Assembly (NCBI GenBank): GCA_020723085.1
Contig: DYJN01000018.1
Location: 1-64,000, forward strand
Source of the DNA: Arcobacter sp.
GTDB taxonomy: Bacteria > Acidobacteriota > Terriglobia > Bryobacterales > Bryobacteraceae
Length of the DNA stretch: 64,000 nucleotides
Direction of reading: 5' to 3'
In this document: in pieces, positions 1 through 64,000 of the stretch
How positions within the stretch are numbered: the stretch's first letter is position 1
How the letters are laid out: each line of letters opens with the position of its first letter
The notes under the pieces: generated by a model
Databases searched by the model: none
The model's input: only the letters and a program-made list of their open reading frames with translations
Told to the model about the DNA's origin: nothing
Made by a program: the position numbers and the translations under genes

Positions 1-269
1 GGAGCGGAAGAGCCGCCCAATTGAAGGTCCGCCGGACGCTTGACCTCGGGTTCCAAATCCATCAGGCTACCGGCGGGGTGCGAGTCATTCAATGGAGCGC
101 CAGCCCGTGGAAACGATGCTAAAGGGAGGACAGTGGCTGCTAGAGGCTGAAGCTTTGCCGCCCGGTTGCCCGCAGTATCCGCAGCGAAGCCGCGCATGCG
201 TTCTGATCGTGTCCCCACCCCCCCGTTGCATCGCGAGGGCGACCGGGGAAGAGGGTTCGCGCGGCTGAT

Positions 270-995
270 TCAGCGGCGCCGGCTCAGACCGAGCAAGACC
301 GCAAGCCCGCCGGCCAACAGCAATGCGGTACCCGGTTCAGGAATCTCTCCGCCGCCACCCCCGCCCCCGGCGATGTTCAGAAACATTTGCCCGTTTACGG
401 TGCTCGCAGTGGGACTGAAAGTGTCATGGTCCAGCCTGTCGCCGAAGGCAAACACGTAGCCGCCGCCGAGCACTGCATAGTGCAGATAACTGCCGGCGAG
501 GGATGTGCCTCCGGAGATGGCCGTCCCCGGCGAAAAGTCGAGCGACTGGCCGACCAAATTGTAGGGAGGCCCCTCGGTGGCAAAATTGCCTCCAGTGAGC
601 ACAACACCAGACGCGCTGCCCGAAGCCGACATACCTGTGCCAAGGCCGGAAAGCACCCCGTTGCCTCCCGTGCAGCCCGAACACCCAGAGTCGAAGAAAA
701 CGAGCAGGACGCCACCACCGGAAACCCAGGCGCCCAAATCGGACAACTCCGCGGCTGAAGGCGCCAGAGAGGCCTCTCCGATGACGAACATGTCCATGGC
801 TGCGAGCGCCGCCGCAGAGATGGGGCCATCCGGCAGGACGGTATGGCCGGCGGACGTCACGGTGTTATTCACCGTGGCCATGGCCGAGTTGTTCCACGAT
901 TGGGAACTGCCATTCCAGTTCCCGATAATCGCGGCATGCACGCCAGTCGCAGCGATCGCCGTGAAGCACAATGCAAGCAGGATTCTGTGATGCAT
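270..995 (-). CDS. PEP-CTERM sorted exported protein
   Basis: Exported surface or matrix protein of 241 residues, likely anchored and processed by an exosortase. An N-terminal signal peptide (about residues 1-22, charged start then a hydrophobic stretch ending VHAA) is followed by a domain with alternating hydrophobic strands and a Cys-rich GCSGC patch. After an eight-glycine linker comes the PEP-CTERM tail: IPEPG, a transmembrane helix and a terminal RRR. The central part (MDMFVIGEA..LGAWVSGGGVLLVFFD) looks like the start of a glutamine-amidotransferase-like fold, but this is a guess. I chose the ATG at 995 because a strong GGAGGAG lies just upstream; a longer reading to 1103 would place this signal peptide inside the protein. 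No exosortase gene is in the window. PEP-CTERM assignment is firm; function is unknown. Confidence 0.85.
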   Translation of the reverse strand: MHHRILLALCFTAIAATGVHAAIIGNWNGSSQSWNNSAMATVNNTVTSAGHTVLPDGPISAAALAAMDMFVIGEASLAPSAAELSDLGAWVSGGGVLLVFFDSGCSGCTGGNGVLSGLGTGMSASGSASGVVLTGGNFATEGPPYNLVGQSLDFSPGTAISGGTSLAGSYLHYAVLGGGYVFAFGDRLDHDTFSPTASTVNGQMFLNIAGGGGGGGEIPEPGTALLLAGGLAVLLGLSRRR

Positions 996-1663
996 GAACT
1001 CTCCTCCTTCTTGAACCCTCCGAGATACATTCACCCGGCTGCGGACATCAACCTCTTCCGCCGAGCGGCTCGAACCAATGTATATTTGAAGCAGAGTTAA
1101 CATAGTCGGGGCTGCGAGTCAATAGCGGACTATCCATTGTCGTCGCCGCTGCGCCAAGCCAGAAGCACAAGAGCGCCGAGGCACTCCCACAGACGTCTCG
1201 AGGACGGGGAACCGGCGGTGCGGGACGCGGATTCATGCCGCGAGCTGCATGAATCTCGCTGTCGAGGATGTCCATGCCGACGGAAGGGGGAACCTCGCCG
1301 GCAGCGGACGCTGATTCCGCTATTCAGGTGAGGGCTGGCTTCAGGAAAGACTTCGTCGGCGCCGGCTTGCCCTGTTCGCGCTGCGCCGGAGCCCGGTTTA
1401 CGGAAGGTGGACGGCTCGAGATCGCAGGCGTTCTTCGTGATGCGCCAGGGCGGCTGATCCCCAGAATGGGAAACGGCGCCCGCACAGAGTTCTGGATGGC
1501 ATCAGCCTTGGCGGATGCTTGCGGACGGAAGATTTCCGTTCTGCTTCCTCTTCCAGTGGACTCGCCGGCAGCCTTGGGGGTGCGCTGGAACCCCGGAGAG
1601 CCTTCTGGTCAGGGCGGGTGTGATAGCATCGACAGCCTTGGGACACCCTGAGGGAGACACCCC
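996..1663. other. Intergenic stretch, no gene recognised
   Basis: This 668-base divergent gap separates the PEP-CTERM gene and the acyltransferase-cupin gene. Open frames exist on both strands, but their translations are rich in Arg, Pro and Gly and show no domain, signal or start context. Promoters for both flanking genes must lie here; I see no confident -35/-10 pair and no convincing RNA fold. Confidence 0.5.
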
Positions 1664-2623
1664 ATGGGAGAAAGCTTCTTCCGGCACCCGCAGGCGATCG
1701 TCGAATCGGACCGCATCGGACCCGGCACAAGAATCGGGGCGTTCGCCCATGTGCTGCCTGGCGCGGTCATCGGCAGTGACTGCGACATCTGCGACCACGT
1801 TTTCATTGAGAACGATGTCGTGATCGGGGACCGCGTCACCATTCAATGCGGCGTGCACATCTGGAAAGGAGTCCGGATTGAAGACGGCGTTTTCATCGGT
1901 CCCGGCGCAGCTTTCGCTGCAGAGCTCGTCCAACAGGTCAGCCGCCGCGCGGCTCAGGACTCCATCCCTTGCACGGCCGTCAAACGGGGCGCCGCCATCG
2001 GCGCCAACGCCACCATCCTCCCGGGCGTTTTGATCGGCGAAAACGCCGTCGTCGATCCAGGCGCGGTGGTCACTCTGAACGTGCCCCGAAACGCCGTCGT
2101 CTCCGGCAACCCCGCGACGATCACTTCTTACGTCGATGCCCGCCCCGCCAGCGCCACTACTTTGCGGATGAACTCCGAAGCCGGCTCCCCCAAGGTCCTC
2201 GCCGGCGGGTCCCGCATCGTCCGCGTGCCGGGGGTGCTCGACCTGCGCGGCAATCTCGTCCATCTCACTTCCAGAGTCGAGATCCCTTTCGAAATCCAGC
2301 GCGTCTTCTTCGTCTACGGCGTCCCCTCCCGCGACGTCCGCGGCGAACACGCCCACCGCACCCTTCATCAACTCCTCATCTGTGTCCACGGCGCGTGCCA
2401 CATCATTGTCGACGATGGCAGCCGGCGCGATGAACTGATCCTCGATGATCCTGCGGTCGGTCTGTACATCCCGCCCATGGTGTGGTCCATCCAGTACAAG
2501 TATTCTCCAGACGCCGTCCTCGCGGTTCTGGCTTCAGCGCCCTACGACCCGTCCGATTACATCCGCGATTACGATCAGTACTTGCTGCTTGCCAAGTCCC
2601 TCACGGATCCAACTCCCCCCTGA
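1664..2623 (+). CDS. Fused left-handed beta-helix acyltransferase and WxcM-like sugar ketoisomerase
   Basis: Two-domain protein of 319 residues for nucleotide-sugar modification, probably of dTDP-sugars for surface polysaccharide. Residues about 12-155 are hexapeptide repeats (IGPGTR, IGSDCD, IGDRVT, IGANAT, IGENAV) of the LbH acyltransferase fold, closing with NVPRNAVVSGNPA. Residues about 175-315 are a WxcM/FdtA cupin (RGNLVHL, RVFFVYGVP, RGEHAHRTLHQLLICV), the domain that performs 3,4-ketoisomerisation of dTDP-4-keto-6-deoxyglucose. Such fusions are known. Oddity: after IGPGAAF the usual FTND..PRS stretch of N/O-acetyltransferases is replaced by AAELVQQVSRRA, so acyl transfer may be altered. 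A GGGAGA motif precedes the ATG. It stands alone, with no dTDP-sugar genes nearby. Confidence 0.82.
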   Translation: MGESFFRHPQAIVESDRIGPGTRIGAFAHVLPGAVIGSDCDICDHVFIENDVVIGDRVTIQCGVHIWKGVRIEDGVFIGPGAAFAAELVQQVSRRAAQDSIPCTAVKRGAAIGANATILPGVLIGENAVVDPGAVVTLNVPRNAVVSGNPATITSYVDARPASATTLRMNSEAGSPKVLAGGSRIVRVPGVLDLRGNLVHLTSRVEIPFEIQRVFFVYGVPSRDVRGEHAHRTLHQLLICVHGACHIIVDDGSRRDELILDDPAVGLYIPPMVWSIQYKYSPDAVLAVLASAPYDPSDYIRDYDQYLLLAKSLTDPTPP

Positions 2624-3228
2624 GGATGGGCATGAAAACACGCCGGTTTGCCAGGAACCGGACGCAAAGCCGGGCGGTTGAACGGTTACGCTGAGCCATA
2701 GCGCCGCCCTTGACAGGAGCGCCTCTGGGGAATCTCGCAACGGAGCTCAGCTGCGCCGGGAGGCACTTTCCTCTTCGGCGCGTCGATGGCGGATTCCCAT
2801 CTTCGCGACATTTTCGCCACCGATGCTTGCCGTCCTCCCCCAGCCATCCCGGTTCTCAGCCAAAGCGAGCCGGCAGCGCCGGTCAGGCACGCCCCGGCGC
2901 CCTCCGCAAGCCGGAGTCCGGCATTCTTGCCACGCGAGCCTTGCGTACGCAACTGTCCGGGGCCTTGGATCATGGATACAAAGCATTTAGTATCCAAAGC
3001 ATAACCGCGACGGAGCCGCATCGAGCACGCGTTCCGATCACCGGCATGATCTCCCCTTTTCAGGAGCGGAATGCCTCTTCAGCGGTTGGCAGATGCCCGG
3101 AAGAAATTTCGACAAAAATCGCCATCTCACCACTTGCACTGGTGGGGATAGTTCTAGTAGACTTAGGAGGAATCGCGTCAGATGTTCGCCTCATGGCGGC
3201 TGCTGGCAATTGTGAGCTTGGAGGAGCA
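2624..3228. other. Long intergenic leader region upstream of the second PEP-CTERM gene
   Basis: 605 bases with no credible long coding region. It holds the riboswitch-like element near 2640-2709, a 7-bp hairpin (2973-2979 with 2990-2996) flanked by two copies of AAAGCAT (2980-2986 and 2996-3002), and a 16-codon leader ORF at 3182-3232. The unusual length and the structured content suggest a regulated leader; this is inference. Confidence 0.4.
2640..2709 (+). promoter_or_regulatory. Possible c-di-GMP (GEMM-like) riboswitch
   Basis: Two adjacent hairpins are joined by GACGCAAAGCC (2661-2671), the most conserved segment of the class I c-di-GMP riboswitch. The first stem is CCGGTT/AACCGG (2643-2648, 2656-2661). 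The second is GGGCGG/CCGCCC (2672-2677, 2704-2709) stacked on CGCT/AGCG (2689-2692, 2700-2703). Against the call: the usual GGCAAACC segment and GNRA loop of the first hairpin are absent, and the downstream PEP-CTERM gene starts about 520 bases later. It may be a variant or a chance match. Confidence 0.35.
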
Positions 3229-3232
3229 ATGA
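3182..3232 (+). CDS. Candidate 16-residue leader peptide (uORF)
   Basis: A short frame, MFASWRLLAIVSLEEQ, begins 11 nt after a perfect AGGAGG (3165-3170). Its TGA (3230-3232) overlaps the ATG of the PEP-CTERM gene (3229-3231) as ATGA. That layout fits translational coupling or a regulatory leader peptide. The gene's own GGAGG (3220-3224) lies inside the uORF codons for Leu-Glu-Glu. No homology can be judged at this length; the call rests on the Shine-Dalgarno and the overlap. Confidence 0.4.
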   Translation: MFASWRLLAIVSLEEQ

Positions 3233-3948
3233 GAACGATAACAACAGCTTGGGTTGTCTTGCTGGGGGTGGCATTGGCGAGTTCGGCAGCCCCCATCCCC
3301 GGGCTTGTGAGTACTGGAGGTTCCACACCGGGCACGCAGGATCCCGCTTGGCAGTGGTTCTACACTCCGACACCGTCACAAACTTACAGCTTCGTGCCGG
3401 CGTGGGTAACCGACGACTCGGATTATCCTTTCCCGTATTGGGCGGCGAACTCTCCGTCTTCCAAGTGGATCTCTCCACAGCAGGGCTACGGCAGTTCCTA
3501 CGGGAATTACGCAGATGAAGTAGGGTATCACTACTTCCTGCTCATGTATGACATTCCGGCAGGCTACGACCCTGACACGGCAACGTTCACGTTCAACCTG
3601 TCAGCGGACAATATGCTCAACAGCATGTGGGTGAACTCCTCGTTGGTGATGAACGGGGGCGTCATTGGGTACGGCTCCATGCAGGGACCGTTTACGATCG
3701 GACCCACCCCGGGTCTGTTCCGCAACGGACCGAACAGCCTTGTCTTGATCATTTACAACGATGCGTTGCCGAACCCGCCCGATCCCGAGAACTGGTACAC
3801 CTGGAACCCTGTCGGAGTACGAGTCGAGATCCTCAGCTCCAACGTGGACATGTTGCCCGGCGGCGAGATTCCTGAACCCGGCGCTCTTTACCTTTGCGCT
3901 GCGGGGCTATTCGCTCTCGGACTGATGCGCAGAAGGAAGCAGGCCTGA
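3229..3948 (+). CDS. PEP-CTERM sorted exported protein
   Basis: Exported protein of 239 residues. A signal peptide (about residues 1-21, MRTITTAWVVLLGVALASSA) leads into a Trp/Tyr/Pro-rich beta-sandwich-like domain. The segment TFTFNLSADNMLNSMWVNSS resembles galactose-binding-like or PEP-CTERM carbohydrate-matrix domains. The tail is IPEPG, one transmembrane helix and MRRRKQA, the exosortase recognition signal. The ATG at 3229 is chosen for the signal peptide and the GGAGG at 3220-3224; in-frame sequence upstream does not look coding. The gene is preceded by a long structured leader and followed by a strong terminator, so it is probably monocistronic. Function is unknown; a role in extracellular matrix is the usual guess for the family. 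Confidence 0.85.
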   Translation: MRTITTAWVVLLGVALASSAAPIPGLVSTGGSTPGTQDPAWQWFYTPTPSQTYSFVPAWVTDDSDYPFPYWAANSPSSKWISPQQGYGSSYGNYADEVGYHYFLLMYDIPAGYDPDTATFTFNLSADNMLNSMWVNSSLVMNGGVIGYGSMQGPFTIGPTPGLFRNGPNSLVLIIYNDALPNPPDPENWYTWNPVGVRVEILSSNVDMLPGGEIPEPGALYLCAAGLFALGLMRRRKQA

Positions 3949-3973
3949 GCCGCAGGTTTTCATTCAACCTCTG

Positions 3974-4008
3974 GAAAGCCCGCCAGTGAACGGCGGGCTT
4001 TCTTTTTT
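3974..4008 (+). terminator. Rho-independent terminator after the PEP-CTERM gene
   Basis: A perfect 11-bp stem, GAAAGCCCGCC (3974-3984) with GGCGGGCTTTC (3992-4002), has a 7-nt loop and is followed by six T residues (4003-4008). It lies 25 nt after the stop codon at 3948 and insulates the nfeD operon. Confidence 0.93.
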
Positions 4009-4038
4009 CAGTCCCCCGCCCCGAAAGCGGCCCAGGCA

Positions 4039-4067
4039 TTTACACCAGACGCCTGAAAGGCTATCTT
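4039..4067 (+). promoter_or_regulatory. Sigma-70-type promoter of the nfeD-slipin operon
   Basis: TTTACA (4039-4044) and TATCTT (4062-4067) are separated by 17 nt. The expected transcription start, about 4074, leaves only a very short leader carrying the GGAGG (4074-4078) before the ATG at 4085. Confidence 0.55.
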
Positions 4068-4084
4068 GGGGCTGGAGGCCGGCC

Positions 4085-5371
4085 ATGCAGCGGCAGAGAG
4101 TCTGGCGGATTCTGGCAGCAGCGGCTTTGTCTGCGCTTTGCCTCCATGCCTCGCCACAGGCGGCGTCTGCGGTGTCCGTCGATTTCGAGTCGGTGATCCA
4201 TCCGGTGTCGGTCGAAATCCTGCGCCACGCTTTGGATCAGGCGAAGCAGCAGAATGCGCCGTTCCTGCTCATTCGCCTGAACACCCCCGGCGGGCTGCTG
4301 GAAGCCACGCGCGAGATCATCGAGACCATCAACGGCTCTCCGATACCCGTCGTCACTTTTGTAACGCCCTCTGGCGGGCGCGCAGCTTCCGCCGGCTTCT
4401 TCATCCTGCTGAGCGGTGACGTCGCCGCCATGGCGGCGGGCACGCGCACCGGCGCAGCCTCTCCGGTGACGCTTGGCGAGCCTATGGACCCGGTGATGCG
4501 CAAGAAGGTGGAGAGCGACGCCGCCGCCGCCCTGCGCAGCATCGCCGCCCGCCACGGGCGCAACCACCAGGCAGCCGAAGCAGCCGTTCTCCAGGCCAGG
4601 TCGTTCACAAGCGAAGAGGCGTTGAGAGAGAAGCTCGTGGATCTCGTCGTGCGCGACGAGAAGGAGCTTTGGGCGAAACTCGACGGCTGGCAGGTGAAGC
4701 GCCCCGATGGCTCGACCGTGACGCTCCGCACCTCCGGCGCCGCCCTGCGCCCGTATGAGCTGACGCTGCGGGAGAAGGTGGTGCAGGCGCTGGCGGATCC
4801 GAACCTGGCCTTCTTGATCCTGGTGGCGGGCGGACTGCTGCTGTATGTCGAATTCACCCAGCCGGGCGTGATCCTGCCCGGCATCACCGGCGCCATCCTG
4901 CTGCTGCTCGGCCTGCTGGCGCTGTCCGTGCTCCCCATCAATTTCGCCGCCGTGGGATTGCTGGTGCTCGCGGTGGCGCTCTTTGTTCTGGAGGCCAAGA
5001 TCGTGTCTCACGGCATTCTGGCGACCGGCGGCGTGGTGGCGATGGTGCTCGGCGCGGTTCTCCTTGTGGAAGGCCCTCCCGAGCTTCGTATCCGTTGGGC
5101 CACCGCTCTGGCCGTGAGCATTCCATTCGGCATCATCACCGTGTTTCTCCTTTCGCTCGTAATCCGTGCCCGCTTGCGTCCTCCCGCAACGGGCGTGGAG
5201 GCGCTGGTCGGCGAAACGGGCTTCGCGCAGACGCCCTTGAACCCGTCCGGCACGGTCTTTCTCCGCGGCGAGTATTGGAAGGCCACGTCCAACGAGCCGC
5301 TCGAAGCCGGCGCGCGGGTGCGCGTGGAGGCCGTCGAGGGCTTGCGTCTCAGGGTAAAACGCGCACAATAG
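4085..5371 (+). CDS. nfeD: NfeD family membrane serine protease (long form)
   Basis: Membrane-bound ClpP-class protease of 428 residues that partners with SPFH proteins in membrane quality control. A signal peptide (1-29) precedes a ClpP/SppA-like domain (about 33-225) with LNTPGG, the nucleophile in GGRAASAG (Ser102) and the likely base at Lys140/141 (MRKKVESD). Four or so transmembrane helices follow (about 240-370), then a C-terminal OB-fold NfeD domain (about 375-428: [20 protein letters not shown]). The catalytic Ser/Lys pair matches the family pattern. ATG 4085 follows GGAGG by 6 nt. A slipin gene starts 21 nt after the stop; the NfeD-slipin pair is widely conserved. Confidence 0.92.
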
Positions 5372-5391
5372 GCGCAGGAAAGGAAGTCGCC

Positions 5392-6159
5392 ATGCTATCA
5401 GTTCCGATGATCGTCCTGTTCATCCTCATCCTCTATCTGCTGTCGGCCATCAAGATCCTCAACGAGTACGAGCGCGGCGTCATCTTCCGGCTTGGCCGCG
5501 TTCTGCCGAAGCCTAAGGGGCCGGGCTTTATCCTCGTGTTCCAGCCCATCGACCGGATGGTGCGCGTCTCGCTCCGCATCGAGACGCTCGACGTCCCCTC
5601 GCAAGACATCGTCACCCGCGACAACGTCACCGTGAAGGTGAACGCCGTCGTGTTCTTCCGCGTCGTGGACCCGCAGAAGGCCGTGCTCGAAGTCGCCAAC
5701 TACCTCTACGCGACCTCGCAACTGGCGCAGACCACCCTGCGCAGCATCCTCGGCGAAGTGGAGCTGGATGAACTGCTGAGCAAGCGCGAGAAGCTGAACA
5801 TGCGGCTCCAGGAGGTGCTCGATCAGGACACCGACCCCTGGGGCGTCAAAGTGGTCAAGGTGGAAGTGAAGCAGGTCGACCTGCCCGACATGATGGTGCG
5901 CGCCATCGCCCGCCAGGCGGAGGCGGAGCGCGAGCGCCGCGCCAAGATCATTCATGCCGACGGCGAATATGCGGCGTCGGAGAAGCTCGCCATGGCGGCG
6001 GCAGTCATCCAGAAGGAGCCCGTCGCCATCCAGCTCCGCTACCTGCAGACGTTGATCGAGATCGGCTCGGAGAAGAACACCACCGTCGTCTTCCCGCTGC
6101 CGATCGACATCATCTCCGGCGTGAAGAAGGTGCTCGAATCCGGCAAAGGCGAGCTGTAG
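5392..6159 (+). CDS. Slipin, stomatin/prohibitin (SPFH) family membrane protein
   Basis: SPFH-domain protein of 255 residues that forms oligomeric membrane microdomains and is a partner or substrate of NfeD protease. One N-terminal membrane segment (residues about 3-22) is followed by the SPFH core ([53 protein letters not shown]) and an Ala/Glu-rich coiled coil (about 165-215, [20 protein letters not shown]). It ends with the usual slipin tail [11 protein letters not shown] purine-rich AGGAAAGGAAG precedes the ATG. It is co-transcribed with nfeD (21-nt gap). Length is typical. Confidence 0.93.
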
Positions 6160-6317
6160 GCGAAGCCGGCGATTTTCACCAAACTGCAACCAGAGCCGCG
6201 CTGATGCTGCTGTACACTATAGGTTTGCCGCGGAAGCAGCGCCGGGTGTCAGTACCGCCGGCACGGGAGGCGCTTCCAGCGGCTGGAAACCCGTCTTGAA
6301 CAGATGGAGGCGTGTCC

Positions 6318-6881
6318 ATGGCTCTGACCGAATCGACCATGAAGGAACTGGGCTCGGCACTGCCCGCCTTCTCGCTGCCCGATGTCGTCAATGGACGCCT
6401 GGTTTCGCCTGAAGACTTCGCGGACCGGAAGGCGCTGCTCGTCATGTTCATCTGCCGCCACTGCCCCTACGTCAAGCACATCGAGCACGAGTTGGCGCGG
6501 CTCGCGCGGGATTACGAGAACACGCCGCTGGGCATCATCGCCATCTCTTCCAACGATGCCTGCGCCTATCCCGAGGACGCCCCTGAAAGCCTGAAAGAAC
6601 AGGCGCAGCGGCTCGGCTTCCGATTCCCTTATTGCTATGACGAGACGCAGGAGGTGGCGCGCGCCTTTCAAGCGGCGTGCACGCCGGACTTCTTCCTGTA
6701 CGACGCCGGACGCACGCTCGTCTACCGGGGTCAGTTCGACGACAGCCGCCCCGGCAATGGCAAGCCGGTCACCGGGCGCGATCTGCGGGCAGCTATTGAT
6801 GCAGTGCTCGAAAACAGGACGGTGAGCGCCGATCAGAAACCCAGCGCCGGCTGCAACATCAAATGGAAGGCGGCCCGGTAG
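6318..6881 (+). CDS. Thioredoxin-like / AhpC-TSA family protein (PRX-like 1 group)
   Basis: Cytoplasmic thioredoxin-fold protein of 187 residues. The redox motif CRHCPYVKH (Cys46, Cys49) is the variant typical of the PRX-like group, usually CNHCPYV, followed by conserved SSND and EDAPESLKE segments and the TPDFFLYD cis-Pro region. A late RGQFDDSRPGNGKPVTG block is also diagnostic. Its exact substrate is unknown; a thiol reductase or peroxidase role is likely. ATG 6318 is preferred over the in-frame GTG at 6312 because GGAGG (6306-6310) is well placed for the ATG. A -10-like TACACT with an extended TG lies at 6213-6218. No cysteine suggests secretion. Confidence 0.85.
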   Translation: MALTESTMKELGSALPAFSLPDVVNGRLVSPEDFADRKALLVMFICRHCPYVKHIEHELARLARDYENTPLGIIAISSNDACAYPEDAPESLKEQAQRLGFRFPYCYDETQEVARAFQAACTPDFFLYDAGRTLVYRGQFDDSRPGNGKPVTGRDLRAAIDAVLENRTVSADQKPSAGCNIKWKAAR

Positions 6882-6953
6882 GCCGCAGCTGCGGACTGCG
6901 GCAAGACGCGCAATCGTGAAACTTCCTCGCCATCGTAACGGGGTCGACCCAAA

Positions 6954-8060
6954 GTGAGCATGACCATCGGAACGCCGCAGGTCCGGTGCGGCGATGCGCT
7001 GCAACGCGCCGGGCAATGGTTCCTCCAGTCGGGCATCCAGGAACCGGAGGGCGGCGTCGCCCGCTATCACTTCATCGCCGAGAAGCGCAACGCCCGAGTC
7101 TCGACCGAAATCACCGGATATGCCGTTTCGGCGCTGCTGGAACTGCATGAGCGCACGGCGGGCGAAGCCTATCTGGCGGCCGCGCGGCGCGCAGGCGGCT
7201 TCCTCTGTGCAGCCTGGGACGCTGCGGCTGACACAATGCCCTTTGAATGCGGAGACGGCGACAATGCCCCGCAATTCAGCTACTTCTTCGACAACGGCAT
7301 CATCGTCCGCGGACTGCTCCGTCTGTGGCGCGCCACCGGAGAGCATGGCTACCGCCAAACGGCGGAGCGCTGCGCGGAGTCGATGCGGCGCGATTTTGTC
7401 AATCAGCGCGACATCCATCCCATCCTCGTTCTGCCGTCCAGACAGCCGCTCGGGCGCGACGCGCGCTGGTCCCGGTCCAGCGGGTGCTATCAGCTCAAGT
7501 CCGCGCTCGCCTGGCGGGAGATAGCGGAGATCACCGGGGACGGAGAGCTTGCCCGCGCCTTCGACCGGACCCTCGAGCTGGCGCTCCTCGATCACGGTTC
7601 GTTTCTCGACGCCGCGGAAGACGACCATGCCCGCATGGACCGGCTGCACGCGTACTGCTACTTTCTGGAAGCGTCGCTGGCGCTGCCGGAGCACGGCGGC
7701 GTCCGCCAGGCCCTGGAGAGCGGCATCGCCCGCGCCGCCGCGGAACTCCGGCGCATCCGTCCGGAGTTCGAGCGCTCCGACGTGAACGCCCAGCTGCTCC
7801 GCGTGCGCCTCTGGGCGCATGATCTCGGCCTCGTCACGCTCGACGAAACAGCAGCCGCCGAGGAGGCGCGGCAGGCGGCATCGTACCAGATGGCATCTGA
7901 AGATCCGCGCACGGACGGGGGCTTCAACTTCGGCTCGCGCCGCGGCATGCTCTCCAACTTCGCCAATCCCGTCTCCACAGCCTTTTGCCTTCAGGCGCTC
8001 GCCATGTGGGAGGAGTACCGCTCCGGCGGCTTGAAGACCCCCTGGCACAGGCTTATCTGA
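6954..8060 (+). CDS. Alpha/alpha-barrel protein of unknown function
   Basis: Soluble protein of 368 residues made of repeated helical pairs (AGQWFLQSG, TEITGYAVSALLELHERT, FFDNGIIVRGLLRLWRATGE, YQLKSALAWREIAEITGD, LHAYCYFLEASLAL), like (alpha/alpha)6 barrels of glycoside hydrolases, lyases and epimerases. I cannot name catalytic residues. It has no signal peptide. The next gene, a glycosyltransferase, begins one base after its stop, so a role in glycan or lipopolysaccharide work is inferred from context. GTG 6954 is used since GGGG (6940-6943) suits it better; an in-frame ATG lies two codons later. Confidence 0.7.
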   Translation: MSMTIGTPQVRCGDALQRAGQWFLQSGIQEPEGGVARYHFIAEKRNARVSTEITGYAVSALLELHERTAGEAYLAAARRAGGFLCAAWDAAADTMPFECGDGDNAPQFSYFFDNGIIVRGLLRLWRATGEHGYRQTAERCAESMRRDFVNQRDIHPILVLPSRQPLGRDARWSRSSGCYQLKSALAWREIAEITGDGELARAFDRTLELALLDHGSFLDAAEDDHARMDRLHAYCYFLEASLALPEHGGVRQALESGIARAAAELRRIRPEFERSDVNAQLLRVRLWAHDLGLVTLDETAAAEEARQAASYQMASEDPRTDGGFNFGSRRGMLSNFANPVSTAFCLQALAMWEEYRSGGLKTPWHRLI

Positions 8061-8061
8061 A

Positions 8062-10797
8062 TTGTCCACCGAGCGCGCCGTCCTGCTCGCCTTCGCCTCC
8101 ACATGGGAGGACCGCGCTCCTGCCTTTCTTCAACGCCTCCAGAGCGTGCTCCCGGAGGCGGACCTGGTCCTCGTCGCCGAGTTTCCTCCGCCCCGGGAGT
8201 TCCCGCGCGTGCGCTGGATTCCCTGGTTCCCCCGGCGCACGCTGCGCCAGAACATCGCCCGCATCCGGGACGAACTGCGCGGCCGCCGCCTCGCCTGGGC
8301 GGCGCTCGTGCTCGACCGCCTGCTGCCATACTGGCCCATGCGCGCCGCGGCATTCTGGATCTCGCGCGGCCGGCTGCTTCTGTTCAACGAACAGTTGCAT
8401 CACTTCGCGCTCCGTCCCGGCGATTCGCCGCAGGCTCTCCGCTTCCTCCGCTGGCGCTTGCGCGAATTCCTGCACCGGCAGGCGCATCCCGGGGGATGGG
8501 CTTACACGCAACTCTGGAGGCTGCGCCATCCGCGCGCCTACCTCCGCCCTCTGTTAACGAGCCTGGCGCTGGCGGCTGGTCTGTGCGCGCGCATTTATAA
8601 GTGGCTCTCCGCCGTCCCACCGGGGCCGGCGCGCGAAGCCCCGATGCCCGAGGGCGTCACCATCGTCATTCCGTCGCGCGAGGGAAGAACCCTCCTGGAA
8701 TCGCTCCTGCCCGTGCTCGAACGAGAATTGGCCGGACGGGAGGGCGAGATCGTGGTCGTGGATAACGGAAGCAGCGATGGCACGGCGGAATGGCTGGCAA
8801 CAGCGCATCCCCGGGTCGTCATCGAATCCAGCGCCGCGCCCCTCAGCTTCGCCGCCGCCGTCAACCGCGGCATCGCGCGGGCGAGGTTCCGCTACGTCCT
8901 GCTTCTGAATAACGACATGGAGCCTGAGCCGGGTTTCCTCCCGCCGCTGCGCGCGGCGTTCGACGATGTGCCTGACCTGTTCTGCGCCGCCGCCCAGATC
9001 TTTTTCCCTCCGGGCAAGCGCCGGGAGGAGACCGGCAAAGCCGTCTGGCGTCCCAAGCGCCCGCTCCCCGACTTTCCGGTCCATTGCATCGAGCCCGTCG
9101 AGGGCGAGAATCTGTCGCCCGTGCTCTACGGCAGCGGCGGCTGCTCCCTGTTCGACACGGCGAAACTGCGCGCTCTCGGCGGGCTTGACGAGGCGCTGCA
9201 GCCCGCATACGCCGAAGATCTCGATCTCGGCTTCCGCGCCTGGCGCATGGGCTGGCCCACGGTCTTCGTCTCGGGCTCGCGGGTGGTGCATCATCACAGG
9301 GCTACAACGTCGCGTTTCTACCACCCGGAGGAGTTACAGGCCTTCGTCGAGATCAACTTCCTGCGCTTCCTGCTGCGTGGCGTGGGCGATGCCCGCCTGC
9401 TCGGCGATCTGTGGCGTCAGGCGATCGATCGCCTGAACTGGCACGCCGCGCAGGAGCCCAAGCGCCCGTGGGCGCTGTTCGCCCTCCGCGCCGCCTGCCG
9501 CGCAAACCGTTATCTGCGCCCGCTGCCGCCGGCGAAGCTCGAGGAGCGGCGGATCCTGGCGGCGGGCTCCGGCGCCATCGCCGTTTTCCCGGGCAGGCGC
9601 CGCGATCATGCAAAACCGCTCATTTTTGTTTTAAGCGCCTACTCGCCCTGGCCGCTCTCCCACGGCGGCGCGGTCCGGATGCACAACCTCATGCGCCGCG
9701 CGGCGGCGGACTTCGATCAGGCGCTCATCGCCTTCTCGCCCCGGCACGCGCCTCCTGCGCGCGAGCTCCTGGACATCTGCACGGAGGTGATCCTCGTCGA
9801 GCGCGAGGGCTCGCACCTGCGCCCGATGACGGAACGGCCCGAGGTGGTGGAGGAGCACGACGAGCCCGCGTTCCATGCCGCGCTGCTTCTGGCTCTGGAA
9901 AAGCACAAGCCCGATGTCGTGCAGATGGAGTTCACGCAGATGGGCCATTATGCGGACGATTGCCGCGGCACGCCCACGGTGCTTGTCGAGCATGACATCA
10001 CAGTGGACTTGTACCGGCAGCTGCTCGAAGAGCGGGACGCCTGGGAGACGCGCGAGCAGTTCCGGCGGTGGGAGCGTTTCGAGCGCGCTCTTTGGCGCAA
10101 GGCGGATTGCGTCGTGGCCATGTCGCAGCGCGACGCCGCCATGATCGAAGGCGCGCGCCGCGTCGAAGTGCTCGAAAACGGCGTGGACCACGAGCGGTTC
10201 TCGCCCTCGGCGGAGGAGCCCGAGCCGCGCCGGCTTCTCTTCATCGGCTCGTTCGCGCACCTGCCGAACCTGCTCGGGCTGGACGCGTTCCTGCGCCTCG
10301 CCTGGCCGCGCCTGCGCGCCGCCGGCTCGAGGCTCCACATCATCTCGGGCGCCGATCCCGAGCACTACCTCGAGCTCTACAAGGACCGCGTGCAGGTCTC
10401 CCTGGACGATTCTCGAATCGAGTGGGAGTCCTATGTCGCCGACGTCCGCCCCGCCTACCGCCGCGCGGAGATCGTCGTCGCTCCGCTGCTCGCCTCCGCC
10501 GGAACAAACATCAAGATCCTGGAAGCGATGGCCATGGGCAAGGGTGTCGTGGGCACTCCCGCGGCTTTTCATGGACTCGACGTGCAAGCGGGCGTGGATG
10601 CTCTCATCGTGGCTGGCATCGGGGAGATGGCGGACGCTCTGCTCCGTCTGATGGAAGCCCCGGAAGCGCGCAAAGCCATGGAGCGCGCCGCGCGCCGCAA
10701 AGCGGAAGCCCGCTACGGCTGGGACTCCATCGCCCGCCGCCAAGCGGAGGTGTACCGCTCGCTCATCCGCCGAAAAGCGGGCCCTGCCCCGTCCTGA
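8062..10797 (+). CDS. Bifunctional glycosyltransferase (N-terminal unknown domain, GT2, GT4)
   Basis: A 911-residue protein that likely adds two successive sugars to a surface glycan. Residues 1 to about 185 are a conserved-looking but unnamed domain (DRLLPYWPMRAAAFWISRG). Residues about 195-450 are a GT2 GT-A domain (VTIVIPSREGR, VVVDNGSSDGT, LLLNNDMEPEP as the metal-binding motif, AEDLDLGFRAWR as catalytic region). Residues about 518-905 are a GT4 GT-B domain (FVLSAYSPWPLSHGGAVRM, LLFIGSFAHLPN, VVAPLLASAGTNIKILEAMAMG, where the E of KILEAM is the sugar-nucleotide contact). The start is TTG, one base after the preceding stop, so translation is probably coupled. The first in-frame ATG would remove most of the N-terminal domain. 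Confidence 0.87.
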   Translation: MSTERAVLLAFASTWEDRAPAFLQRLQSVLPEADLVLVAEFPPPREFPRVRWIPWFPRRTLRQNIARIRDELRGRRLAWAALVLDRLLPYWPMRAAAFWISRGRLLLFNEQLHHFALRPGDSPQALRFLRWRLREFLHRQAHPGGWAYTQLWRLRHPRAYLRPLLTSLALAAGLCARIYKWLSAVPPGPAREAPMPEGVTIVIPSREGRTLLESLLPVLERELAGREGEIVVVDNGSSDGTAEWLATAHPRVVIESSAAPLSFAAAVNRGIARARFRYVLLLNNDMEPEPGFLPPLRAAFDDVPDLFCAAAQIFFPPGKRREETGKAVWRPKRPLPDFPVHCIEPVEGENLSPVLYGSGGCSLFDTAKLRALGGLDEALQPAYAEDLDLGFRAWRMGWPTVFVSGSRVVHHHRATTSRFYHPEELQAFVEINFLRFLLRGVGDARLLGDLWRQAIDRLNWHAAQEPKRPWALFALRAACRANRYLRPLPPAKLEERRILAAGSGAIAVFPGRRRDHAKPLIFVLSAYSPWPLSHGGAVRMHNLMRRAAADFDQALIAFSPRHAPPARELLDICTEVILVEREGSHLRPMTERPEVVEEHDEPAFHAALLLALEKHKPDVVQMEFTQMGHYADDCRGTPTVLVEHDITVDLYRQLLEERDAWETREQFRRWERFERALWRKADCVVAMSQRDAAMIEGARRVEVLENGVDHERFSPSAEEPEPRRLLFIGSFAHLPNLLGLDAFLRLAWPRLRAAGSRLHIISGADPEHYLELYKDRVQVSLDDSRIEWESYVADVRPAYRRAEIVVAPLLASAGTNIKILEAMAMGKGVVGTPAAFHGLDVQAGVDALIVAGIGEMADALLRLMEAPEARKAMERAARRKAEARYGWDSIARRQAEVYRSLIRRKAGPAPS

Positions 10798-10809
10798 TCC
10801 CTCCCGGGA

Positions 10810-11232
10810 CTAGCGCCGCTTTGTCTTGCCGCGGACGTAGTCCGCCGTAACCACCGAGTAGACGCCGCCTCGCGGAGCGAACTCTCCGGTCACCGTCATC
10901 TCGCGCGGGCGGCAGGCTTTCACGCAATCATCGAGGATGCGGTTCACCGCGTTCTCCTGGAAGATGCCCATGTTGCGGTAGGCGAGCAGGTACATCTTCA
11001 GAGACTTCAGCTCGAGGCACAGCCGGTCCGGCACGTAACGGATGGTGATCTCGCCGTAATCCGGCAGCCCGGTGCGCGGGCAGACGCTCGTGAATTCGGG
11101 CGTGCTGATCTCAATCCGGTAATCCCGCTGTGGGAACTGGTTTGGCCAGCACTCGATCTCCGGCAGCGGCGCCGCGACGCCGGAGGCGGCATGCTCGTCG
11201 GTATACAATTTCTGCGCTTTTTGCTTCGGCAT
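10810..11232 (-). CDS. queF: NADPH-dependent 7-cyano-7-deazaguanine reductase, QueF type I
   Basis: Reduces preQ0 to preQ1 in queuosine biosynthesis. At 140 residues it is the short unimodular (YkvM-like) form. The nucleophile Cys51 (TSVCP) and proton donor Asp58 are present, as is the QueF motif LELKSLKMY (about 73-81) that binds NADPH. Its ATG (11230-11232) shares one base with the stop of the LOR/SDH-family gene upstream (TGATG), so it is the last gene of a four-gene minus-strand operon. The window also encodes Tgt (55084-56292), which uses the product, but no other que gene. Confidence 0.95.
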   Translation of the reverse strand: MPKQKAQKLYTDEHAASGVAAPLPEIECWPNQFPQRDYRIEISTPEFTSVCPRTGLPDYGEITIRYVPDRLCLELKSLKMYLLAYRNMGIFQENAVNRILDDCVKACRPREMTVTGEFAPRGGVYSVVTADYVRGKTKRR

Positions 11233-12491
11233 CAGCGGTTCTCCGGGCGGCGGCTCTCCTGCAGGTGGCGGTCGAGCTGCTCGAGAAATACTCCGGCGTC
11301 GGTGACAACCCCCACCGCCTGCCCGGTGCCGCGGTCGCCGAGCTTGGTCACCACGGCCGGGTTGATGTCCACGCAAACGGTCTTCACCCACCCAGGCAGC
11401 ATGTTGCCGGTGGCGATGGAGTGGAGCATCGTGCCGAGACACAGCACAAGGCCCGCGCCGCGCAGCTGTTCGGCGTACGCATCCTGCGCCGCGTTCATGT
11501 CGGTGATCGTCTCCGGAAGCGGCCCGTCGTCGCGCAGACTCCCGGCCAGCACGAAGGGCACGCCGTGCGTGATGCACTCGTACAGCAGGCCCTTCTTCAG
11601 CGCTCCCTGCGCCACCGCCTCGCGCACCGAACCCGCGTGGTAGATCCGGTTGATCGCCCGCATATGGTTGCGGTGGCCGTGCTCCTCCAGGCGCCCGTCT
11701 GCCAGCCGCACCCCGAGCGAAGTGCCGAACAGCGCCGATTCGATGTCATGCACTCCAAGCGCGTTGCCTGCCAGCAGCGCGCTGACGTAGCCTTTTCGGA
11801 TCAGCGACGCAAGCGGCTTCGCCCCGCCTGTGTGGATCACCACGGGTCCCGCCACTACCACCACTTTCTGACCCGCCTCCAGCACGCTGCGGATCAGCGC
11901 CGCAGTCTGGCGCACAGCGGTTTCCACCTGCCGCTCGCTCGAGATGCCGTTGGACATGAAAGCGAAGGCCAGGCGGTCGCGCTCCTTCGATTCCGGAATC
12001 ACGCGGATGCCGCGCATGCCGGCCACGATCTCGTCGCCCGCGCGGATGTCGCGCAGCCGGCGCGCCCACGGCTTGCCGTCCTGCCACACGACGACGGCGT
12101 CCATGCGCTGGTTCTGCACCTCATGCCACTCGCCGCCGCGGCGCACCAGAGTCCGGTGGTTCGTGGTCGAGTAGAAATCCTCCGGCGCGCAGCGGTCGCG
12201 CTCGACGCGCGCAAACAAGGCGTCCTGCTCCTCCACCGGCGCGCAGCCAAGCGCGTGGAGCTGGCTCAGCATCTTGTCGAACGAGGCGCGGTCCGGCGCC
12301 TCGACGCGCAGCCGCAGCCGCGAGGGATCGGCGTTGGTCTTGCCGATATGGAAGTGCTCGACTTCGAACCGCCCGTGATATTCGATCACGGTGTCGAAGA
12401 TCTGTTCCATGATGTGGGAGTCGATCAGGTGGCCCTCGGCCTCCACGACATCCTGCAGAGGGCGGGATTCAGCTTTTCTTTTCGTCGTCAT
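11232..12491 (-). CDS. TIGR00300/LOR-SDH domain protein, possible ornithine cyclodeaminase
   Basis: A 419-residue protein. Residues about 10-105 form the LOR/SDH conserved domain (EAEGHLIDSHIMEQIFDTVI, GKTNADPSRLRLRVEA). The rest holds a nucleotide-binding region (KVVVVAGPVVIHTGG, ALLAGNALGVHDIE, GTSLG). The same arrangement occurs in archaeal TIGR00300 proteins and in the C-terminal half of cyanobacterial ArgZ/AgrE, for which NAD-dependent ornithine cyclodeaminase activity has been described. The specific activity here is inference. It overlaps the methyltransferase gene by 4 nt (ATGA) and queF by 1 nt, so all are co-translated. No arginine-catabolism gene is adjacent. Confidence 0.75.
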   Translation of the reverse strand: MTTKRKAESRPLQDVVEAEGHLIDSHIMEQIFDTVIEYHGRFEVEHFHIGKTNADPSRLRLRVEAPDRASFDKMLSQLHALGCAPVEEQDALFARVERDRCAPEDFYSTTNHRTLVRRGGEWHEVQNQRMDAVVVWQDGKPWARRLRDIRAGDEIVAGMRGIRVIPESKERDRLAFAFMSNGISSERQVETAVRQTAALIRSVLEAGQKVVVVAGPVVIHTGGAKPLASLIRKGYVSALLAGNALGVHDIESALFGTSLGVRLADGRLEEHGHRNHMRAINRIYHAGSVREAVAQGALKKGLLYECITHGVPFVLAGSLRDDGPLPETITDMNAAQDAYAEQLRGAGLVLCLGTMLHSIATGNMLPGWVKTVCVDINPAVVTKLGDRGTGQAVGVVTDAGVFLEQLDRHLQESRRPENR

Positions 12492-13132
12492 TTCACTGCG
12501 GTCCAGCAGAGGAAGAGTCCGTCAGGGGCTACATCCTCCCAGTATGAGATGGGGCGGCAGCAGGCGCGCCGGCACCAGCGCCGGAGCAGCTCGAGCAGAT
12601 CTTCCTCGCGGAACCACTTCTCCCAGGACGGCGTCTTCAGCCGCCCCCACTGCCGCGCGTTCTTGTCGATGATCACAAGCCGCCCGCCGGGCTTCAGCAC
12701 CCGGCACAGTTCGGCGACCGCGGTTTCGATGTCCACGGCATGCTCCAGCGACTCCGTGGCGTAAGCGGCGTCGAAGGCTTCGCTGGGGAAAGGCAGCTCC
12801 AGCATCGAGCCGGCGACACGGCCAAGCTCCGCCGGCGCCGCGCGCAGCATCGCTGTGGCCAGGTCGAGCGCCACGACCGACGCGCGCGGGTAGGCGCGCT
12901 TCACATGCACCGCGAAGCGCCCCTTGCCGCAGCCGGCGTCCAGCACCCGCCCGCCGGAATCCAGCGGCGCGACGCCTTCGATCACCGCGCGCACGTGCAG
13001 GATGCGGGGATCAATGGCCGGGGGAAAGTGCTCCTCGTCCGCCGCAGCCTCCTCAAACGAACGCCGGATCTCAGCGGCGAGATCCGGCGTCATAGCGGCT
13101 TTGCGCCGAAGGAATCGTGCCAGAAAGCCCAT
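12488..13132 (-). CDS. Class I SAM-dependent methyltransferase
   Basis: A 214-residue methyltransferase of unknown substrate. SAM motif I is VLDAGCGKGRF (63-73), the acidic residue after strand 2 is in VVALDLA, and the motif II-like stretch is FDAAYATESLEHAVD, followed by CRVLKPGGRLVIIDKN. The latter matches the Methyltransf_11/UbiE-like group that acts on small molecules or lipids. It sits between the phosphofructokinase gene (1-nt overlap) and the LOR/SDH gene (4-nt overlap). A basic N-terminus (GFLARFLRRK) may contact membrane or nucleic acid; that is a guess. Confidence 0.85.
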   Translation of the reverse strand: MGFLARFLRRKAAMTPDLAAEIRRSFEEAAADEEHFPPAIDPRILHVRAVIEGVAPLDSGGRVLDAGCGKGRFAVHVKRAYPRASVVALDLATAMLRAAPAELGRVAGSMLELPFPSEAFDAAYATESLEHAVDIETAVAELCRVLKPGGRLVIIDKNARQWGRLKTPSWEKWFREEDLLELLRRWCRRACCRPISYWEDVAPDGLFLCWTAVK

Positions 13133-14313
13133 CAGAGCTTGCTGAGGAAAACGGGCAGCCCGCGCTTGTTGTTATAGCTGGGACGGTAGCGTTCCGTGTT
13201 GTACATTGTGGCCACGTCCACCTTGCGGGGTCCGAGCTTCGGATCGGGGATCTCCACCAGTTCGAAGCAGCCGTTGACGATGCCCGTCATCAGCCCGCTC
13301 TTGCCCTCAGCCAGCGCATCCATGGCCATGTTGCCGAACGTGCACGCCACCAGTTTGTCGACGAAATCGGGATCGCCGGAGCGCAGGTCGTAAGTCAGGT
13401 CGCTGACGATCGTCTCCTCGCCCACGCGCGCCTTGATCTCCGCCGACAGGTCGTCGCCTACGTTCGCCTTCTTCCGGTGACCGTAAGCGTCGGCTTCGCC
13501 ATAATGCCTCACCTTGTAGCCCTCCCACTCGGCGCCTTCCGAGAGGATCACGAGCGAGTAGTTGGAGGGATTGTTGCGCTTGTCCTCCACCAGCAGGCTG
13601 ATGAGCTTGTCGAGGTTCACCTTGTATTCGGGAATCACGCAACGGATATTGGTGACATAAGCCGTGTAGAGCGCCGTGAAACCGGCGTCGCGCCCGAAGA
13701 CCCGGAAGATGCCGATGCGCTCGTGCGAACCCACCGTCGTGCGCTGCCGCTGGATGGAAGAATCGGCGCGCGTGATCGCCGTCGAGAAGCCGACGCAATA
13801 CTCCGTGTTGCGCACGTCATTGTCCATCGTCTTTGGGATGGCCATGATCTTCACGCCCTCGTCGTGCAGCCGCCTCGCGTAGCTCAGAGTGTCGTCGCCG
13901 CCGATGGCGATCACCGTGTCGGCGCCCAGCCGCTCCAGGTTCTTCAGCACGGACGTGGTCACGTCGTAAATGACAATCTTCTCCCCGTCCTTCTCCATCT
14001 CCCGAGTCGGGAACGACATGCCCTTCAGGTGCTCCGGCAGTCCTTTCATCTTGGCGGGATTCGTCCGCGAAGAGTGAAGGAACGTGCCGCCAGTGCGGTC
14101 GATCGTGCGCGTGTTCAGGGGCGTCAGTTGCAGCGTATAGCGCGAAACGCTCGCCGGGTCTTCCATGTTGAGATGGGTGAGCCCTTCCCATCCGCGGCGA
14201 ATGCCGAGCACTTCGTAACCCATCGCACAGCCGCGATAGGTGACTTGTTTGATGACGGCATTCAGTCCGGGAACGTCGCCGCCGCCGGTAAGGATAGCAA
14301 TTCGCTTGGCCAT
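13132..14313 (-). CDS. 6-phosphofructokinase, predicted pyrophosphate-dependent
   Basis: Phosphorylates fructose 6-phosphate. The 393-residue protein has the PFK fold: LTGGGDVPGLNA at the phosphoryl donor site, PKTMDND (160-166) with the catalytic Asp164, and a GxxR-type effector or substrate region (GIFRVFGRDAGFTA). Two residues argue for PPi rather than ATP: GGDD (138-141, Asp where ATP enzymes have Gly104 in E. coli numbering) and Lys161 in PKT (Gly124 in ATP enzymes). Both changes define PPi-PFKs. AGGAG precedes the ATG, and a TATACT -10 lies upstream at 14361-14366. It heads the pfk-methyltransferase-LOR/SDH-queF operon. Confidence 0.9.
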   Translation of the reverse strand: MAKRIAILTGGGDVPGLNAVIKQVTYRGCAMGYEVLGIRRGWEGLTHLNMEDPASVSRYTLQLTPLNTRTIDRTGGTFLHSSRTNPAKMKGLPEHLKGMSFPTREMEKDGEKIVIYDVTTSVLKNLERLGADTVIAIGGDDTLSYARRLHDEGVKIMAIPKTMDNDVRNTEYCVGFSTAITRADSSIQRQRTTVGSHERIGIFRVFGRDAGFTALYTAYVTNIRCVIPEYKVNLDKLISLLVEDKRNNPSNYSLVILSEGAEWEGYKVRHYGEADAYGHRKKANVGDDLSAEIKARVGEETIVSDLTYDLRSGDPDFVDKLVACTFGNMAMDALAEGKSGLMTGIVNGCFELVEIPDPKLGPRKVDVATMYNTERYRPSYNNKRGLPVFLSKL

Positions 14314-14360
14314 TCTGTCTCCTGGTCCTGAATGAAGATGAAGGGGATCAGTCAGAAATC

Positions 14361-14366
14361 AGTATA
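14361..14366 (-). promoter_or_regulatory. -10 element of the phosphofructokinase operon
   Basis: TATACT on the minus strand, about 48 nt before the ATG at 14313, in an otherwise AT-poor region. No clear -35 is seen at 16-18 nt spacing, so an activator or a weak promoter is possible. Confidence 0.4.
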
Positions 14367-14392
14367 ACTTGTCTGATATGCGCTCCGCCGCG

Positions 14393-15736
14393 CTAGGGCC
14401 GCGCCAGTTTCTCAAACGCCGCCGCCAGCACCGGCGCCGCCTCCGGTCCGGTCGAGTTCACCTCTCCGTACCAGCGCTTCCCGGCGCCGAACGTAAACGG
14501 GGGCTGCTCGTCCCACTGGCACTTCGGCAAAATGTAGCCGATCTCGTCGTTGGCCAGCCCGAACAGCATCCGGAACGGCGCGGAGAGCATTTTCTTCAGC
14601 GGCTTCTCGACCGGCGCCGATGGGAAGTCCGCATTCGGATCGCACACCGCTCCGCCCACGCTCAGCTCAGGATACAGTTCGCCCGGAACCAGCGCGGCTT
14701 CCACTACGGGCGTGCCGCTCCGCGCAATCCGCAGGTACCCCACTGGGGCCGTAGTCGCGCCGCCCTCCATCGCCTTACGCCCGCCGAACAACCCGAGTTT
14801 CGCCGCCATCAGGAAGCCCTGATTGGCGACCGGAAACCTCGCCGCCGTCTCCCTGTATAAAACCGTATCCACAGCGGCCGATTTCGCCTTCTTCTGCGAC
14901 TCGATCACATGCCGCGCCGCATACCGCCCCACGATCTCGGCAAACCGGAAACTCTCCTTCGGCGCGGGCTGGCCCGTCTCTGGATCGAGTATCTTCGCGC
15001 CCAGCGGCGATTGCATTCCGCCCAGCGCGCCGTTGACGAACACGACGGCGCCGAACCGGGCCGCCTCCAGCGCCTCGCGCATGTAATGCACGTAATCGGA
15101 GGTGATGAGCGTGTTCCGGCTGCCCAGAGCCTCCGGATGGTTGCTCCAGTTGACCAGCGTGGCGACGGCCCGGCCGCGGCGGTCGCGGAAGACCAGCGAC
15201 AGGATCTCGGGATCGTGCACCACCGGCGGCCGCGTGTCGTCGTAATAGGCTGCCACGTCAGGCGGCGTCGCAGCCGCGGGGAACATGCGCACGGGCGTCA
15301 GTCGCGAAACCGCCTCGCGCGCCGCCGCAGCCGTTTCCGAAACAACGAATGCATTGTACGTCTCATCCAGCCCGCTCACCGCCGGCTTGGGGCCCCACTG
15401 CCCCATCGTGTCCGGCCCCTGATGCACATGGGTGGCCGTCACAATCACGCGCGCTCCAGGCGCCGCCGCCCGCACCATCCGCACGTCGTCGTGGAACAGC
15501 CCGATGAGGTCCACCGCGCAGATGACCACCGGCTCATGTCCAGTGCGCAGAGCCAGGCACCGCGCCCACAGGTCATCATGCACGCCCGTCGCGGCACGAT
15601 TGTTGCCGAATCCGGCCAGGTACACCGGACGGTCGAGCTTCGGCGTGATCTTCCGCGCCGCCGCGCCCGCTTCCAGCCCGCCGGCTGTGGAGGCGCAGGC
15701 GCAGAGGATCGTGATCAGAAGAGCGGGGACGCGCAT
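14393..15736 (-). CDS. Exported neutral/alkaline ceramidase-like hydrolase
   Basis: A 447-residue secreted protein. The signal peptide spans about 1-20 (MRVPALLITILCACASTAGG). The mature part matches the N-terminal domain of neutral/alkaline non-lysosomal ceramidases: RKITPKLDRPVYLAGFG, a conserved VTATHVHQGPDTMG stretch with putative zinc-ligand histidines, NWSNHPEALG and ITSDYVHYMRE. It lacks the C-terminal domain of true ceramidases and is shorter, so it belongs to the wider family of ceramidase-like proteins; the real substrate is unknown. A GACAAT box exactly 6 nt upstream of the ATG and the lack of a good Shine-Dalgarno suggest a leaderless mRNA. Confidence 0.8.
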   Translation of the reverse strand: MRVPALLITILCACASTAGGLEAGAAARKITPKLDRPVYLAGFGNNRAATGVHDDLWARCLALRTGHEPVVICAVDLIGLFHDDVRMVRAAAPGARVIVTATHVHQGPDTMGQWGPKPAVSGLDETYNAFVVSETAAAAREAVSRLTPVRMFPAAATPPDVAAYYDDTRPPVVHDPEILSLVFRDRRGRAVATLVNWSNHPEALGSRNTLITSDYVHYMREALEAARFGAVVFVNGALGGMQSPLGAKILDPETGQPAPKESFRFAEIVGRYAARHVIESQKKAKSAAVDTVLYRETAARFPVANQGFLMAAKLGLFGGRKAMEGGATTAPVGYLRIARSGTPVVEAALVPGELYPELSVGGAVCDPNADFPSAPVEKPLKKMLSAPFRMLFGLANDEIGYILPKCQWDEQPPFTFGAGKRWYGEVNSTGPEAAPVLAAAFEKLARP

Positions 15737-15742
15737 ATTCCA

Positions 15743-15748
15743 ATTGTC
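15743..15748 (-). promoter_or_regulatory. -10-like GACAAT box, leaderless start of the ceramidase-like gene
   Basis: Minus-strand GACAAT lies 6 nt from the ATG at 15736. This places transcription start at the first base of the start codon. Same spacing as at several other genes in this window. Confidence 0.35.
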
Positions 15749-15850
15749 ACTCGCCCCGCAGACCGCGCGCGTCGCATGGGCCGGCAGCGGAGATACCCGC
15801 GCCCGGCGCGGCGGCGCGCCGTGGCGCCGAAGCTCCGGCGCCGCCCGCGG

Positions 15851-17947
15851 CTATTCTTCTTCTTCCGGCGCTCCGGCCGCGGCCGCCTTGTAGGCGGAGA
15901 TGATCTTTTCCGCCTGCATCTGCGGCACGAAGTCGTAGTGCGAGAACTCCATCGTGTAGGAGGCTCGTCCCTGCGTGATGGACGTCAGATCGTTCTGATA
16001 CGTCAGCATCTCGGCCATCGGAACCTGAGCGCGGATGATCTGCGTGGCGCCCTTCGTGTCCATGCCGGTGATGCGTCCGCGCCGCCCGTTGAGGTCCGAC
16101 ATCAGGTCGCCCGCGAACTCCACAGGCGCCTGCACCTCCACCTTCATGATCGGCTCGAGCAGCGCCGGCTTGGCCTGTTCCATCGCCAGCTTGAACGCCT
16201 TGCGCCCGGCGATCTTGAACGCCATTTCCGACGAGTCGACTTCGTGGTAGGAGCCGTCGTACAGCGTCACCTTGAAGTCGACCACCGGATAGCCCGCCAG
16301 GTACCCCTTGGCAGCAGCCTCCAGAATGCCCTTCTCCACCGCCGGGATGAACTGCTTCGGAATCGCGCCCCCAAAGATCGAATTGACGAACTCGAACCCC
16401 TTGCCGCGCTCGAGCGGCTCCATCTTGATTTTGCAATCGCCGAACTGCCCGTGCCCGCCCGTCTGCTTCTTGTGGCGCCCGTGCACGTCGGCGAAGCCGC
16501 GGATTGTCTCCCGGTAGGGAATCTTCGGCGCCCTCAGCTCCACTTCGACGTTGTAACGGCGCTTCAGGCGGCTGACGATGATCTCCACGTGCTGCCCGCC
16601 CATGCCTGCCAGCAGAAACTCGTTGGTCTGCGGGTCGCGGTAGAACCTCAGCCCGGGGTCTTCTTCCAGAATCCGCGCCACCGCGTTGCCCATCCGGTCT
16701 TCGTCGTTCCGGCTCTTGGCGGCGATCGCGTAAGCAATGGAGGGCTCCGGGATCTGCACTCGCGGATACTCGATCGAGTCGCCCTTCTCGCACAGCGTGT
16801 CCCCGGTGAGGACGTCCTTCAGCTTCGCCACTACCCCGATGTCGCCCGCGTGAAGCTCGTTCACCGGCAGCAGCTGCTTGCCGAACGGCACACTGAGATG
16901 CGACAGCCGCTCCTGGCTCTTCGAACGCATGCAGATCAGGGTGGCGTCGTTCTTCAGCACGCCCGTGCACACCTTGAAGAACGACAGCCGCCCGGCGAAC
17001 GGATCAGCCACCGTCTTGAACACATATGCCGTGACGTGCTCCTTGTCCGTGATCGCCTTGAACTCCTCCTGGTCGCCCACCATGGCGCGGATCGCCGGAT
17101 GCTCGGCGGGATTCGGGCAGAAGGAGAGCATGAAGTTCATGGCCAGGTCCGCACCGATGTTCAGCAGCGAGGACCCGCACAGGATCGGGAAGATGCGGTC
17201 TTCCTTCACCGCGTCATGAAGCCCGGCAAGGATGTCTTCCGGCGGCAGCGTGCCCTGCTCGAAGAACCGCTCCATCAGCTCGTCCTTGCCCTCGGCGACC
17301 ATCTCGATCAGCGCCGCGTGGGCCTTCTCCGCCCGATCCTTCAGCCCGTCCGGAATCGGAATCTCTTTGCCCTTGCCGTCTCCCTCCGGCGTATAGCTGT
17401 ACGCCTTCATCTCGATCAGGTCGATGATGCCCAGGAAATCCCGCTCCGCGCCGATCGGCAGCTGCACCGGAATCGCATGGCGCCCGAACACCTCCATGAT
17501 GTTGTCCACGGTGCGCTGGAAGTCGGCCCGTTCCCGGTCCAGTTTGTTGACGAAAAACGCCCGGGGCAACTGGAACCCCTCCGCGTATTCCCACACCTTC
17601 TCCGTTACCACTTCCACGCCCGCCACCCCGTCCACGACGATCAGCGCGGCGTCCGCGGCGCCCATCGCGATTTTCGTGTCGTAGGTGAAAAGGCTGAAGC
17701 CGGGGGTGTCAAACAGGTTCAACTTCTTCCTGTTCCATTCCACAGCCCCCAGCGACGTGGAGATCGTGATCTTCCGCGCGATCTCCTCATCATCGGAGTC
17801 GGTGATCGTGTTGCCCTCGTCTACCCGGGTCAGGCGGTTCGTCGCCCCAGCCGTATACAGCATGGCCGCAACCAGCGACGTCTTCCCGCTGTTGCCGTGG
17901 CCGGCGAGGGCCACGTTTCGGACATCGGTGCTTTCACAGATCTTCAC
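15851..17947 (-). CDS. Elongation factor G-like translational GTPase (EF-G paralogue)
   Basis: A 698-residue GTPase with all EF-G domains. G1 is GHGNSGKT (16-23), G3 DTPG (80-83), G4 NKLD (134-137); domain IV carries the tip segment HKKQTGGHGQFGD, and domain V follows. It belongs to the EF-G-like (EF-G2) group rather than canonical FusA: the P-loop is HGNSGKT instead of HIDAGKT, and switch I reads RKITISTS (58-65) where EF-G has RGITI. The role may be a specialised translocation or ribosome-rescue step; it is not known. I take the GTG at 17947, with GGAG 10 nt upstream; the frame stays open to 18109 but that extension is not EF-G-like. No rpsL, rpsG or tuf is nearby, unlike typical fusA. Confidence 0.87.
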   Translation of the reverse strand: MKICESTDVRNVALAGHGNSGKTSLVAAMLYTAGATNRLTRVDEGNTITDSDDEEIARKITISTSLGAVEWNRKKLNLFDTPGFSLFTYDTKIAMGAADAALIVVDGVAGVEVVTEKVWEYAEGFQLPRAFFVNKLDRERADFQRTVDNIMEVFGRHAIPVQLPIGAERDFLGIIDLIEMKAYSYTPEGDGKGKEIPIPDGLKDRAEKAHAALIEMVAEGKDELMERFFEQGTLPPEDILAGLHDAVKEDRIFPILCGSSLLNIGADLAMNFMLSFCPNPAEHPAIRAMVGDQEEFKAITDKEHVTAYVFKTVADPFAGRLSFFKVCTGVLKNDATLICMRSKSQERLSHLSVPFGKQLLPVNELHAGDIGVVAKLKDVLTGDTLCEKGDSIEYPRVQIPEPSIAYAIAAKSRNDEDRMGNAVARILEEDPGLRFYRDPQTNEFLLAGMGGQHVEIIVSRLKRRYNVEVELRAPKIPYRETIRGFADVHGRHKKQTGGHGQFGDCKIKMEPLERGKGFEFVNSIFGGAIPKQFIPAVEKGILEAAAKGYLAGYPVVDFKVTLYDGSYHEVDSSEMAFKIAGRKAFKLAMEQAKPALLEPIMKVEVQAPVEFAGDLMSDLNGRRGRITGMDTKGATQIIRAQVPMAEMLTYQNDLTSITQGRASYTMEFSHYDFVPQMQAEKIISAYKAAAAGAPEEEE

Positions 17948-18129
17948 AGGGCACGCTCCAATTGGGGTTGCTGTCTCGGGACGTCCGTCCAGAGATCCAT
18001 CTAGGGCGCATCGTAGCACAACTGACATCCTGAATTCTGGACCGAAGTGTCTGGAAATCGCCCCCAGGGTGCGCGCCGCATTCCGCACGGCTGCCGGGCC
18101 CCGGAGCATAGACTGAAGGCGGTGACGCC

Positions 18130-19476
18130 ATGAAAACGATCATCGAGCCGTTCCGCATCAAGAGCGTCGAGCCGCTCCGCCAGACGACGCGCGAAGAGCG
18201 CGAGCAGGTGCTCCGGCAAGCCGGTTACAACCTCTTCCTCGTCCCCGCCTCTGAGATCCTCATCGACCTGCTCACCGACTCCGGCACCTCCGCCATGTCC
18301 ACCGAGCAGTGGGCTGCCATGATGCGCGGCGACGAGTCCTACGCCGGCAGCGAGTCCTATTTCCGCCTCAAGCGCGTCGTCGAGAATCTCACGGGCTTCC
18401 GCCACGTCATTCCCACCCACCAGGGACGCGCCGCCGAGCGCATCCTCTTCACCTGCCTCTGCAAGCCCGGCCACGTCGTCCCGAACAACACGCACTTCGA
18501 CACCACCCGCGCCAACATCGAATTCACGGGCGCCGAGGCCGTGGATCTCCCGTTGCCGGAGGCCGCTGACACCCAGGCCGCCCTTCCCTTCAAGGGCGGC
18601 ATGGATGTAGCCGCCCTCGAACGCCTGATCGAAGAACGGGGGCGCGCCCGCATCCCCCTCATCATGCTCACCATCACCAACAACAGCGGAGGCGGGCAGC
18701 CGGTCTCCATGGCCGACATCGAGGCCGTCAGCCGCGCCGCCCGCCGCCATGGCATTCCTTTCTACATCGACGCCTGCCGCTTCGCCGAAAACGCCTGGTT
18801 CATCCGCGAGCGCGAACCCGGCTACGGCGCATGGTCTCCCTTTGACATCGCCCGCAAGATGTTCTCCCTTGCCGACGGCTGCACCTTCTCGGCCAAGAAG
18901 GACGCTTTCGCCAACATCGGCGGCCTCCTCTGCACCAATGACGACTCCCTCGCCCGGCAGGAGAAGGACCTGCTCATCCTTACTGAGGGCTTCCCCACCT
19001 ATGGCGGTCTCGCCGGCCGCGACCTGGAGGCCATCGCCGTGGGCCTTCAGGAGGTGCTCGATCCCGATTACCTCCGCTACCGCATCGCTTCCACTACCTA
19101 CCTCGGCCGCCATATCGCCTCAGGCGGCGTTCCCATTGTGGAGCCGCCCGGTGGCCACGCCATCTACATCGACGCTGGCCGCATGTTGCCTCATATTCCG
19201 CGCCACGAGTTCCCCGGCCAGTCCCTCGCCATCGAACTCTTTCTCCACGCCGGCATCCGCAGCGTCGAGATCGGCTCGGTCATGTTCGGCAGCCACGCGC
19301 GCAACGAACTCCTCCGGCTCGCCATCCCCCGCCGCGTCTATACCCAGAGCCACATCGATTACGTCGTCGAGGCCATTCTCGAAGTCCACGCGCGCAGGCA
19401 TGAACTCCGCGGCTACCGCATCGTCGAGCAGCCCGAGTTCCTCCGCCACTTCTCCTGCCGCTTCGAGCCCCTCTGA
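18130..19476 (+). CDS. tnaA: Tryptophanase (tryptophan indole-lyase)
   Basis: PLP enzyme that splits L-tryptophan to indole, pyruvate and ammonia. The 448-residue protein is of the beta-eliminating lyase family: YAGSESYFRL, PTHQGRAAE, SAKKD with PLP-Lys257, EGFPTYGGLAGRDLEA, LAIPRRVYT. Tyrosine phenol-lyase is the alternative. Asp124 in HFDTT (Thr in tyrosine phenol-lyase) and His440 in LRHFSCRF (Phe in tyrosine phenol-lyase, His463 in E. coli tryptophanase) favour tryptophanase. No tnaC-like leader peptide and no tnaB permease are visible. A GAAGGCGG element precedes the ATG. Divergent from the EF-G-like gene (182-nt gap). Confidence 0.9.
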   Translation: MKTIIEPFRIKSVEPLRQTTREEREQVLRQAGYNLFLVPASEILIDLLTDSGTSAMSTEQWAAMMRGDESYAGSESYFRLKRVVENLTGFRHVIPTHQGRAAERILFTCLCKPGHVVPNNTHFDTTRANIEFTGAEAVDLPLPEAADTQAALPFKGGMDVAALERLIEERGRARIPLIMLTITNNSGGGQPVSMADIEAVSRAARRHGIPFYIDACRFAENAWFIREREPGYGAWSPFDIARKMFSLADGCTFSAKKDAFANIGGLLCTNDDSLARQEKDLLILTEGFPTYGGLAGRDLEAIAVGLQEVLDPDYLRYRIASTTYLGRHIASGGVPIVEPPGGHAIYIDAGRMLPHIPRHEFPGQSLAIELFLHAGIRSVEIGSVMFGSHARNELLRLAIPRRVYTQSHIDYVVEAILEVHARRHELRGYRIVEQPEFLRHFSCRFEPL

Positions 19477-19820
19477 AATAAGGGCATCGGACTCCTGGCC
19501 CTTCTGCGCCGCCCGAGGCGGGGCACAAAAAGAGGGCGGATGCCGGAGGAGTTAACATCCGCCCTGCCACTCAGGCAGGCCTGCCCGGGAGACGGGCGGC
19601 GTGCCTGAAACTGCTTGTCTACCACTTTAGACGACAGGCGCTCTGCGTTTGTTTCAAATCTTGAATACTATGTGAAATCACTAATCGGATCGTAGGAGGC
19701 TCTCACAGCTTGGCGGGTGAGTTGCACGGGCGCACGGCGCAGCAGGCAGAAGCCGCAGATCCGGCGAAAAAACCGCGGAGCGCAGCTCGGCACGAACCCG
19801 CCGGACAACCGGCGCCACGA
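19477..19820. other. Convergent intergenic region with clustered hairpins
   Basis: 344 bases between tnaA and the esterase gene, without a credible protein. It contains a terminator hairpin (19533-19565), a second compound hairpin (TCAGGCA 19571-19577 with TGCCTGA 19602-19608, enclosing GCCCG/CGGGC at 19583-19587 and 19593-19597) and a third short stem (GTCTA/TAGAC just after 19615). Together they could be a structured 3' end or a small RNA on the minus strand. Confidence 0.4.
19526..19565 (-). terminator. Rho-independent terminator, minus strand
   Basis: A perfect 10-bp stem, AGGGCGGATG (19533-19542) with CATCCGCCCT (19556-19565), loop 13 nt. Read on the minus strand it is followed by CTTTTTG (19532-19526). 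It would end transcription from the esterase gene or from a small RNA in the 255 nt before it. Confidence 0.65.
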
Positions 19821-20906
19821 TCACCATTTCAGCAGTCTGGCGAAATCGGCGAGATATCGCCGCCAAACGGGCCATGTGTGCGCGCCCGGCGTCTCCACCC
19901 ATGTGTGGCGCACCCCCTTGCTCTTCAGCCAGTCCACGAATTTCCGGTTCGGCTCCACCAGACGGTCTTCCCTGCCGCAGGCGATCCACAACAACCGGAT
20001 CCGTGCATTGTCCTTCTCCGTCAGGCGCGGATAGACCTCGTCCAGCGACGACGGCCATCCGCCCGCGGAGAACGCGCCGATCCATCCGAACCGGTCCAGG
20101 TGATTCAGCCCTGTGAGCAGCGCTTCGCCACCCCCCATCGACAGCCCGGCAATGGCTCGCCTGTCCGGCTTCTGCTCCACGCGGTAGATTCGCTCCACCG
20201 CGGGCACAACTTCCGTCAGGAGGGCTTCCGAGAACTTCTGCGCGTTCTGCTTCCAGATCTCCGGCGGGCGCGGCGCGCCTGTCCGCAGAGTGTCAATCGG
20301 AACCCCGTAGCCGAGCGCCATGACCACGATCAGCGGCTGTGTTTCGCCTCGCGCGATCAGATTGTCGAAAATGAAATGCGCGCGCCCCACCGCCGTCCAG
20401 CCATTGGCGTAGTCGGAGAAACCGTGGCACAGCACCAGCAGAGGATAGCGCCTCTTCGGATCGTAGTTCGGAGGCGTGTATACGAAGAAGTCGCGCTTGT
20501 CGCCGGCGATCTTCGATTCATAGAAGTGCTGGCGCACCGTGCCATGGGGCACAGCCGTCTGCTCCCAGAGCTGCGGCGGATCACCCGGCACGAGCACCGC
20601 GCTGGAAACAGAAAGCGCGTTGGGTTTCGTCATGCCGTTGGACGGATCCGCGTAAGCCGTGCCGTCGATCACGAAGCTGTAGCCGTAGATGTCGGGCTCC
20701 AGCGGTTCTGTCGTCAGCGTCCACATCCCGCCTTCGCCGCGCTGCATCGGGCGGCGCGCAAAGGTTTCCAGCGCCAGTTCCACCTTCTGCGCGTTCGGGG
20801 CCCGCAACCGGAAACTCACGCGGCGATCCGGGTGGACCTCCGGCGAAAGGACGGGCTGGGCCGGCGCCGCCAGAGCGGCAGCGATGACAAACAGGACAGG
20901 GCGCAC
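19821..20906 (-). CDS. Exported esterase with N-terminal E-set domain
   Basis: A 361-residue secreted hydrolase of the esterase-D/feruloyl-esterase type (PF00756). A short signal peptide (1-17) is followed by an immunoglobulin-like E-set/CBM48-like domain (about 20-105, VSFRLRAPNAQKVELALE, GYSFVIDG). The alpha/beta-hydrolase domain (about 125-361) has nucleophile Ser256 in GLSMGG, Asp314 in CGRED and His343 in PGAHTW. This layout is common in xylan-linked acetyl or feruloyl esterases of plant-litter degraders; the substrate is inferred. The start is GTG with a strong GGGGAGGAAA upstream. It is a single gene with its own terminator downstream. Confidence 0.88.
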   Translation of the reverse strand: MRPVLFVIAAALAAPAQPVLSPEVHPDRRVSFRLRAPNAQKVELALETFARRPMQRGEGGMWTLTTEPLEPDIYGYSFVIDGTAYADPSNGMTKPNALSVSSAVLVPGDPPQLWEQTAVPHGTVRQHFYESKIAGDKRDFFVYTPPNYDPKRRYPLLVLCHGFSDYANGWTAVGRAHFIFDNLIARGETQPLIVVMALGYGVPIDTLRTGAPRPPEIWKQNAQKFSEALLTEVVPAVERIYRVEQKPDRRAIAGLSMGGGEALLTGLNHLDRFGWIGAFSAGGWPSSLDEVYPRLTEKDNARIRLLWIACGREDRLVEPNRKFVDWLKSKGVRHTWVETPGAHTWPVWRRYLADFARLLKW

Positions 20907-20960
20907 AACCGGTTTCCTCCCCGGTGAGCATATCGCAACCGCGCGGCAATGCGAGCCGCC

Positions 20961-21722
20961 TCAGACGTTCATCGCCGCCTCGATATCCCGCGGCGGCTCC
21001 TCCGCGTAGAGGATTCGCCGGCAGGTCTCGCAGAACACCACCGCCCCGCCGGACTTCACGTCCTGGAAAAGCTGCGGGCGGATCGTCATCATGCATCCCA
21101 TGCAGCGCCCGTCGCGCGCCTCCGCCAGCACATCGCCCGCCGGATAATGCCGGGTGCGCAGCCTCTCGTACGCGGAAAGCACCTCCGGCGACAGGCTGGC
21201 CGCGAGTCCCTTCCGCTGCGCCTCGATTTTCCTCAAGTCTTCCCTGTCTGCGAGCGTGCGCGCCTTCGCCTGATCCTTCTCCGCCTCCACGCTCTTCTTC
21301 TCCTCCCGCAGGTTCTCTTCCGCCTTGCGGACATTGGCCTCGAGCGTTTCGGATTCCACCATCAATTCGAGGATCTGATCCTCAGCTTTCCGGATTGCGT
21401 CTTCGAAATACCGGATTTCTTCCTGAAAAGCCCGGTATTGCTCGTTTGTTTTCGCCTCCATCATCTGGTCCCGCAGCCGCGAGATTTTCTGCTTGTGGAT
21501 CTGAATGTCGCCTTCGATTTTCTTCCGCTCTTTCTGGTTGGCGGAGAGAGCCGCGCGGTCCAGTTCCAGCCGCCGCGTGTGCGATTCCAGGGCCTTCTCA
21601 ATCTCCACGATCCGCTTCGGCAGCGCTGCGATCTCGCGTTTCAGCTCGTTGGCCCGCTGGTCGAGCGCCTGGAGCTTCAATGCGTTGGCTACGTCGGGAT
21701 GCATCAGATAGGAGTGTAACAC
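20961..21722 (-). CDS. Coiled-coil protein with C4 zinc ribbon (DUF164/CdsZ-like)
   Basis: A 253-residue cytoplasmic protein. Residues about 8-180 form a long antiparallel coiled coil (Glu/Lys/Arg/Ala-rich heptads). The C-terminus carries a zinc ribbon with two CxxC knuckles (CMGC and CETC) and a conserved GAVVFCETCRRILY stretch. The family has been linked to nucleic-acid binding and is nearly universal in several phyla, but its function is poorly defined. The start is uncertain: GTG at 21722 directly abuts the murJ stop, while an ATG at 21704 is six codons later and lacks a ribosome site. It is probably translated by coupling with murJ. Confidence 0.85.
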   Translation of the reverse strand: MLHSYLMHPDVANALKLQALDQRANELKREIAALPKRIVEIEKALESHTRRLELDRAALSANQKERKKIEGDIQIHKQKISRLRDQMMEAKTNEQYRAFQEEIRYFEDAIRKAEDQILELMVESETLEANVRKAEENLREEKKSVEAEKDQAKARTLADREDLRKIEAQRKGLAASLSPEVLSAYERLRTRHYPAGDVLAEARDGRCMGCMMTIRPQLFQDVKSGGAVVFCETCRRILYAEEPPRDIEAAMNV

Positions 21723-23348
21723 CTACTCCAGAGAGAGCCGCCGCGCGATGGGCGAGGCCAGCGCCCGGCGGGCCATTTCCAGCTCTTCAATGCGCAGCGC
21801 CCGCGCCACCACGTAGAGCACAACCAGCCCCAGCGGAATCGATATCGCCAGGTCGGTCAGCCGGGCTAGAAATCCCGCGCCCGCCCAGTGGCCGATGGTC
21901 CGGCTCGAGGCGAGCACCACGGCTGACATGACGGCCGACGCCAGCAGCGTCTTCAGCACCACGCTTCTCAGCCGCCGCCCGTACACGCCTCCGATCCGCG
22001 CACGCATCGCCAGAAACTGCGCCAGAAACGAGAACAGCGCCACGCAGGACGTCGACAGCGCCAGCCCCGCGTGCCCCAGCCCCGCGTGCGTCACCAGCGA
22101 CCACGCCATGCAGGCGTTGATCCCGATCGACGCCAGGCTGATCGCCATCGGCGTCCGCGAGTCCTTCAGCGCGTAAAACGCCGGCGTCAGCACCTTCACC
22201 GCCGAGTATCCCGCCAGCCCCAGCGAGTAGAACGCCAGCGCCACGGCTGTCTGATGCGTGTCGTACGCCTCGAACCTCCGCCCTTCATAGATCGCGCCTA
22301 CGATCGACGGGCCCAGCACCACCAGCCCGAACGACGCCGGCACCGTCAGCAGGAACACCAGCCCCAGCGAGCGGGCCAGCGTCTCCCGGAACTCATCCAT
22401 GTCCCCGCTCGAAGCGCTTCTGCCGATCGCCGGCAGCGTCGCCGTGGCGATCGCCACCCCAAACAGCCCCAGAGGAAGCTGCATGAACCGGAACGCGTAC
22501 TGCAGCCACGCCGTCGCCCCGTCCACCCCGCGCACCGGATCGACGATCGATGCCGCGAAAAACGTGTTCACCAGCACGTTCACCTGCACGCTCGCGTTGC
22601 CGATGATCGCCGGCCCCATCAGCCTCGCAATGTGGCGCAGCCCCGGATGGCCGAAGTCCAGCGCCGGCCGGAACCGGAACCCCAGGCGGTATAGCGACGG
22701 AAGCTGCCACAGCAGTTGCAGCCCGCCGCCGATCACCACGCCCCAGGCCATGCCATCAATCGGCTCAATCCCGAACCGCGGCCCCAGCCAGTAGCCCAGC
22801 GCAATGCCCGACGCAACGCTTCCCACGTTGAACCACGTCGACGAGAAGGCGGGCACGGCAAACTTGTTGAACGAATTCAGAACCCCCATCGCCTGCGCCG
22901 CCAGCGCCACCAGCAGCAGGAAGGGAAACATGATCTGCGTCAGCCGCACCGCCGCCGCCGTCTTCTCCGGCGCCGCATGCGTCCAGTTCGGCGTCAGCAG
23001 CGGCACGAACCACGGCGCCGCCGCCATCCCCAACAGGCACAGGCCGCCCACAAACAGGATGATCGCCGTCGCCACAAGGTTCGCCAGACGGATCGCTTCC
23101 CTGCGGTCCTGCTTCTGGAGGTAGTCCACAAAGGTCGGCACAAACGCCGCCGACAGCGCCCCTTCGGCGAACAGATCGCGGGTCAGGTTCGGAATGCGGA
23201 AGCCGATGACAAAGGCGTCATAGGCCGATCCGGCGCCGAACAGGCGGCTCATCACCCCTTCGCGCACCAGACCGCTGATGCGGCTCAGCAGCACGGCGAA
23301 CGAGGCGATGCCCGCGCTCTTGAAGACCTGTTCCGAGGGCGAGGACAA
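21723..23348 (-). CDS. murJ: Lipid II flippase MurJ
   Basis: Flips lipid II across the inner membrane for peptidoglycan synthesis. The 541-residue protein has about 14 transmembrane helices and MVF-family signatures: an N-terminal LSRISGLVREGVMSRLFGAG, YDAFVIGFRIPNLTRDLFAEGALS, and LLTVPASFGLVVLGPSIV. The start is TTG (23348) without a usable Shine-Dalgarno; a TACAAT -10 box lies 7 nt upstream, so the mRNA is probably leaderless. The downstream zinc-ribbon gene is immediately adjacent, and a GT2-GtrA gene diverges 45 nt away. Confidence 0.95.
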   Translation of the reverse strand: MSSPSEQVFKSAGIASFAVLLSRISGLVREGVMSRLFGAGSAYDAFVIGFRIPNLTRDLFAEGALSAAFVPTFVDYLQKQDRREAIRLANLVATAIILFVGGLCLLGMAAAPWFVPLLTPNWTHAAPEKTAAAVRLTQIMFPFLLLVALAAQAMGVLNSFNKFAVPAFSSTWFNVGSVASGIALGYWLGPRFGIEPIDGMAWGVVIGGGLQLLWQLPSLYRLGFRFRPALDFGHPGLRHIARLMGPAIIGNASVQVNVLVNTFFAASIVDPVRGVDGATAWLQYAFRFMQLPLGLFGVAIATATLPAIGRSASSGDMDEFRETLARSLGLVFLLTVPASFGLVVLGPSIVGAIYEGRRFEAYDTHQTAVALAFYSLGLAGYSAVKVLTPAFYALKDSRTPMAISLASIGINACMAWSLVTHAGLGHAGLALSTSCVALFSFLAQFLAMRARIGGVYGRRLRSVVLKTLLASAVMSAVVLASSRTIGHWAGAGFLARLTDLAISIPLGLVVLYVVARALRIEELEMARRALASPIARRLSLE

Positions 23349-23355
23349 CCCTCAC

Positions 23356-23361
23356 ATTGTA
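23356..23361 (-). promoter_or_regulatory. TACAAT -10 box of murJ
   Basis: Minus-strand TACAAT ends 7 nt before the TTG start at 23348. A transcript from here would start at or within one base of the start codon. Confidence 0.5.
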
Positions 23362-23393
23362 CCCGTCATGGCATCCTGTCTTGAAGGAATCCG

Positions 23394-24476
23394 ATGCAGC
23401 CGTCGGCGCCGCCGCTGCCGCCCGTACTCATCCCGGCTTACCAGCCGGCGGAGGCCCTCGCCCGCCTTGTCGCCGATCTGGCCGCCCGCGGCTTCAGCCG
23501 GATCCTTGTAGTCGACGACGGCAGCGGTCCCGCGTATGCGCCGCTCTTCGAGTCGCTCCTCCGCCATCCCCAGGTTACGCTGCTGCGGCACGAAGCCAAT
23601 CGCGGCAAGGGCGAGGCCCTGAAGACCGGGCTCCAGCATCTGCTGGAATCGGAACCTGCCGCCGCTGGCGCCGTCACCGCCGATGCCGACGGCCAGCATC
23701 TGCCCGAAGACATCGAGCGCGTCGCCCGATGCCTCGCCTCCGGCGACGGCTCGACCCTCGTGCTCGGCTGCCGCCGCTTCGGTCCCGGCGTGCCTCTGCG
23801 CAGCCGGCTCGGCAACCTCATCACCGCCGCCGCCATGCGCTGGATCGCCGGCCTGCGGCTTGCGGATACCCAGACCGGTCTGCGCGGCATTCCCCGTCCG
23901 CTTGCCGCCCGCCTGCTGAAAGCAAGAACCAGCGGCTATGAGTTTGAGCTCGACATGCTTCTGATGGCCAAGCACGGGGGCTTCGCTCTGAGAGAGGCGC
24001 CCATCGCCACCATCTATCTCGATGACAACCGCGGCTCGCACTTCAATCCGCTGCGGGACTCGATGCGGATCTACTTCGTCCTGATGCGCTTCATGCTCGT
24101 ATCGATGGCAACGGCGCTGATCGACAACCTCGTGTTCGGCCTCGTGCTAGAAGTCATGCCATCGCTCCCCGGGGCGCAATTGGCCGCCCGCACCGCCGCC
24201 CTCTCGTTCCAGTACCCCGCTGCACGCCGCGCCGTTTTCCATTCCGGCGGGCCGCACCGGCGCGAACTGCCCCGCTTCCTCGCCGTCGCCGCCGGTCACG
24301 CTCTGCTGTCTCTTGTGGCCATCCACTGGCTCACGCAGGCGCAGGGCTTCTCCCTGTTCGCGGCCAAGATCACCGTCGAGACCGCCTTGTTCCCGGTCAG
24401 TTTCCTGCTTCAGCGCGATTGGGTTTTCACGCCGCCCGCAAGTTTCCGCGCCGGCTTACGCGCCGTACCGCTCTAA
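23394..24476 (+). CDS. Glycosyltransferase family 2 fused to a GtrA-like membrane domain
   Basis: A 360-residue enzyme. Residues about 10-220 are a polyprenyl-phosphate sugar transferase-type GT2 domain (VLIPAYQPAEAL, VVDDGSG, NRGKGEALKTGL, TADADGQHLPEDI, DTQTGLRGIP). Residues about 235-350 are four hydrophobic helices of the GtrA type ending QRDWVFTP. Such fusions make or flip polyprenyl-linked sugars for glycan modification. AAGGAA precedes the ATG. Its last 21 bases overlap the convergent 3' end of the M20 peptidase gene. It is divergent from murJ, which agrees with an envelope role. Confidence 0.87.
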   Translation: MQPSAPPLPPVLIPAYQPAEALARLVADLAARGFSRILVVDDGSGPAYAPLFESLLRHPQVTLLRHEANRGKGEALKTGLQHLLESEPAAAGAVTADADGQHLPEDIERVARCLASGDGSTLVLGCRRFGPGVPLRSRLGNLITAAAMRWIAGLRLADTQTGLRGIPRPLAARLLKARTSGYEFELDMLLMAKHGGFALREAPIATIYLDDNRGSHFNPLRDSMRIYFVLMRFMLVSMATALIDNLVFGLVLEVMPSLPGAQLAARTAALSFQYPAARRAVFHSGGPHRRELPRFLAVAAGHALLSLVAIHWLTQAQGFSLFAAKITVETALFPVSFLLQRDWVFTPPASFRAGLRAVPL

Positions 24477-25826
24477 GAATGCGGCCACGGTCATCGTGCC
24501 CTGATAGAAGTTCTCCAGCCGGAACTTCTCGTTTGGCGAGTGCAGCCCGTCGTCCGGCAGCCCGAAGCCCATCATGACCGTCGGGATCCCCAGATGCCGC
24601 GCAAAGTCGCCGACGATCGGCACACTGCCGCCCGAGCGGATGAACACCGTGGGCTTGCCCAGGATCTCCTGGAACGCCTCCGCCGCCGTGTGAATGGCCG
24701 GGTGGTCGGGATTCACCACCACCGCCGGGCTCGCTGAAAGCTTCCTGACAGAAATCCGGATCCCCTTGGGAGCGTTGGCCTGCGCCCAGCCGGCGAATAG
24801 TCCGAACATCTTCTCCGGATCCTGATTCGGCGCCATCCGCATGCTCGCCTTGGCCACCGCCGCTGCCGGAATCACGGTCTTCGCGCCCGCGCCGCTGAAG
24901 CCTCCGCCGATGCCGTGCACCTCCAGCGTCGGCCGCGACCACACCCGCTCCAGCACCATCCGGTCCGGCTCGCCCACGAGGCGCTCCGAGCCGACTTCTT
25001 TTTCGAGAAACTCCTTCTCGGAGAACGGCAGCGACTTCCAGGAACGGATCTCCGCCGGCGCGGGTTCGGCCACATCGTCATAAAAGCCCGGGATGATGAC
25101 GCGTCCTTCCGCGTCCTTCGCCTTCGCGAGCAGCTCGATCAGCCCGTACACCGCGTTGGGCGCCGCGCCCCCGTAAAGTCCGGAGTGCAGATCGCGTGCA
25201 GGTCCGCGCGCTTCCACCTCCATGTACACCAGCCCGCGCAGCCCCGTGCACAGCGTCGGCATGTCCTCGGCGTAGAGCGCCGTGTCGCTCACCAGCGCCG
25301 CGTCCGCCTTCAGCTTCGCGGGGTTGTCCGCAACGTACTTCGCCACGCTCGCGCCGCCCACTTCCTCTTCGCCCTCGATGAGGAACTTCACGTTCACGGG
25401 CAGCTTGCCGTGTACCGCGAACAGCGTCTCGACCGCCTTCACGTGCATGTACATCTGCCCTTTGTCATCGGCTGAGCCGCGCGCGTATATGTTCCCGTCC
25501 CGGATGGCGGGTTCGAACGGCGGCGACACCCACTCCTCCAGAGGATCCGGCGGCTGCACGTCATAGTGGCCGTAGCACAGCACGGTCGGCTTGCCCGGCG
25601 CGTGCAGCCAGTCGGCGTACACGAGCGGGTGCCGCGAGGTGGGAAGGATCTCCACATTCTCGAGCCCCGCGGTGCGGAGCTTGTCCGCCACCCATTGGGC
25701 CGCGCGCGCCACGCCGCCGGCATGCTCGGGATCGGTAGAGATGGAAGGAATGCGCAGGAAGTCTTTCAGTTCTTCCAGAAAGCGCCCGGAATTGGCGCGG
25801 ATAAATTCACTGGCAGATCTTGACAT
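24456..25826 (-). CDS. M20 family dipeptidase/peptidase
   Basis: Zinc-dependent peptidase of 456 residues that cleaves dipeptides or acyl-amino acids in the cytoplasm. Metal-site motifs: GHYDVQ (His87, Asp89), GSADDKGQ (bridging Asp in 120-121), EGEEEVGG (catalytic and ligand Glu around 154-155), SDT, and a late PDDGLHSPNE with the final His. The dimerisation lid domain is at about 215-330. Length matches M20 dipeptidases of the CNDP type. The ATG at 25826 fits the family start; the longer open frame to 26243 is not conserved-looking. A TATAAT box lies at 25851-25856, giving a leader of about 18 nt. Confidence 0.92.
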   Translation of the reverse strand: MSRSASEFIRANSGRFLEELKDFLRIPSISTDPEHAGGVARAAQWVADKLRTAGLENVEILPTSRHPLVYADWLHAPGKPTVLCYGHYDVQPPDPLEEWVSPPFEPAIRDGNIYARGSADDKGQMYMHVKAVETLFAVHGKLPVNVKFLIEGEEEVGGASVAKYVADNPAKLKADAALVSDTALYAEDMPTLCTGLRGLVYMEVEARGPARDLHSGLYGGAAPNAVYGLIELLAKAKDAEGRVIIPGFYDDVAEPAPAEIRSWKSLPFSEKEFLEKEVGSERLVGEPDRMVLERVWSRPTLEVHGIGGGFSGAGAKTVIPAAAVAKASMRMAPNQDPEKMFGLFAGWAQANAPKGIRISVRKLSASPAVVVNPDHPAIHTAAEAFQEILGKPTVFIRSGGSVPIVGDFARHLGIPTVMMGFGLPDDGLHSPNEKFRLENFYQGTMTVAAFLERYGA

Positions 25827-25850
25827 GGGGCATCTTCTGAGGACTCCCTC

Positions 25851-25856
25851 ATTATA
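25851..25856 (-). promoter_or_regulatory. -10 element of the M20 peptidase gene
   Basis: A perfect TATAAT on the minus strand about 24 nt before the ATG at 25826. No good -35 at 17 nt. Confidence 0.5.
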
Positions 25857-25876
25857 GATGCGGAGGGAAACCGATA

Positions 25877-25911
25877 GCGGGCCGGGCGCTCGCCGCCTGC
25901 GCCCGGCCCGC
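25877..25911 (-). terminator. Strong hairpin, possible terminator
   Basis: A perfect 13-bp GC stem, GCGGGCCGGGCGC (25877-25889) with GCGCCCGGCCCGC (25899-25911), loop 9 nt. On the minus strand only a weak T-rich run follows. It would insulate the M20 promoter from minus-strand transcription upstream. Confidence 0.4.
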
Positions 25912-26252
25912 CCGGCTGCCGAGCTCACTCCCGCACGAACCCGGGGAACGGCTCGCCAAAACCGCCCCGGCCGGCGCCCCAGATGCCGGCAACGGCTCGC
26001 GCGCCTTGCTGGAGGAGCACGCTGACAGCCAGCCAGAGGGAACCCTGCATGGAGCCGGCCGCCGCGGGAATCCGCCTCTTCGTGGAGCCATCCGCCAACA
26101 ACCGCCCGCAGCGGCCGGCTTCGCGCGAACGATCCTCCCCCGTGTGTTCCGCCGCTCGAAATTGCGGCGGATTCCTTTGAAAACAGGCGGGATATTTTCC
26201 ATCTCCCGCTGTGAACGCCGTCCCTTGCCCGCCGCAGCCCCAAAGAGAAACA

Positions 26253-26900
26253 ATGTCATCCATGCGCCCCTCCGCCGTTATCATCAGCCTCCTGCTGCTG
26301 TCCTCCTGCGGCAGCAGCCCTCCGCCCAGGCAGGCGCGCAGAGAGCCGGCGCTTCCCGCCGAGATGCCGGAGGTATGGAGGGCGCGCTTCCAGACCACGC
26401 AAGGGCCCTTTGTGATCGAAGTGCAGAAAGCCTGGGCGCCGAAGGGAGCGGAACGCTTCTGGAAGCTCGTCACCTCGCGCTTCTTCGACGATTCCCGCTT
26501 TTACCGCGTCCGGCCCGGTTTCATCGTGCAGTTCGGCCTCGCCGGCGATCCATCGGTCCAGTCGCTGTGGAACACCGCTCCCCTCGCCGACGATCCGCGC
26601 CGCGGGTCCAATGTCCGCGGCACGGTGAGCTTCGCGCAATCCGGCCCCGGCAGCCGCCGCACGCAGGTCTTCGTGAATCTGAAGGACAACCTGCGGCTCG
26701 ACCGCGATGGCTTTGTGCCGTTCGGCCGCGTGATCGAAGGCATGGAAGTGTTCGACAAGCTCTATGCCGGCTATGGCGAGTGGTCGCCGCCGGGGCGCGG
26801 ACCGGAAGCGGCGCGCATCCAGACGCAGGGCAACCGGTACCTGGACGCGCAGTTCCCCCGGCTGGACAGGATTCTGAGAGCCGCGGTGGCGCTCGAGTAG
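26253..26900 (+). CDS. Cyclophilin-type peptidyl-prolyl isomerase, lipoprotein
   Basis: A 215-residue lipid-anchored cis-trans prolyl isomerase of the envelope. The lipobox is LLSSC after a short hydrophobic signal, with mature Cys at about residue 18. The cyclophilin core follows: FQTTQGPFVIEVQKAWAPKGAERF, FFDDSRFYRVRPGFIVQFG, NVRGTVSFAQSGPGSRRTQVFVNL (active-site stretch), GFVPFGRVIEGMEVFDKLYAGYGE. The catalytic Arg is in FYRVRPGFIVQ. ATG 26253 is used; another ATG three codons on also keeps the signal. It is convergent with the DUF389 gene (10-nt gap). Confidence 0.92.
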   Translation: MSSMRPSAVIISLLLLSSCGSSPPPRQARREPALPAEMPEVWRARFQTTQGPFVIEVQKAWAPKGAERFWKLVTSRFFDDSRFYRVRPGFIVQFGLAGDPSVQSLWNTAPLADDPRRGSNVRGTVSFAQSGPGSRRTQVFVNLKDNLRLDRDGFVPFGRVIEGMEVFDKLYAGYGEWSPPGRGPEAARIQTQGNRYLDAQFPRLDRILRAAVALE

Positions 26901-26910
26901 GCGCCCCGCG

Positions 26911-28326
26911 CTAGCGGCGCCGCCGGGCAGCCCGCTTCCACTCGAAGACGAAGGCGGCGCCATCCAGCGACAGGCGGGAGCGCAGCGCGCGTTCGATCAC
27001 CTCGCGGGAGGCGTCATCCAATGGCTTTGGCGCCTGGTAGACGAGACGGAGCACGGGCCCTTTCGCGTTGTATCCGAACTCGTAAGATTCCAGACCGGCA
27101 GAAGAAGACGGCCAGACTTCGGCGACCGCCGGTCCCACCTTCTCCACCACCACTTTCTGGAACTCCGCCAGCGAGGGCTCGGCCGGAGGGGGCGGAACCA
27201 TCGGCTGGCGAAGCCTCTCGCGGAGCGCGGCCAACTCCTCCTCTCCGGCCACCTTGCGCACGCTCACCGTAGCGGGGCGGCGCGTGCGCATCACCAGGAA
27301 ACGTTCGGCCTCGCGGATCCTCTCCGGAGGAACCGGCTCGGCCACGACGACATTCAGAATGACACCGTCCCGGTAGACGTCGAGTCTTTGAGTGAGGATG
27401 TTGGCTGCCCCGAGCAGCCGGACGGCTTCCCGCGCCGCCGCGCGGGAGACAGTTTCCGCCGTGAGCTGATTGAGAGAATTGCGCAACGGAATGAAGAGCA
27501 GAACAAACGTGATGACAAGCATCAGGACGCGCCAGCGCAGCTTGCCGATGTCGCCGATGGCGGACTGCATGTGGATCTTCGCGATCAGGGAGGCGAAGGG
27601 GCCGTGGCGGGCCTCGTCGAGCGTTGATGGAGCGATGGCTTCGCGCACCTCCCGCTCGTCCATGCCCTCGAGGTAGAACACGAGGAAGGCGCTGGCGCCG
27701 ATGGCGACCAGGTTCGTAACAAACAGCAGCATGGCGCCGGAGATGATCGGCCAGTTCCAGCCGCTGCCGATGCCGAATCCGACGGTGCAAAGCGGCGGCA
27801 TCAACGCCACGGCGATCGCCACGCCCGGCAGGGCGGTCACACCTCCGCCGCCTCCGCCCCGGCAGACGACAAGCGAGCCCGCGAGCCCGGAAAACAGCGC
27901 TACGCCCAGATCGAGCAGGTTTGGCTTCGTGCGGGCGAGGATCTCCGTGGTCGGCGACTGGAAAGGGAGCATCCAGACCAGGAGCGCGGCAAACAGCACT
28001 GCGGTAATGACACTGGCAATGATGCCGAGAAAGGATTTCAGCCCCAGGTAGAGGTCCGATGCCGCGAAGGCGAGTCCCGCCGCCAGGATCGGCCCCATCA
28101 AAGGCGAGATGAGCATGGCGCCGATGACCACCGCCGGGCTGTTCAGCACCAGCCCGAACGTCGCGATTCCTGCCGACAACAGCAGCTCGAGCACATAGTT
28201 CGCATTCAACACGCGCGCCGACCGCACCAGCTGCTGGTAGACGTCCGGCTTACTGCCGGGATCGATCTCCAGCATGCGGTGAAAATAGCTATGGATCGCC
28301 CCCTTGACCGCCGGCATCTCCCTCAT
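26911..28326 (-). CDS. DUF389 family membrane protein
   Basis: A 471-residue integral membrane protein of unknown function. The DUF389 core has about six to eight helices: VLELLLSAGIATFGLVLNSPAVVIGAMLISPLMGPI and VAIAVALMPPLC are diagnostic. A further helix and a soluble C-terminal region (about 330-471) follow, with a Pro-rich linker (PMVPPPPAEPS) and an alpha/beta domain. Oddity: a run of seven glycines after VVCR interrupts a helix that is normally Ala/Gly/Leu-rich. ATG 28326 starts one base after the stop of the acyltransferase gene, so the two are likely co-expressed. Transport is often proposed for the family, without proof. Confidence 0.85.
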   Translation of the reverse strand: MREMPAVKGAIHSYFHRMLEIDPGSKPDVYQQLVRSARVLNANYVLELLLSAGIATFGLVLNSPAVVIGAMLISPLMGPILAAGLAFAASDLYLGLKSFLGIIASVITAVLFAALLVWMLPFQSPTTEILARTKPNLLDLGVALFSGLAGSLVVCRGGGGGGVTALPGVAIAVALMPPLCTVGFGIGSGWNWPIISGAMLLFVTNLVAIGASAFLVFYLEGMDEREVREAIAPSTLDEARHGPFASLIAKIHMQSAIGDIGKLRWRVLMLVITFVLLFIPLRNSLNQLTAETVSRAAAREAVRLLGAANILTQRLDVYRDGVILNVVVAEPVPPERIREAERFLVMRTRRPATVSVRKVAGEEELAALRERLRQPMVPPPPAEPSLAEFQKVVVEKVGPAVAEVWPSSSAGLESYEFGYNAKGPVLRLVYQAPKPLDDASREVIERALRSRLSLDGAAFVFEWKRAARRRR

Positions 28327-28327
28327 G

Positions 28328-29236
28328 CTAGCAGGGGCTTCCATACAGTGGCGGCTCGCCCTCCGGCCGGGTCTTCCACCGCCGGTGGATCCACAGCCAC
28401 TGGTCGGGGGCGCGGCGGATGGCGGCTTCCAGCCTTGCATGCACCGCCTGCGTGTCCGCGAGCGTCTCGCCGCTGATCGTGATCTCCGGCTCGAAGTGCA
28501 GCACGTACCGCCCCTCGCCCTCCGACCACAGCGCGTAACCGGGAAGCACCGCCGCCCCTGTCCGGTGCGCCAGCCGGGCAAGTCCCGCGTCGACGCACGC
28601 CTTCCGTCCGAAAAAATCCACGAACACGCCGCGGTCCGCCGTCACATTCTGATCGGCAAGAATCCCCACCGCCCCGTTGCACTTCAGAGTCTCCACCAGC
28701 GGCCGCAGAAAATCCTGCCCCCGCCCGATCACCCGGTTGCCGGACATCGTCCGGTACCGCGTCGCCAGCTCATCGAGCAGCGGATTGTCCAGAGGGCGCA
28801 CGACTACCGCCATCGGCTCCGTCATCAGCGCGTGCGCGAATGCGGAGAACTCCCAGTTGCCCAGATGCGCCGTCGCCACCAGGATCCCGCGCCCCCGCGC
28901 CTTCGCCTGTGCGTAATTCTCAAAACCTTCGTACCGGATGAATTCTCCGACATTGTGACGGCCGATCCGCGGAAACTGCGCCATCATCGCAATCACCCGC
29001 GCCAGGTTCATCCAGCAGCCTTCCAGCAGCCTCGCCCGCCCCTCGCGATCCAGCTCCGGCATCGCGAGTTCGAAATTCCGCCACGCCGTGCGCCGCAGCC
29101 TCGGCGCGGCCACCTCCAGCAGCGCCACTGCCCTGCGCGCCGCCCGCACCGGATCGCGGCTCGCGCGCAGCCCCGCCAGCAGGGCCCTCGCCAGTGCCGC
29201 CTCAGCCGCATTGCGTAGCTTGGATCGGCGCGCCAA
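28328..29236 (-). CDS. LpxL/HtrB-type lysophospholipid acyltransferase
   Basis: A 302-residue membrane-associated acyltransferase, probably adding a secondary acyl chain to lipid A or a related lipid. The HxxxxE catalytic motif is HLGNWE, followed by VVRPLDNPLLDEL, GVFVDFFGRKACVDAG and a C-terminal WLWIHRRWKTRP, all typical of LpxL/LpxM homologues. Start is TTG (29236) without a Shine-Dalgarno; TACAAT lies exactly 6 nt upstream, so a leaderless mRNA is likely. It is upstream of the DUF389 gene (1-nt gap) and downstream of mnmA in the same direction. Confidence 0.9.
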   Translation of the reverse strand: MARRSKLRNAAEAALARALLAGLRASRDPVRAARRAVALLEVAAPRLRRTAWRNFELAMPELDREGRARLLEGCWMNLARVIAMMAQFPRIGRHNVGEFIRYEGFENYAQAKARGRGILVATAHLGNWEFSAFAHALMTEPMAVVVRPLDNPLLDELATRYRTMSGNRVIGRGQDFLRPLVETLKCNGAVGILADQNVTADRGVFVDFFGRKACVDAGLARLAHRTGAAVLPGYALWSEGEGRYVLHFEPEITISGETLADTQAVHARLEAAIRRAPDQWLWIHRRWKTRPEGEPPLYGSPC

Positions 29237-29242
29237 AGCGGT

Positions 29243-29248
29243 ATTGTA
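29243..29248 (-). promoter_or_regulatory. TACAAT -10 box of the LpxL-type gene
   Basis: Minus-strand TACAAT with a 6-nt spacer (29237-29242) to the TTG start at 29236, placing transcription start on the start codon itself. Confidence 0.5.
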
Positions 29249-29261
29249 GCGTCCCGCGGCG

Positions 29262-30380
29262 CTACTCGATCCAGCCGCCCGCCAGCACCAGATCCCCGTC
29301 GTACATCACCGCCGCCTGCCCCGGCGTCACCGCGCGCTGCGGCTCGTCGAAGACGATCTCCACGCGGCTGCCGCCCCCTGCGGGATAGACAGTCGCCGCC
29401 GCGGCTTCATGCTTGTTCCGGATCTTCACCTCGGCGCGCCGCGGCGCGCGCAGCGGCCCGATCGACACCCAGTTCACCTCTTTCGCAAACAGCCGCGCCC
29501 GCCGCAGATCCTCGTCGCGCCCGACGACGACCTGCTGCGTCTCCAGGTTGGTGGCGATCACATAAAGCGGCTCGCCCGCCGCCACCCCGATGCCCTTCCG
29601 CTGGCCCACCGTGAAGTGGTGCACGCCGCGGTGCTTCGCCAGCACCCTGCCGTCCAGCGTCACCACGTCTCCTTCCACGGCGTCCCGCCGGATGCCCCGG
29701 TCTTCGAAATACGCGTCGATGAACGCAGCGTAGTCCCCGTTCGGAACGAAACAAATCTCCTGCGAATCGTTTTTTTGCGCCACCGGCACGCCCAGCCCCG
29801 CCGCCAGCGCCCGCACTTCGGGCTTCGTCAGATGGCCCAGCGGAAACAGAGTCCGCGCCATCTGCTCCTGCTTCAGCCCCCACAGGAAGTACGTCTGGTC
29901 CTTGGCCGCATCGCGCCCGCGGCGAAGCTCCCACCGCCCCGTCCGCTCGTTGAAATCGATCCGCGCGTAATGCCCCGTGGCGATGTAGTCCGCCCCCGCG
30001 CCCGCCGCCAGCTCCAGGAACCGGTCGAACTTGATGTAGTGGTTGCACCGCGTGCAAGGAATCGGCGTGCGCCCGGACAGGTACTCCTCGACGAACGGCT
30101 GCACCACATCGCGCTCGAACTGATCCTCAAGGTTCAGCACGTAATAACGGATGCCGAGATGCGCCGCCACCGCCCGCGCGTCGTAGACGTCGTCGAGCGA
30201 ACAGCAGCGTCCGGTGGCGCCTTCCACCTGAATCTGCGGCAGCCGGCGCTGGTTCCACAACTGCATCGTCAACCCGATGACGCGATGCCCCTCGCGTTTC
30301 AGCAGCGCCGCCGCCGTCGACGAATCCACGCCGCCCGACATCGCCACCGCGATCAGGACGTCCCGGGGAATCTCACGCAT
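29262..30380 (-). CDS. mnmA: tRNA 2-thiouridine(34) synthase MnmA
   Basis: Thiolates U34 of tRNA Lys, Glu and Gln using sulfur from a cysteine desulfurase. The 372-residue protein has the PP-loop SGGVDSS (15-21), the catalytic Cys in PIPCTRCN, the second Cys in [12 protein letters not shown], and the ATGHYARI block. The insertion with [16 protein letters not shown] is characteristic of one MnmA subgroup. Its start overlaps the end of the upstream cysteine desulfurase gene by 8 nt, which supports direct sulfur delivery between the two products. Confidence 0.95.
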
Positions 30381-31470
30381 AGGCGGGACTCAGCTTCCTC
30401 AGCCGCGCCACGGCCTTCTCCAGCGCGCACACGAGCGCCTCCACATCTTCCAGCGTGTTGCCGCGGCCCAGCGAAATCCGGATCGACGCCTTCGCCACAG
30501 CCGGCGGCACGCCCATCGCCTCCAGCACGTGCGAAGGGCGCGTCGCCCCCGACGAGCACGCGGCGCCCGTCGACACCGCGAAGCCGGCCAGATCCAGCGC
30601 GATCACCAGCGCTTCCGCCTCGATGCCCAGGAACGCCATGTTCGTCGTATTCGGAACGCGCGGGACGCCCTTGCCATGGATGACGACATCCGGGATCCGC
30701 TCGAGCGCCAGCTCTTCCAGCCGCCCGCGCAGCGGCGCCGTCTCCGCGCGCGGCAGCGCCGCGGCGGCGCCCATGGCGGCGATGGCCGGCACGTTCTCCG
30801 TGCCCGCGCGCCGTTCGCGCTCGTGCCGCCCGCCCACCTGCCGCGCCGCGATCTTCACGCCGTCGCGCACGTACAGCGCCCCCACGCCCTTCGGCGCGTG
30901 GAACTTGTGGCCGCTGATCGAATACAGGTCCACGCCCAGCGCCTGCACATCCACAGGGATGCGCCCCGCCGCCTGCACACCGTCGCTGTGCAGCAGCACG
31001 CCCGCTTCGCGCGCCACCGCCGCGATCTCTTCCACCGGCTGCAGCACGCCCGTCTCGTTGTTGGCGTGCATCACGCTGATCAGAACCGTGTCCTGCCGCA
31101 GCGCCTTGCGGATCTCGTCCGGATCCACGCGCCCCTGCCCGTCCACGCGCACCACGGCCGCCATGCGCCGCTTCGCCGGCTCCAGCACCGCCGGATGCTC
31201 GACCGCCGTCGTGATCACGTGCCCTTCCGGCACGCCCAGGACCGCCAGGTTGTCCGCCTCCGTGGCGCCTGAAGTGAACACCACTTCCTTCGTTGCGCAG
31301 CCCAGCATCCGCGCCACCGCCGCGCGCGCCGCTTCCAATTCCCTCCGCGCCTCCTGTCCCGGCGTGTGGATCGACGAAGGGTTGCCGAACACCTCCGCCT
31401 GCACGCGCGACAGCACTTCCAGCACCTCCGGCGCAATGGGAGTGGTGGCGTTGTGGTCGAAGTAACGCAT
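30373..31470 (-). CDS. Cysteine desulfurase, IscS/NifS family
   Basis: PLP enzyme that removes sulfur from cysteine for tRNA thiolation and probably Fe-S clusters. The 365-residue protein has the PLP Lys189 in [10 protein letters not shown], the N-terminal [22 protein letters not shown], and the active Cys305 in STGAACSSG. It is shorter than E. coli IscS, as in group I desulfurases that serve MnmA. GGGG lies near the ATG; a minus-strand TACAAT (31490-31495) could give a leader of about 12 nt. It overlaps mnmA by 8 nt and diverges from the SAM hydroxide adenosyltransferase gene across 24 nt. Confidence 0.94.
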
Positions 31471-31482
31471 CGGAAGCCCCGC

Positions 31483-31495
31483 TATTCTGATTGTA
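31483..31495. promoter_or_regulatory. Interleaved divergent -10 boxes in a 24-nt gap
   Basis: Plus strand TATTCT (31483-31488) lies 6 nt before the ATG at 31495. Minus strand TACAAT (31490-31495) points to the cysteine desulfurase gene at 31470. Both promoters must extend into the neighbouring coding sequence. Confidence 0.4.
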
Positions 31496-32289
31496 TGATG
31501 CGCGGCTCCAGGCTGATCGCATTGCTCACGGATTTCGGCTGGCGCGATCCCTTCGCCGGCGTCATGAAAGGCGTCATCGCCGGCATCGCTCCCCGCGCGC
31601 GCGTCATCGACCTCTGCCATGACATCGAGCCGCACGAGATCGATCAGGCGCGCTTCCTGCTCCGCTCCTCCGTCCCCTATTTCCCGAAGGGAACGATCTT
31701 CGTCTGCGTCGTCGATCCGGGCGTCGGCAGCGCGCGCCGCGCCCTCTGCGTCGAGTCCGGAAGCCGCATTTTCATTGGTCCGGACAACGGCCTGTTCACG
31801 GAAATGCTCGCCGAAACCGGCGCCAGGGCGCGCGAGATCACGAACCCCAGGCTCCGCCTGCCCTCGGTGAGCCAGACATTTCATGGCCGCGATGTTTTCG
31901 CCCCCGCTGCGGCGCATCTGGCCTCGGGCGTGCCGCCTTCCAGGCTCGGCAAGCTGGTCCGCGATCCCGTCCGCCTCCCGCCGCTCGATCCCGTCCGCAC
32001 CGGCCGGCGCTTCTGGAGCGGCCGTGTCGCCCACATCGACCGTTTCGGCAACCTCATCACCAACCTGCCCGCCGCCGAGTTCCTGCCGCCCGCCGTCCGC
32101 GGCGCCGCTGTGAAAGCGGGCTTCCAGACCATCACGCGCGTCTGCCGGTCTTACGCGGAAGCTCCGGAAGGCGAACTGTTCCTCATCGCCGGCAGCAGCG
32201 GCGCCATCGAGATCTCGCTGAGGCAGTCCTCTGCGGCGAAGAAACTCGGCGTCGCCGTCGGCGCTCCCGTCGATCTGGAGATCTGGTAG
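31495..32289 (+). CDS. SAM hydroxide adenosyltransferase family protein (DUF62)
   Basis: Hydrolyses S-adenosylmethionine to adenosine and methionine, a close relative of fluorinase and chlorinase. The 264-residue protein has the N-terminal LLTDFGWRDPFAGVMKGVI with the catalytic Asp, the VVDPGVGSARRALCVES block, the FIGPDNGLFTEML block, and the C-terminal RVAHIDRFGNLITN barrel. The fluorinase-specific loop is not evident. Two tandem ATG codons (31495 and 31498) are possible starts; no Shine-Dalgarno is present and TATTCT sits 6 nt upstream. mutM follows without a gap, so the two are co-translated. Confidence 0.9.
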   Translation: MMRGSRLIALLTDFGWRDPFAGVMKGVIAGIAPRARVIDLCHDIEPHEIDQARFLLRSSVPYFPKGTIFVCVVDPGVGSARRALCVESGSRIFIGPDNGLFTEMLAETGARAREITNPRLRLPSVSQTFHGRDVFAPAAAHLASGVPPSRLGKLVRDPVRLPPLDPVRTGRRFWSGRVAHIDRFGNLITNLPAAEFLPPAVRGAAVKAGFQTITRVCRSYAEAPEGELFLIAGSSGAIEISLRQSSAAKKLGVAVGAPVDLEIW

Positions 32290-33081
32290 GTGCCTGAACT
32301 GCCCGAAGTGCAGGCCGTCGCCGAACGCCTCCGCGCCGCAGCCCCATGGGCGCGCATCACTGGCTTCGGCCGGTTCCGTTCCACCACAATGACGGGCGGA
32401 CGCCACGCCGTCGGCAGGCGTATCGAGGCCGTTGACCGCCGCGGCAAGAACCTCATCCTCCGGCTCAGCGGCGGCTGGTTCGCCCGCGTGCACCTGAAAA
32501 TGACCGGAGACCTGCGCGTGCTGCCCGACGCGCGCCTCCGCCCGCAGACGGTTCGCGCCTGGTTTGCGCTCGACGACGGCCGCGCCGTTGTCCTCGACGA
32601 TCCCCGCGCCCTTGGCCGCATCTCGCTCCATCCGGAACAGGAAGAGCAGGAACTGTTCCGGCATCTCGGTCCCGAGCCGCTCGGCCCCGAGTTCACCGCC
32701 GCAGCGCTGCTCGCCTCCGCGCGCCGCACGGCGCGCCCCGCCAAGCTCTGGCTGATGGATCAGGCGACCGTGGCCGGGCTTGGCAACATTTATGCCGCCG
32801 AGGCGCTCTTCGAAGCCCGGATCGATCCCCGCAGGCCGGCGGCGCAGCTCTCCCGGCAGCGGATCGAACGCCTTCACTCCGCCATCCTGCGCGTGCTGAA
32901 CTCCGCTCTGGCTTCCGTGCGCGCCGCCTATGAACGGCCTGGCGCTTTCACCGAAGGAGAGTTTTACCCCGTGGCGGTCTACGGCCGCGAGGGCAGGCCT
33001 TGCCCCCGCTGCGGCGCCGCCGTCCGCCGCATCCCGCAGGGCGGCCGCTCGACATACTACTGCCCGAAGTGCCAAAAATAA
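32290..33081 (+). CDS. mutM: Formamidopyrimidine-DNA glycosylase (Fpg/MutM)
   Basis: Excises 8-oxoguanine and formamidopyrimidines in base excision repair. The 263-residue enzyme starts PELPEV, giving the catalytic Pro2 and Glu3, and has the KNLIL lysine region, a helix-two-turn-helix (MDQATVAGLGNIYAAEALF) and a C-terminal zinc finger ([24 protein letters not shown]). The GTG start directly abuts the TAG of the preceding gene, so initiation is by coupling. Length is standard. Confidence 0.96.
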   Translation: MPELPEVQAVAERLRAAAPWARITGFGRFRSTTMTGGRHAVGRRIEAVDRRGKNLILRLSGGWFARVHLKMTGDLRVLPDARLRPQTVRAWFALDDGRAVVLDDPRALGRISLHPEQEEQELFRHLGPEPLGPEFTAAALLASARRTARPAKLWLMDQATVAGLGNIYAAEALFEARIDPRRPAAQLSRQRIERLHSAILRVLNSALASVRAAYERPGAFTEGEFYPVAVYGREGRPCPRCGAAVRRIPQGGRSTYYCPKCQK

Positions 33082-33091
33082 AAGAAAGGGC

Positions 33092-34969
33092 ATGGGCAGT
33101 TCCTCCCGAGTCTCGCGCGCGGACGAATTCCGCGATCTCCTCAGCCGGCGCGCCCTGGTCGCCGACGGCGCCATGGGCACGATGCTGTACACGCGCGGCA
33201 TCTTCATCAACCGCTGCTTCGACGAGCTCAACCTCAGCGCGCCGCAGATGGTCCGCGACATTCATTCCGAGTACGTCCGGGCCGGCGCCGAGATCCTGGA
33301 AACCAACACCTTCGGCGCCAACGGCGCGCGGCTCGCCACCTACGGGCTCGCCGACAAGGTGGCGGAGATCAACCGCGCCGGCGTGCGCCTGGCCCGCGAA
33401 GCCGCCGCCGAGCGCTCGCACGTCTTTGTCGCCGGCGCCCTCGGCCCCCTCGGCCTTCACATTGAACCGCTCGGCCCCACCTCCTTCGATGAAGCCCGCG
33501 CCATGTTCCGCGAGCAGATCGACGCGCTCCTCGAAGCCGGCGTCGACCTGCTGATCTTCGAGACGTTCTCCAGCCTCTACGAGCTCCGTGAAGGCGTCGC
33601 CGCCGCCCGCGAGGCCGCGGGTGACGCCATCGTTGTCATAGCTCAGGTCACCGCAGATGAAGAGGGCCGCCTGTACGGCGGCGCCGACGCGGAAACCTTC
33701 ACCCGTTTCCTCGATCAGTTGCCCGCCGACGTCATCGGCCTGAACTGCTCCGTGGGCCCCAAACCCACGCTCGAGACGCTCGAGCGCATGCAGGCATTCA
33801 CGCGCAAGCCTCTCTCCGCCATGCCCAACGCGGGCCACCCCACGCGCGTCGAAGGCCGCAATATCTACCTCAGCTCGCCCGAATACATGGCCCAGTACGC
33901 CCGCCGCATGCTCTGGGCCGGCGTCAAGATCGTCGGAGGCTGCTGCGGCACCACGCCCGAGCACATCAAGAGCATCGCCAGCGAGGCCCGCAGCCTCCAG
34001 CCTGGCCTCCGTCACGCCGCCGCCCCGGCCGTCTCCACGGAGGCCAGGCGCGAGACCCTGCCCAAAATTCCGCTCGCGGAAAAATCTCCCCTCGGCGCCA
34101 AAATCGCCTCGGGCAAATTTGTCGTTCTTGTGGAAATTCTTCCTCCGCGCGGCATAGACGCCTCGCGCGAAATCGCCGGCGCGAAACTCTGCCGGGAGGC
34201 CGGCATCGACGCCATCAACGTCCCCGACGGCCCCCGCGCCAGCGCCCGCATGAGCGCGCAGGTCACCTGCCAGCTCATCGAGCGCGGCGCAGGGATCGAA
34301 ACCGTCCTCCATTTCTGCTGCCGCGACAGAAATATCCTGGGAATTCAGAGCGAATTGCTGGGCGCCTACGCCGCGGGCATCCGCAATCTCCTCTGCATTA
34401 CCGGCGATCCGCCCCGCATGGGGGCCTATCCCAACGCCACGGCCGTCTTCGACGTCGACTCCATCGGCCTCTGCAACATCGTCAACAATCTCAACCAGGG
34501 CCTCGACATCGGCGGCCATCCCTTCGGCGCCCAGACCGGACTCGTGCTCGGCGTCGGCGCCAACCCCGGCGCGATCAACCTCGAGGAGGAGATCCGCCGC
34601 ACGGAGTGGAAGGTCCTCGCCGGGGCGGAATTCATCGTCACCCAGCCCGTCTTTGATGTCTTGCTCCTGGAGCGGTTCCTCGGCAGGATCCGCGGCTTCC
34701 GCATCCCGGTGATCGCCGGCATCTGGCCGCTCACGTCCCTGCGCAACGCCGAGTTCATGGTCAACGAGCTGCGCGTGCCGGTCCCGGAAGAGTTCCTGGA
34801 ACGCATGCGCGCCGCCACAGCCCCCGAGCAGGCGCGCCGCGAGGGCGTGGCCATCGCTCAGGAGATGATCCGCCGCGTCCGCCCCATGGTGGAAGGCGTG
34901 CAGCTCAGCGCGCCGTTCGGGCGCTACGAACTGGCTGTGGAGGTTGCCCGCGCTGTGGGGCCGCGCTAG
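33092..34969 (+). CDS. Homocysteine S-methyltransferase / methylenetetrahydrofolate reductase fusion
   Basis: A bifunctional 625-residue protein like Bacillus YitJ. Residues about 10-310 form the homocysteine methyltransferase barrel: DGAMGTMLY, ETNTFGANG, and zinc ligands Cys219 (GLNCS), Cys284 and Cys285 (VGGCCGTTP). Residues about 335-625 form the MTHFR FAD barrel: VLVEILPPRGID, LLCITGDPPRMG, GHPFGAQ, QPVFDV, GIWPL. It would reduce methylene-THF and feed methionine synthesis, though YitJ-type domains often methylate other thiols. AAAGG precedes the ATG. It follows mutM by 10 nt. Confidence 0.92.
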   Translation: MGSSSRVSRADEFRDLLSRRALVADGAMGTMLYTRGIFINRCFDELNLSAPQMVRDIHSEYVRAGAEILETNTFGANGARLATYGLADKVAEINRAGVRLAREAAAERSHVFVAGALGPLGLHIEPLGPTSFDEARAMFREQIDALLEAGVDLLIFETFSSLYELREGVAAAREAAGDAIVVIAQVTADEEGRLYGGADAETFTRFLDQLPADVIGLNCSVGPKPTLETLERMQAFTRKPLSAMPNAGHPTRVEGRNIYLSSPEYMAQYARRMLWAGVKIVGGCCGTTPEHIKSIASEARSLQPGLRHAAAPAVSTEARRETLPKIPLAEKSPLGAKIASGKFVVLVEILPPRGIDASREIAGAKLCREAGIDAINVPDGPRASARMSAQVTCQLIERGAGIETVLHFCCRDRNILGIQSELLGAYAAGIRNLLCITGDPPRMGAYPNATAVFDVDSIGLCNIVNNLNQGLDIGGHPFGAQTGLVLGVGANPGAINLEEEIRRTEWKVLAGAEFIVTQPVFDVLLLERFLGRIRGFRIPVIAGIWPLTSLRNAEFMVNELRVPVPEEFLERMRAATAPEQARREGVAIAQEMIRRVRPMVEGVQLSAPFGRYELAVEVARAVGPR

Positions 34970-34996
34970 ACTGGCTGGTTTGCACCGGAGATTTGA

Positions 34997-35635
34997 GTGG
35001 CCACCGATCTGATCGAAATCGACGCCGAACATCCGTCCGTCGAGGTCATCGAACGCGCCGCCATCGCCATCCGGCGCGGCCAGATCGTCGCCATCCCCAC
35101 CGATGCGCTGTACACGCTCGTCGCCGATCCGTTCAACCTTCACGCCGTCGGCCGCGTCTTCGCCGCCAAGGGCCGCGAGACGCAGCGGTCCCTGCCCCTG
35201 CTGGTCAGCGACTTCTTCATGGCCGAGGAACTGGCTTCAGAATTGCCTGCGAGGTTTTATCTCCTCGCCCGCCGCTTCTGGCCGGGGCCGCTGTCCATCA
35301 TCGTACCGGCCAGCGCGCGGGGGCCGCTGAAGGTCACCGGCAACACCGGCCGCCTCGCCCTTCGCCAGCCCCGCTCGCCCGTGGCCCAGGCGCTGATCGA
35401 CTGGCTCGGCCAGCCCCTGATCGGCACTTCGGCCAACGTCAGCGGCCAGCCCACCTGCCGCTCCGGCATAGAAGCCTTCGCCATCCTCGACGGCCGCGTC
35501 GATCTCGTGCTCGACGGCGGCGCCTGCCTCGGCGCCGGCGCCACGACCGTGGACGTCGCCGAACCGTACTGGCGCATCATTCGCGAGGGCTGCATTCCTG
35601 AACGGGAGATCGCCGAATGTCTGCATGGCGCCTGA
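34997..35635 (+). CDS. L-threonylcarbamoyladenylate synthase (TsaC/Sua5/YrdC family)
   Basis: Makes threonylcarbamoyl-AMP for the t6A37 modification of tRNA. The 212-residue single-domain YrdC protein has PTDALYTLVADP, AAKGRETQRSLPLLVS (ATP and threonine site), FWPGPLSIIVPA, TGRLALRQPR and the signature IGTSANVSGQP. It lacks the Sua5 C-terminal domain, so it is TsaC-length. The GTG start follows CCGGAG by 8 nt. The 3' end overlaps the next gene by 19 nt. It could also be a YciO paralogue. Confidence 0.88.
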   Translation: MATDLIEIDAEHPSVEVIERAAIAIRRGQIVAIPTDALYTLVADPFNLHAVGRVFAAKGRETQRSLPLLVSDFFMAEELASELPARFYLLARRFWPGPLSIIVPASARGPLKVTGNTGRLALRQPRSPVAQALIDWLGQPLIGTSANVSGQPTCRSGIEAFAILDGRVDLVLDGGACLGAGATTVDVAEPYWRIIREGCIPEREIAECLHGA

Positions 35636-36405
35636 CTCTCTGCCTGCTGCTGGCCTGGCCGGCAGCTGCTCTTCAGAACTCCGCCCTGCCCCGCGGCGGC
35701 GACCTCGGGCGCGAGTGGATCGCGGAAGAATGGAGATCCAGCAAAGTCCTGGTAAAGGGCAAGTGGGTGCGTGAGGGCGACAGCGCCCGCTTCCGCGTCT
35801 TCTACAGCGACGCCAGTGGACGCCCAGCCACCTGGACCGTCGATATTCTCGCGATCGAAGGCAACACGGTCCGCATGCGGGTCACCATCCCCTTCGGCCG
35901 CGAAACGCGCACCTACTCGGCTTCCGGCCTCATCCAGAGCGATGGCCGCACCATCCGGGGCAAGTCCGGCTGGTGCCCCAGTTCCGTCTCGTGCGGCTTC
36001 CGTGTCGTCGCCGACTGGAAGCCGGTTGCGCGGGGCGTGGCTCAAGTCGCCAAAGCCGCAAAGGCGCCACAGCCCGCTTCCACCGTGCGTGAAGGCATCC
36101 GCGCCAACCCGGGCAAAGTGTGGCGCGTCACCGATCTCACCACGCCCGGCTTCCATTGGGAAGGCTCCTGGACCTTCGACGGCGCCACCGTCCGCTTCGC
36201 TTACCGGGAAAAGAAGACCGGCGCCAGAACCGAGGGCGTGCTTGAACTCCAGCGCTGGGACGGCGCCTATGTGCGCCTGCTCAACCGCGGCACGTCTGAC
36301 ACTTACGAGGGCTATGTCCAGCCGGACGGCAGGACCCTGAAGGGCGCCACAAAGAGCTGTGGCGCCGATCCCAGGTGCCGCTGGGAAGCCGTCATTGAAA
36401 GATAA
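35617..36405 (+). CDS. Exported protein with two repeated beta-rich domains
   Basis: A 262-residue secreted protein of unknown function. A signal peptide (1-18, MSAWRLTLCLLLAWPAAA) precedes two similar units of about 90-110 residues. Each has a Trp/Phe-rich beta segment, then an SDGRTIRGK / PDGRTLKGA motif, then two cysteines and a closing aromatic strand (WCPSSVSCGFRVVADW and SCGADPRCRWEAVIE). The repeat suggests an internal duplication with one disulfide per unit. GGGAGA precedes the ATG. It overlaps the TsaC-family gene by 19 nt. I do not recognise the family. Confidence 0.75.
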   Translation: MSAWRLTLCLLLAWPAAALQNSALPRGGDLGREWIAEEWRSSKVLVKGKWVREGDSARFRVFYSDASGRPATWTVDILAIEGNTVRMRVTIPFGRETRTYSASGLIQSDGRTIRGKSGWCPSSVSCGFRVVADWKPVARGVAQVAKAAKAPQPASTVREGIRANPGKVWRVTDLTTPGFHWEGSWTFDGATVRFAYREKKTGARTEGVLELQRWDGAYVRLLNRGTSDTYEGYVQPDGRTLKGATKSCGADPRCRWEAVIER

Positions 36406-36406
36406 G

Positions 36407-36436
36407 TTGGCGCGGACCCTCCGGCCACGGTATCCT
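36407..36436 (+). promoter_or_regulatory. Promoter of the 6S RNA gene
   Basis: TTGGCG (36407-36412) and TATCCT (36431-36436) with an 18-nt spacer. The predicted start, about 36443-36444, coincides with the first base of the 6S closing stem. Confidence 0.6.
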
Positions 36437-36443
36437 GACCCTC

Positions 36444-36640
36444 AGAGGAGCGTTCCTGCAGAACGCGTCACCGGCCTCCATAATTGATCCGATGCAAATG
36501 AATCTGGAGCCCGGCTCGCATGTTCCGCGCTGGTGTGCATGCTCCGCAAGGAGAAGCCTGAAGGCGCGCGGCGGGCGCCCCCCGTGGTCGATCGGGGTCG
36601 ATTCCGAGGCTGGAACGGTTATTGTGGTGCGCTCCCTCCC
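36444..36640 (+). ncRNA. ssrS: 6S RNA
   Basis: Regulatory RNA that mimics an open promoter and binds sigma-70 RNA polymerase. The key evidence is the segment CTGGTGTGCATGCTC ... GAGAAGCCTGAAG (about 36530-36563), which nearly matches the E. coli 6S core (TTGGTGAGCATGCTC ... GAGAAGCCTTAA). The ends pair as a closing stem: GAGGAGCG (36445-36452) with CGCTCCCTC (36630-36638, one bulge). Length of about 195 nt is normal, and a promoter lies just upstream. The next gene encodes a YmdB-type phosphodiesterase, a neighbour seen for 6S in other phyla. No protein frame fits here. Ends are approximate. Confidence 0.82.
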
Positions 36641-36649
36641 CTGCTCTTC

Positions 36650-37450
36650 ATGCGAATCCTGTTCATCGGCGATATCTTCGCCTCACCCGGCCGCCGCATC
36701 ACCGGCGCCTGCCTGGGCCGCCTCCTCTCCGACGAGAGGATTGATCTGACCATCGCCAACGTGGAGAACGCTGCCGGCGGTTTCGGCATCACGCCTCCGC
36801 TCGCCCAGGAATTCTTTGCCCTCGGCATCGATGTGATGACCACGGGCAACCATATCTGGGACAAGCGCGAGATCTACGATTATCTGAACCATGAGCCGCG
36901 CCTGCTCCGCCCGGCCAACTACGGCGCCGCCGTCCCCGGCTCCGGGCTCGTCACCGGCAAGACCCGCAGCGGCGTTCCGTATGCCGTGCTGAACCTCCAG
37001 GGACGCGTCCATATGCCCGCCATCGAGTGCCCTTTCCGCACCGCTGATGCCCTGCTGGCCGGCCTGCCCGCCGAGACCCGCATCCGCTTCGTCGACTTCC
37101 ACGCCGAAGCCACCAGCGAGAAGGCCGCCATGGGCTGGCATCTGGACGGCCGCGTCACCGCCGTCATCGGCACCCACACCCACATCCCCACCGCCGACGC
37201 CCGGATCCTGCCCGGCGGCGCCGCCTATCAGACCGACTGCGGCATGACCGGCCCTTACGACTCCGTCATCGGCGTCGAGAAGAAAACCATTCTCCACCGC
37301 TTCCTCACGCAGCTCCCCGCCCGCTTCGAGGCCGCCTCCGGCATGGTGGAACTGCACGCCACCATCGTCGAAGCCGATCCGGAGACGGGACTCGCCCGCT
37401 CCATCCGCCCCCTGGTCATCACGGCGGATCAGGTCGGCGAACCCCTCTGA
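36650..37450 (+). CDS. YmdB/TIGR00282 family metallophosphoesterase
   Basis: A 266-residue cytoplasmic phosphodiesterase; family members hydrolyse 2',3'-cyclic nucleotides or cAMP. Dinuclear metal-site residues are visible: Asp8 (FIGDIF), Glu39-Asn40 (NVENAAGG), Asn67-His68 (TTGNHIW), the His in VDFHAEATSEK, and GTHTHIPTAD. In many bacteria the gene follows rny (RNase Y); here rny is absent and 6S RNA lies upstream instead. There is no clear Shine-Dalgarno. It is convergent with acs, with 3 nt between stops. Confidence 0.92.
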   Translation: MRILFIGDIFASPGRRITGACLGRLLSDERIDLTIANVENAAGGFGITPPLAQEFFALGIDVMTTGNHIWDKREIYDYLNHEPRLLRPANYGAAVPGSGLVTGKTRSGVPYAVLNLQGRVHMPAIECPFRTADALLAGLPAETRIRFVDFHAEATSEKAAMGWHLDGRVTAVIGTHTHIPTADARILPGGAAYQTDCGMTGPYDSVIGVEKKTILHRFLTQLPARFEAASGMVELHATIVEADPETGLARSIRPLVITADQVGEPL

Positions 37451-37453
37451 GCT

Positions 37454-39382
<1,929 letters not shown>

Positions 39383-39739
39383 GGCTGATTGAACGTGAGT
39401 CTACCAAAGCCGCACGCCCGCGCAACATAGCAGGATTTTCGGGTTCTTTTCTCTCCTTCATGCATATTCAGTCAGCGCCTGCTGCCTGACTGCGCCCGGG
39501 CGGGTAATTCTTACCGGTATCCGGTCATTCTTTCCGCCCCCGGAAAGGGTGAAGTTCTGACAAATGCGAGCCTTACGTCCGGCACACGAATTGCTGAGGC
39601 GAACGGCGGCAGAGCGCGCCCGGTTTCCCGGCGCGCCAGGCGGAGCCGATTGTGGCCAGATTGACTCAGTACTTTTCTCGGTTGCGCCCGCCATGGAATC
39701 GATGTTCAATCGTCTCTGCGAGAACCAGTGGAGGTTGCC
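39383..39739. other. Divergent intergenic region between acs and the DUF5666 gene
   Basis: 357 bases without a credible gene. The part nearer acs holds a cluster of inverted repeats (39469-39546). A TTGACT hexamer at 39661-39666 has no clear -10 partner. Promoters for both flanking genes must be here. Confidence 0.45.
39469..39546. repeat. Cluster of short inverted repeats
   Basis: Three perfect inverted repeats within 78 bases: CAGTCAG/CTGACTG (39469-39475, 39486-39492), ACCGG/CCGGT around TAT (39513-39525, overlapping a GGTAA/TTACC pair that ends at 39515), and TTTCCG/CGGAAA around CCCC (39531-39546). They could be operators or a folded RNA leader. Alternative pairings share bases, as in switches, but no known class is recognised. 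Confidence 0.35.
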
Positions 39740-40489
39740 ATGACAGGAAGGAATATTTACGGACTCGCCTTGGCTCTGATGGCCTTTGGCGTCCTGTGTC
39801 CGGCACAGCCTGAGGATGTGCAGGATCTCGGTCCCAAGATTTTCCAGGCGCAGTGGGTGAGTGTCGACAAGTTGACGCCGGATCCTGCTTCCATCATTCC
39901 CTCTCCCTGGGGCAACGACCCGCTCCGGGATGGCGAAATCGAAGTCCGCGCCAAGGCACAGGTGAAGCTGGACCTTGAAGGAGCGGAGCCGGAGGCGGAG
40001 TACACTCTTTGGGTCTGCAAGTTCAGCTCGGCTCCGCTCCAGGACCGCTGCGCCGAACTCGGCAAGGTGCAAACCGATGAGGACGGCGACGCCGGCGCGG
40101 TGATCCCCTGGCCCAAGGATGCGTCCGGTCCCTTTGCCGTGTTCTTCGTGCTGACCCGCAATCAGACCACGATGTTCGTCTCGGGCTTCCACATGCCCTT
40201 GGGCGTGCCCCCGGTGACGGGCATCCCGCCCGCAGATGACGACGACACTCCGGATGACCCTCCGAAGCCGGAATGGAAAGAGGTGCAACTGAAAGGCACG
40301 GTCGCAAGCATTGGGTCCGGTTCCTTCATGGTCGGAGACGTCCTCGTTCAGGTCGACGACGACACGGAATTCTCCGGACGCGTGGAGGAGTTCGACGACC
40401 TCGAGGTTGGGATGACTGTGCACGTGATGGGCAAGAGCGTGTCCGGCACGGTTCTCGCCGCGCGCGTCATCGCCGCGGGAAGACCTTAG
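39740..40489 (+). CDS. Exported protein with C-terminal DUF5666-like domain
   Basis: A 249-residue secreted protein. The signal peptide covers about 1-22 (MTGRNIYGLALALMAFGVL). The middle (about 30-150) is a beta-rich domain with one likely disulfide (VCKFSSAPLQDRC). An acidic Pro/Asp linker (PPADDDDTPDDPPKP) follows, then a DUF5666-like OB-fold segment (about 183-245): VQLKGTVASIGSGSFMVGD, VQVDDDTEF, VGMTVHVMG, VLAARVIA. GGAGG (39730-39734) lies 5 nt before ATG 39740. Function unknown; DUF5666 domains are common in acidobacterial exported proteins. Confidence 0.78.
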   Translation: MTGRNIYGLALALMAFGVLCPAQPEDVQDLGPKIFQAQWVSVDKLTPDPASIIPSPWGNDPLRDGEIEVRAKAQVKLDLEGAEPEAEYTLWVCKFSSAPLQDRCAELGKVQTDEDGDAGAVIPWPKDASGPFAVFFVLTRNQTTMFVSGFHMPLGVPPVTGIPPADDDDTPDDPPKPEWKEVQLKGTVASIGSGSFMVGDVLVQVDDDTEFSGRVEEFDDLEVGMTVHVMGKSVSGTVLAARVIAAGRP

Positions 40490-40503
40490 CCCGCTGCCCT
40501 GAT

Positions 40504-41335
40504 TCAGACTTCCTGAATCACTTCGCCACCGGCGCTGACAAGCCTCAGCCGGAACGCCGGATTGCCATTGGCCGCTCCTCCGCGACCCACGCCGGATGCA
40601 AGCGCTCGCCCGCCAGCCGTTCGATGGCCTGCTGCCCGAAGCGCCGCAGCGCAATTCCGTCGCGCGCCGCCGCGCCCGAGCAGTCTCGCCGCCTGGATCG
40701 ATTCAATCACCGCCGCCGGATTGCTGTCGATCAGCACCTTGCACAGCGCCTGATAACCGCCTACGGCCCGGAACTCCTCAATGTCATCCGGGTTGAGCAA
40801 ACCGCAATTGCGCAGCACGGTCTTCTTCTGCCCCCGGAAGAAGGGCGCCTGGCTCCAGAGCCGTCGCGGTCAGCTTGTCCGCGCTGCCTCCGTCTTCGCC
40901 TTCGCCGATCCCCAGCACCAGCTTCAGCCGGTCCAGCACAGCCTTCGATCCGCGCGTGTAGCACGCCGTTCCCCGGCAGATGCAGACCGTGTGCCTGCCC
41001 TGCGGCTTCAGATTGAACAGTGCTTCGAACGCCGCCACGCTATGGATCCGCGCCCCGGAAATGCCCGTGCGGCTCAACAAGCACTCCAGATAGTCCGCGG
41101 GCAGGTACTTTTCCGGCTGGCTCTCCTGAATCTCTTCGAGGATGTTCAGCAGCATCCCCGGGCGCCCGCGGTGGCGCGCGATCAACCGGTCGAGAAAGTC
41201 CTGTTCGTCCGCCGTGAGAGGCCCGGGCGCGGGCTTTTCGCCGGGAAGAAGGGCCGAGGTCAAGCTCCCGTTCCCTTGCGCTACATACACGATCATCACA
41301 TCCGCATCTCGTCTTACACGCTTCGGGGAAAGCAT
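40504..41335 (-). pseudogene. Decayed NAD-linked [NiFe] hydrogenase remnant (hoxE, hoxF and hoxH pieces)
   Basis: Three fragments in operon order with frameshifts. (1) 41335 to about 40868: a HoxE/NuoE-like domain with HTVCICRGTACYTRGSK, cut off before the second cysteine pair (usually CLGAC) needed for the [2Fe-2S] cluster. (2) About 40857 to 40663, another frame: the N-terminal part of HoxF/NuoF, FFRGQKKTVLRNCG and VGGYQALCKVL up to GRGGA. (3) About 40661 to 40584, a third frame: RRFGQQAIERLAGERLHPAW, matching the region before VPGG in group 3 hydrogenase large subunits (HoxH). HoxU, HoxY and the Ni-binding cysteines are gone. The hoxE and hoxF assignments are firm; hoxH rests on a short segment. 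A NuoEF-type dehydrogenase origin is the alternative. Confidence 0.72.
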
Positions 41336-41427
41336 GAAACAATTCTGGTCGTACATGTTCTGCCTTGTCCGCCTGCCTGCGGGCCGGGACGGGAAAGGGG
41401 AGCCGGGTTCGGCTCCCCCCTTTCCGG

Positions 41428-42117
41428 TCAGAAGCCGCGCACGCAGCGGATCCATGCCTGCATCCGGTCGTAATGCGATCCCGGCCAGTACAGCTGCCCG
41501 CACCCCGGGCACAGCAGGAACTCCTCGCACCACCGCCGCGTCTTCGGCGGGATCCGCTCCCACACCGTCTCTTTCGCCACCGGCTCGAGCAGCGCATTGC
41601 ACCGCAGGCACCGCCGCAGCGGCGCCGCCGCAGCCCACAGCCCGAGTTTTCCCGCCAGCCACGCGAGTTGCTCCCGCGGATTGTCAGCCCGCACCATCGC
41701 CCCCTGAGCCACCTGCCTCCTCATCAGCAGGCTGCGGTCGCGCGTCAGCAAGAACCGGCCTGCTGCGGACGCTTCAGCCAGCTCCGCATCACGGAGCCGC
41801 ACATCGTAGAGCGTGTCAAATCCCAGAATCCGCAGGTATTTCGCCAGCCGCCCCAGATGGCAATCCAGCACGAAGCGCCACTCCCCCTCCGGCGGCGCCT
41901 CGTACTTTCTCGGCGCCACTTCGACCGCCTGCCCGTCTTTCAGCGGCGCCGCCAGATCCGGCGGCGAGCCCACCTCCGGATGCGGCACGCCGAACGTCTC
42001 GATCGCGTGCTTCAGCGATGGGCGGTCATGGAATTCATACTCCAGCCATGCGCCCCGGCGCGCCGCGGGCAGGAAATCGTTCAGGTCTCCATGAAACCGG
42101 AACCGGGCACGCCCCAC
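41428..42117 (-). CDS. Ubiquitin-like and Mut7-C RNase domain protein
   Basis: A protein of about 229 residues. Residues 1-80 resemble the Ub-Mut7C beta-grasp domain (FRFHGDLNDFLPAARRG, LKHAIETFGVPHPEV). Residues about 80-225 are the Mut7-C domain, a PIN-like nuclease fold (FVLDCHLGRLAKYLRILGFDTLYD with conserved Asp, FLLTRDRSLLMRR) ending in a zinc ribbon (CLRCN and CPGCG). RNA substrate unknown; toxin-like or RNA-processing roles are speculation. The start is uncertain: GTG 42117 fits the domain edge and has TATGTT exactly 6 nt upstream; a TTG at 42138 is the alternative. Confidence 0.82.
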   Translation of the reverse strand: MGRARFRFHGDLNDFLPAARRGAWLEYEFHDRPSLKHAIETFGVPHPEVGSPPDLAAPLKDGQAVEVAPRKYEAPPEGEWRFVLDCHLGRLAKYLRILGFDTLYDVRLRDAELAEASAAGRFLLTRDRSLLMRRQVAQGAMVRADNPREQLAWLAGKLGLWAAAAPLRRCLRCNALLEPVAKETVWERIPPKTRRWCEEFLLCPGCGQLYWPGSHYDRMQAWIRCVRGF

Positions 42118-42123
42118 CCTTTC

Positions 42124-42129
42124 AACATA
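42124..42129 (-). promoter_or_regulatory. TATGTT -10-like box of the Mut7-C gene
   Basis: Minus-strand TATGTT with a 6-nt spacer to the GTG at 42117. Supports that start and a leaderless transcript. Confidence 0.35.
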
Positions 42130-42194
42130 ACGTCCCAAATGTAACAGGAGAAGCCTCCGGGAATTGTTTACGATGGGAGCAGGGATTCTGGAAT

Positions 42195-44948
42195 ATGACC
42201 ACGCTCCATCGCGTTGCAACGGGCCTGCGCGCATGCGCCGCGACAGCCCTGATTCTGACTCTCGCTGCCGCCGGCGCCGCGGCGCAGCCACCCGCGCCGA
42301 AGAAAATCACCTCCGTGGAGGGCATCACCGAGTACCGCCTCGACAACGGTCTGCGCGTGCTGCTCTTCCCCGACCCGTCGAAGTCCACCATTACGGTCAA
42401 CATCACCTACCTGGTCGGCTCGCGCCACGAGGACTATGGCGAAACCGGCATGGCGCACCTTCTCGAGCACCTGTTGTTCATGGGCTCGAAAAACCATCCC
42501 GATATCAAGAAGGAGCTTCAGGACCACGGCACGCGCCCGAACGGCACGACGGCGTGGGACCGCACCAACTACTTCGAAACGTTCACTGCGTCCGAGGAGA
42601 ACCTCCGGTGGGCGCTGTCGATGGAATCCGACCGCATGGTGAACAGCTTCATCGCGAAAAAGGATCTCGACAGCGAGATGACCGTGGTCCGCAACGAAAT
42701 GGAGTCGGGCGAGAACTCTCCGGCGCGCGTCCTGTTCGAGCGTGTGCTGAGCACCGCGTTTCTCTGGCACAACTACGGCAAGTCGACCATCGGCGCGCGC
42801 AGCGACGTGGAGCGCGTGCCCATCGAGCGGCTGCAGGCCTTCTACCGCCACTTCTACCAGCCGGACAACGCCCTTCTGGTGGTGGCGGGGAAGTTCGACG
42901 CGAACCTGGCGCTCTCCCTGATCCAGAAGTCCTTCGGCGCGATTCCGAAGCCGAACCGCCAGTTGCGGCGCACCTACACCGTCGAGCCGGTGCAGGACGG
43001 CGAGCGGACGGTAACGGTGCGGCGCGTGGGCGATGTACAGTATGTCGCCGCCGCCTGGCACATCCCGCCTGGTTCGCATGAAGAATATCCAGCCGTGGAG
43101 ATGGCCGTGGAGATCCTCGGCGACCAGCCATCGGGGAGGCTGTACAAAGCCCTGGTGGAGACGAAGAAGGCGGCAAACGTGAGCATGTTCAGCGTTCAGC
43201 TTAAGGATCCCGGCTTCGCGTTCGCCCAGGCCATGGTCCGCATGGACAGCTCCCTGGAAGACGCCCACAAGGCGCTGCTTGACGCCGTTGCTGAAGTCAG
43301 GACGAAGCCGTTCGCCAGGGATGAACTCGAGCGCCAGCGGACGCGGTGGCTGAAGAACTTCGAACTCCGCATGAACGACCCGCAGGAAGTCGCCCTCGAA
43401 CTCTCCGAGTGGCAGGCGATGGGGGATTGGTGCCTGATGTTCCTCCACCGGGACCGGATCGAAAAGGTCACGCTCGAGCAAGTGCAGAAGGCCGCAGAAA
43501 AGTATTTCATCCCCTCCAACTGCACCGTCGGCCTCTTCATTCCCGAGAAGCAGCCGGTTCGCGCCGAGGTGCCTGAGCCCCCCGCCGTCGAGAAGCTCGT
43601 CGAGTCATACACCGGCAAGGCGGTCGTCTCGCAGGGCGAGTCTTTCGACGCCTCCCCTGCCAACATCGACGGGCGCACCATCCGCGGGGAGATCAACGGC
43701 GGACTGAGGATCGCCCTGCTGCCCAAGAAGACGCGCGGCTCGCAGGTCACAGCCGTGCTCAGCCTTCATTTTGGCGACGAAAACAACCTCCGGGGCCAGT
43801 CTTTCGTCGGCGGGCTCGCCGGGCAGATGCTGATGCGCGGTACCGCAAAACACACCCGCCAGCAGATCCGCGACGAGCTCGACCGCATCAAGGCCCAGGT
43901 CAACGTCGGCGGCAATGCCTCCGGCGCCTCCGCCCGCATCACGACCACCCGGGAGAACCTCCCCGCGGCGATCGACCTCGTCTTCGAAATGCTGAAGGAA
44001 TCGGCATTCCCGGAAAGCGAGTTCGACCAGCTCAAGCGCCAGGTGCTCGCCTCGCTGGAAAGCGCGAAGAGCCAGCCGCAGACAATCGCCTCCACAGCGC
44101 TCCAGCGTCACCTCATCCCCTATCCCAAAGGCGATGTCCGGTACGTGCCCGCCATCGACGAGCAGATCGAAGGCATCCAGAACGTCACCCTGGACCAGGT
44201 GAAGCAGTTCCATGCGCAGTATTACGGCTTGGCCGAAGGCGAGCTTGCCGTCATCGGCGACTTCGACCCGGAAAGCATCCAGCAGCAGATCGCGAAACTT
44301 TCGCACGACTGGAAAAGCCGGAAGAATTACGCCAGAATCCTGCGGAAATACATGGAGGTCAAACCCGCCGCGTCCGCCTTTGAGACGCCGGACAAAGCCA
44401 ACGCCCTGTGGATGGCGGGAACGGCCTTCCGGCTCACCGATTCCGACTCGGATTATCCCGCTCTCGTCTTCGGCAATTACCTCCTGGGACAGGGCATGAA
44501 TTCCCGGCTTTTCGCCCGCATCCGCAACAAGGAGGGCCTGAGTTACGGCGTTGGCTCCCAATTGATCGTTGGCGCTGCGGACGACCACGCCCTCTTCATC
44601 GCCTTCGCCATCTGCTCCCCCGAAAACGCCCCGAAAGTGGAAGCTTCGTTCCGCGACGAAATGAAGAAGATCCTCGCGGAGGGTTTCACCGCGGAGGAGG
44701 TCGAGGCAGGCAAGAAGAGCTGGCTCCAGAGCCGGCAGGTCAGCCGCGAAAACGACGGAGAGCTGGTGAGCCGCCTGGTGAGCCACGCTTACGAGCGCCG
44801 TACGATGGCCTTTGACGCGCAGCTGGAAGCGAAGGTCAGGGCGCTCACGCCGGAACAGGTCCGCGCCGTCATGGCCAACTACCTGGAGCCGGCGAAGCTC
44901 ACTTACATGCGCGCCGGCGACTTCAGGAAGGTGAACGTCGCCTGGTGA
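42195..44948 (+). CDS. Two-domain M16 (insulinase-like) metalloprotease, exported
   Basis: A 917-residue periplasmic protease. After a signal peptide (1-30) comes a first M16 half with inverted zinc motif HLLEH (His88, Glu91, His92) and the distal Glu in VVRNEMESGEN. It is followed by an M16_C domain (RLQAFYRHFYQPDNALLVVAG), a linker, and a second, catalytically empty M16 half (about 500-917, FVGGLAGQMLMRGTAKHT, ARIRNKEGLSYGVGSQ). Both halves in one chain resemble PqqL-like proteins. Upstream in-frame sequence to 41142 does not look coding. The stop overlaps the GTG of the next gene by 4 nt. Confidence 0.9.
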   Translation: MTTLHRVATGLRACAATALILTLAAAGAAAQPPAPKKITSVEGITEYRLDNGLRVLLFPDPSKSTITVNITYLVGSRHEDYGETGMAHLLEHLLFMGSKNHPDIKKELQDHGTRPNGTTAWDRTNYFETFTASEENLRWALSMESDRMVNSFIAKKDLDSEMTVVRNEMESGENSPARVLFERVLSTAFLWHNYGKSTIGARSDVERVPIERLQAFYRHFYQPDNALLVVAGKFDANLALSLIQKSFGAIPKPNRQLRRTYTVEPVQDGERTVTVRRVGDVQYVAAAWHIPPGSHEEYPAVEMAVEILGDQPSGRLYKALVETKKAANVSMFSVQLKDPGFAFAQAMVRMDSSLEDAHKALLDAVAEVRTKPFARDELERQRTRWLKNFELRMNDPQEVALELSEWQAMGDWCLMFLHRDRIEKVTLEQVQKAAEKYFIPSNCTVGLFIPEKQPVRAEVPEPPAVEKLVESYTGKAVVSQGESFDASPANIDGRTIRGEINGGLRIALLPKKTRGSQVTAVLSLHFGDENNLRGQSFVGGLAGQMLMRGTAKHTRQQIRDELDRIKAQVNVGGNASGASARITTTRENLPAAIDLVFEMLKESAFPESEFDQLKRQVLASLESAKSQPQTIASTALQRHLIPYPKGDVRYVPAIDEQIEGIQNVTLDQVKQFHAQYYGLAEGELAVIGDFDPESIQQQIAKLSHDWKSRKNYARILRKYMEVKPAASAFETPDKANALWMAGTAFRLTDSDSDYPALVFGNYLLGQGMNSRLFARIRNKEGLSYGVGSQLIVGAADDHALFIAFAICSPENAPKVEASFRDEMKKILAEGFTAEEVEAGKKSWLQSRQVSRENDGELVSRLVSHAYERRTMAFDAQLEAKVRALTPEQVRAVMANYLEPAKLTYMRAGDFRKVNVAW

Positions 44949-45460
44949 TCACCGGCCTCGTCCAGATCCGCCGCCTCGGCGAGCATAAGCGCGGCGAAAA
45001 CGAACGTTTCCGCCGCCACCTGAAGACTTACCGCTACGTCGAGCGCCGGCTCCGGCAGATTGCGGAGGAGATCGAGGCTCAGGTGGACTGCCTCGCCTGC
45101 GCCAACTGCTGCCGCGTGGCCACCGCCCGCCTTCTCCCGCGCGATGTGGAGAGGCTTGCCCGGCATTTCCGGCTCAGTGTGGAGAAATTCAAGCGGGAAT
45201 TCACCGAAGAAAGCGAGGAAGAGGGGCTGATTTTACGCCGTGATCCCGTGCGGGGCTGCGTCTTTCTTTCCGGTAACGAGTGCTCCGTTTACGACGTGCG
45301 CCCCGCCGCCTGCGTGGATTTTCCCCATCTGGTTCGCGGCTCAGGCTCCATCCCCTCGCGCATGTGGCAGTTCATCGACCGCGCCTGCTATTGTCCCATT
45401 GTGTACAACACGCTGGAAGCGTGGAAAGAGGAGACCGGCTTCTCCCCGGCGCCGCGTTGA
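44945..45460 (+). CDS. YkgJ-family zinc/iron-chelating cysteine-cluster protein
   Basis: A 171-residue cytoplasmic protein of the YkgJ (CxxCxxCC) family. The N-terminal cluster is CLACANCCRV; further cysteines lie at RGCVFLSGNECSVYDVRPAACVDFPHL and ACYCPIVYN, the standard arrangement for metal chelation. The role of the family is unclear. GTG 44945 overlaps the TGA of the M16 protease gene (GTGA), so translation is coupled. It is convergent with the DUF971 gene (16-nt gap). Confidence 0.87.
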   Translation: MITGLVQIRRLGEHKRGENERFRRHLKTYRYVERRLRQIAEEIEAQVDCLACANCCRVATARLLPRDVERLARHFRLSVEKFKREFTEESEEEGLILRRDPVRGCVFLSGNECSVYDVRPAACVDFPHLVRGSGSIPSRMWQFIDRACYCPIVYNTLEAWKEETGFSPAPR

Positions 45461-45476
45461 ACGGCCCTCCCGCCGC

Positions 45477-45842
45477 TTACAGCCGGCCTTCCCGCCGCAG
45501 CGCCTCGCACTCCGGGCAGGGACAGATGCTCCTCAGGTACTCGTAACTGTAGATGCCCGCGCTGTGCCCGTCGTTCCAGTCCACCCGGAAGGCGTAGGAG
45601 CCCACTTCTTCGATGCGGTTCATTTTCAGCTTCGGCCGGTACATCGGGAAGGGATTGTCCTGCGGCTTCGAATAGAAAGAGGGCTGCGGCTCCGTCCCGT
45701 GCGCCCCCGTGCACGTGGCGCAGGGGCAATGGTCGCGGAGATATTCGCAACTGTAATGGCTCTGATGCCCGTCGGCCCAGTCGATGGTGACGCCGCGCGA
45801 TTTGGATACGGCAATGTGTTGGGGATCGGTGCTGATCGTCAT
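45477..45842 (-). CDS. DUF971 domain protein
   Basis: A 121-residue protein with two copies of the strand-loop signature: ITIDWADGH-like then YLRDHCPCATC, and FRVDWNDGHSAGIYSYEYLRSICPCPEC. DUF971 also forms the N-terminus of gamma-butyrobetaine hydroxylases, where it binds zinc, and the C-terminus of plant HCF101 Fe-S carriers; a metal or Fe-S role is inferred. The start ATG 45842 lies 14 nt after the rel stop, so both are likely one transcript. Confidence 0.85.
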   Translation of the reverse strand: MTISTDPQHIAVSKSRGVTIDWADGHQSHYSCEYLRDHCPCATCTGAHGTEPQPSFYSKPQDNPFPMYRPKLKMNRIEEVGSYAFRVDWNDGHSAGIYSYEYLRSICPCPECEALRREGRL

Positions 45843-45856
45843 GCCTGTCTTGCTTC

Positions 45857-48103
45857 TCAGGAAACCCTCTCCACGTCGCGCACCCCCGGCACCCGGCGCA
45901 TCGCCTGCACCAGGCGCTCGAGCTGCTTTTTGTCGCGGACTTCGATCGTCATTTCCACCAGTGCGGAATCGAAGTTCTTCTCGTCGGCGTGCGCCTCCAC
46001 GCTGCGGATGTTTACGTTGTCGTCGAACAGAATCTGCGTGAGCTGGTTCAGCATCCCCGCCCGGTCGTCCGTCCGCACCACCAGCCGGACATGAAAGCTC
46101 GAGCTGGCAGAACGCGCCCACTCCACTTCGATGCGCCGTTCCGCTTCGTACATCAGGTTCTGGACGTTGGGGCAGCTCTTCGCGTGCACCGCCACGCCTT
46201 TGCCCCGCGTGATGTAACCCACGATGGGTTCGCCCTTGATCGGATTGCAGCACTTGGCGCGGTAAGTGAGCAGGTCGTCGACGCCCTTCACCTGAATGAC
46301 GTAGTCGCCGGCTTCCCCAGCCTTCTCCCGCGCGGGCGCCTGCGCTTCCGGCGGCGCCGCTGGCGCGGCTTCCGCCTCCGCGGCTTCCGGCGACAGCTTG
46401 CCGAGCACCTGCCGGGCGGAAAACTTGCCCCACCCCAGCGCTGCGTGAAGATCTTCGACCTTCGCGCAGCCGTATTCCGCCGCCACCGCTTCCATCTGCT
46501 GACGGCTGATCCGGCTGAGCGCCACTCCCAGCCGGCGCGCCTCACGCTCAAGCACGCGCTGACCGAGCTCAATGGCCTTCTCCCGCTCGGTGGCGTTGAT
46601 CACATGCCGGATCTTGTTCCTCGCCCGCGCGGTCTTGACGAACGCCAGCCAGTCCCGGCTCGGACGGCTGCCCGACTGCGTCAGGATCTCGACAACGTCG
46701 CCGTTCCGCAGCGGGTGTTTCAGCGGCACCATTCGTCCGTTGACGCGCGCTCCCACGCAGGCGTGGCCCACGTCGGTATGAATCGCGTAGGCGAAGTCCA
46801 CGGGCGTCGCATCGCGAGGCAGCACGACAATCTTGCCTTTGGGCGTGAAACAGTAGACTTCCTCCGGATACAGGTCCACTTTGAGGTTCGAGAGGAAGTC
46901 GGCCGGGTCGCGCATTTCGCGCTGCCATTCCACCAGTTGGCGCAGCCAGGCGATGCGCTGATCATCGGCGCCCGGCCCCTGCTTGCCTTCCTTGTACTTC
47001 CAGTGCGCCGCGATGCCCTCTTCGGCGAGCCGGTGCATCTGCTCGGTGCGGATCTGCACCTCGAACGGAACCCCGCCCGGGCCCATCACCGAGGTGTGGA
47101 GAGATTGGTAGAGATTGGGCCGCGGAATGGCGATAAAATCCTTGATGCGTCCGGGGATCGGGTGCCATTCGTGGTGGATGATGCCGAGCGCCGCATAGCA
47201 GTTCTTCACCGAATCCGTGATGATCCGCACGCCGAGCAGATCGTACACCTGCTCGATCGTGATCTTCTGCCGGCGCAGTTTTTGATAGACCGACCAAGGG
47301 CGCTTGACCCGGGCTTCCACGCGAGCCAGGATGCCCTCTTCCTTCAGCCGCTTTTCGATATGGGCGCGGATGGCGTCCAGATCGAGATGGCTGGCCTGGC
47401 GGCGCGTTTCGATCGCCGTGCTGATCTCCCGCCAGGTGTCGGGATCGAGATACTGGAAACCGAGGTCCTCCAGTTCCGCGCGAAGTTTGCCCATCCCGAG
47501 CCGGTGCGCGATCGGCGCATACAATTCCAGCGTCTCCGCGGCGATGCGCTCCTGCCGCTCCCTCGACAGCGAATCGAGCGTGCGCAGGTTGTGGAGCCGG
47601 TCGGCCAGTTTGACGATGATGACCCGGATGTCCTCCACCATCGCGAGCAGCATCTTGCGGACGCTTTCCGCCTGGCGCTCCTCCCGGTTGTGCATCTCGA
47701 TCTTGCTCAGCTTGGTGACGCCGTTCACGCAGCGGGCGGTCTCCTCGCCGAACTCGCGGCGGATCTCGTCCAGAGTCGCCGTCGTGTCCTCCAGCGTGTC
47801 GTGCAGAAGCGCCGTGACGAGGCACACATGGTCCATCTGCATATCGACCAGGATCCCGGCAACGGCCAGCGGATGGGCCATGTAAGGCTCGCCGGAATCG
47901 CGCTTCTGGCCCGCATGGCGCAGAGCGGCGAATTCGAACGCCCTGCGCAACAGGGCGAGATCCTCGCCGGGCCGCAGCCCCCGGATCCTGGATTCGAGCC
48001 TTTGAAAACCAGCTTCCAGTTCAGGCGGGATGACGCCGTCCACGGGCGCATCTCGCCCGGGGGATTCGGCAGGGGCAGCAGATGCGGGCTGTCTTCGGGT
48101 CAC
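45857..48103 (-). CDS. rel: Bifunctional (p)ppGpp synthetase/hydrolase Rel
   Basis: Makes and degrades (p)ppGpp in the stringent response. About 748 residues: HD hydrolase domain with HDTLED (101-106), synthetase domain with RVKRPWSVYQKL, RIITDSVKNCY and PGRIKDFIA, TGS domain (YCFTPKGKIVVLP), a zinc-finger/helical region with KCCNPIKGEPIVGYITRGKG, and a C-terminal ACT domain. RIKD (RxKD charge pattern) rather than ExDD marks a dual-function enzyme. The start is uncertain; GTG 48103 gives a normal length but has a weak ribosome site. It is downstream of a terminator, so it is a separate unit from the exb/TonB block. Confidence 0.94.
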   Translation of the reverse strand: MTRRQPASAAPAESPGRDAPVDGVIPPELEAGFQRLESRIRGLRPGEDLALLRRAFEFAALRHAGQKRDSGEPYMAHPLAVAGILVDMQMDHVCLVTALLHDTLEDTTATLDEIRREFGEETARCVNGVTKLSKIEMHNREERQAESVRKMLLAMVEDIRVIIVKLADRLHNLRTLDSLSRERQERIAAETLELYAPIAHRLGMGKLRAELEDLGFQYLDPDTWREISTAIETRRQASHLDLDAIRAHIEKRLKEEGILARVEARVKRPWSVYQKLRRQKITIEQVYDLLGVRIITDSVKNCYAALGIIHHEWHPIPGRIKDFIAIPRPNLYQSLHTSVMGPGGVPFEVQIRTEQMHRLAEEGIAAHWKYKEGKQGPGADDQRIAWLRQLVEWQREMRDPADFLSNLKVDLYPEEVYCFTPKGKIVVLPRDATPVDFAYAIHTDVGHACVGARVNGRMVPLKHPLRNGDVVEILTQSGSRPSRDWLAFVKTARARNKIRHVINATEREKAIELGQRVLEREARRLGVALSRISRQQMEAVAAEYGCAKVEDLHAALGWGKFSARQVLGKLSPEAAEAEAAPAAPPEAQAPAREKAGEAGDYVIQVKGVDDLLTYRAKCCNPIKGEPIVGYITRGKGVAVHAKSCPNVQNLMYEAERRIEVEWARSASSSFHVRLVVRTDDRAGMLNQLTQILFDDNVNIRSVEAHADEKNFDSALVEMTIEVRDKKQLERLVQAMRRVPGVRDVERVS

Positions 48104-48118
48104 AATCGAGCACCGCCA

Positions 48119-48150
48119 AAAGCAAAGGCGAGAGCTTCCGCTCTCGCCTT
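48119..48150 (-). terminator. Rho-independent terminator between the TPR lipoprotein and rel
   Basis: A perfect 11-bp stem, AAGGCGAGAGC (48125-48135) with GCTCTCGCCTT (48140-48150), with a GGAA loop on the minus strand, followed by TGCTTTTGG. It lies 41 nt after the lipoprotein stop. Confidence 0.85.
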
Positions 48151-48191
48151 CATTGTACTGGAATGGCAGGCCGCTGCCCGGCGCTGCGGCG

Positions 48192-49040
48192 TCACTGCTG
48201 TTCGCTGACGACGCCGGAGGACTTGGGCTGCCGCTCGGCCTTGATCTTGCGCGTCTCCAGCGTCTTGTTGATCCACATGTCGGCTTCGTCGACGTCCTTC
48301 TTGTAGGCCGCGGCATCGTCTTGCAGATCCCCGCGCTCCCGATACAGCAGGTTCAGATAGGCCATGGCGTCGTCATACTCGGGATCGATCTCGAGAGCCT
48401 TCCTCAGGTTCGCGATCCCGTCCTCGATCATCGCCATGTTCTTCTCGCGCAGTTCCGTGCGCACCTTCTTGTCCTTCAGCGGTCCAGGCTCATCCGGCTT
48501 CATGCCGAGCTTGTTCCGGGCCGCCATCCAGACGGGGTAGAACTTGGCCCAGGCGATGACGCCCAGCGAATAGTACGCTTCCTTCTCTTTCGGATCCACT
48601 TCGACCAGCCGCCGGTTCCATTCCGCAGCCTTATCCAGCCGCGCGAGTTTCTCTTCGGTAGTGGGGGCGCCGCTCGACTGCTGGTAAGCAAGAGAGGCCA
48701 GAGACTTGATGGCGGTCGTGTTCTTCGGATCGTCGTTGAGGACTTCCAGGAAGTACTTGGCCGCATTCTCGGCGTAGGCCAGGTTCTCCGGAGACTCTGC
48801 GCCGGGAATGTACTGGCTCATGTACGCGGTGGCCAAGTAAAGTTTCGCGGTCGGGTACGTCGGGTCAAGCTCGATGGCGCGCTTGAAGAACTCGACCGCA
48901 TCGGCATACTTGGCGTTCTTGAACGCCTGCACGCCCTTGTTCAGGTTGTCGCGGGCTTCGAGCTTCCTGCAGCCTGCGGAAGCGCCGGCAAGCACCAGGA
49001 CAGCAGCCGCGGCGAGGGATACGAGAATCTTCCGTAACAT
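48192..49040 (-). CDS. TPR-repeat lipoprotein
   Basis: A 282-residue lipid-anchored periplasmic protein. The signal has a lipobox-like LAGASAGC with Cys at about 24. At least three to four tetratricopeptide units follow (DNLNKGVQAFKNAKYADAVEFFKRAIELDPTYPTAKLYLATAYM, AAEWNRRLVEVDPKEKEAYYSLGVIAW, ANLRKALEIDPEYDDAMAYLNLLYRERGDL). It is probably a scaffold working with the ExbB/ExbD/TonB proteins encoded upstream. A good GGAGG lies before the ATG. It is the last gene before the terminator. Confidence 0.86.
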   Translation of the reverse strand: MLRKILVSLAAAAVLVLAGASAGCRKLEARDNLNKGVQAFKNAKYADAVEFFKRAIELDPTYPTAKLYLATAYMSQYIPGAESPENLAYAENAAKYFLEVLNDDPKNTTAIKSLASLAYQQSSGAPTTEEKLARLDKAAEWNRRLVEVDPKEKEAYYSLGVIAWAKFYPVWMAARNKLGMKPDEPGPLKDKKVRTELREKNMAMIEDGIANLRKALEIDPEYDDAMAYLNLLYRERGDLQDDAAAYKKDVDEADMWINKTLETRKIKAERQPKSSGVVSEQQ

Positions 49041-49056
49041 CCGACTGTACCTCCGC

Positions 49057-49482
49057 TTACTCGCCCGCTTCCACCTTGGCGGTCATCAGCCCGACCTTGT
49101 CCATCTGGGCTCCCTTGGCGATGTCAATCGCCTTGGCCACGTACTGGAACTCCAGATCGGGATCCGCCTTCACGAACACGACACGCTCTGCGCGGGTCTT
49201 GAAGACTTCCAGCAGGCGCTCTCCCAGCCTCTCCTCAGCGATCGGCTCCGTGTTCAGCATCATCGACCGATCCCTGTTGATGATGATCACCACCGTGCGG
49301 TCGACCTCCGGCGGGGGAGCGTTCGGCGGAGGGGGTTGCGGGATCAGCGCCTCAAGCCCTTTGGGGGTCAGAGGCGTGATCACCATGAAAATGATAAGGA
49401 GCACGAGCAGAACGTCGATCAGCGGCGTCATATTGATGTCGGCTTTCGGTCCCTGACCGGAGCCGCCCACTGCCATTCCCAT
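49057..49482 (-). CDS. ExbD/TolR-type biopolymer transport protein
   Basis: A 141-residue single-span inner membrane protein that couples proton flow through ExbB/TolQ to TonB-like proteins. DINMTPLIDVLLVLLIIFMVITP is the transmembrane segment, with the proton-carrying Asp in PLIDV. The periplasmic part (VVIIINRDRSMMLNTEPI, VFVKADPDLEFQYVAKAID) is standard. Between them is a Pro-rich linker (PPPPNAPPPE). It has AAAGGAG before the ATG. It is the second of two exbD copies in this operon, differing mainly in linker and tail. Confidence 0.93.
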   Translation of the reverse strand: MGMAVGGSGQGPKADINMTPLIDVLLVLLIIFMVITPLTPKGLEALIPQPPPPNAPPPEVDRTVVIIINRDRSMMLNTEPIAEERLGERLLEVFKTRAERVVFVKADPDLEFQYVAKAIDIAKGAQMDKVGLMTAKVEAGE

Positions 49483-49570
49483 AGCAACTCTCCTTTAAAA
49501 ACTGTTCCTTCCCGCCCCTTCCGTCAGGGGCGATTCAGCCACTGCGCCGGAGATAATTCTCCAGCACGCC

Positions 49571-50032
49571 TCAAGGCGTGACCGTTGCGCCGCTCATAGC
49601 CTCCATGCGAGCCTTGGCCCTGGCGTCGAGCTCGGTCAGCAGGCCGATGTTGTCCACGCCGGCGGCGCGCAAGTTGTCCACCACCTCGACTACCCGCTCG
49701 TAGCGCGCCCGGGCATCAGACTTCACATAGCAGGTCTTGTCAAGCCGGTTCGCCAGCAGATCCCTCACTTTGGGCGCGATGTCGGCCGGGTTGGCCTGCT
49801 TGGCGCCGAGAAAGACCTTGCCGTCCCGGGTGATGGCCACCACCACGGCGTCTTCCTTATCTGCGTCGTTCATGGGGATCGGGTTCATCGTCTTGGCGAG
49901 ATCCACGCTGACGCCCTTCGAGAGCATCGGCGTGATCACCATGAAGATGATGAGCAGCACGAGCATCACGTCGACCATCGGCGTCACGTTGATGTCGGAG
50001 ATCGCCTTCTTCACCTGTGATTTCTTAGCCAT
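49571..50032 (-). CDS. ExbD/TolR-type biopolymer transport protein
   Basis: A 153-residue ExbD/TolR homologue. The transmembrane segment SDINVTPMVDVMLVLLIIF carries the conserved Asp in MVDV. The periplasmic domain has VVVAITRDGKVFLGAKQ and CYVKSDARARYERVVEVVDNLRAAGVDNIGLLTE. Compared with the neighbouring copy it lacks the Pro-rich linker and has an unusual Cys. AAGGAGG precedes the ATG. Two ExbD proteins per ExbB often form a heteromeric coupling unit; that is inferred here. Confidence 0.94.
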   Translation of the reverse strand: MAKKSQVKKAISDINVTPMVDVMLVLLIIFMVITPMLSKGVSVDLAKTMNPIPMNDADKEDAVVVAITRDGKVFLGAKQANPADIAPKVRDLLANRLDKTCYVKSDARARYERVVEVVDNLRAAGVDNIGLLTELDARAKARMEAMSGATVTP

Positions 50033-50159
50033 TCAACGGGCCTCCTTCTTTCCGGATCCGTCCGGCGCCGCTGGAACGGGGAGCGGCTGCCTGCCGCTCC
50101 CCGCCATCAGTTCAACTCGCTGGACAGTTCACCTTTGGCTCCGGGTCCCGGCCGGAGGA

Positions 50160-50894
50160 CTACTTCACCGCTCCCGTGCGGATCCGCTTCAGGAAGTAAT
50201 CGATCAGCTCGGAGCTGGAGTTCGACATCTCGACATCGAACCCCTTCAGGCGCTCGTTGAAGTAGTTGAACATCCAGACGGCCGGAATGGCGACGAACAG
50301 ACCGATTGCGGTGGTGACCAGCGCTTCCGAAATACCACCGGCTACGGCGCCAAGGCCCGTCGACTTCTCGGTCGAAATGCCCTTGAACGCGTTGATGATG
50401 CCGACCACCGTGCCGAACAGTCCGACGAACGGGGCGCTGGATCCGATGGTGGCCAGACCGCTGATGCCGCGGTCCAACTCCGAGCGCACGATGGCCTGGG
50501 CGCGCTCCAGAGCGCGGTTGGACGCCTCCACGATGTCGCCGGGAATCTCCGTGCTCAGCTCATGCGCCCGGAACTCCTGAAGGCCTGCCACAACCACCTT
50601 CGCCAGATGGGACTTCTTGTAACGGTCTGCGATCTTGATGGCCTCATCCAGCTTGCCTTCCCGCAGCGCGCCGGCCACAGCCGGAGCGAACAGGCGGGAC
50701 TGCTTGCGGGCTGCATTGTAAACAATGAGCCGGTCGATCATCACGCCGATGGACCATGCCGACATGATGAACAGGACGATCACCACCGCTTTTGCCATCC
50801 AGCCCATCTGGTTCCACATCGAACGGAGGTCGAACGAGACGGCGCCGGTTTCCTGAAGCAACAGGAACGACCAGACTTGCAATTGAAGAAGCAT
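50160..50894 (-). CDS. ExbB/TolQ/MotA-family proton channel
   Basis: A 244-residue membrane protein with three helices that forms the pentameric proton channel with ExbD. The MotA_ExbB domain is evident: LDRGISGLATIGSSAPFVGLFGTVVGIINAFKGI, then GISEALVTTAIGLFVAIPAVWMFNYF. The N-terminal helix is at about 34-55. AGGAGA lies 10 nt before the ATG. It lies between tonB and the two exbD genes in an operon; either TonB- or Tol-type use is possible, but the adjacent tonB favours TonB. Confidence 0.94.
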   Translation of the reverse strand: MLLQLQVWSFLLLQETGAVSFDLRSMWNQMGWMAKAVVIVLFIMSAWSIGVMIDRLIVYNAARKQSRLFAPAVAGALREGKLDEAIKIADRYKKSHLAKVVVAGLQEFRAHELSTEIPGDIVEASNRALERAQAIVRSELDRGISGLATIGSSAPFVGLFGTVVGIINAFKGISTEKSTGLGAVAGGISEALVTTAIGLFVAIPAVWMFNYFNERLKGFDVEMSNSSSELIDYFLKRIRTGAVK

Positions 50895-50966
50895 CTTCTT
50901 TTCTCTCCTGCGAGTTGAGTTGAATCGAACGGACTCTAGCTGGATCCCACGACCGGCGTCAAGCCC

Positions 50967-51734
50967 TCACATGCTGAGCGTGAAGTTGACGTCGATCTGG
51001 GTGACCACTTCGACCGGTTCGCCGTTCAGCAGCGTCGGCTTATAGCGCCACTGTTTCACGGCTTCGGTCGCCGCCTGCACCAGCAGCGGGTGGCCCGACA
51101 CCAGAGTCAGATTCTGGATCGTGCCGTCGCGGCCGATGATGGCAGTAAACTTGACGGTGCCCTGAATGCGCGCCTGCTTGGCCAGCGGCGGGTACATCGG
51201 TTTGGGCTGGTAGATCAGCATTGCCTGCTGGACGTTGCCGCCTACCGTAATCCGGCGCGGCGCCGCCCGCTTGACCTCCTGCTTGACAGGCGGAGGCGGA
51301 GGCGGAGGCGCGGCGGTCGGGACGCTGCTGATGATGCCGCCGATGACGCCGCCCGGCGAACCGCCCGGCACGCCACCGGGCACGCCGCCCACCACGCCAA
51401 CGCCCGAAGAGGGCGGCAGCTCATCCTCTTTGATGATCGCGATCTCTTTCGGAACCTGCTTCGGCGCCATCAACCTCGAACCGTCGAACTGCCGAGGGAT
51501 GACCTTCTGCACCCGCACCACCTGAGTCGCTGGAGGGGGCGGAGGGGGCGGAGGCGGAGGAGGCGGAGGCGCCACCAGCATCGACTGCAACGCCGTCTGA
51601 GGCAACATCTCCGGATTCAGGAGCGGAATGATGACCGCCGCCACGACCAGCAGCACCTGCAGGAGGGTGGAGATGATCACCGTCCAACTCTTGTTGGTCT
51701 TGGCGCGACCTTCAACAAGCGACTGTTCAAACAT
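50967..51734 (-). CDS. Energy transducer TonB
   Basis: A 255-residue TonB protein. It has a single N-terminal membrane anchor (about 17-40), then a run of 13 prolines, a basic segment, a Gly/Val repeat region with repeated VPGG units (about 115-138), a second Pro run, and the C-terminal TonB fold (about 178-255: QQAMLIYQPKPMYPPLAKQARIQGTVKFTAIIGRDG, VSGHPLLVQAATEAVKQWRYKPT). The Pro and Gly runs are the periplasm-spanning spacer. AAGGAG precedes the ATG. It is followed by exbB and two exbD genes, so the whole coupling complex is encoded together, right after secDF. Confidence 0.94.
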   Translation of the reverse strand: MFEQSLVEGRAKTNKSWTVIISTLLQVLLVVAAVIIPLLNPEMLPQTALQSMLVAPPPPPPPPPPPPPATQVVRVQKVIPRQFDGSRLMAPKQVPKEIAIIKEDELPPSSGVGVVGGVPGGVPGGSPGGVIGGIISSVPTAAPPPPPPPVKQEVKRAAPRRITVGGNVQQAMLIYQPKPMYPPLAKQARIQGTVKFTAIIGRDGTIQNLTLVSGHPLLVQAATEAVKQWRYKPTLLNGEPVEVVTQIDVNFTLSM

Positions 51735-51887
51735 GGGCCTTCTCCTTCGGTCCGGGCTGCCGGCTTGGGACCCGCCGGAACCGTTTCCAATCCTATGGAC
51801 ACCAACAAGGCCGGGAGGTTCCCGGAACCGCCCGTCCTTCCGAACTCTCTTCCGGCCGGCGCCGCGAGAGCATGCTGCGCTCCCTGC

Positions 51888-53060
51888 TCATTTCGCCGCC
51901 GCCGGCGCCGCCGCCCTCTTCCCCTTCTGGAACCGCTCATGCCAGAAGACGAGAATCGGGCTGGCGATGAAAATCGAGGAATACGTGCCGATGATCACAC
52001 CCACGACCAACGCGAACGCGAACCCGTTCAGCACAGGCCCGCCGAACAGCCAGAGCGCCAGAGCCGAGATCAGAGTCAGCCCCGACGTCAGCACTGTCCG
52101 GCTGAGCGTCTGATTAATGCTATCGTTGACGATCGCCGTGGTCAACTCCCTCCGGGAAAGTTTCAGCGTCTCGCGGATCCGGTCGAAGACGACGATCGTG
52201 TCGTTCATCGAGTAGCCCACCAGCGTCAGCAGCGCCGCAATCACATTCAGGCTGATCTCCTTGTCGGTCAGCGAGAAGAATCCGAGCGTAATGACCACGT
52301 CGTGGAAGACGGCGATCACCGCCGCGAGACCGTAAACGAACTCGAACCGGAACGCCAGGTACACAAGCATTCCGCCGAGCGCATACAGCACGGCCAGCAC
52401 TGCCTTGTTCCGCATCTCGGCGCCGATCTTGGGACCGATGACTTCCGCGCTGCGGATTGTGAACGGCGCCAGATAGCACTGCTGCCGGATCACTTCCAGA
52501 ACCTGCGGCGTGACCCCTTCCACCCCGCGGAGCTGCTCGAAGTTCGACAGCACGCCGGACCGCGGCGGCGAGTTCCGGAATTCGAAGACCCGCCGCGCCA
52601 GTTGCGCGAGCTGCTCGTCGTTCATGGGAATGGCCGCCCGCTGCAGCGGTTCCCGCAGGCGCTCTGCGAGCTGCTGCGAGTTCGCGTTGTTCAGATCGAG
52701 CCGGTCGGTCTTCTCGCCGAACGTGGATGCCAGCGTCTCCACCACCGTCTGCCGCTCCCGCTGCAAAGCGACGTCTTCCTTCAGCGGAAGGCCGATGATG
52801 ACCTCGTTCTCTCCAGTGACTTCCTGCACGGAAATCTCGCCCGGAATGCGCGCGGCGATGGCGGAGCGGATGCGGTCAATCGGCGGCGCCGACGCAAACC
52901 GGACGTTGATGTTCGCGCCGCCGATGAAATCGATGCCGTACTTCAGGCCGCCCTTGGCCGCCCAGCTCCCGATGCCGATGGCCAGCAGCACCAGAGAAAT
53001 GGCAATGAAGATCTTCTGCTTGCCCAGGAAATCGATTTGGGTGTTCTTGAATAGCTCCAT
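51888..53060 (-). CDS. secF: Protein translocase subunit SecF
   Basis: Works with SecD to pull exported proteins through SecYEG using proton motive force. The 390-residue protein has six helices, an N-terminal ...KYGIDFIGGANINVRF, a periplasmic domain that is longer than in E. coli (about 60-215, including RLDLNNANSQQLAERL), and the conserved HDVVITLGFFSL and GYSMNDTIVVFDRIRE segments. GGGAAG precedes the ATG, and secD ends 46 nt upstream. Confidence 0.96.
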   Translation of the reverse strand: MELFKNTQIDFLGKQKIFIAISLVLLAIGIGSWAAKGGLKYGIDFIGGANINVRFASAPPIDRIRSAIAARIPGEISVQEVTGENEVIIGLPLKEDVALQRERQTVVETLASTFGEKTDRLDLNNANSQQLAERLREPLQRAAIPMNDEQLAQLARRVFEFRNSPPRSGVLSNFEQLRGVEGVTPQVLEVIRQQCYLAPFTIRSAEVIGPKIGAEMRNKAVLAVLYALGGMLVYLAFRFEFVYGLAAVIAVFHDVVITLGFFSLTDKEISLNVIAALLTLVGYSMNDTIVVFDRIRETLKLSRRELTTAIVNDSINQTLSRTVLTSGLTLISALALWLFGGPVLNGFAFALVVGVIIGTYSSIFIASPILVFWHERFQKGKRAAAPAAAK

Positions 53061-53106
53061 GTAGCTTCCCGTATCGAATAGCGGGGCGATCCGCGCCCCG
53101 GTGCGA

Positions 53107-54732
53107 TCAGATTCCGATGCTCAATTTGGGGTTGAACCCCTGCCGCGCCACTTCGAACTGGAACAGGGCGCGGGAAACAAAGACCGAAGTAAACACGTTC
53201 GCCACCAGGCCAATGACCAGCGTCACGGCGAAGCCGCGGATGGCGGGCGTACCGAACATGAACAGGAACGCGCAGCTGACCACCGTGGCCACGTGCGTAT
53301 CGATGATGGTGAGGAACGCCTTGCTGAACCCCGTGTCGATGGCGGCCATCGTCGCCTTGCCCGCGCGCATCTCCTCGCGGATGCGCTCGAAGATGAGGAC
53401 GTTGGAGTCCACCGCCATGCCGATCAGCAGAATGATCCCCGCGATCCCGGGCAGCGTGAGCACTGCCTCCAGATACGCCAGGCTCCCGATCAGGATCACG
53501 CCGTTGAGAATCAGGGCCAGTGTCGCGTTCACGCCCGCCCCGGCGTAGTAGACCAGCATGAATGCAACGACAACCACCAGGCCGATCACGGCCGCCAGGA
53601 GCCCCTTCCGGATCGAGTCTGCACCCAGCGACGGCCCCACGGTCTGTTCCTGGAGATACACGATCCCCGCCGGAAGCGAGCCGGCGCGCAGTACCAGCGC
53701 CAGATCGCTGGCCTCCTGATGAGAAGCCGCGCCGGTGATGCGTCCCTGGTCTTCAATCCGGCTCTGGATGACCGGGGCGCTGCGGATCTGGTTGTCCAGC
53801 GCGATCGCGAGCCGGTTGCCGATATTGGCTTCCGTGAAACGCGCGAACCGGCCCTTGGCCTCCTGCGACAGCACGAAGGCGGTCTCCCACTTGCCGTACT
53901 CGTCCTGCGCCGGCCGGGCGTCGCGCAGGTCACGGCCCGTGATCACCGGCGTGCGCGCCACCAGGTACCAGCCCTCGCCCGCCGGATCGCCCGGCCGCGG
54001 GGCGCTGCGCATCAACTTCGTGTTCAGGGGCAAGACGCCGCCCAGCTTGGCCAGCGCGTCTTCCTGCCGTGCGAACGGCCCGTCCTTCACCTCGTACAGT
54101 TCCAGCAGGGCAGCCGTCTGCAGGATGTTCTTCACACGCGCAGGATCATCCAGACCCGGCAGCGAGATCAGAATCTCAGCCTCCGATCCGGCGCCGCCGC
54201 GCCGCTGCACCGCCGCCTCGGCCAGACCGAGTCCATTGATCCGGCTCTCGATCGTCGAGATGGCCCGCTGGACCGTGTCTTCCTTCAGCGACAAGGACTC
54301 CGTCGGCTTGAGCGCAAGCCGGTAATCGGTGGAACTGAGCGGCGTCAGAACCCAGCTTGGCATCAGCTCCGCAACGATATTGCGGAACAGTTGCGATTTC
54401 TCCGCCGGGATGCCGCGGACCGAGATCGCGATATTTTCGGCGTCCGCCAGGCTCTGCGGGTCATTGTGGTCGATCGACTGGTAGGTGATCGACTGCTTGC
54501 CCAGCTCTTCCCTCAACCGCTCGATCTGCGTGTTCGCCTCCACTTTGAACGCATCCTGCAGCTGCACCTGCACCACCAGCAGGGAGCCGCCGCGGAGATC
54601 GAGACCAAGGCGGATGTTCTTCTTCCAGTTGGCCACGAGGTCTTCTTTGGACTTGGGCAGTCCGAAAACTCCGTACAGGCAGGCCAACGTGATGGCCACA
54701 GTCAGCGCCGCTTTCCATTTCAGGCTTTTCAT
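53107..54732 (-). CDS. secD: Protein translocase subunit SecD
   Basis: Partner of SecF. The 541-residue protein starts with a membrane helix, followed by GLDLRGGSLLVVQV, the large P1 head domain (about 65-330), and a C-terminal six-helix-type region with GLLAAVIGLVVVVAFMLVYY, LTLPGIAGIILLIGMAVDSNVLIFERIREE and AIDTGFSKAFLTIIDTHV. The functional Asp of GMAVDSNVLIFER is present. ATG 54732 is preferred over the frame's earlier start because it puts the first helix at the N-terminus and lies just after yajC. Confidence 0.96.
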   Translation of the reverse strand: MKSLKWKAALTVAITLACLYGVFGLPKSKEDLVANWKKNIRLGLDLRGGSLLVVQVQLQDAFKVEANTQIERLREELGKQSITYQSIDHNDPQSLADAENIAISVRGIPAEKSQLFRNIVAELMPSWVLTPLSSTDYRLALKPTESLSLKEDTVQRAISTIESRINGLGLAEAAVQRRGGAGSEAEILISLPGLDDPARVKNILQTAALLELYEVKDGPFARQEDALAKLGGVLPLNTKLMRSAPRPGDPAGEGWYLVARTPVITGRDLRDARPAQDEYGKWETAFVLSQEAKGRFARFTEANIGNRLAIALDNQIRSAPVIQSRIEDQGRITGAASHQEASDLALVLRAGSLPAGIVYLQEQTVGPSLGADSIRKGLLAAVIGLVVVVAFMLVYYAGAGVNATLALILNGVILIGSLAYLEAVLTLPGIAGIILLIGMAVDSNVLIFERIREEMRAGKATMAAIDTGFSKAFLTIIDTHVATVVSCAFLFMFGTPAIRGFAVTLVIGLVANVFTSVFVSRALFQFEVARQGFNPKLSIGI

Positions 54733-54760
54733 GGGATGTGGGTTCTCGCTGGAATCGGAC

Positions 54761-55072
54761 TTACGCTTTCTTCTCCCCGCCAATCTTGCTGGCAACGGCG
54801 CCGCGGGCAAAAGTCAGCTTCACGTTGTCGGGCTTGACGCGCAGAACCAGGGTGTCATCGCCTCCGACAGAGATGATGGTGCCCACGATTCCGCCGTTGG
54901 TGAGCACCTCGTCGCCTGGCTGCAGCTCCGCCAGCATCTTCTGCTGCCGCTTCTTCTGCCGTTGCATGGGCAGGAAGAGCAGGAAATAGAAGATGGCGAA
55001 GATCAGGATGATCGGCAGGAACTGCAACAGCGGGGTCGGCGCCGGCGATTGTTGAAAAAGCAGGAAGGCCAT
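54761..55072 (-). CDS. yajC: Preprotein translocase subunit YajC
   Basis: A 103-residue accessory protein of the SecDF complex. It has a single hydrophobic segment (about 16-38, LLQFLPIILIFAIFYFLLFLPM) followed by a basic QRQKKRQQKM and the conserved ELQPGDEVLTNGGIVGTI fold. The ATG starts 12 nt after the tgt stop and the gene ends 28 nt before secD. The tgt-yajC-secD-secF order is the widespread one. Confidence 0.95.
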   Translation of the reverse strand: MAFLLFQQSPAPTPLLQFLPIILIFAIFYFLLFLPMQRQKKRQQKMLAELQPGDEVLTNGGIVGTIISVGGDDTLVLRVKPDNVKLTFARGAVASKIGGEKKA

Positions 55073-55083
55073 GGGCGGTCCGT

Positions 55084-56295
<1,212 letters not shown>

Positions 56296-56296
56296 T

Positions 56297-56312
56297 TAAA
56301 CTAGCTAGTTTA
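56297..56312. promoter_or_regulatory. 16-bp palindrome forming a symmetric divergent promoter
   Basis: TAAACTAGCTAGTTTA is a perfect palindrome and fills most of the 27-nt gap between tgt and cysS. Each half contains TAGTTT, a TANNNT-type -10 hexamer, read on the plus strand at 56306-56311 (8 nt before the cysS ATG) and on the minus strand at 56303-56298 (5 nt before the tgt TTG). Neither gene has a Shine-Dalgarno. It may also be an operator. Confidence 0.55.
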
Positions 56313-56319
56313 GCCCCCC

Positions 56320-57720
56320 ATGGCACTACGCTTCTACAACACGCTCACGCAACGGCTGGAAGAGTTCCGCCCGCTGGATGGCGAAACGGTGCGGATGTAC
56401 ACGTGCGGGCCGACCGTGTATCACTACGTCCACATCGGCAACTTCCGCACCTTCAGCTTCCAGGACGTGCTGCGGCGCGTGCTGCGGATGCGCGGCTGGA
56501 AACTTAGCCATGTGATGAACATCACCGACGTGGACGACAAGATCATCCGCAACGCCGTGGCCGAGGGCAAGTCGCTCAAGGAATACACGGAGCGGTTCAC
56601 GCAGGCGTTCCTGGAGGACGCCGCGAAGCTGCGGCTGGAGCGGCCCGAGAAGCTCGTCTTCGCCACCGAGCACATCCCCGACATGGTCGAGGCCATTCAG
56701 CGGCTGGCCCAGAGACGGCACACTTACGAGAGCGAGGGATCCACCTACTTCCGCATCGCCAGCTTCCCGGAATACGGCAAGCTCTCGCACACGAACTTCA
56801 GCGGGAATGTGGCCGGCGCGCGGGTCGACGTCGACGAGTACGAGAAGGCCGATGCGCGGGACTTCGTCCTGTGGAAGGCGCGCAAGCCGGGCGAGCCTTA
56901 CTGGGACACGCCGCTGGGCGCGGGACGTCCCGGCTGGCACATCGAGTGCTCGGTCATGGCGATGAAGTACCTGGGCGAGACCATCGACATCCACACGGGA
57001 GGCGTCGATCTGGTCTTCCCGCACCATGAGAACGAAATCGCGCAGAGCGAATGCATGACGGGAAAGCCGTTCGCCCGCTTCTGGCTGCATGCCGAACACC
57101 TGATGGTGGAGGGCCAGAAGATGTCGAAGTCGCTCGGCAATTTCTTCACGCTGCGCGACCTCCTCGGCCAGGGCTACGCGCCGGAGGCGATCCGCTACCT
57201 GCTGGTCTCGGCGCCTTACCGCAAGCAGCTCAACTTCACCTTCGACGGGCTGAAGGCGGCCGCGGCGGCCATCGAGCGGCTGCGGAACTTCCAAACCCGG
57301 CTGAAAACGGAGCGCTTTGGCGAGGGGATGGACCAGGAGCAGGAGGAGCGTGCGGCGCGGGCGCTGCGCGGCTACCACGAAGGGCTCGACGACGACCTGA
57401 ACACGGCCGATGCGCTGGGCGCCGTGTTCGAGTTCGTCCGCGAGACCAACATTGCGATGGACCAGGGCCGGTTCAGCCAGGGCAACGCAGCCGGCGCGCA
57501 GCGGGTGCTGGACGATTTCGATTCCGTGTTCGACGTGCTGAGGCCGGCGGCGGCCGAAGGTTCGCTGTCCGACGAGGAGGTCGAGGCGCTGGTGCGCGAG
57601 CGGACCGAGGCGAAGAAGGCGCGCGACTTCGCCCGCGCCGACCGGATCCGGGCCGAATTGCTCGAAAAAGGCGTCGTCGTGGAAGACACCCGGGACGGGG
57701 TGCGCTGGAAACGGAAGTAA
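56320..57720 (+). CDS. cysS: Cysteinyl-tRNA synthetase
   Basis: Charges tRNA-Cys. The 466-residue class I synthetase has the signature HIGN in YHYVHIGNFRTF (a known variant of HIGH), MNITDVDDKII, zinc ligands in CGPT and WHIECS plus HHENE, and KMSKSLGNF. The C-terminal helical anticodon region and the RADRIRAELLEKGVVVEDT ending are typical. The ATG is preceded only by a run of C residues, so initiation appears leaderless. The next gene follows by 31 nt. Confidence 0.97.
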   Translation: MALRFYNTLTQRLEEFRPLDGETVRMYTCGPTVYHYVHIGNFRTFSFQDVLRRVLRMRGWKLSHVMNITDVDDKIIRNAVAEGKSLKEYTERFTQAFLEDAAKLRLERPEKLVFATEHIPDMVEAIQRLAQRRHTYESEGSTYFRIASFPEYGKLSHTNFSGNVAGARVDVDEYEKADARDFVLWKARKPGEPYWDTPLGAGRPGWHIECSVMAMKYLGETIDIHTGGVDLVFPHHENEIAQSECMTGKPFARFWLHAEHLMVEGQKMSKSLGNFFTLRDLLGQGYAPEAIRYLLVSAPYRKQLNFTFDGLKAAAAAIERLRNFQTRLKTERFGEGMDQEQEERAARALRGYHEGLDDDLNTADALGAVFEFVRETNIAMDQGRFSQGNAAGAQRVLDDFDSVFDVLRPAAAEGSLSDEEVEALVRERTEAKKARDFARADRIRAELLEKGVVVEDTRDGVRWKRK

Positions 57721-57751
57721 GTTTCAAGGCCGGAACAGCGAGGGAGATCCG

Positions 57752-58933
57752 ATGAAGATTCAGACGAAGGCCGTGCATGCGGGCGACCGGAAGCGCCCGC
57801 AGCAACAGATCCCGGTGTCGACGCCGGTGCACTTCGCTGCTTCCTGGATTTGCGCCGGCCAGGCGGAACAGGACCGGATCTTCGCGCACGAACAGCACGG
57901 CTACGCCTATTCGCGGTACGCGAACCCGACCAACGACGCGCTGGAGGAGCAGGTGGCGGCGCTTGAGAACGGCCACGGCGCGCTGGCGTGCCCGTCGGGC
58001 ATGATGGCGCTCGAGCATGCCCTGATGTGTGCGCTTCTGGAGCGGCCGAAGCGGATTCTCTGCGCGCGTGACATCTATGGCGCCACGCTGAAGCTGCTGT
58101 TCGACGTCATGGGGCCGTTTGGCTTTGAGACGAGGCTGGTGGATGCCAACGACCCTGCGGCGGTGGAGGCGGCGCTGGAGGAATTCGGCGCGGGCGCTCT
58201 GCTGGCGGAGACGATTTCGAATCCGCTGCTGCGGGTGGCCGACCTCGAGGCGCTGGCCCGGTTGTGCCGCGCCCGCAACGCGGCCTTGATCGTGGACAAC
58301 ACATTCGCCACGCCGCTGCTCGTGCGCCCGCTGGAGCTGGGCGCCCACCTCGTGGTGCACAGTTCCACCAAGTATCTGGGCGGGCACGGCGACACCCTCG
58401 GCGGCCTGATCGTGAGCGACGAAGGGCACTTCGAGACGGTGCGGCGGTTTTCGCGCGTCGCCGGCCCGGTCATGGGGCCGATGGAAGCGTACCTGACGAT
58501 GCGCGGCATCAAGACGTTTCCGCTGCGCATGGAGCGGCAGTGCCAGAACGCGGCGGCGCTCGCCCGCTGGCTGCGGCGCCATCCGCGCGTGGAGCGCGTC
58601 TTTTACCTCGATGATCCGGAGCACCCGGACGCGGCCGTGATCCGGCGCCTGCTGCCGGAGGGCTTGCGCGGCGGGATGGTGAGCTTCGAGATCCGCGGTG
58701 CGCGCCGCGAGCAGGTCTTCGCGTTCCTCGACGGGCTGAAGCTGTGCGTCCGGGCGACGTCGCTCGGCGACGTGCACACGATGGCGCTGTACCCGTGGAT
58801 CGCCTCGCACCGCGACGTGCCCCCGGAGCAGAAGGCGGCGATGGGCCTGCGCGAGAACCTGGTGCGCTTCTCGGTGGGCATCGAGGCGGTGGAAGACGTC
58901 ATCGCCGACATCGAGCAGGCGCTCGCCGGCTGA
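57752..58933 (+). CDS. Cys/Met-metabolism PLP-dependent enzyme
   Basis: A 393-residue enzyme of the cystathionine gamma-synthase/lyase superfamily. PLP-Lys207 is in HSSTKYLGGHGD, Tyr110 in RDIYGATL stacks on the cofactor, and Asp182 is in VDNTFATP; SRYANPTND and SLGDVHTMALYPW are also typical. At the position where methionine gamma-lyase has its active-site Cys (YGCT), this protein has Ala111, so a gamma-lyase for methionine is less likely. Cystathionine gamma-synthase/lyase or O-acetylhomoserine sulfhydrylase are alternatives. GGGAGA precedes the ATG, and cysS is just upstream. Confidence 0.88.
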   Translation: MKIQTKAVHAGDRKRPQQQIPVSTPVHFAASWICAGQAEQDRIFAHEQHGYAYSRYANPTNDALEEQVAALENGHGALACPSGMMALEHALMCALLERPKRILCARDIYGATLKLLFDVMGPFGFETRLVDANDPAAVEAALEEFGAGALLAETISNPLLRVADLEALARLCRARNAALIVDNTFATPLLVRPLELGAHLVVHSSTKYLGGHGDTLGGLIVSDEGHFETVRRFSRVAGPVMGPMEAYLTMRGIKTFPLRMERQCQNAAALARWLRRHPRVERVFYLDDPEHPDAAVIRRLLPEGLRGGMVSFEIRGARREQVFAFLDGLKLCVRATSLGDVHTMALYPWIASHRDVPPEQKAAMGLRENLVRFSVGIEAVEDVIADIEQALAG

Positions 58934-58952
58934 AGCGGGCCGCCTGAAGCCC

Positions 58953-59873
58953 CTACATTCTGGGCGCGTAGTAGCCGCGGCGGGCGCGCACAAACAGATC
59001 TTTGCGCCCGCGCACCCGCAGCTGGACGGGATGGAAGCGGCCGTCTGTCGCCAGCGGGTCGGGCCGGTACAGTATGCTGTACTGCGACCGAAGCTCGTTG
59101 GCGATGTTCTCGAAGTCCTGCGTGAGATCCTCCGCCTTGAAGGGGAAGAAGGCGCGGCCTCCGGTCTCGCGCGCGTAGTATTTCAGCACCTTGTCGCCGT
59201 CGGTCTCCACGCGGCTGATGTTGGTCGAGATCGCATAGATGACCGTTTCGGCGCGGTAGGCCATCTCCAGCGCCTGGTCGCGCGTGAACCGCGACGAGTT
59301 GTCCTCGCCGTCGCCGATGATGATCACCGCCCGGCGGTACTTGTAACGCGGCTGATCGAGCATCAGGTGATCGCGGCAGGCCAGATAAACCGACTCATAC
59401 ATCGCCGTGCCGCCGCCCGGGCGGAGCTCGCGCAGCTTCCTCGTCAACAGCTCCGCGTCGTCGGTCAGCCCCTGCACCAGCTCAGGCTCGGTGTGGAAGG
59501 AGTAGATCAGAGCCTTGTCCTGGCCGCGCCGGATCACTCGCTGGAGGAACTCCGCGGCCGCTTCCAGCTCGAAGCGGAAGCGGTCCCGGATCGAGTTGCT
59601 CACATCGATCAGCAGCGCAATGCGCAGCGGCAGATCGGATTCGGACGAGAATTCGATGATGTTCTGCCGCCGCTTGTTCTCGACCAGATCAAAATCTTCC
59701 CGCCTCAGGTTGTTGACGAAGCGCCCGCGGCGGTCGGTGACCGTAAACAGCAGGTTGACGCGCGTCACTTCCAGCTTGATGGTCTCGTCGGTCTCCTGAG
59801 GCGGCTGCGCGAGGGCGGCGGGGATCGCGGGCGCGCCGAATGCCATTGCGGGAAGAAACGTGCGTCGCCTCAT
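58953..59873 (-). CDS. Acidobacterial VWFA-related domain protein
   Basis: A 306-residue exported protein of the VWFA-related family (TIGR03436-like) that is greatly expanded in Acidobacteriota. A signal peptide (1-22) is followed by RVNLLFTVTDRRGRFVNNLRREDFDLVEN, the family's N-terminal beta-domain, then a von Willebrand A domain with MIDAS residues Asp90-x-Ser92-x-Ser94 (DVSNS), the metal-site Thr in GGGTAMYES and an Asp in IGDGEDNSS. The end (DLFVRARRGYYAP) is diagnostic. Its start overlaps the rluD stop (ATGA). Ligand unknown. It is the best taxonomic marker in the window. Confidence 0.92.
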   Translation of the reverse strand: MRRRTFLPAMAFGAPAIPAALAQPPQETDETIKLEVTRVNLLFTVTDRRGRFVNNLRREDFDLVENKRRQNIIEFSSESDLPLRIALLIDVSNSIRDRFRFELEAAAEFLQRVIRRGQDKALIYSFHTEPELVQGLTDDAELLTRKLRELRPGGGTAMYESVYLACRDHLMLDQPRYKYRRAVIIIGDGEDNSSRFTRDQALEMAYRAETVIYAISTNISRVETDGDKVLKYYARETGGRAFFPFKAEDLTQDFENIANELRSQYSILYRPDPLATDGRFHPVQLRVRGRKDLFVRARRGYYAPRM

Positions 59874-60805
59874 GCTCCACCTTTATTATCCGCACAGCCG
59901 AGAATGCGTTTCCACCGGACCAGTTCTTCCGGCAGCGGCGCCTCCACGCGGACGCGCTCGCCCGTGGCCGGCGAGACGAAGCCGATGCGCCAGGCGTGCA
60001 GCCACGGCCGCCCGAGCGGTTCGAGACCCCGTGGGCGCGCCGCCGCGCCATACAGGGTGTCTCCCGCCACCGGATGCCCGATCGAGGCCAGATGCACGCG
60101 GATCTGATGCGTGCGTCCCGTGCGGATCCGGACCTCGAGCAGCGTGAACCTCTCGAACCGCTCGATGACGCGGTATTCCGTCAGCGCCGCGCGCCCGCGC
60201 CCGGTGCGCGCCGTCATGCGCGTGCGCCGCACGGGGTCGCGCTCCACCGGCTTGTCGATCACTCCCTCGGCTTGCGCCATGCATCCCTCCACCAGAGCCA
60301 GATACACTTTCTCCACGGTCCGCGAAGCAAACTGCTGCGCCAGGCTCCGGTGCGCCGTTTCCGTGCGCGCTACAAGAATCACGCCGCTGGTGCCTTTGTC
60401 GAGCCGGTGCACGATCCCCGGCCGCATCGCATCGCCCGCATCAGAGAGCCTTCCATAGCGGTGCAGCAGCGCGTTGACGAGCGTTCCGGAGCTGCGCCCC
60501 GCGCCGGCGTGCACCACCAGCCCCGCGGGCTTGTTCACCGCAATGACGGCTTCGTCCTCATGCAGGATCTCGAGCGGAATCTCCTCCGGAAACGCGCGCA
60601 GCGGTTCGGGCTCGGCCGGTTCGACCTCGATCCGCTCGCCCGCGCGCACTTTCCAGGAGGCTTTCCGCGGCGCGCCGCCCGCCCGCACGCGGCCCTCTGC
60701 GATCCACGCCTGAATGCGGGCGCGGCTGCGCCCGGCCATCTTCGCGGCCAGGAAGTGGTCGAGCCGCTGTCCCGCCTCCGCTTCCGCCACGGTGAACTCG
60801 ATCAC
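59870..60805 (-). CDS. rluD: RluD-type ribosomal large subunit pseudouridine synthase
   Basis: Converts uridines of 23S rRNA to pseudouridine. The 311-residue protein has an N-terminal S4 domain (GQRLDHFLAAKMAGRSRARIQAWIAEGRV) and the RluA-family catalytic domain with VVNKPAGL-like AVNKPAGLVVH and the catalytic Asp136 in HRLDKGTSG; RIRTGRTHQIRVHLASIGHPV closes the fold. RluA/C paralogues are hard to exclude; RluD is favoured by the S4 domain. GTG start with TACGCT 6 nt upstream and no strong Shine-Dalgarno. It overlaps the VWFA gene by 4 nt. Confidence 0.92.
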   Translation of the reverse strand: MIEFTVAEAEAGQRLDHFLAAKMAGRSRARIQAWIAEGRVRAGGAPRKASWKVRAGERIEVEPAEPEPLRAFPEEIPLEILHEDEAVIAVNKPAGLVVHAGAGRSSGTLVNALLHRYGRLSDAGDAMRPGIVHRLDKGTSGVILVARTETAHRSLAQQFASRTVEKVYLALVEGCMAQAEGVIDKPVERDPVRRTRMTARTGRGRAALTEYRVIERFERFTLLEVRIRTGRTHQIRVHLASIGHPVAGDTLYGAAARPRGLEPLGRPWLHAWRIGFVSPATGERVRVEAPLPEELVRWKRILGCADNKGGA

Positions 60806-60811
60806 AGTTCC

Positions 60812-60817
60812 AGCGTA
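60812..60817 (-). promoter_or_regulatory. TACGCT -10-like box of rluD
   Basis: Minus-strand TACGCT, preceded by TG (extended -10), with a 6-nt spacer to the GTG at 60805. Consistent with a leaderless mRNA. Confidence 0.35.
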
Positions 60818-60848
60818 CAGGGATTGGCGCGGAGCGCCGCAGCCGGGT

Positions 60849-60854
60849 CACAAT
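60849..60854 (+). promoter_or_regulatory. CACAAT -10-like box of the GT39-like gene
   Basis: CACAAT with a 6-nt spacer to the ATG at 60861. A TTGGCG at 60824-60829 is 19 nt upstream, slightly long for a -35. Confidence 0.35.
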
Positions 60855-60860
60855 CAGTGC

Positions 60861-62252
60861 ATGGCACGGCGCGCCGTCTGGCTGGCGATTCTCGCCGCAG
60901 CCATTCTGTCACGGTTCTCTTATCTGCACGTCGTGTGGGTGGAGGAAGGATATCCGATGGCGGCGGCGGCGGAGATGCTGCGCGGCAAGACGCTGTACCG
61001 CGACATCTGGTTCGACAAGCCCCCGCTGTTCGCCGCCTCCTATCTGTTGACCGGCGCGGCGCCCGGCTGGCCGCTCCGGCTGTTCGGCGCCGCGTTCGTC
61101 CTGCTGGCTGCCTGGACGGCGGCGCGCGCCGCGCGGGCATTTGGCGCCGCTGAAAGGGAGCAGCTCTGGGCAGCCGGACTCACGGCGTTCGGTTTCACGT
61201 TTTATGTGCACTCGGCCGCGCTCGCGCTGACGCCGGATCTGCTGGCCGTGCCGTTGCATTTCGCGGCGGTGGCCGCAGCAGCGGCAGGGAACCCATTTGC
61301 GGCCGGCCTGCTGTGCGGCGTGGCGCTTTGCCTAAACGTGAAGGCCCTGTTCATCCTCGCCGCCTGCGCCCTCTGGCAGTGGCGCGCGCCGCTGCGCCTG
61401 CTGGGCGGCTTCGCCCTGCCGGCGCTGGTTTGCGCCGCATGGCTGGCTCGAGCCGGCGCGCTGGCAGCCTGCTGGGAACAGGTCTGGCTGTGGGGTGCTG
61501 CTTACGCCGGCGAGCCGCTCAGCAGCCGGCCTTGGCTTGAGTTCGCGCGCCGCACGCTGAACTGGGCGGGGTACCATGCCGCCTTCTGCGCCGCCGCGCT
61601 GTACGCGCTGTGGCGCGAGCGGGACTGGCGGCGGGCTCTGTGGCTGCTCATCTCGCTCACAGCGGTAGCGTTGGGCATGCGCTTCTTTCCGCGGTATTAC
61701 TTCCACCTGCTGCCGCCGGTGGCGCTGCTGGCAGCGCGCGGCTTCTCAATGTTGCCTCCGCGCCCGGCCCTGGCTCTCGCGTTGCTGCTGGTGATTCCTG
61801 CCGTGCGCTTTGGCCCGCGCTATCTGGCGGTGGCGCGGGGAGAGCCGTGGGCGGACCTTGCCATGTTCGAGAGTTCGAAGCAGGCGGCGCAGGCGCTGCG
61901 CGCCGGGAGCCGTGCGGGCCAGACGCTGCTCGTCTGGGGCTACCGTCCCGAACTGTACGTGCTCAGTGGAATGCCCGCCGGGACGCGGTTCCTGGACTCG
62001 CAGCCGCTTACCGGAGTGCTGGCAGACCGCCACCTCGTCTCTTGCCGTGCGTCTTTGCCGGAATGGGCGCACCGCAACCGGCGGGAGTTGCTGCGCGGGC
62101 CGCGGCCGGACTGGATCGCCGACGGACTTGGGCCATACAACGGCGCGCTGGCCATGGAGAAGTTCCTGCCGGAGTGGATGGCCGGATACGAGGCCGCCGC
62201 CGAAGCGCCCGGCTACCGGCTGTACCGGCGCCGCGCGGCGCCCGTTCCTTAG
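60861..62252 (+). CDS. GT39/ArnT-like membrane glycosyltransferase
   Basis: A 463-residue polytopic membrane protein with about 10-11 helices. The N-terminal helix is followed by a first periplasmic loop with [35 protein letters not shown], which holds acidic residues in place of the usual DE of C-type glycosyltransferases and the DKPPL motif seen in PMT/ArnT-like enzymes. The C-terminal part is soluble. It likely transfers a sugar from a polyprenyl phosphate to an envelope acceptor. The ATG at 60861 matches the first helix. The stop overlaps the convergent ABC gene by 4 nt. Confidence 0.83.
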
Positions 62253-62998
62253 TTGTCGTGCGGGTTGGCTTCGTCGCGGTGGATCTTGCCGTCGCGGATG
62301 GTGACGATGCGATGGGCGTATTCGGCGATGTCGCGCTCGTGCGTGACGAGCACGATCGTGTTGCCCTGCTTGTAGAGGCGGTCGAACAGGGCCATGATCT
62401 CGGCGCTTGTGGCCGAGTCGAGGTTGCCGGTAGGCTCGTCCGCCAGCAGGATCGACGGATTGTTGACCAGCGCGCGGGCGATGGCGACGCGCTGCCGCTG
62501 CCCGCCGGACAGTTCGCTGGGCTTGTGGTACATGCGCTGTTCGAGGTCGGTGAGGCGCAGCGCCTGCTTGGCCCGCTCGATCCGCTCCTCGGCCGGCACT
62601 CCGGCATAGATCAGCGGCAGCTCCACGTTGTGCAGCGCCGTGGCGCGCGGCAGCAGGTTGAAGGTCTGGAAGACGAAGCCGATCTCCTTGTTGCGGATTC
62701 GGGCCAGCTCGTCGTCGCTCAGGTCGCTCACCAGGTAGCCGTTGATGAAGTAATCGCCCTTGGTGGGCGTGTCCAGGCAGCCGATCAGGTTCATCAGGGT
62801 TGACTTGCCCGAGCCCGAAGGCCCCATGATGGCGACATACTCGCCGCGCTTGATCTCGAGATCCACACCGGAGACGGCGTGGATCTCCTGGTCGCCCATG
62901 ATGTAGGTCTTCCACAGCCCATAGGTGCGGATGACGATGTTGTTCCGCCTCAATTCCTCGCCCTGGGCGATCTTGTCGGTCAGTGCCGCGATTGCCAT
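62249..62998 (-). CDS. MacB/LolD-type ABC transporter ATP-binding protein
   Basis: A 249-residue ATPase. Walker A is GPSGSGKST, the signature [16 protein letters not shown], Walker [13 protein letters not shown], and the switch His is in [37 protein letters not shown] is characteristic of the MacB/LolD/FtsE-like class that works in mechanotransmission or lipoprotein release. It carries about 20 extra N-terminal residues. The adjacent membrane fusion protein gene (36-nt gap) points to a MacAB-like efflux or export system; the permease must lie outside the window, to the right or fused elsewhere. Confidence 0.93.
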
Positions 62999-63034
62999 AG
63001 CTTTAATTCTCTCACTCCGCTTTGCGGCGCCGCG

Positions 63035-64000
63035 TCAGCTTTCGGTCTTCGCCGGCGCCTTGTTGTCGATCTTCACCTTCGCGTGATTCTTGAGCGTGCG
63101 GATGGCTTTGTAACTGCCTGTAATGATCTCATCGCCTTCTTTCAGCCCGTCGAGCACTTCGATGTCCGTGGCGCCGGTGATGCCGGTCTTCACTTCCCGG
63201 AACTCGGCCGCGCCGTTGCGGACCACGAATACGCCCTGCAGCTCCTCTTTCAGCTTTTTCTGTCTTTCTGGATCGGCGTTGGAGGCGGCCTGGACGTTAC
63301 CTGGCTTCTTCTCGTCCTGCAGGTCGCCGCGTTGCCGCACGGTAAGGGCCTGGATCGGAATCGACAGGGCCCTTTGGCGCGTCGCCGTCACAATCTTGGC
63401 CGTGCAGCTCAGGCCTGGGCGCGCCTCGTCGGGAGGATTGTCGAGCGCAATGACCACCTTGAAGTCCTTGGCCTCCTGGCTGGAGATCGCGCTCTGGCTG
63501 GCGGCGAGTCCACTGGAACGGAGAATGGCCGTGTTGCCGATCTCGATCACCCTGCCCTTGAAAACGCGGTTGGGCATCGCGTCGATCGTGATGTCGGCCA
63601 CTTGGTCCAGTTGGACGTTCACGATGTCGGTCTCGTCCACCTTCACTTCGGCCGTGATCACGCTCATGTCAGCGATGGTCATGATCAGCGAGGCGGCCGA
63701 ATTCTGCACGCCCGGCACCACCGTCTCGCCCACCCGCACCGGCAGGTTGGTGACGATGCCGTCGATGGAGGAGACGGCGCTGTGCTTGTGCAGGACGTCG
63801 GCCACGCGGTCCACTGCCGCCCGCACCTGCGTCACCCGGCGCTGTGCCGCGGCCAGCTGCGCGGCGGCCTGCTCCCGCTGCGCCTTCATCTGCGACAGCC
63901 TGGCCTCGGCCTCGCGCAGGGCGGCGGCCAGGGCGTCGTATTGAGACTTCTTCGCGTCGAACTCCTGCTTGGCGACCAGCTTGTCCTGGAACAGCTTCGC
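63035..64000 (-). CDS. HlyD/MacA-family periplasmic adaptor, partial at the window edge
   Basis: The C-terminal 321 residues of a membrane fusion protein; the N-terminus lies beyond the right edge. Visible are a coiled-coil hairpin (AKLFQDKLVAKQEFDAKKSQ onward, to about residue 75 of the fragment), the lipoyl-like half (AVSSIDGIVTNLPVRVGETVVPG), a beta-barrel (ITAEVKVDETDIVNVQLDQVADITIDAMPNRVFKGRV) and the membrane-proximal domain (VKTGITGATDIEVLDGLKEGDEIITG). An insert of about 35 charged residues (DLQDEKKPGNVQAASNADPE) is unusual. It pairs with the ABC ATPase downstream. Confidence 0.92.
   Translation of the reverse strand, partial: AKLFQDKLVAKQEFDAKKSQYDALAAALREAEARLSQMKAQREQAAAQLAAAQRRVTQVRAAVDRVADVLHKHSAVSSIDGIVTNLPVRVGETVVPGVQNSAASLIMTIADMSVITAEVKVDETDIVNVQLDQVADITIDAMPNRVFKGRVIEIGNTAILRSSGLAASQSAISSQEAKDFKVVIALDNPPDEARPGLSCTAKIVTATRQRALSIPIQALTVRQRGDLQDEKKPGNVQAASNADPERQKKLKEELQGVFVVRNGAAEFREVKTGITGATDIEVLDGLKEGDEIITGSYKAIRTLKNHAKVKIDNKAPAKTES

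Follow-up and report, generated by a model that had tools for sequence, protein, structure and literature searches.

The electron-bifurcating hydrogenase NiFe-HydABCSL (NiFe-Bfu) of Acetomicrobium mobile is represented by the structures PDB 7T2R and 7T30 (PMC8880783, PMC9304861), and the B2 [2Fe-2S] cluster of its HydB subunit, which is associated with bifurcation, has C438, C476, H525, C531 and C536 as ligands (PMC9304861). The Sporomusa-type Nfn transhydrogenase Stn (8OH5) combines NuoE-, NuoF- and GltD-like modules (PMC7483475, PMC10482914). Regarding the fate of hydrogenases along lineages, in ANME-1 archaea the enzyme was inherited vertically and lost differentially (PMC9894754). Together with the bidirectional NAD-linked HoxEFUYH hydrogenases of group 3d, these systems are the ones to which we compare a locus of a Bryobacteraceae species (genome G000, 4.19 Mb in 181 contigs). 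The window, that is, the whole stretch of 64,000 nucleotides that was analysed (G000:C93:1-64000), holds only a fossil of the operon, while several relatives keep it intact. We estimate a probability of about 95% that this fossil is the pseudogene remnant of a five-gene [NiFe] operon that was ancestral in the genus and was removed by three deletions, as one of several [NiFe] hydrogenase losses across the genome.

The intact cluster of the relatives has the order hoxE, hoxF::gltD, hoxU, hoxY, hoxH. It encodes a HoxE of 185 aa, a HoxF::GltD fusion of 1050 aa (domains Complex1_51K, NADH_4Fe-4S, Fer4_20 and Pyr_redox_2), a HoxU of 236 aa, a VhuG-like HoxY of 176 aa and a VhuA-like HoxH of 471 aa (PF00374; VhuA, 3.9e-122), the best-scoring models of the last two being of the Vhu/Mvh type. 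Among solved structures, 7T2R was the best match of both HoxF (655 bits) and HoxH (529 bits, versus 390 for the Hox structure 5XF9). As in NiFe-HydABCSL, there is a separate HoxE/HydC-like subunit, and four of the five B2 ligands (C438, H525, C531 and C536) are identical in the alignment of the relatives' HoxF; the fifth, C476, is replaced by Thr, a substitution shared by StnB (8OH5) and HydB of 8A6T. The relatives' enzyme may bifurcate electrons from H2 to ferredoxin and NAD. It differs from NiFe-HydABCSL in the C-terminal GltD/NfnB-like domain of HoxF and in its short U subunit. The gene order E-F-U-Y-H is common to group 3d, whose HoxF stands alone without an extra NAD(P)H domain, whereas the relatives encode the long NuoF::GltD protein and a HoxH that is nearer to 7T2R than to 5XF9. 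Stn joins the same kinds of modules, but there the GltD-like one is attached to a NuoG-like module and not to NuoF, and no [NiFe] hydrogenase takes part. The original prediction of a NAD-linked HoxEFUYH operon is borne out as to a [NiFe] hydrogenase operon and refined as to its type: the lost enzyme was no plain HoxEFUYH but had a HoxF::GltD subunit and was nearest to NiFe-HydABCSL. Compared with the ANME-1 case, G000 retains truncated remnants at several sites, and its hyp maturation genes are gone too.

The fossil spans positions 41263-40504 on the minus strand and consists of four pieces that keep the operon order hoxE, hoxF, hoxH, hoxH. Its first piece, the 5' part of hoxE (40862..41263, minus strand, about 133 codons), begins with TTG where the aligned congeners have ATG, and shows 83% aa identity with the intact hoxE at the same site in G099 and G126. 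It matched 2Fe-2S_thioredx PF01257 (7.6e-20), and HoxE was its best NCBIfam model (2.8e-19). The second piece (40675..40857, minus strand, about 61 codons, LWSQAPFFRGQKKTVLRNCGLLNPDDIEEF...AARLLGRGG) shares 90% DNA identity and, at the protein level, 77% aa identity (2.1e-31) with the hoxF::gltD gene of G099. A middle piece of hoxH follows (40573..40669, minus strand, DGIALRRFGQQAIERLAGERLHPAWV), with 89% DNA identity to hoxH of G099 and 86-89% to those of G126 and G144, and these matches to three congeners bear out what had been proposed with some reserve for this third block. The blocks HTVCICRGTACYTRG, TVLRNCGLLNPDDIEEF and RRFGQQAIERLAGERLHPAW were all found in the minus-strand frames as first described, in operon order; however, the set of three was incomplete, as a fourth block, earlier unrecognised, is the C-terminus of hoxH (40504..40572, minus strand). 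It reads PAFRLRLVSAGGEVIQEV followed by the stop codon and is collinear with the end of G099 hoxH, which reads PAYRLRLVGAGGEVIEET with the stop at the identical position.

In profile searches blocks 2 and 3 scored weakly because they are too short (NuoF, 5.6e-4, and the [NiFe] large subunit VhuA, 0.01, respectively), and their identity was settled by DNA comparison with the congeners. The matches to the G099 cluster are all collinear (40585-40674, 89%; 40663-40846, 90%; 40854 onward, 85%), and DNA identity between the pieces and the intact congener clusters is mostly 84-90%, with 77-86% for G144. The claim that key cluster cysteines are missing applies to half of those in HoxE: two of the four are kept (CICRGTAC), and the last two are deleted (TVACFGQC). 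Both Ni-binding motifs of HoxH, L1 (RxCGxC) and L2 (DPCxxCxxH), lie within deleted parts, so that the window lacks the large subunit with L1 and L2 that a functional [NiFe] hydrogenase operon has. Also as predicted, comparison with the G099 cluster revealed no part of hoxU or hoxY in the fossil. No stop or frameshift was found within the pieces, and no second intact copy of the cluster was found in G000, the window blocks being the only close matches genome-wide.

On one side the fossil is flanked by an intact DUF5666 gene (39728..40489, plus strand; PF18914, 5.6e-10), a stretch with homologous counterparts in G126, G144 and G044, and beyond it by an acetyl-CoA synthetase-like gene, acs (37454..39382, minus strand; AMP-binding, 2e-88, and ACAS_N), which is collinear in all four congeners compared with G000 (G099, G126, G144 and G044). 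On the other side lies an intact Mut7-C RNAse-domain gene (41428..42291, minus strand; PF01927, 6.4e-43) that adjoins the intact cluster in congeners, and the flanks remain collinear with the congeners across tens of kb. The original prediction had proposed this site as the place to look in related genomes, and an intact hydrogenase cluster does lie there, bounded by the acs/DUF5666 side and Mut7-C, in three of the four congeners (G099, G126 and G144). Two genomes from a different genus, G047 and G127, also have the intact cluster adjoining Mut7-C, and therefore its presence is ancestral. The pieces of the fossil are thus homologous to, and collinear with, the intact operon that occupies the orthologous site in relatives. 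At the same site G044 has neither a cluster nor a detectable remnant; its acs-Mut7-C interval (L045, G044:C1) apparently reflects a separate, traceless loss, and this genome retains hyp as well as two further [NiFe] hydrogenases.

These observations bear on the possibility that the pieces come from a dehydrogenase of the NuoEF or FdsGB type that was never a hydrogenase, which was to be favoured if the third block had no hydrogenase match and no relative had an intact cluster. Block 2 alone scores with NuoF models only, and block 1 also matches formate dehydrogenase gamma and NuoE models, but blocks 3 and 4 derive from hoxH, and in congeners the intact genes found at this site encode both a [NiFe] large subunit and a small subunit. 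A hydrogenase match and intact clusters having been found, the dehydrogenase origin is refuted and we regard it as scarcely credible.

With G099 as reference, the hydrogenase fossil results from three deletions of 562, 4235 and 832 bp. Junction A, between hoxF and hoxH (40663..40676, minus strand), corresponds to the largest one, which took the rest of hoxF::gltD, hoxU, hoxY and the 5' end of hoxH. Here the intact G099 sequence has a near-repeat matching at 11 of 12 bp, as good a match as about 0.07% of position pairs drawn at random attain, in agreement with the suggestion of GC-rich near-repeats and deletion by microhomology at this junction. It is the only such case among the three junctions examined: at junction B, between hoxE and hoxF (40849..40864, minus strand, 562 bp missing), the microhomology is not significant, and junction C, within hoxH (40572..40575, minus strand, 832 bp missing), has none. 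The ancestor of this Bryobacteraceae genus would have carried the operon hoxE, hoxF::gltD, hoxU, hoxY, hoxH at the site, and three internal deletions on the branch to the G000 species would have removed it, the largest probably via the 12-bp near-repeat. The group-1 and group-3b hydrogenases and the hyp maturation genes would have been deleted as well.

In a tree of a flanking gene region, G000 and G099 pair up (support 0.96), as do G044 and G144, G126 being nearer to the G000/G099 pair, and therefore the loss of the cluster in G044 appears to be separate from that in G000. Coding constraint in the hox pieces is relaxed on the G000 branch: changes at codon positions (1+2):3 were 28:31, versus 11:55 on two sister branches (p = 2.4e-4), and for hoxE alone 19:21 versus 6:36 (p = 0.0016). 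Flanking control genes showed little or no shift in the same comparison (p = 0.41, 0.14 and 0.04), and the hox excess against the control genes of G000 itself is moderate (p = 0.04). Constraint is relaxed and yet the hox blocks contain no stops or frameshifts, which fits a recent loss. For the hypE piece described below relaxation was not detected (p = 0.62); loss of constraint is thus not demonstrated by substitutions in all of the fossils. Possibly the decay of hox was earlier than that of hyp.

The truncated hoxE frame (40784-41296) could still be expressed and act as a small thioredoxin-fold protein, in a diminished or novel capacity, since about 133 codons remain open, free of stops and frameshifts, and TTG offers an alternative start. 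However, two of its four cluster cysteines are deleted, its C-terminus is out-of-frame sequence, the partner subunits are gone and its constraint is relaxed on the G000 branch, all of which makes such a role very improbable.

Loss of the operon by deletion is accompanied by similar losses across the genome. The G000 assembly has no [NiFe] large subunit (PF00374) above cut-off, versus at least two in each of the four congeners, and no [FeFe] hydrogenase (PF02906), sought as a replacement, was found in G000 or in the four congeners. Regarding maturation, hypD and hypF are intact in all four congeners, while G000 has a 39-residue fragment of hypD and lacks hypF. Its hyp locus (G000:C55:33513-34057; L071:9514-10058) is a 545-bp fossil of the hypD end and the hypE start, flanked by 3.3-kb and 1.6-kb deletions relative to G099. 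The group-1 locus (NiFeSe-like and cytochrome c3-associated) is also a fossil (G000:C51:44846-45336; L084:8847-9337), with pieces of the downstream end only, including part of a maturation protease gene, and 3.65 kb deleted. The group-3b operon is absent, short upstream matches alone being left. Its site contains an insertion with a GH106 alpha-L-rhamnosidase (G000:C40:77767-83532; L085:11767-17533), and to the right there is no anchor, the insertion and a 60-bp leader match being followed by unrelated housekeeping genes.

The deleted hox parts were not found elsewhere in the assembly, a fact that bears on whether an intact operon was collapsed or mis-joined during assembly or binning. The assembly is a draft of 181 contigs and the species is represented by one genome; nevertheless, different contigs show independent truncation or absence of three further hydrogenase and hyp loci, the junctions sit mid-contig, and branch-specific coding decay in the hox pieces is not expected from mis-joins. 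An artefact was rejected on these grounds and is very improbable, although there is a small chance that a replicon with a hydrogenase was missed in such an assembly. As the other hydrogenases and the maturation machinery were lost too, the suggested recent loss of hydrogen metabolism appears to extend to the whole genome, and, judging from its gene content, G000 would be unable to metabolise H2. The loss of maturation and that of the enzymes may have reinforced each other, and an order of the events can be proposed only conditionally. We found no description of hydrogenase loss in Bryobacteraceae in the open-access literature.

Hydrogenases are patchily distributed across bacteria, and usually their absence alone is visible. 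In G000, truncated remnants at three loci and the removal of a fourth point to the abandonment, on one species branch, of a whole cofactor-dependent pathway, comprising three [NiFe] enzymes and the Hyp system that matures them, and these remnants make the timing and order of the loss testable. The case is ordinary in kind, lineage-specific gene loss being already known, but it is an unusually clean, complete and fresh example.

The relatives' cluster points, in addition, to a hydrogenase that is widespread in Acidobacteriota and apparently uncharacterised. The HoxF::GltD fusion gene was found in 58 of 200 sampled Bryobacteraceae genomes, and no description of a NuoF::GltD hydrogenase was found in the open-access literature. 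Fusion loci include L043:6489-9641 (G099), L044, L046, L047 and L048, and L091-L113 in named relatives. The fusion adjoins HoxH in several Chloroflexi MAGs too, and Longilinea has the HoxF part only. Tentatively, and at somewhat less than even odds, we propose that the lost enzyme belonged to an undescribed class of bifurcating [NiFe] hydrogenases whose NAD-site subunit carries a fused GltD/NfnB module of the NADP(H) type, a class frequent among Bryobacteraceae and also found in some Chloroflexi MAGs; the G000 species would be a natural knock-out that has lost every [NiFe] hydrogenase together with the maturation system, seen soon after these losses. Furthermore, a second cluster related to HoxF-U-Y-H occurs in G126 (L072:11762-16600, G126:C1 at about 3.62 Mb) and in G144:C45; its HoxF-like match stops at residue 567, short of the GltD-like domain, and identity in G126 is 48-54%.
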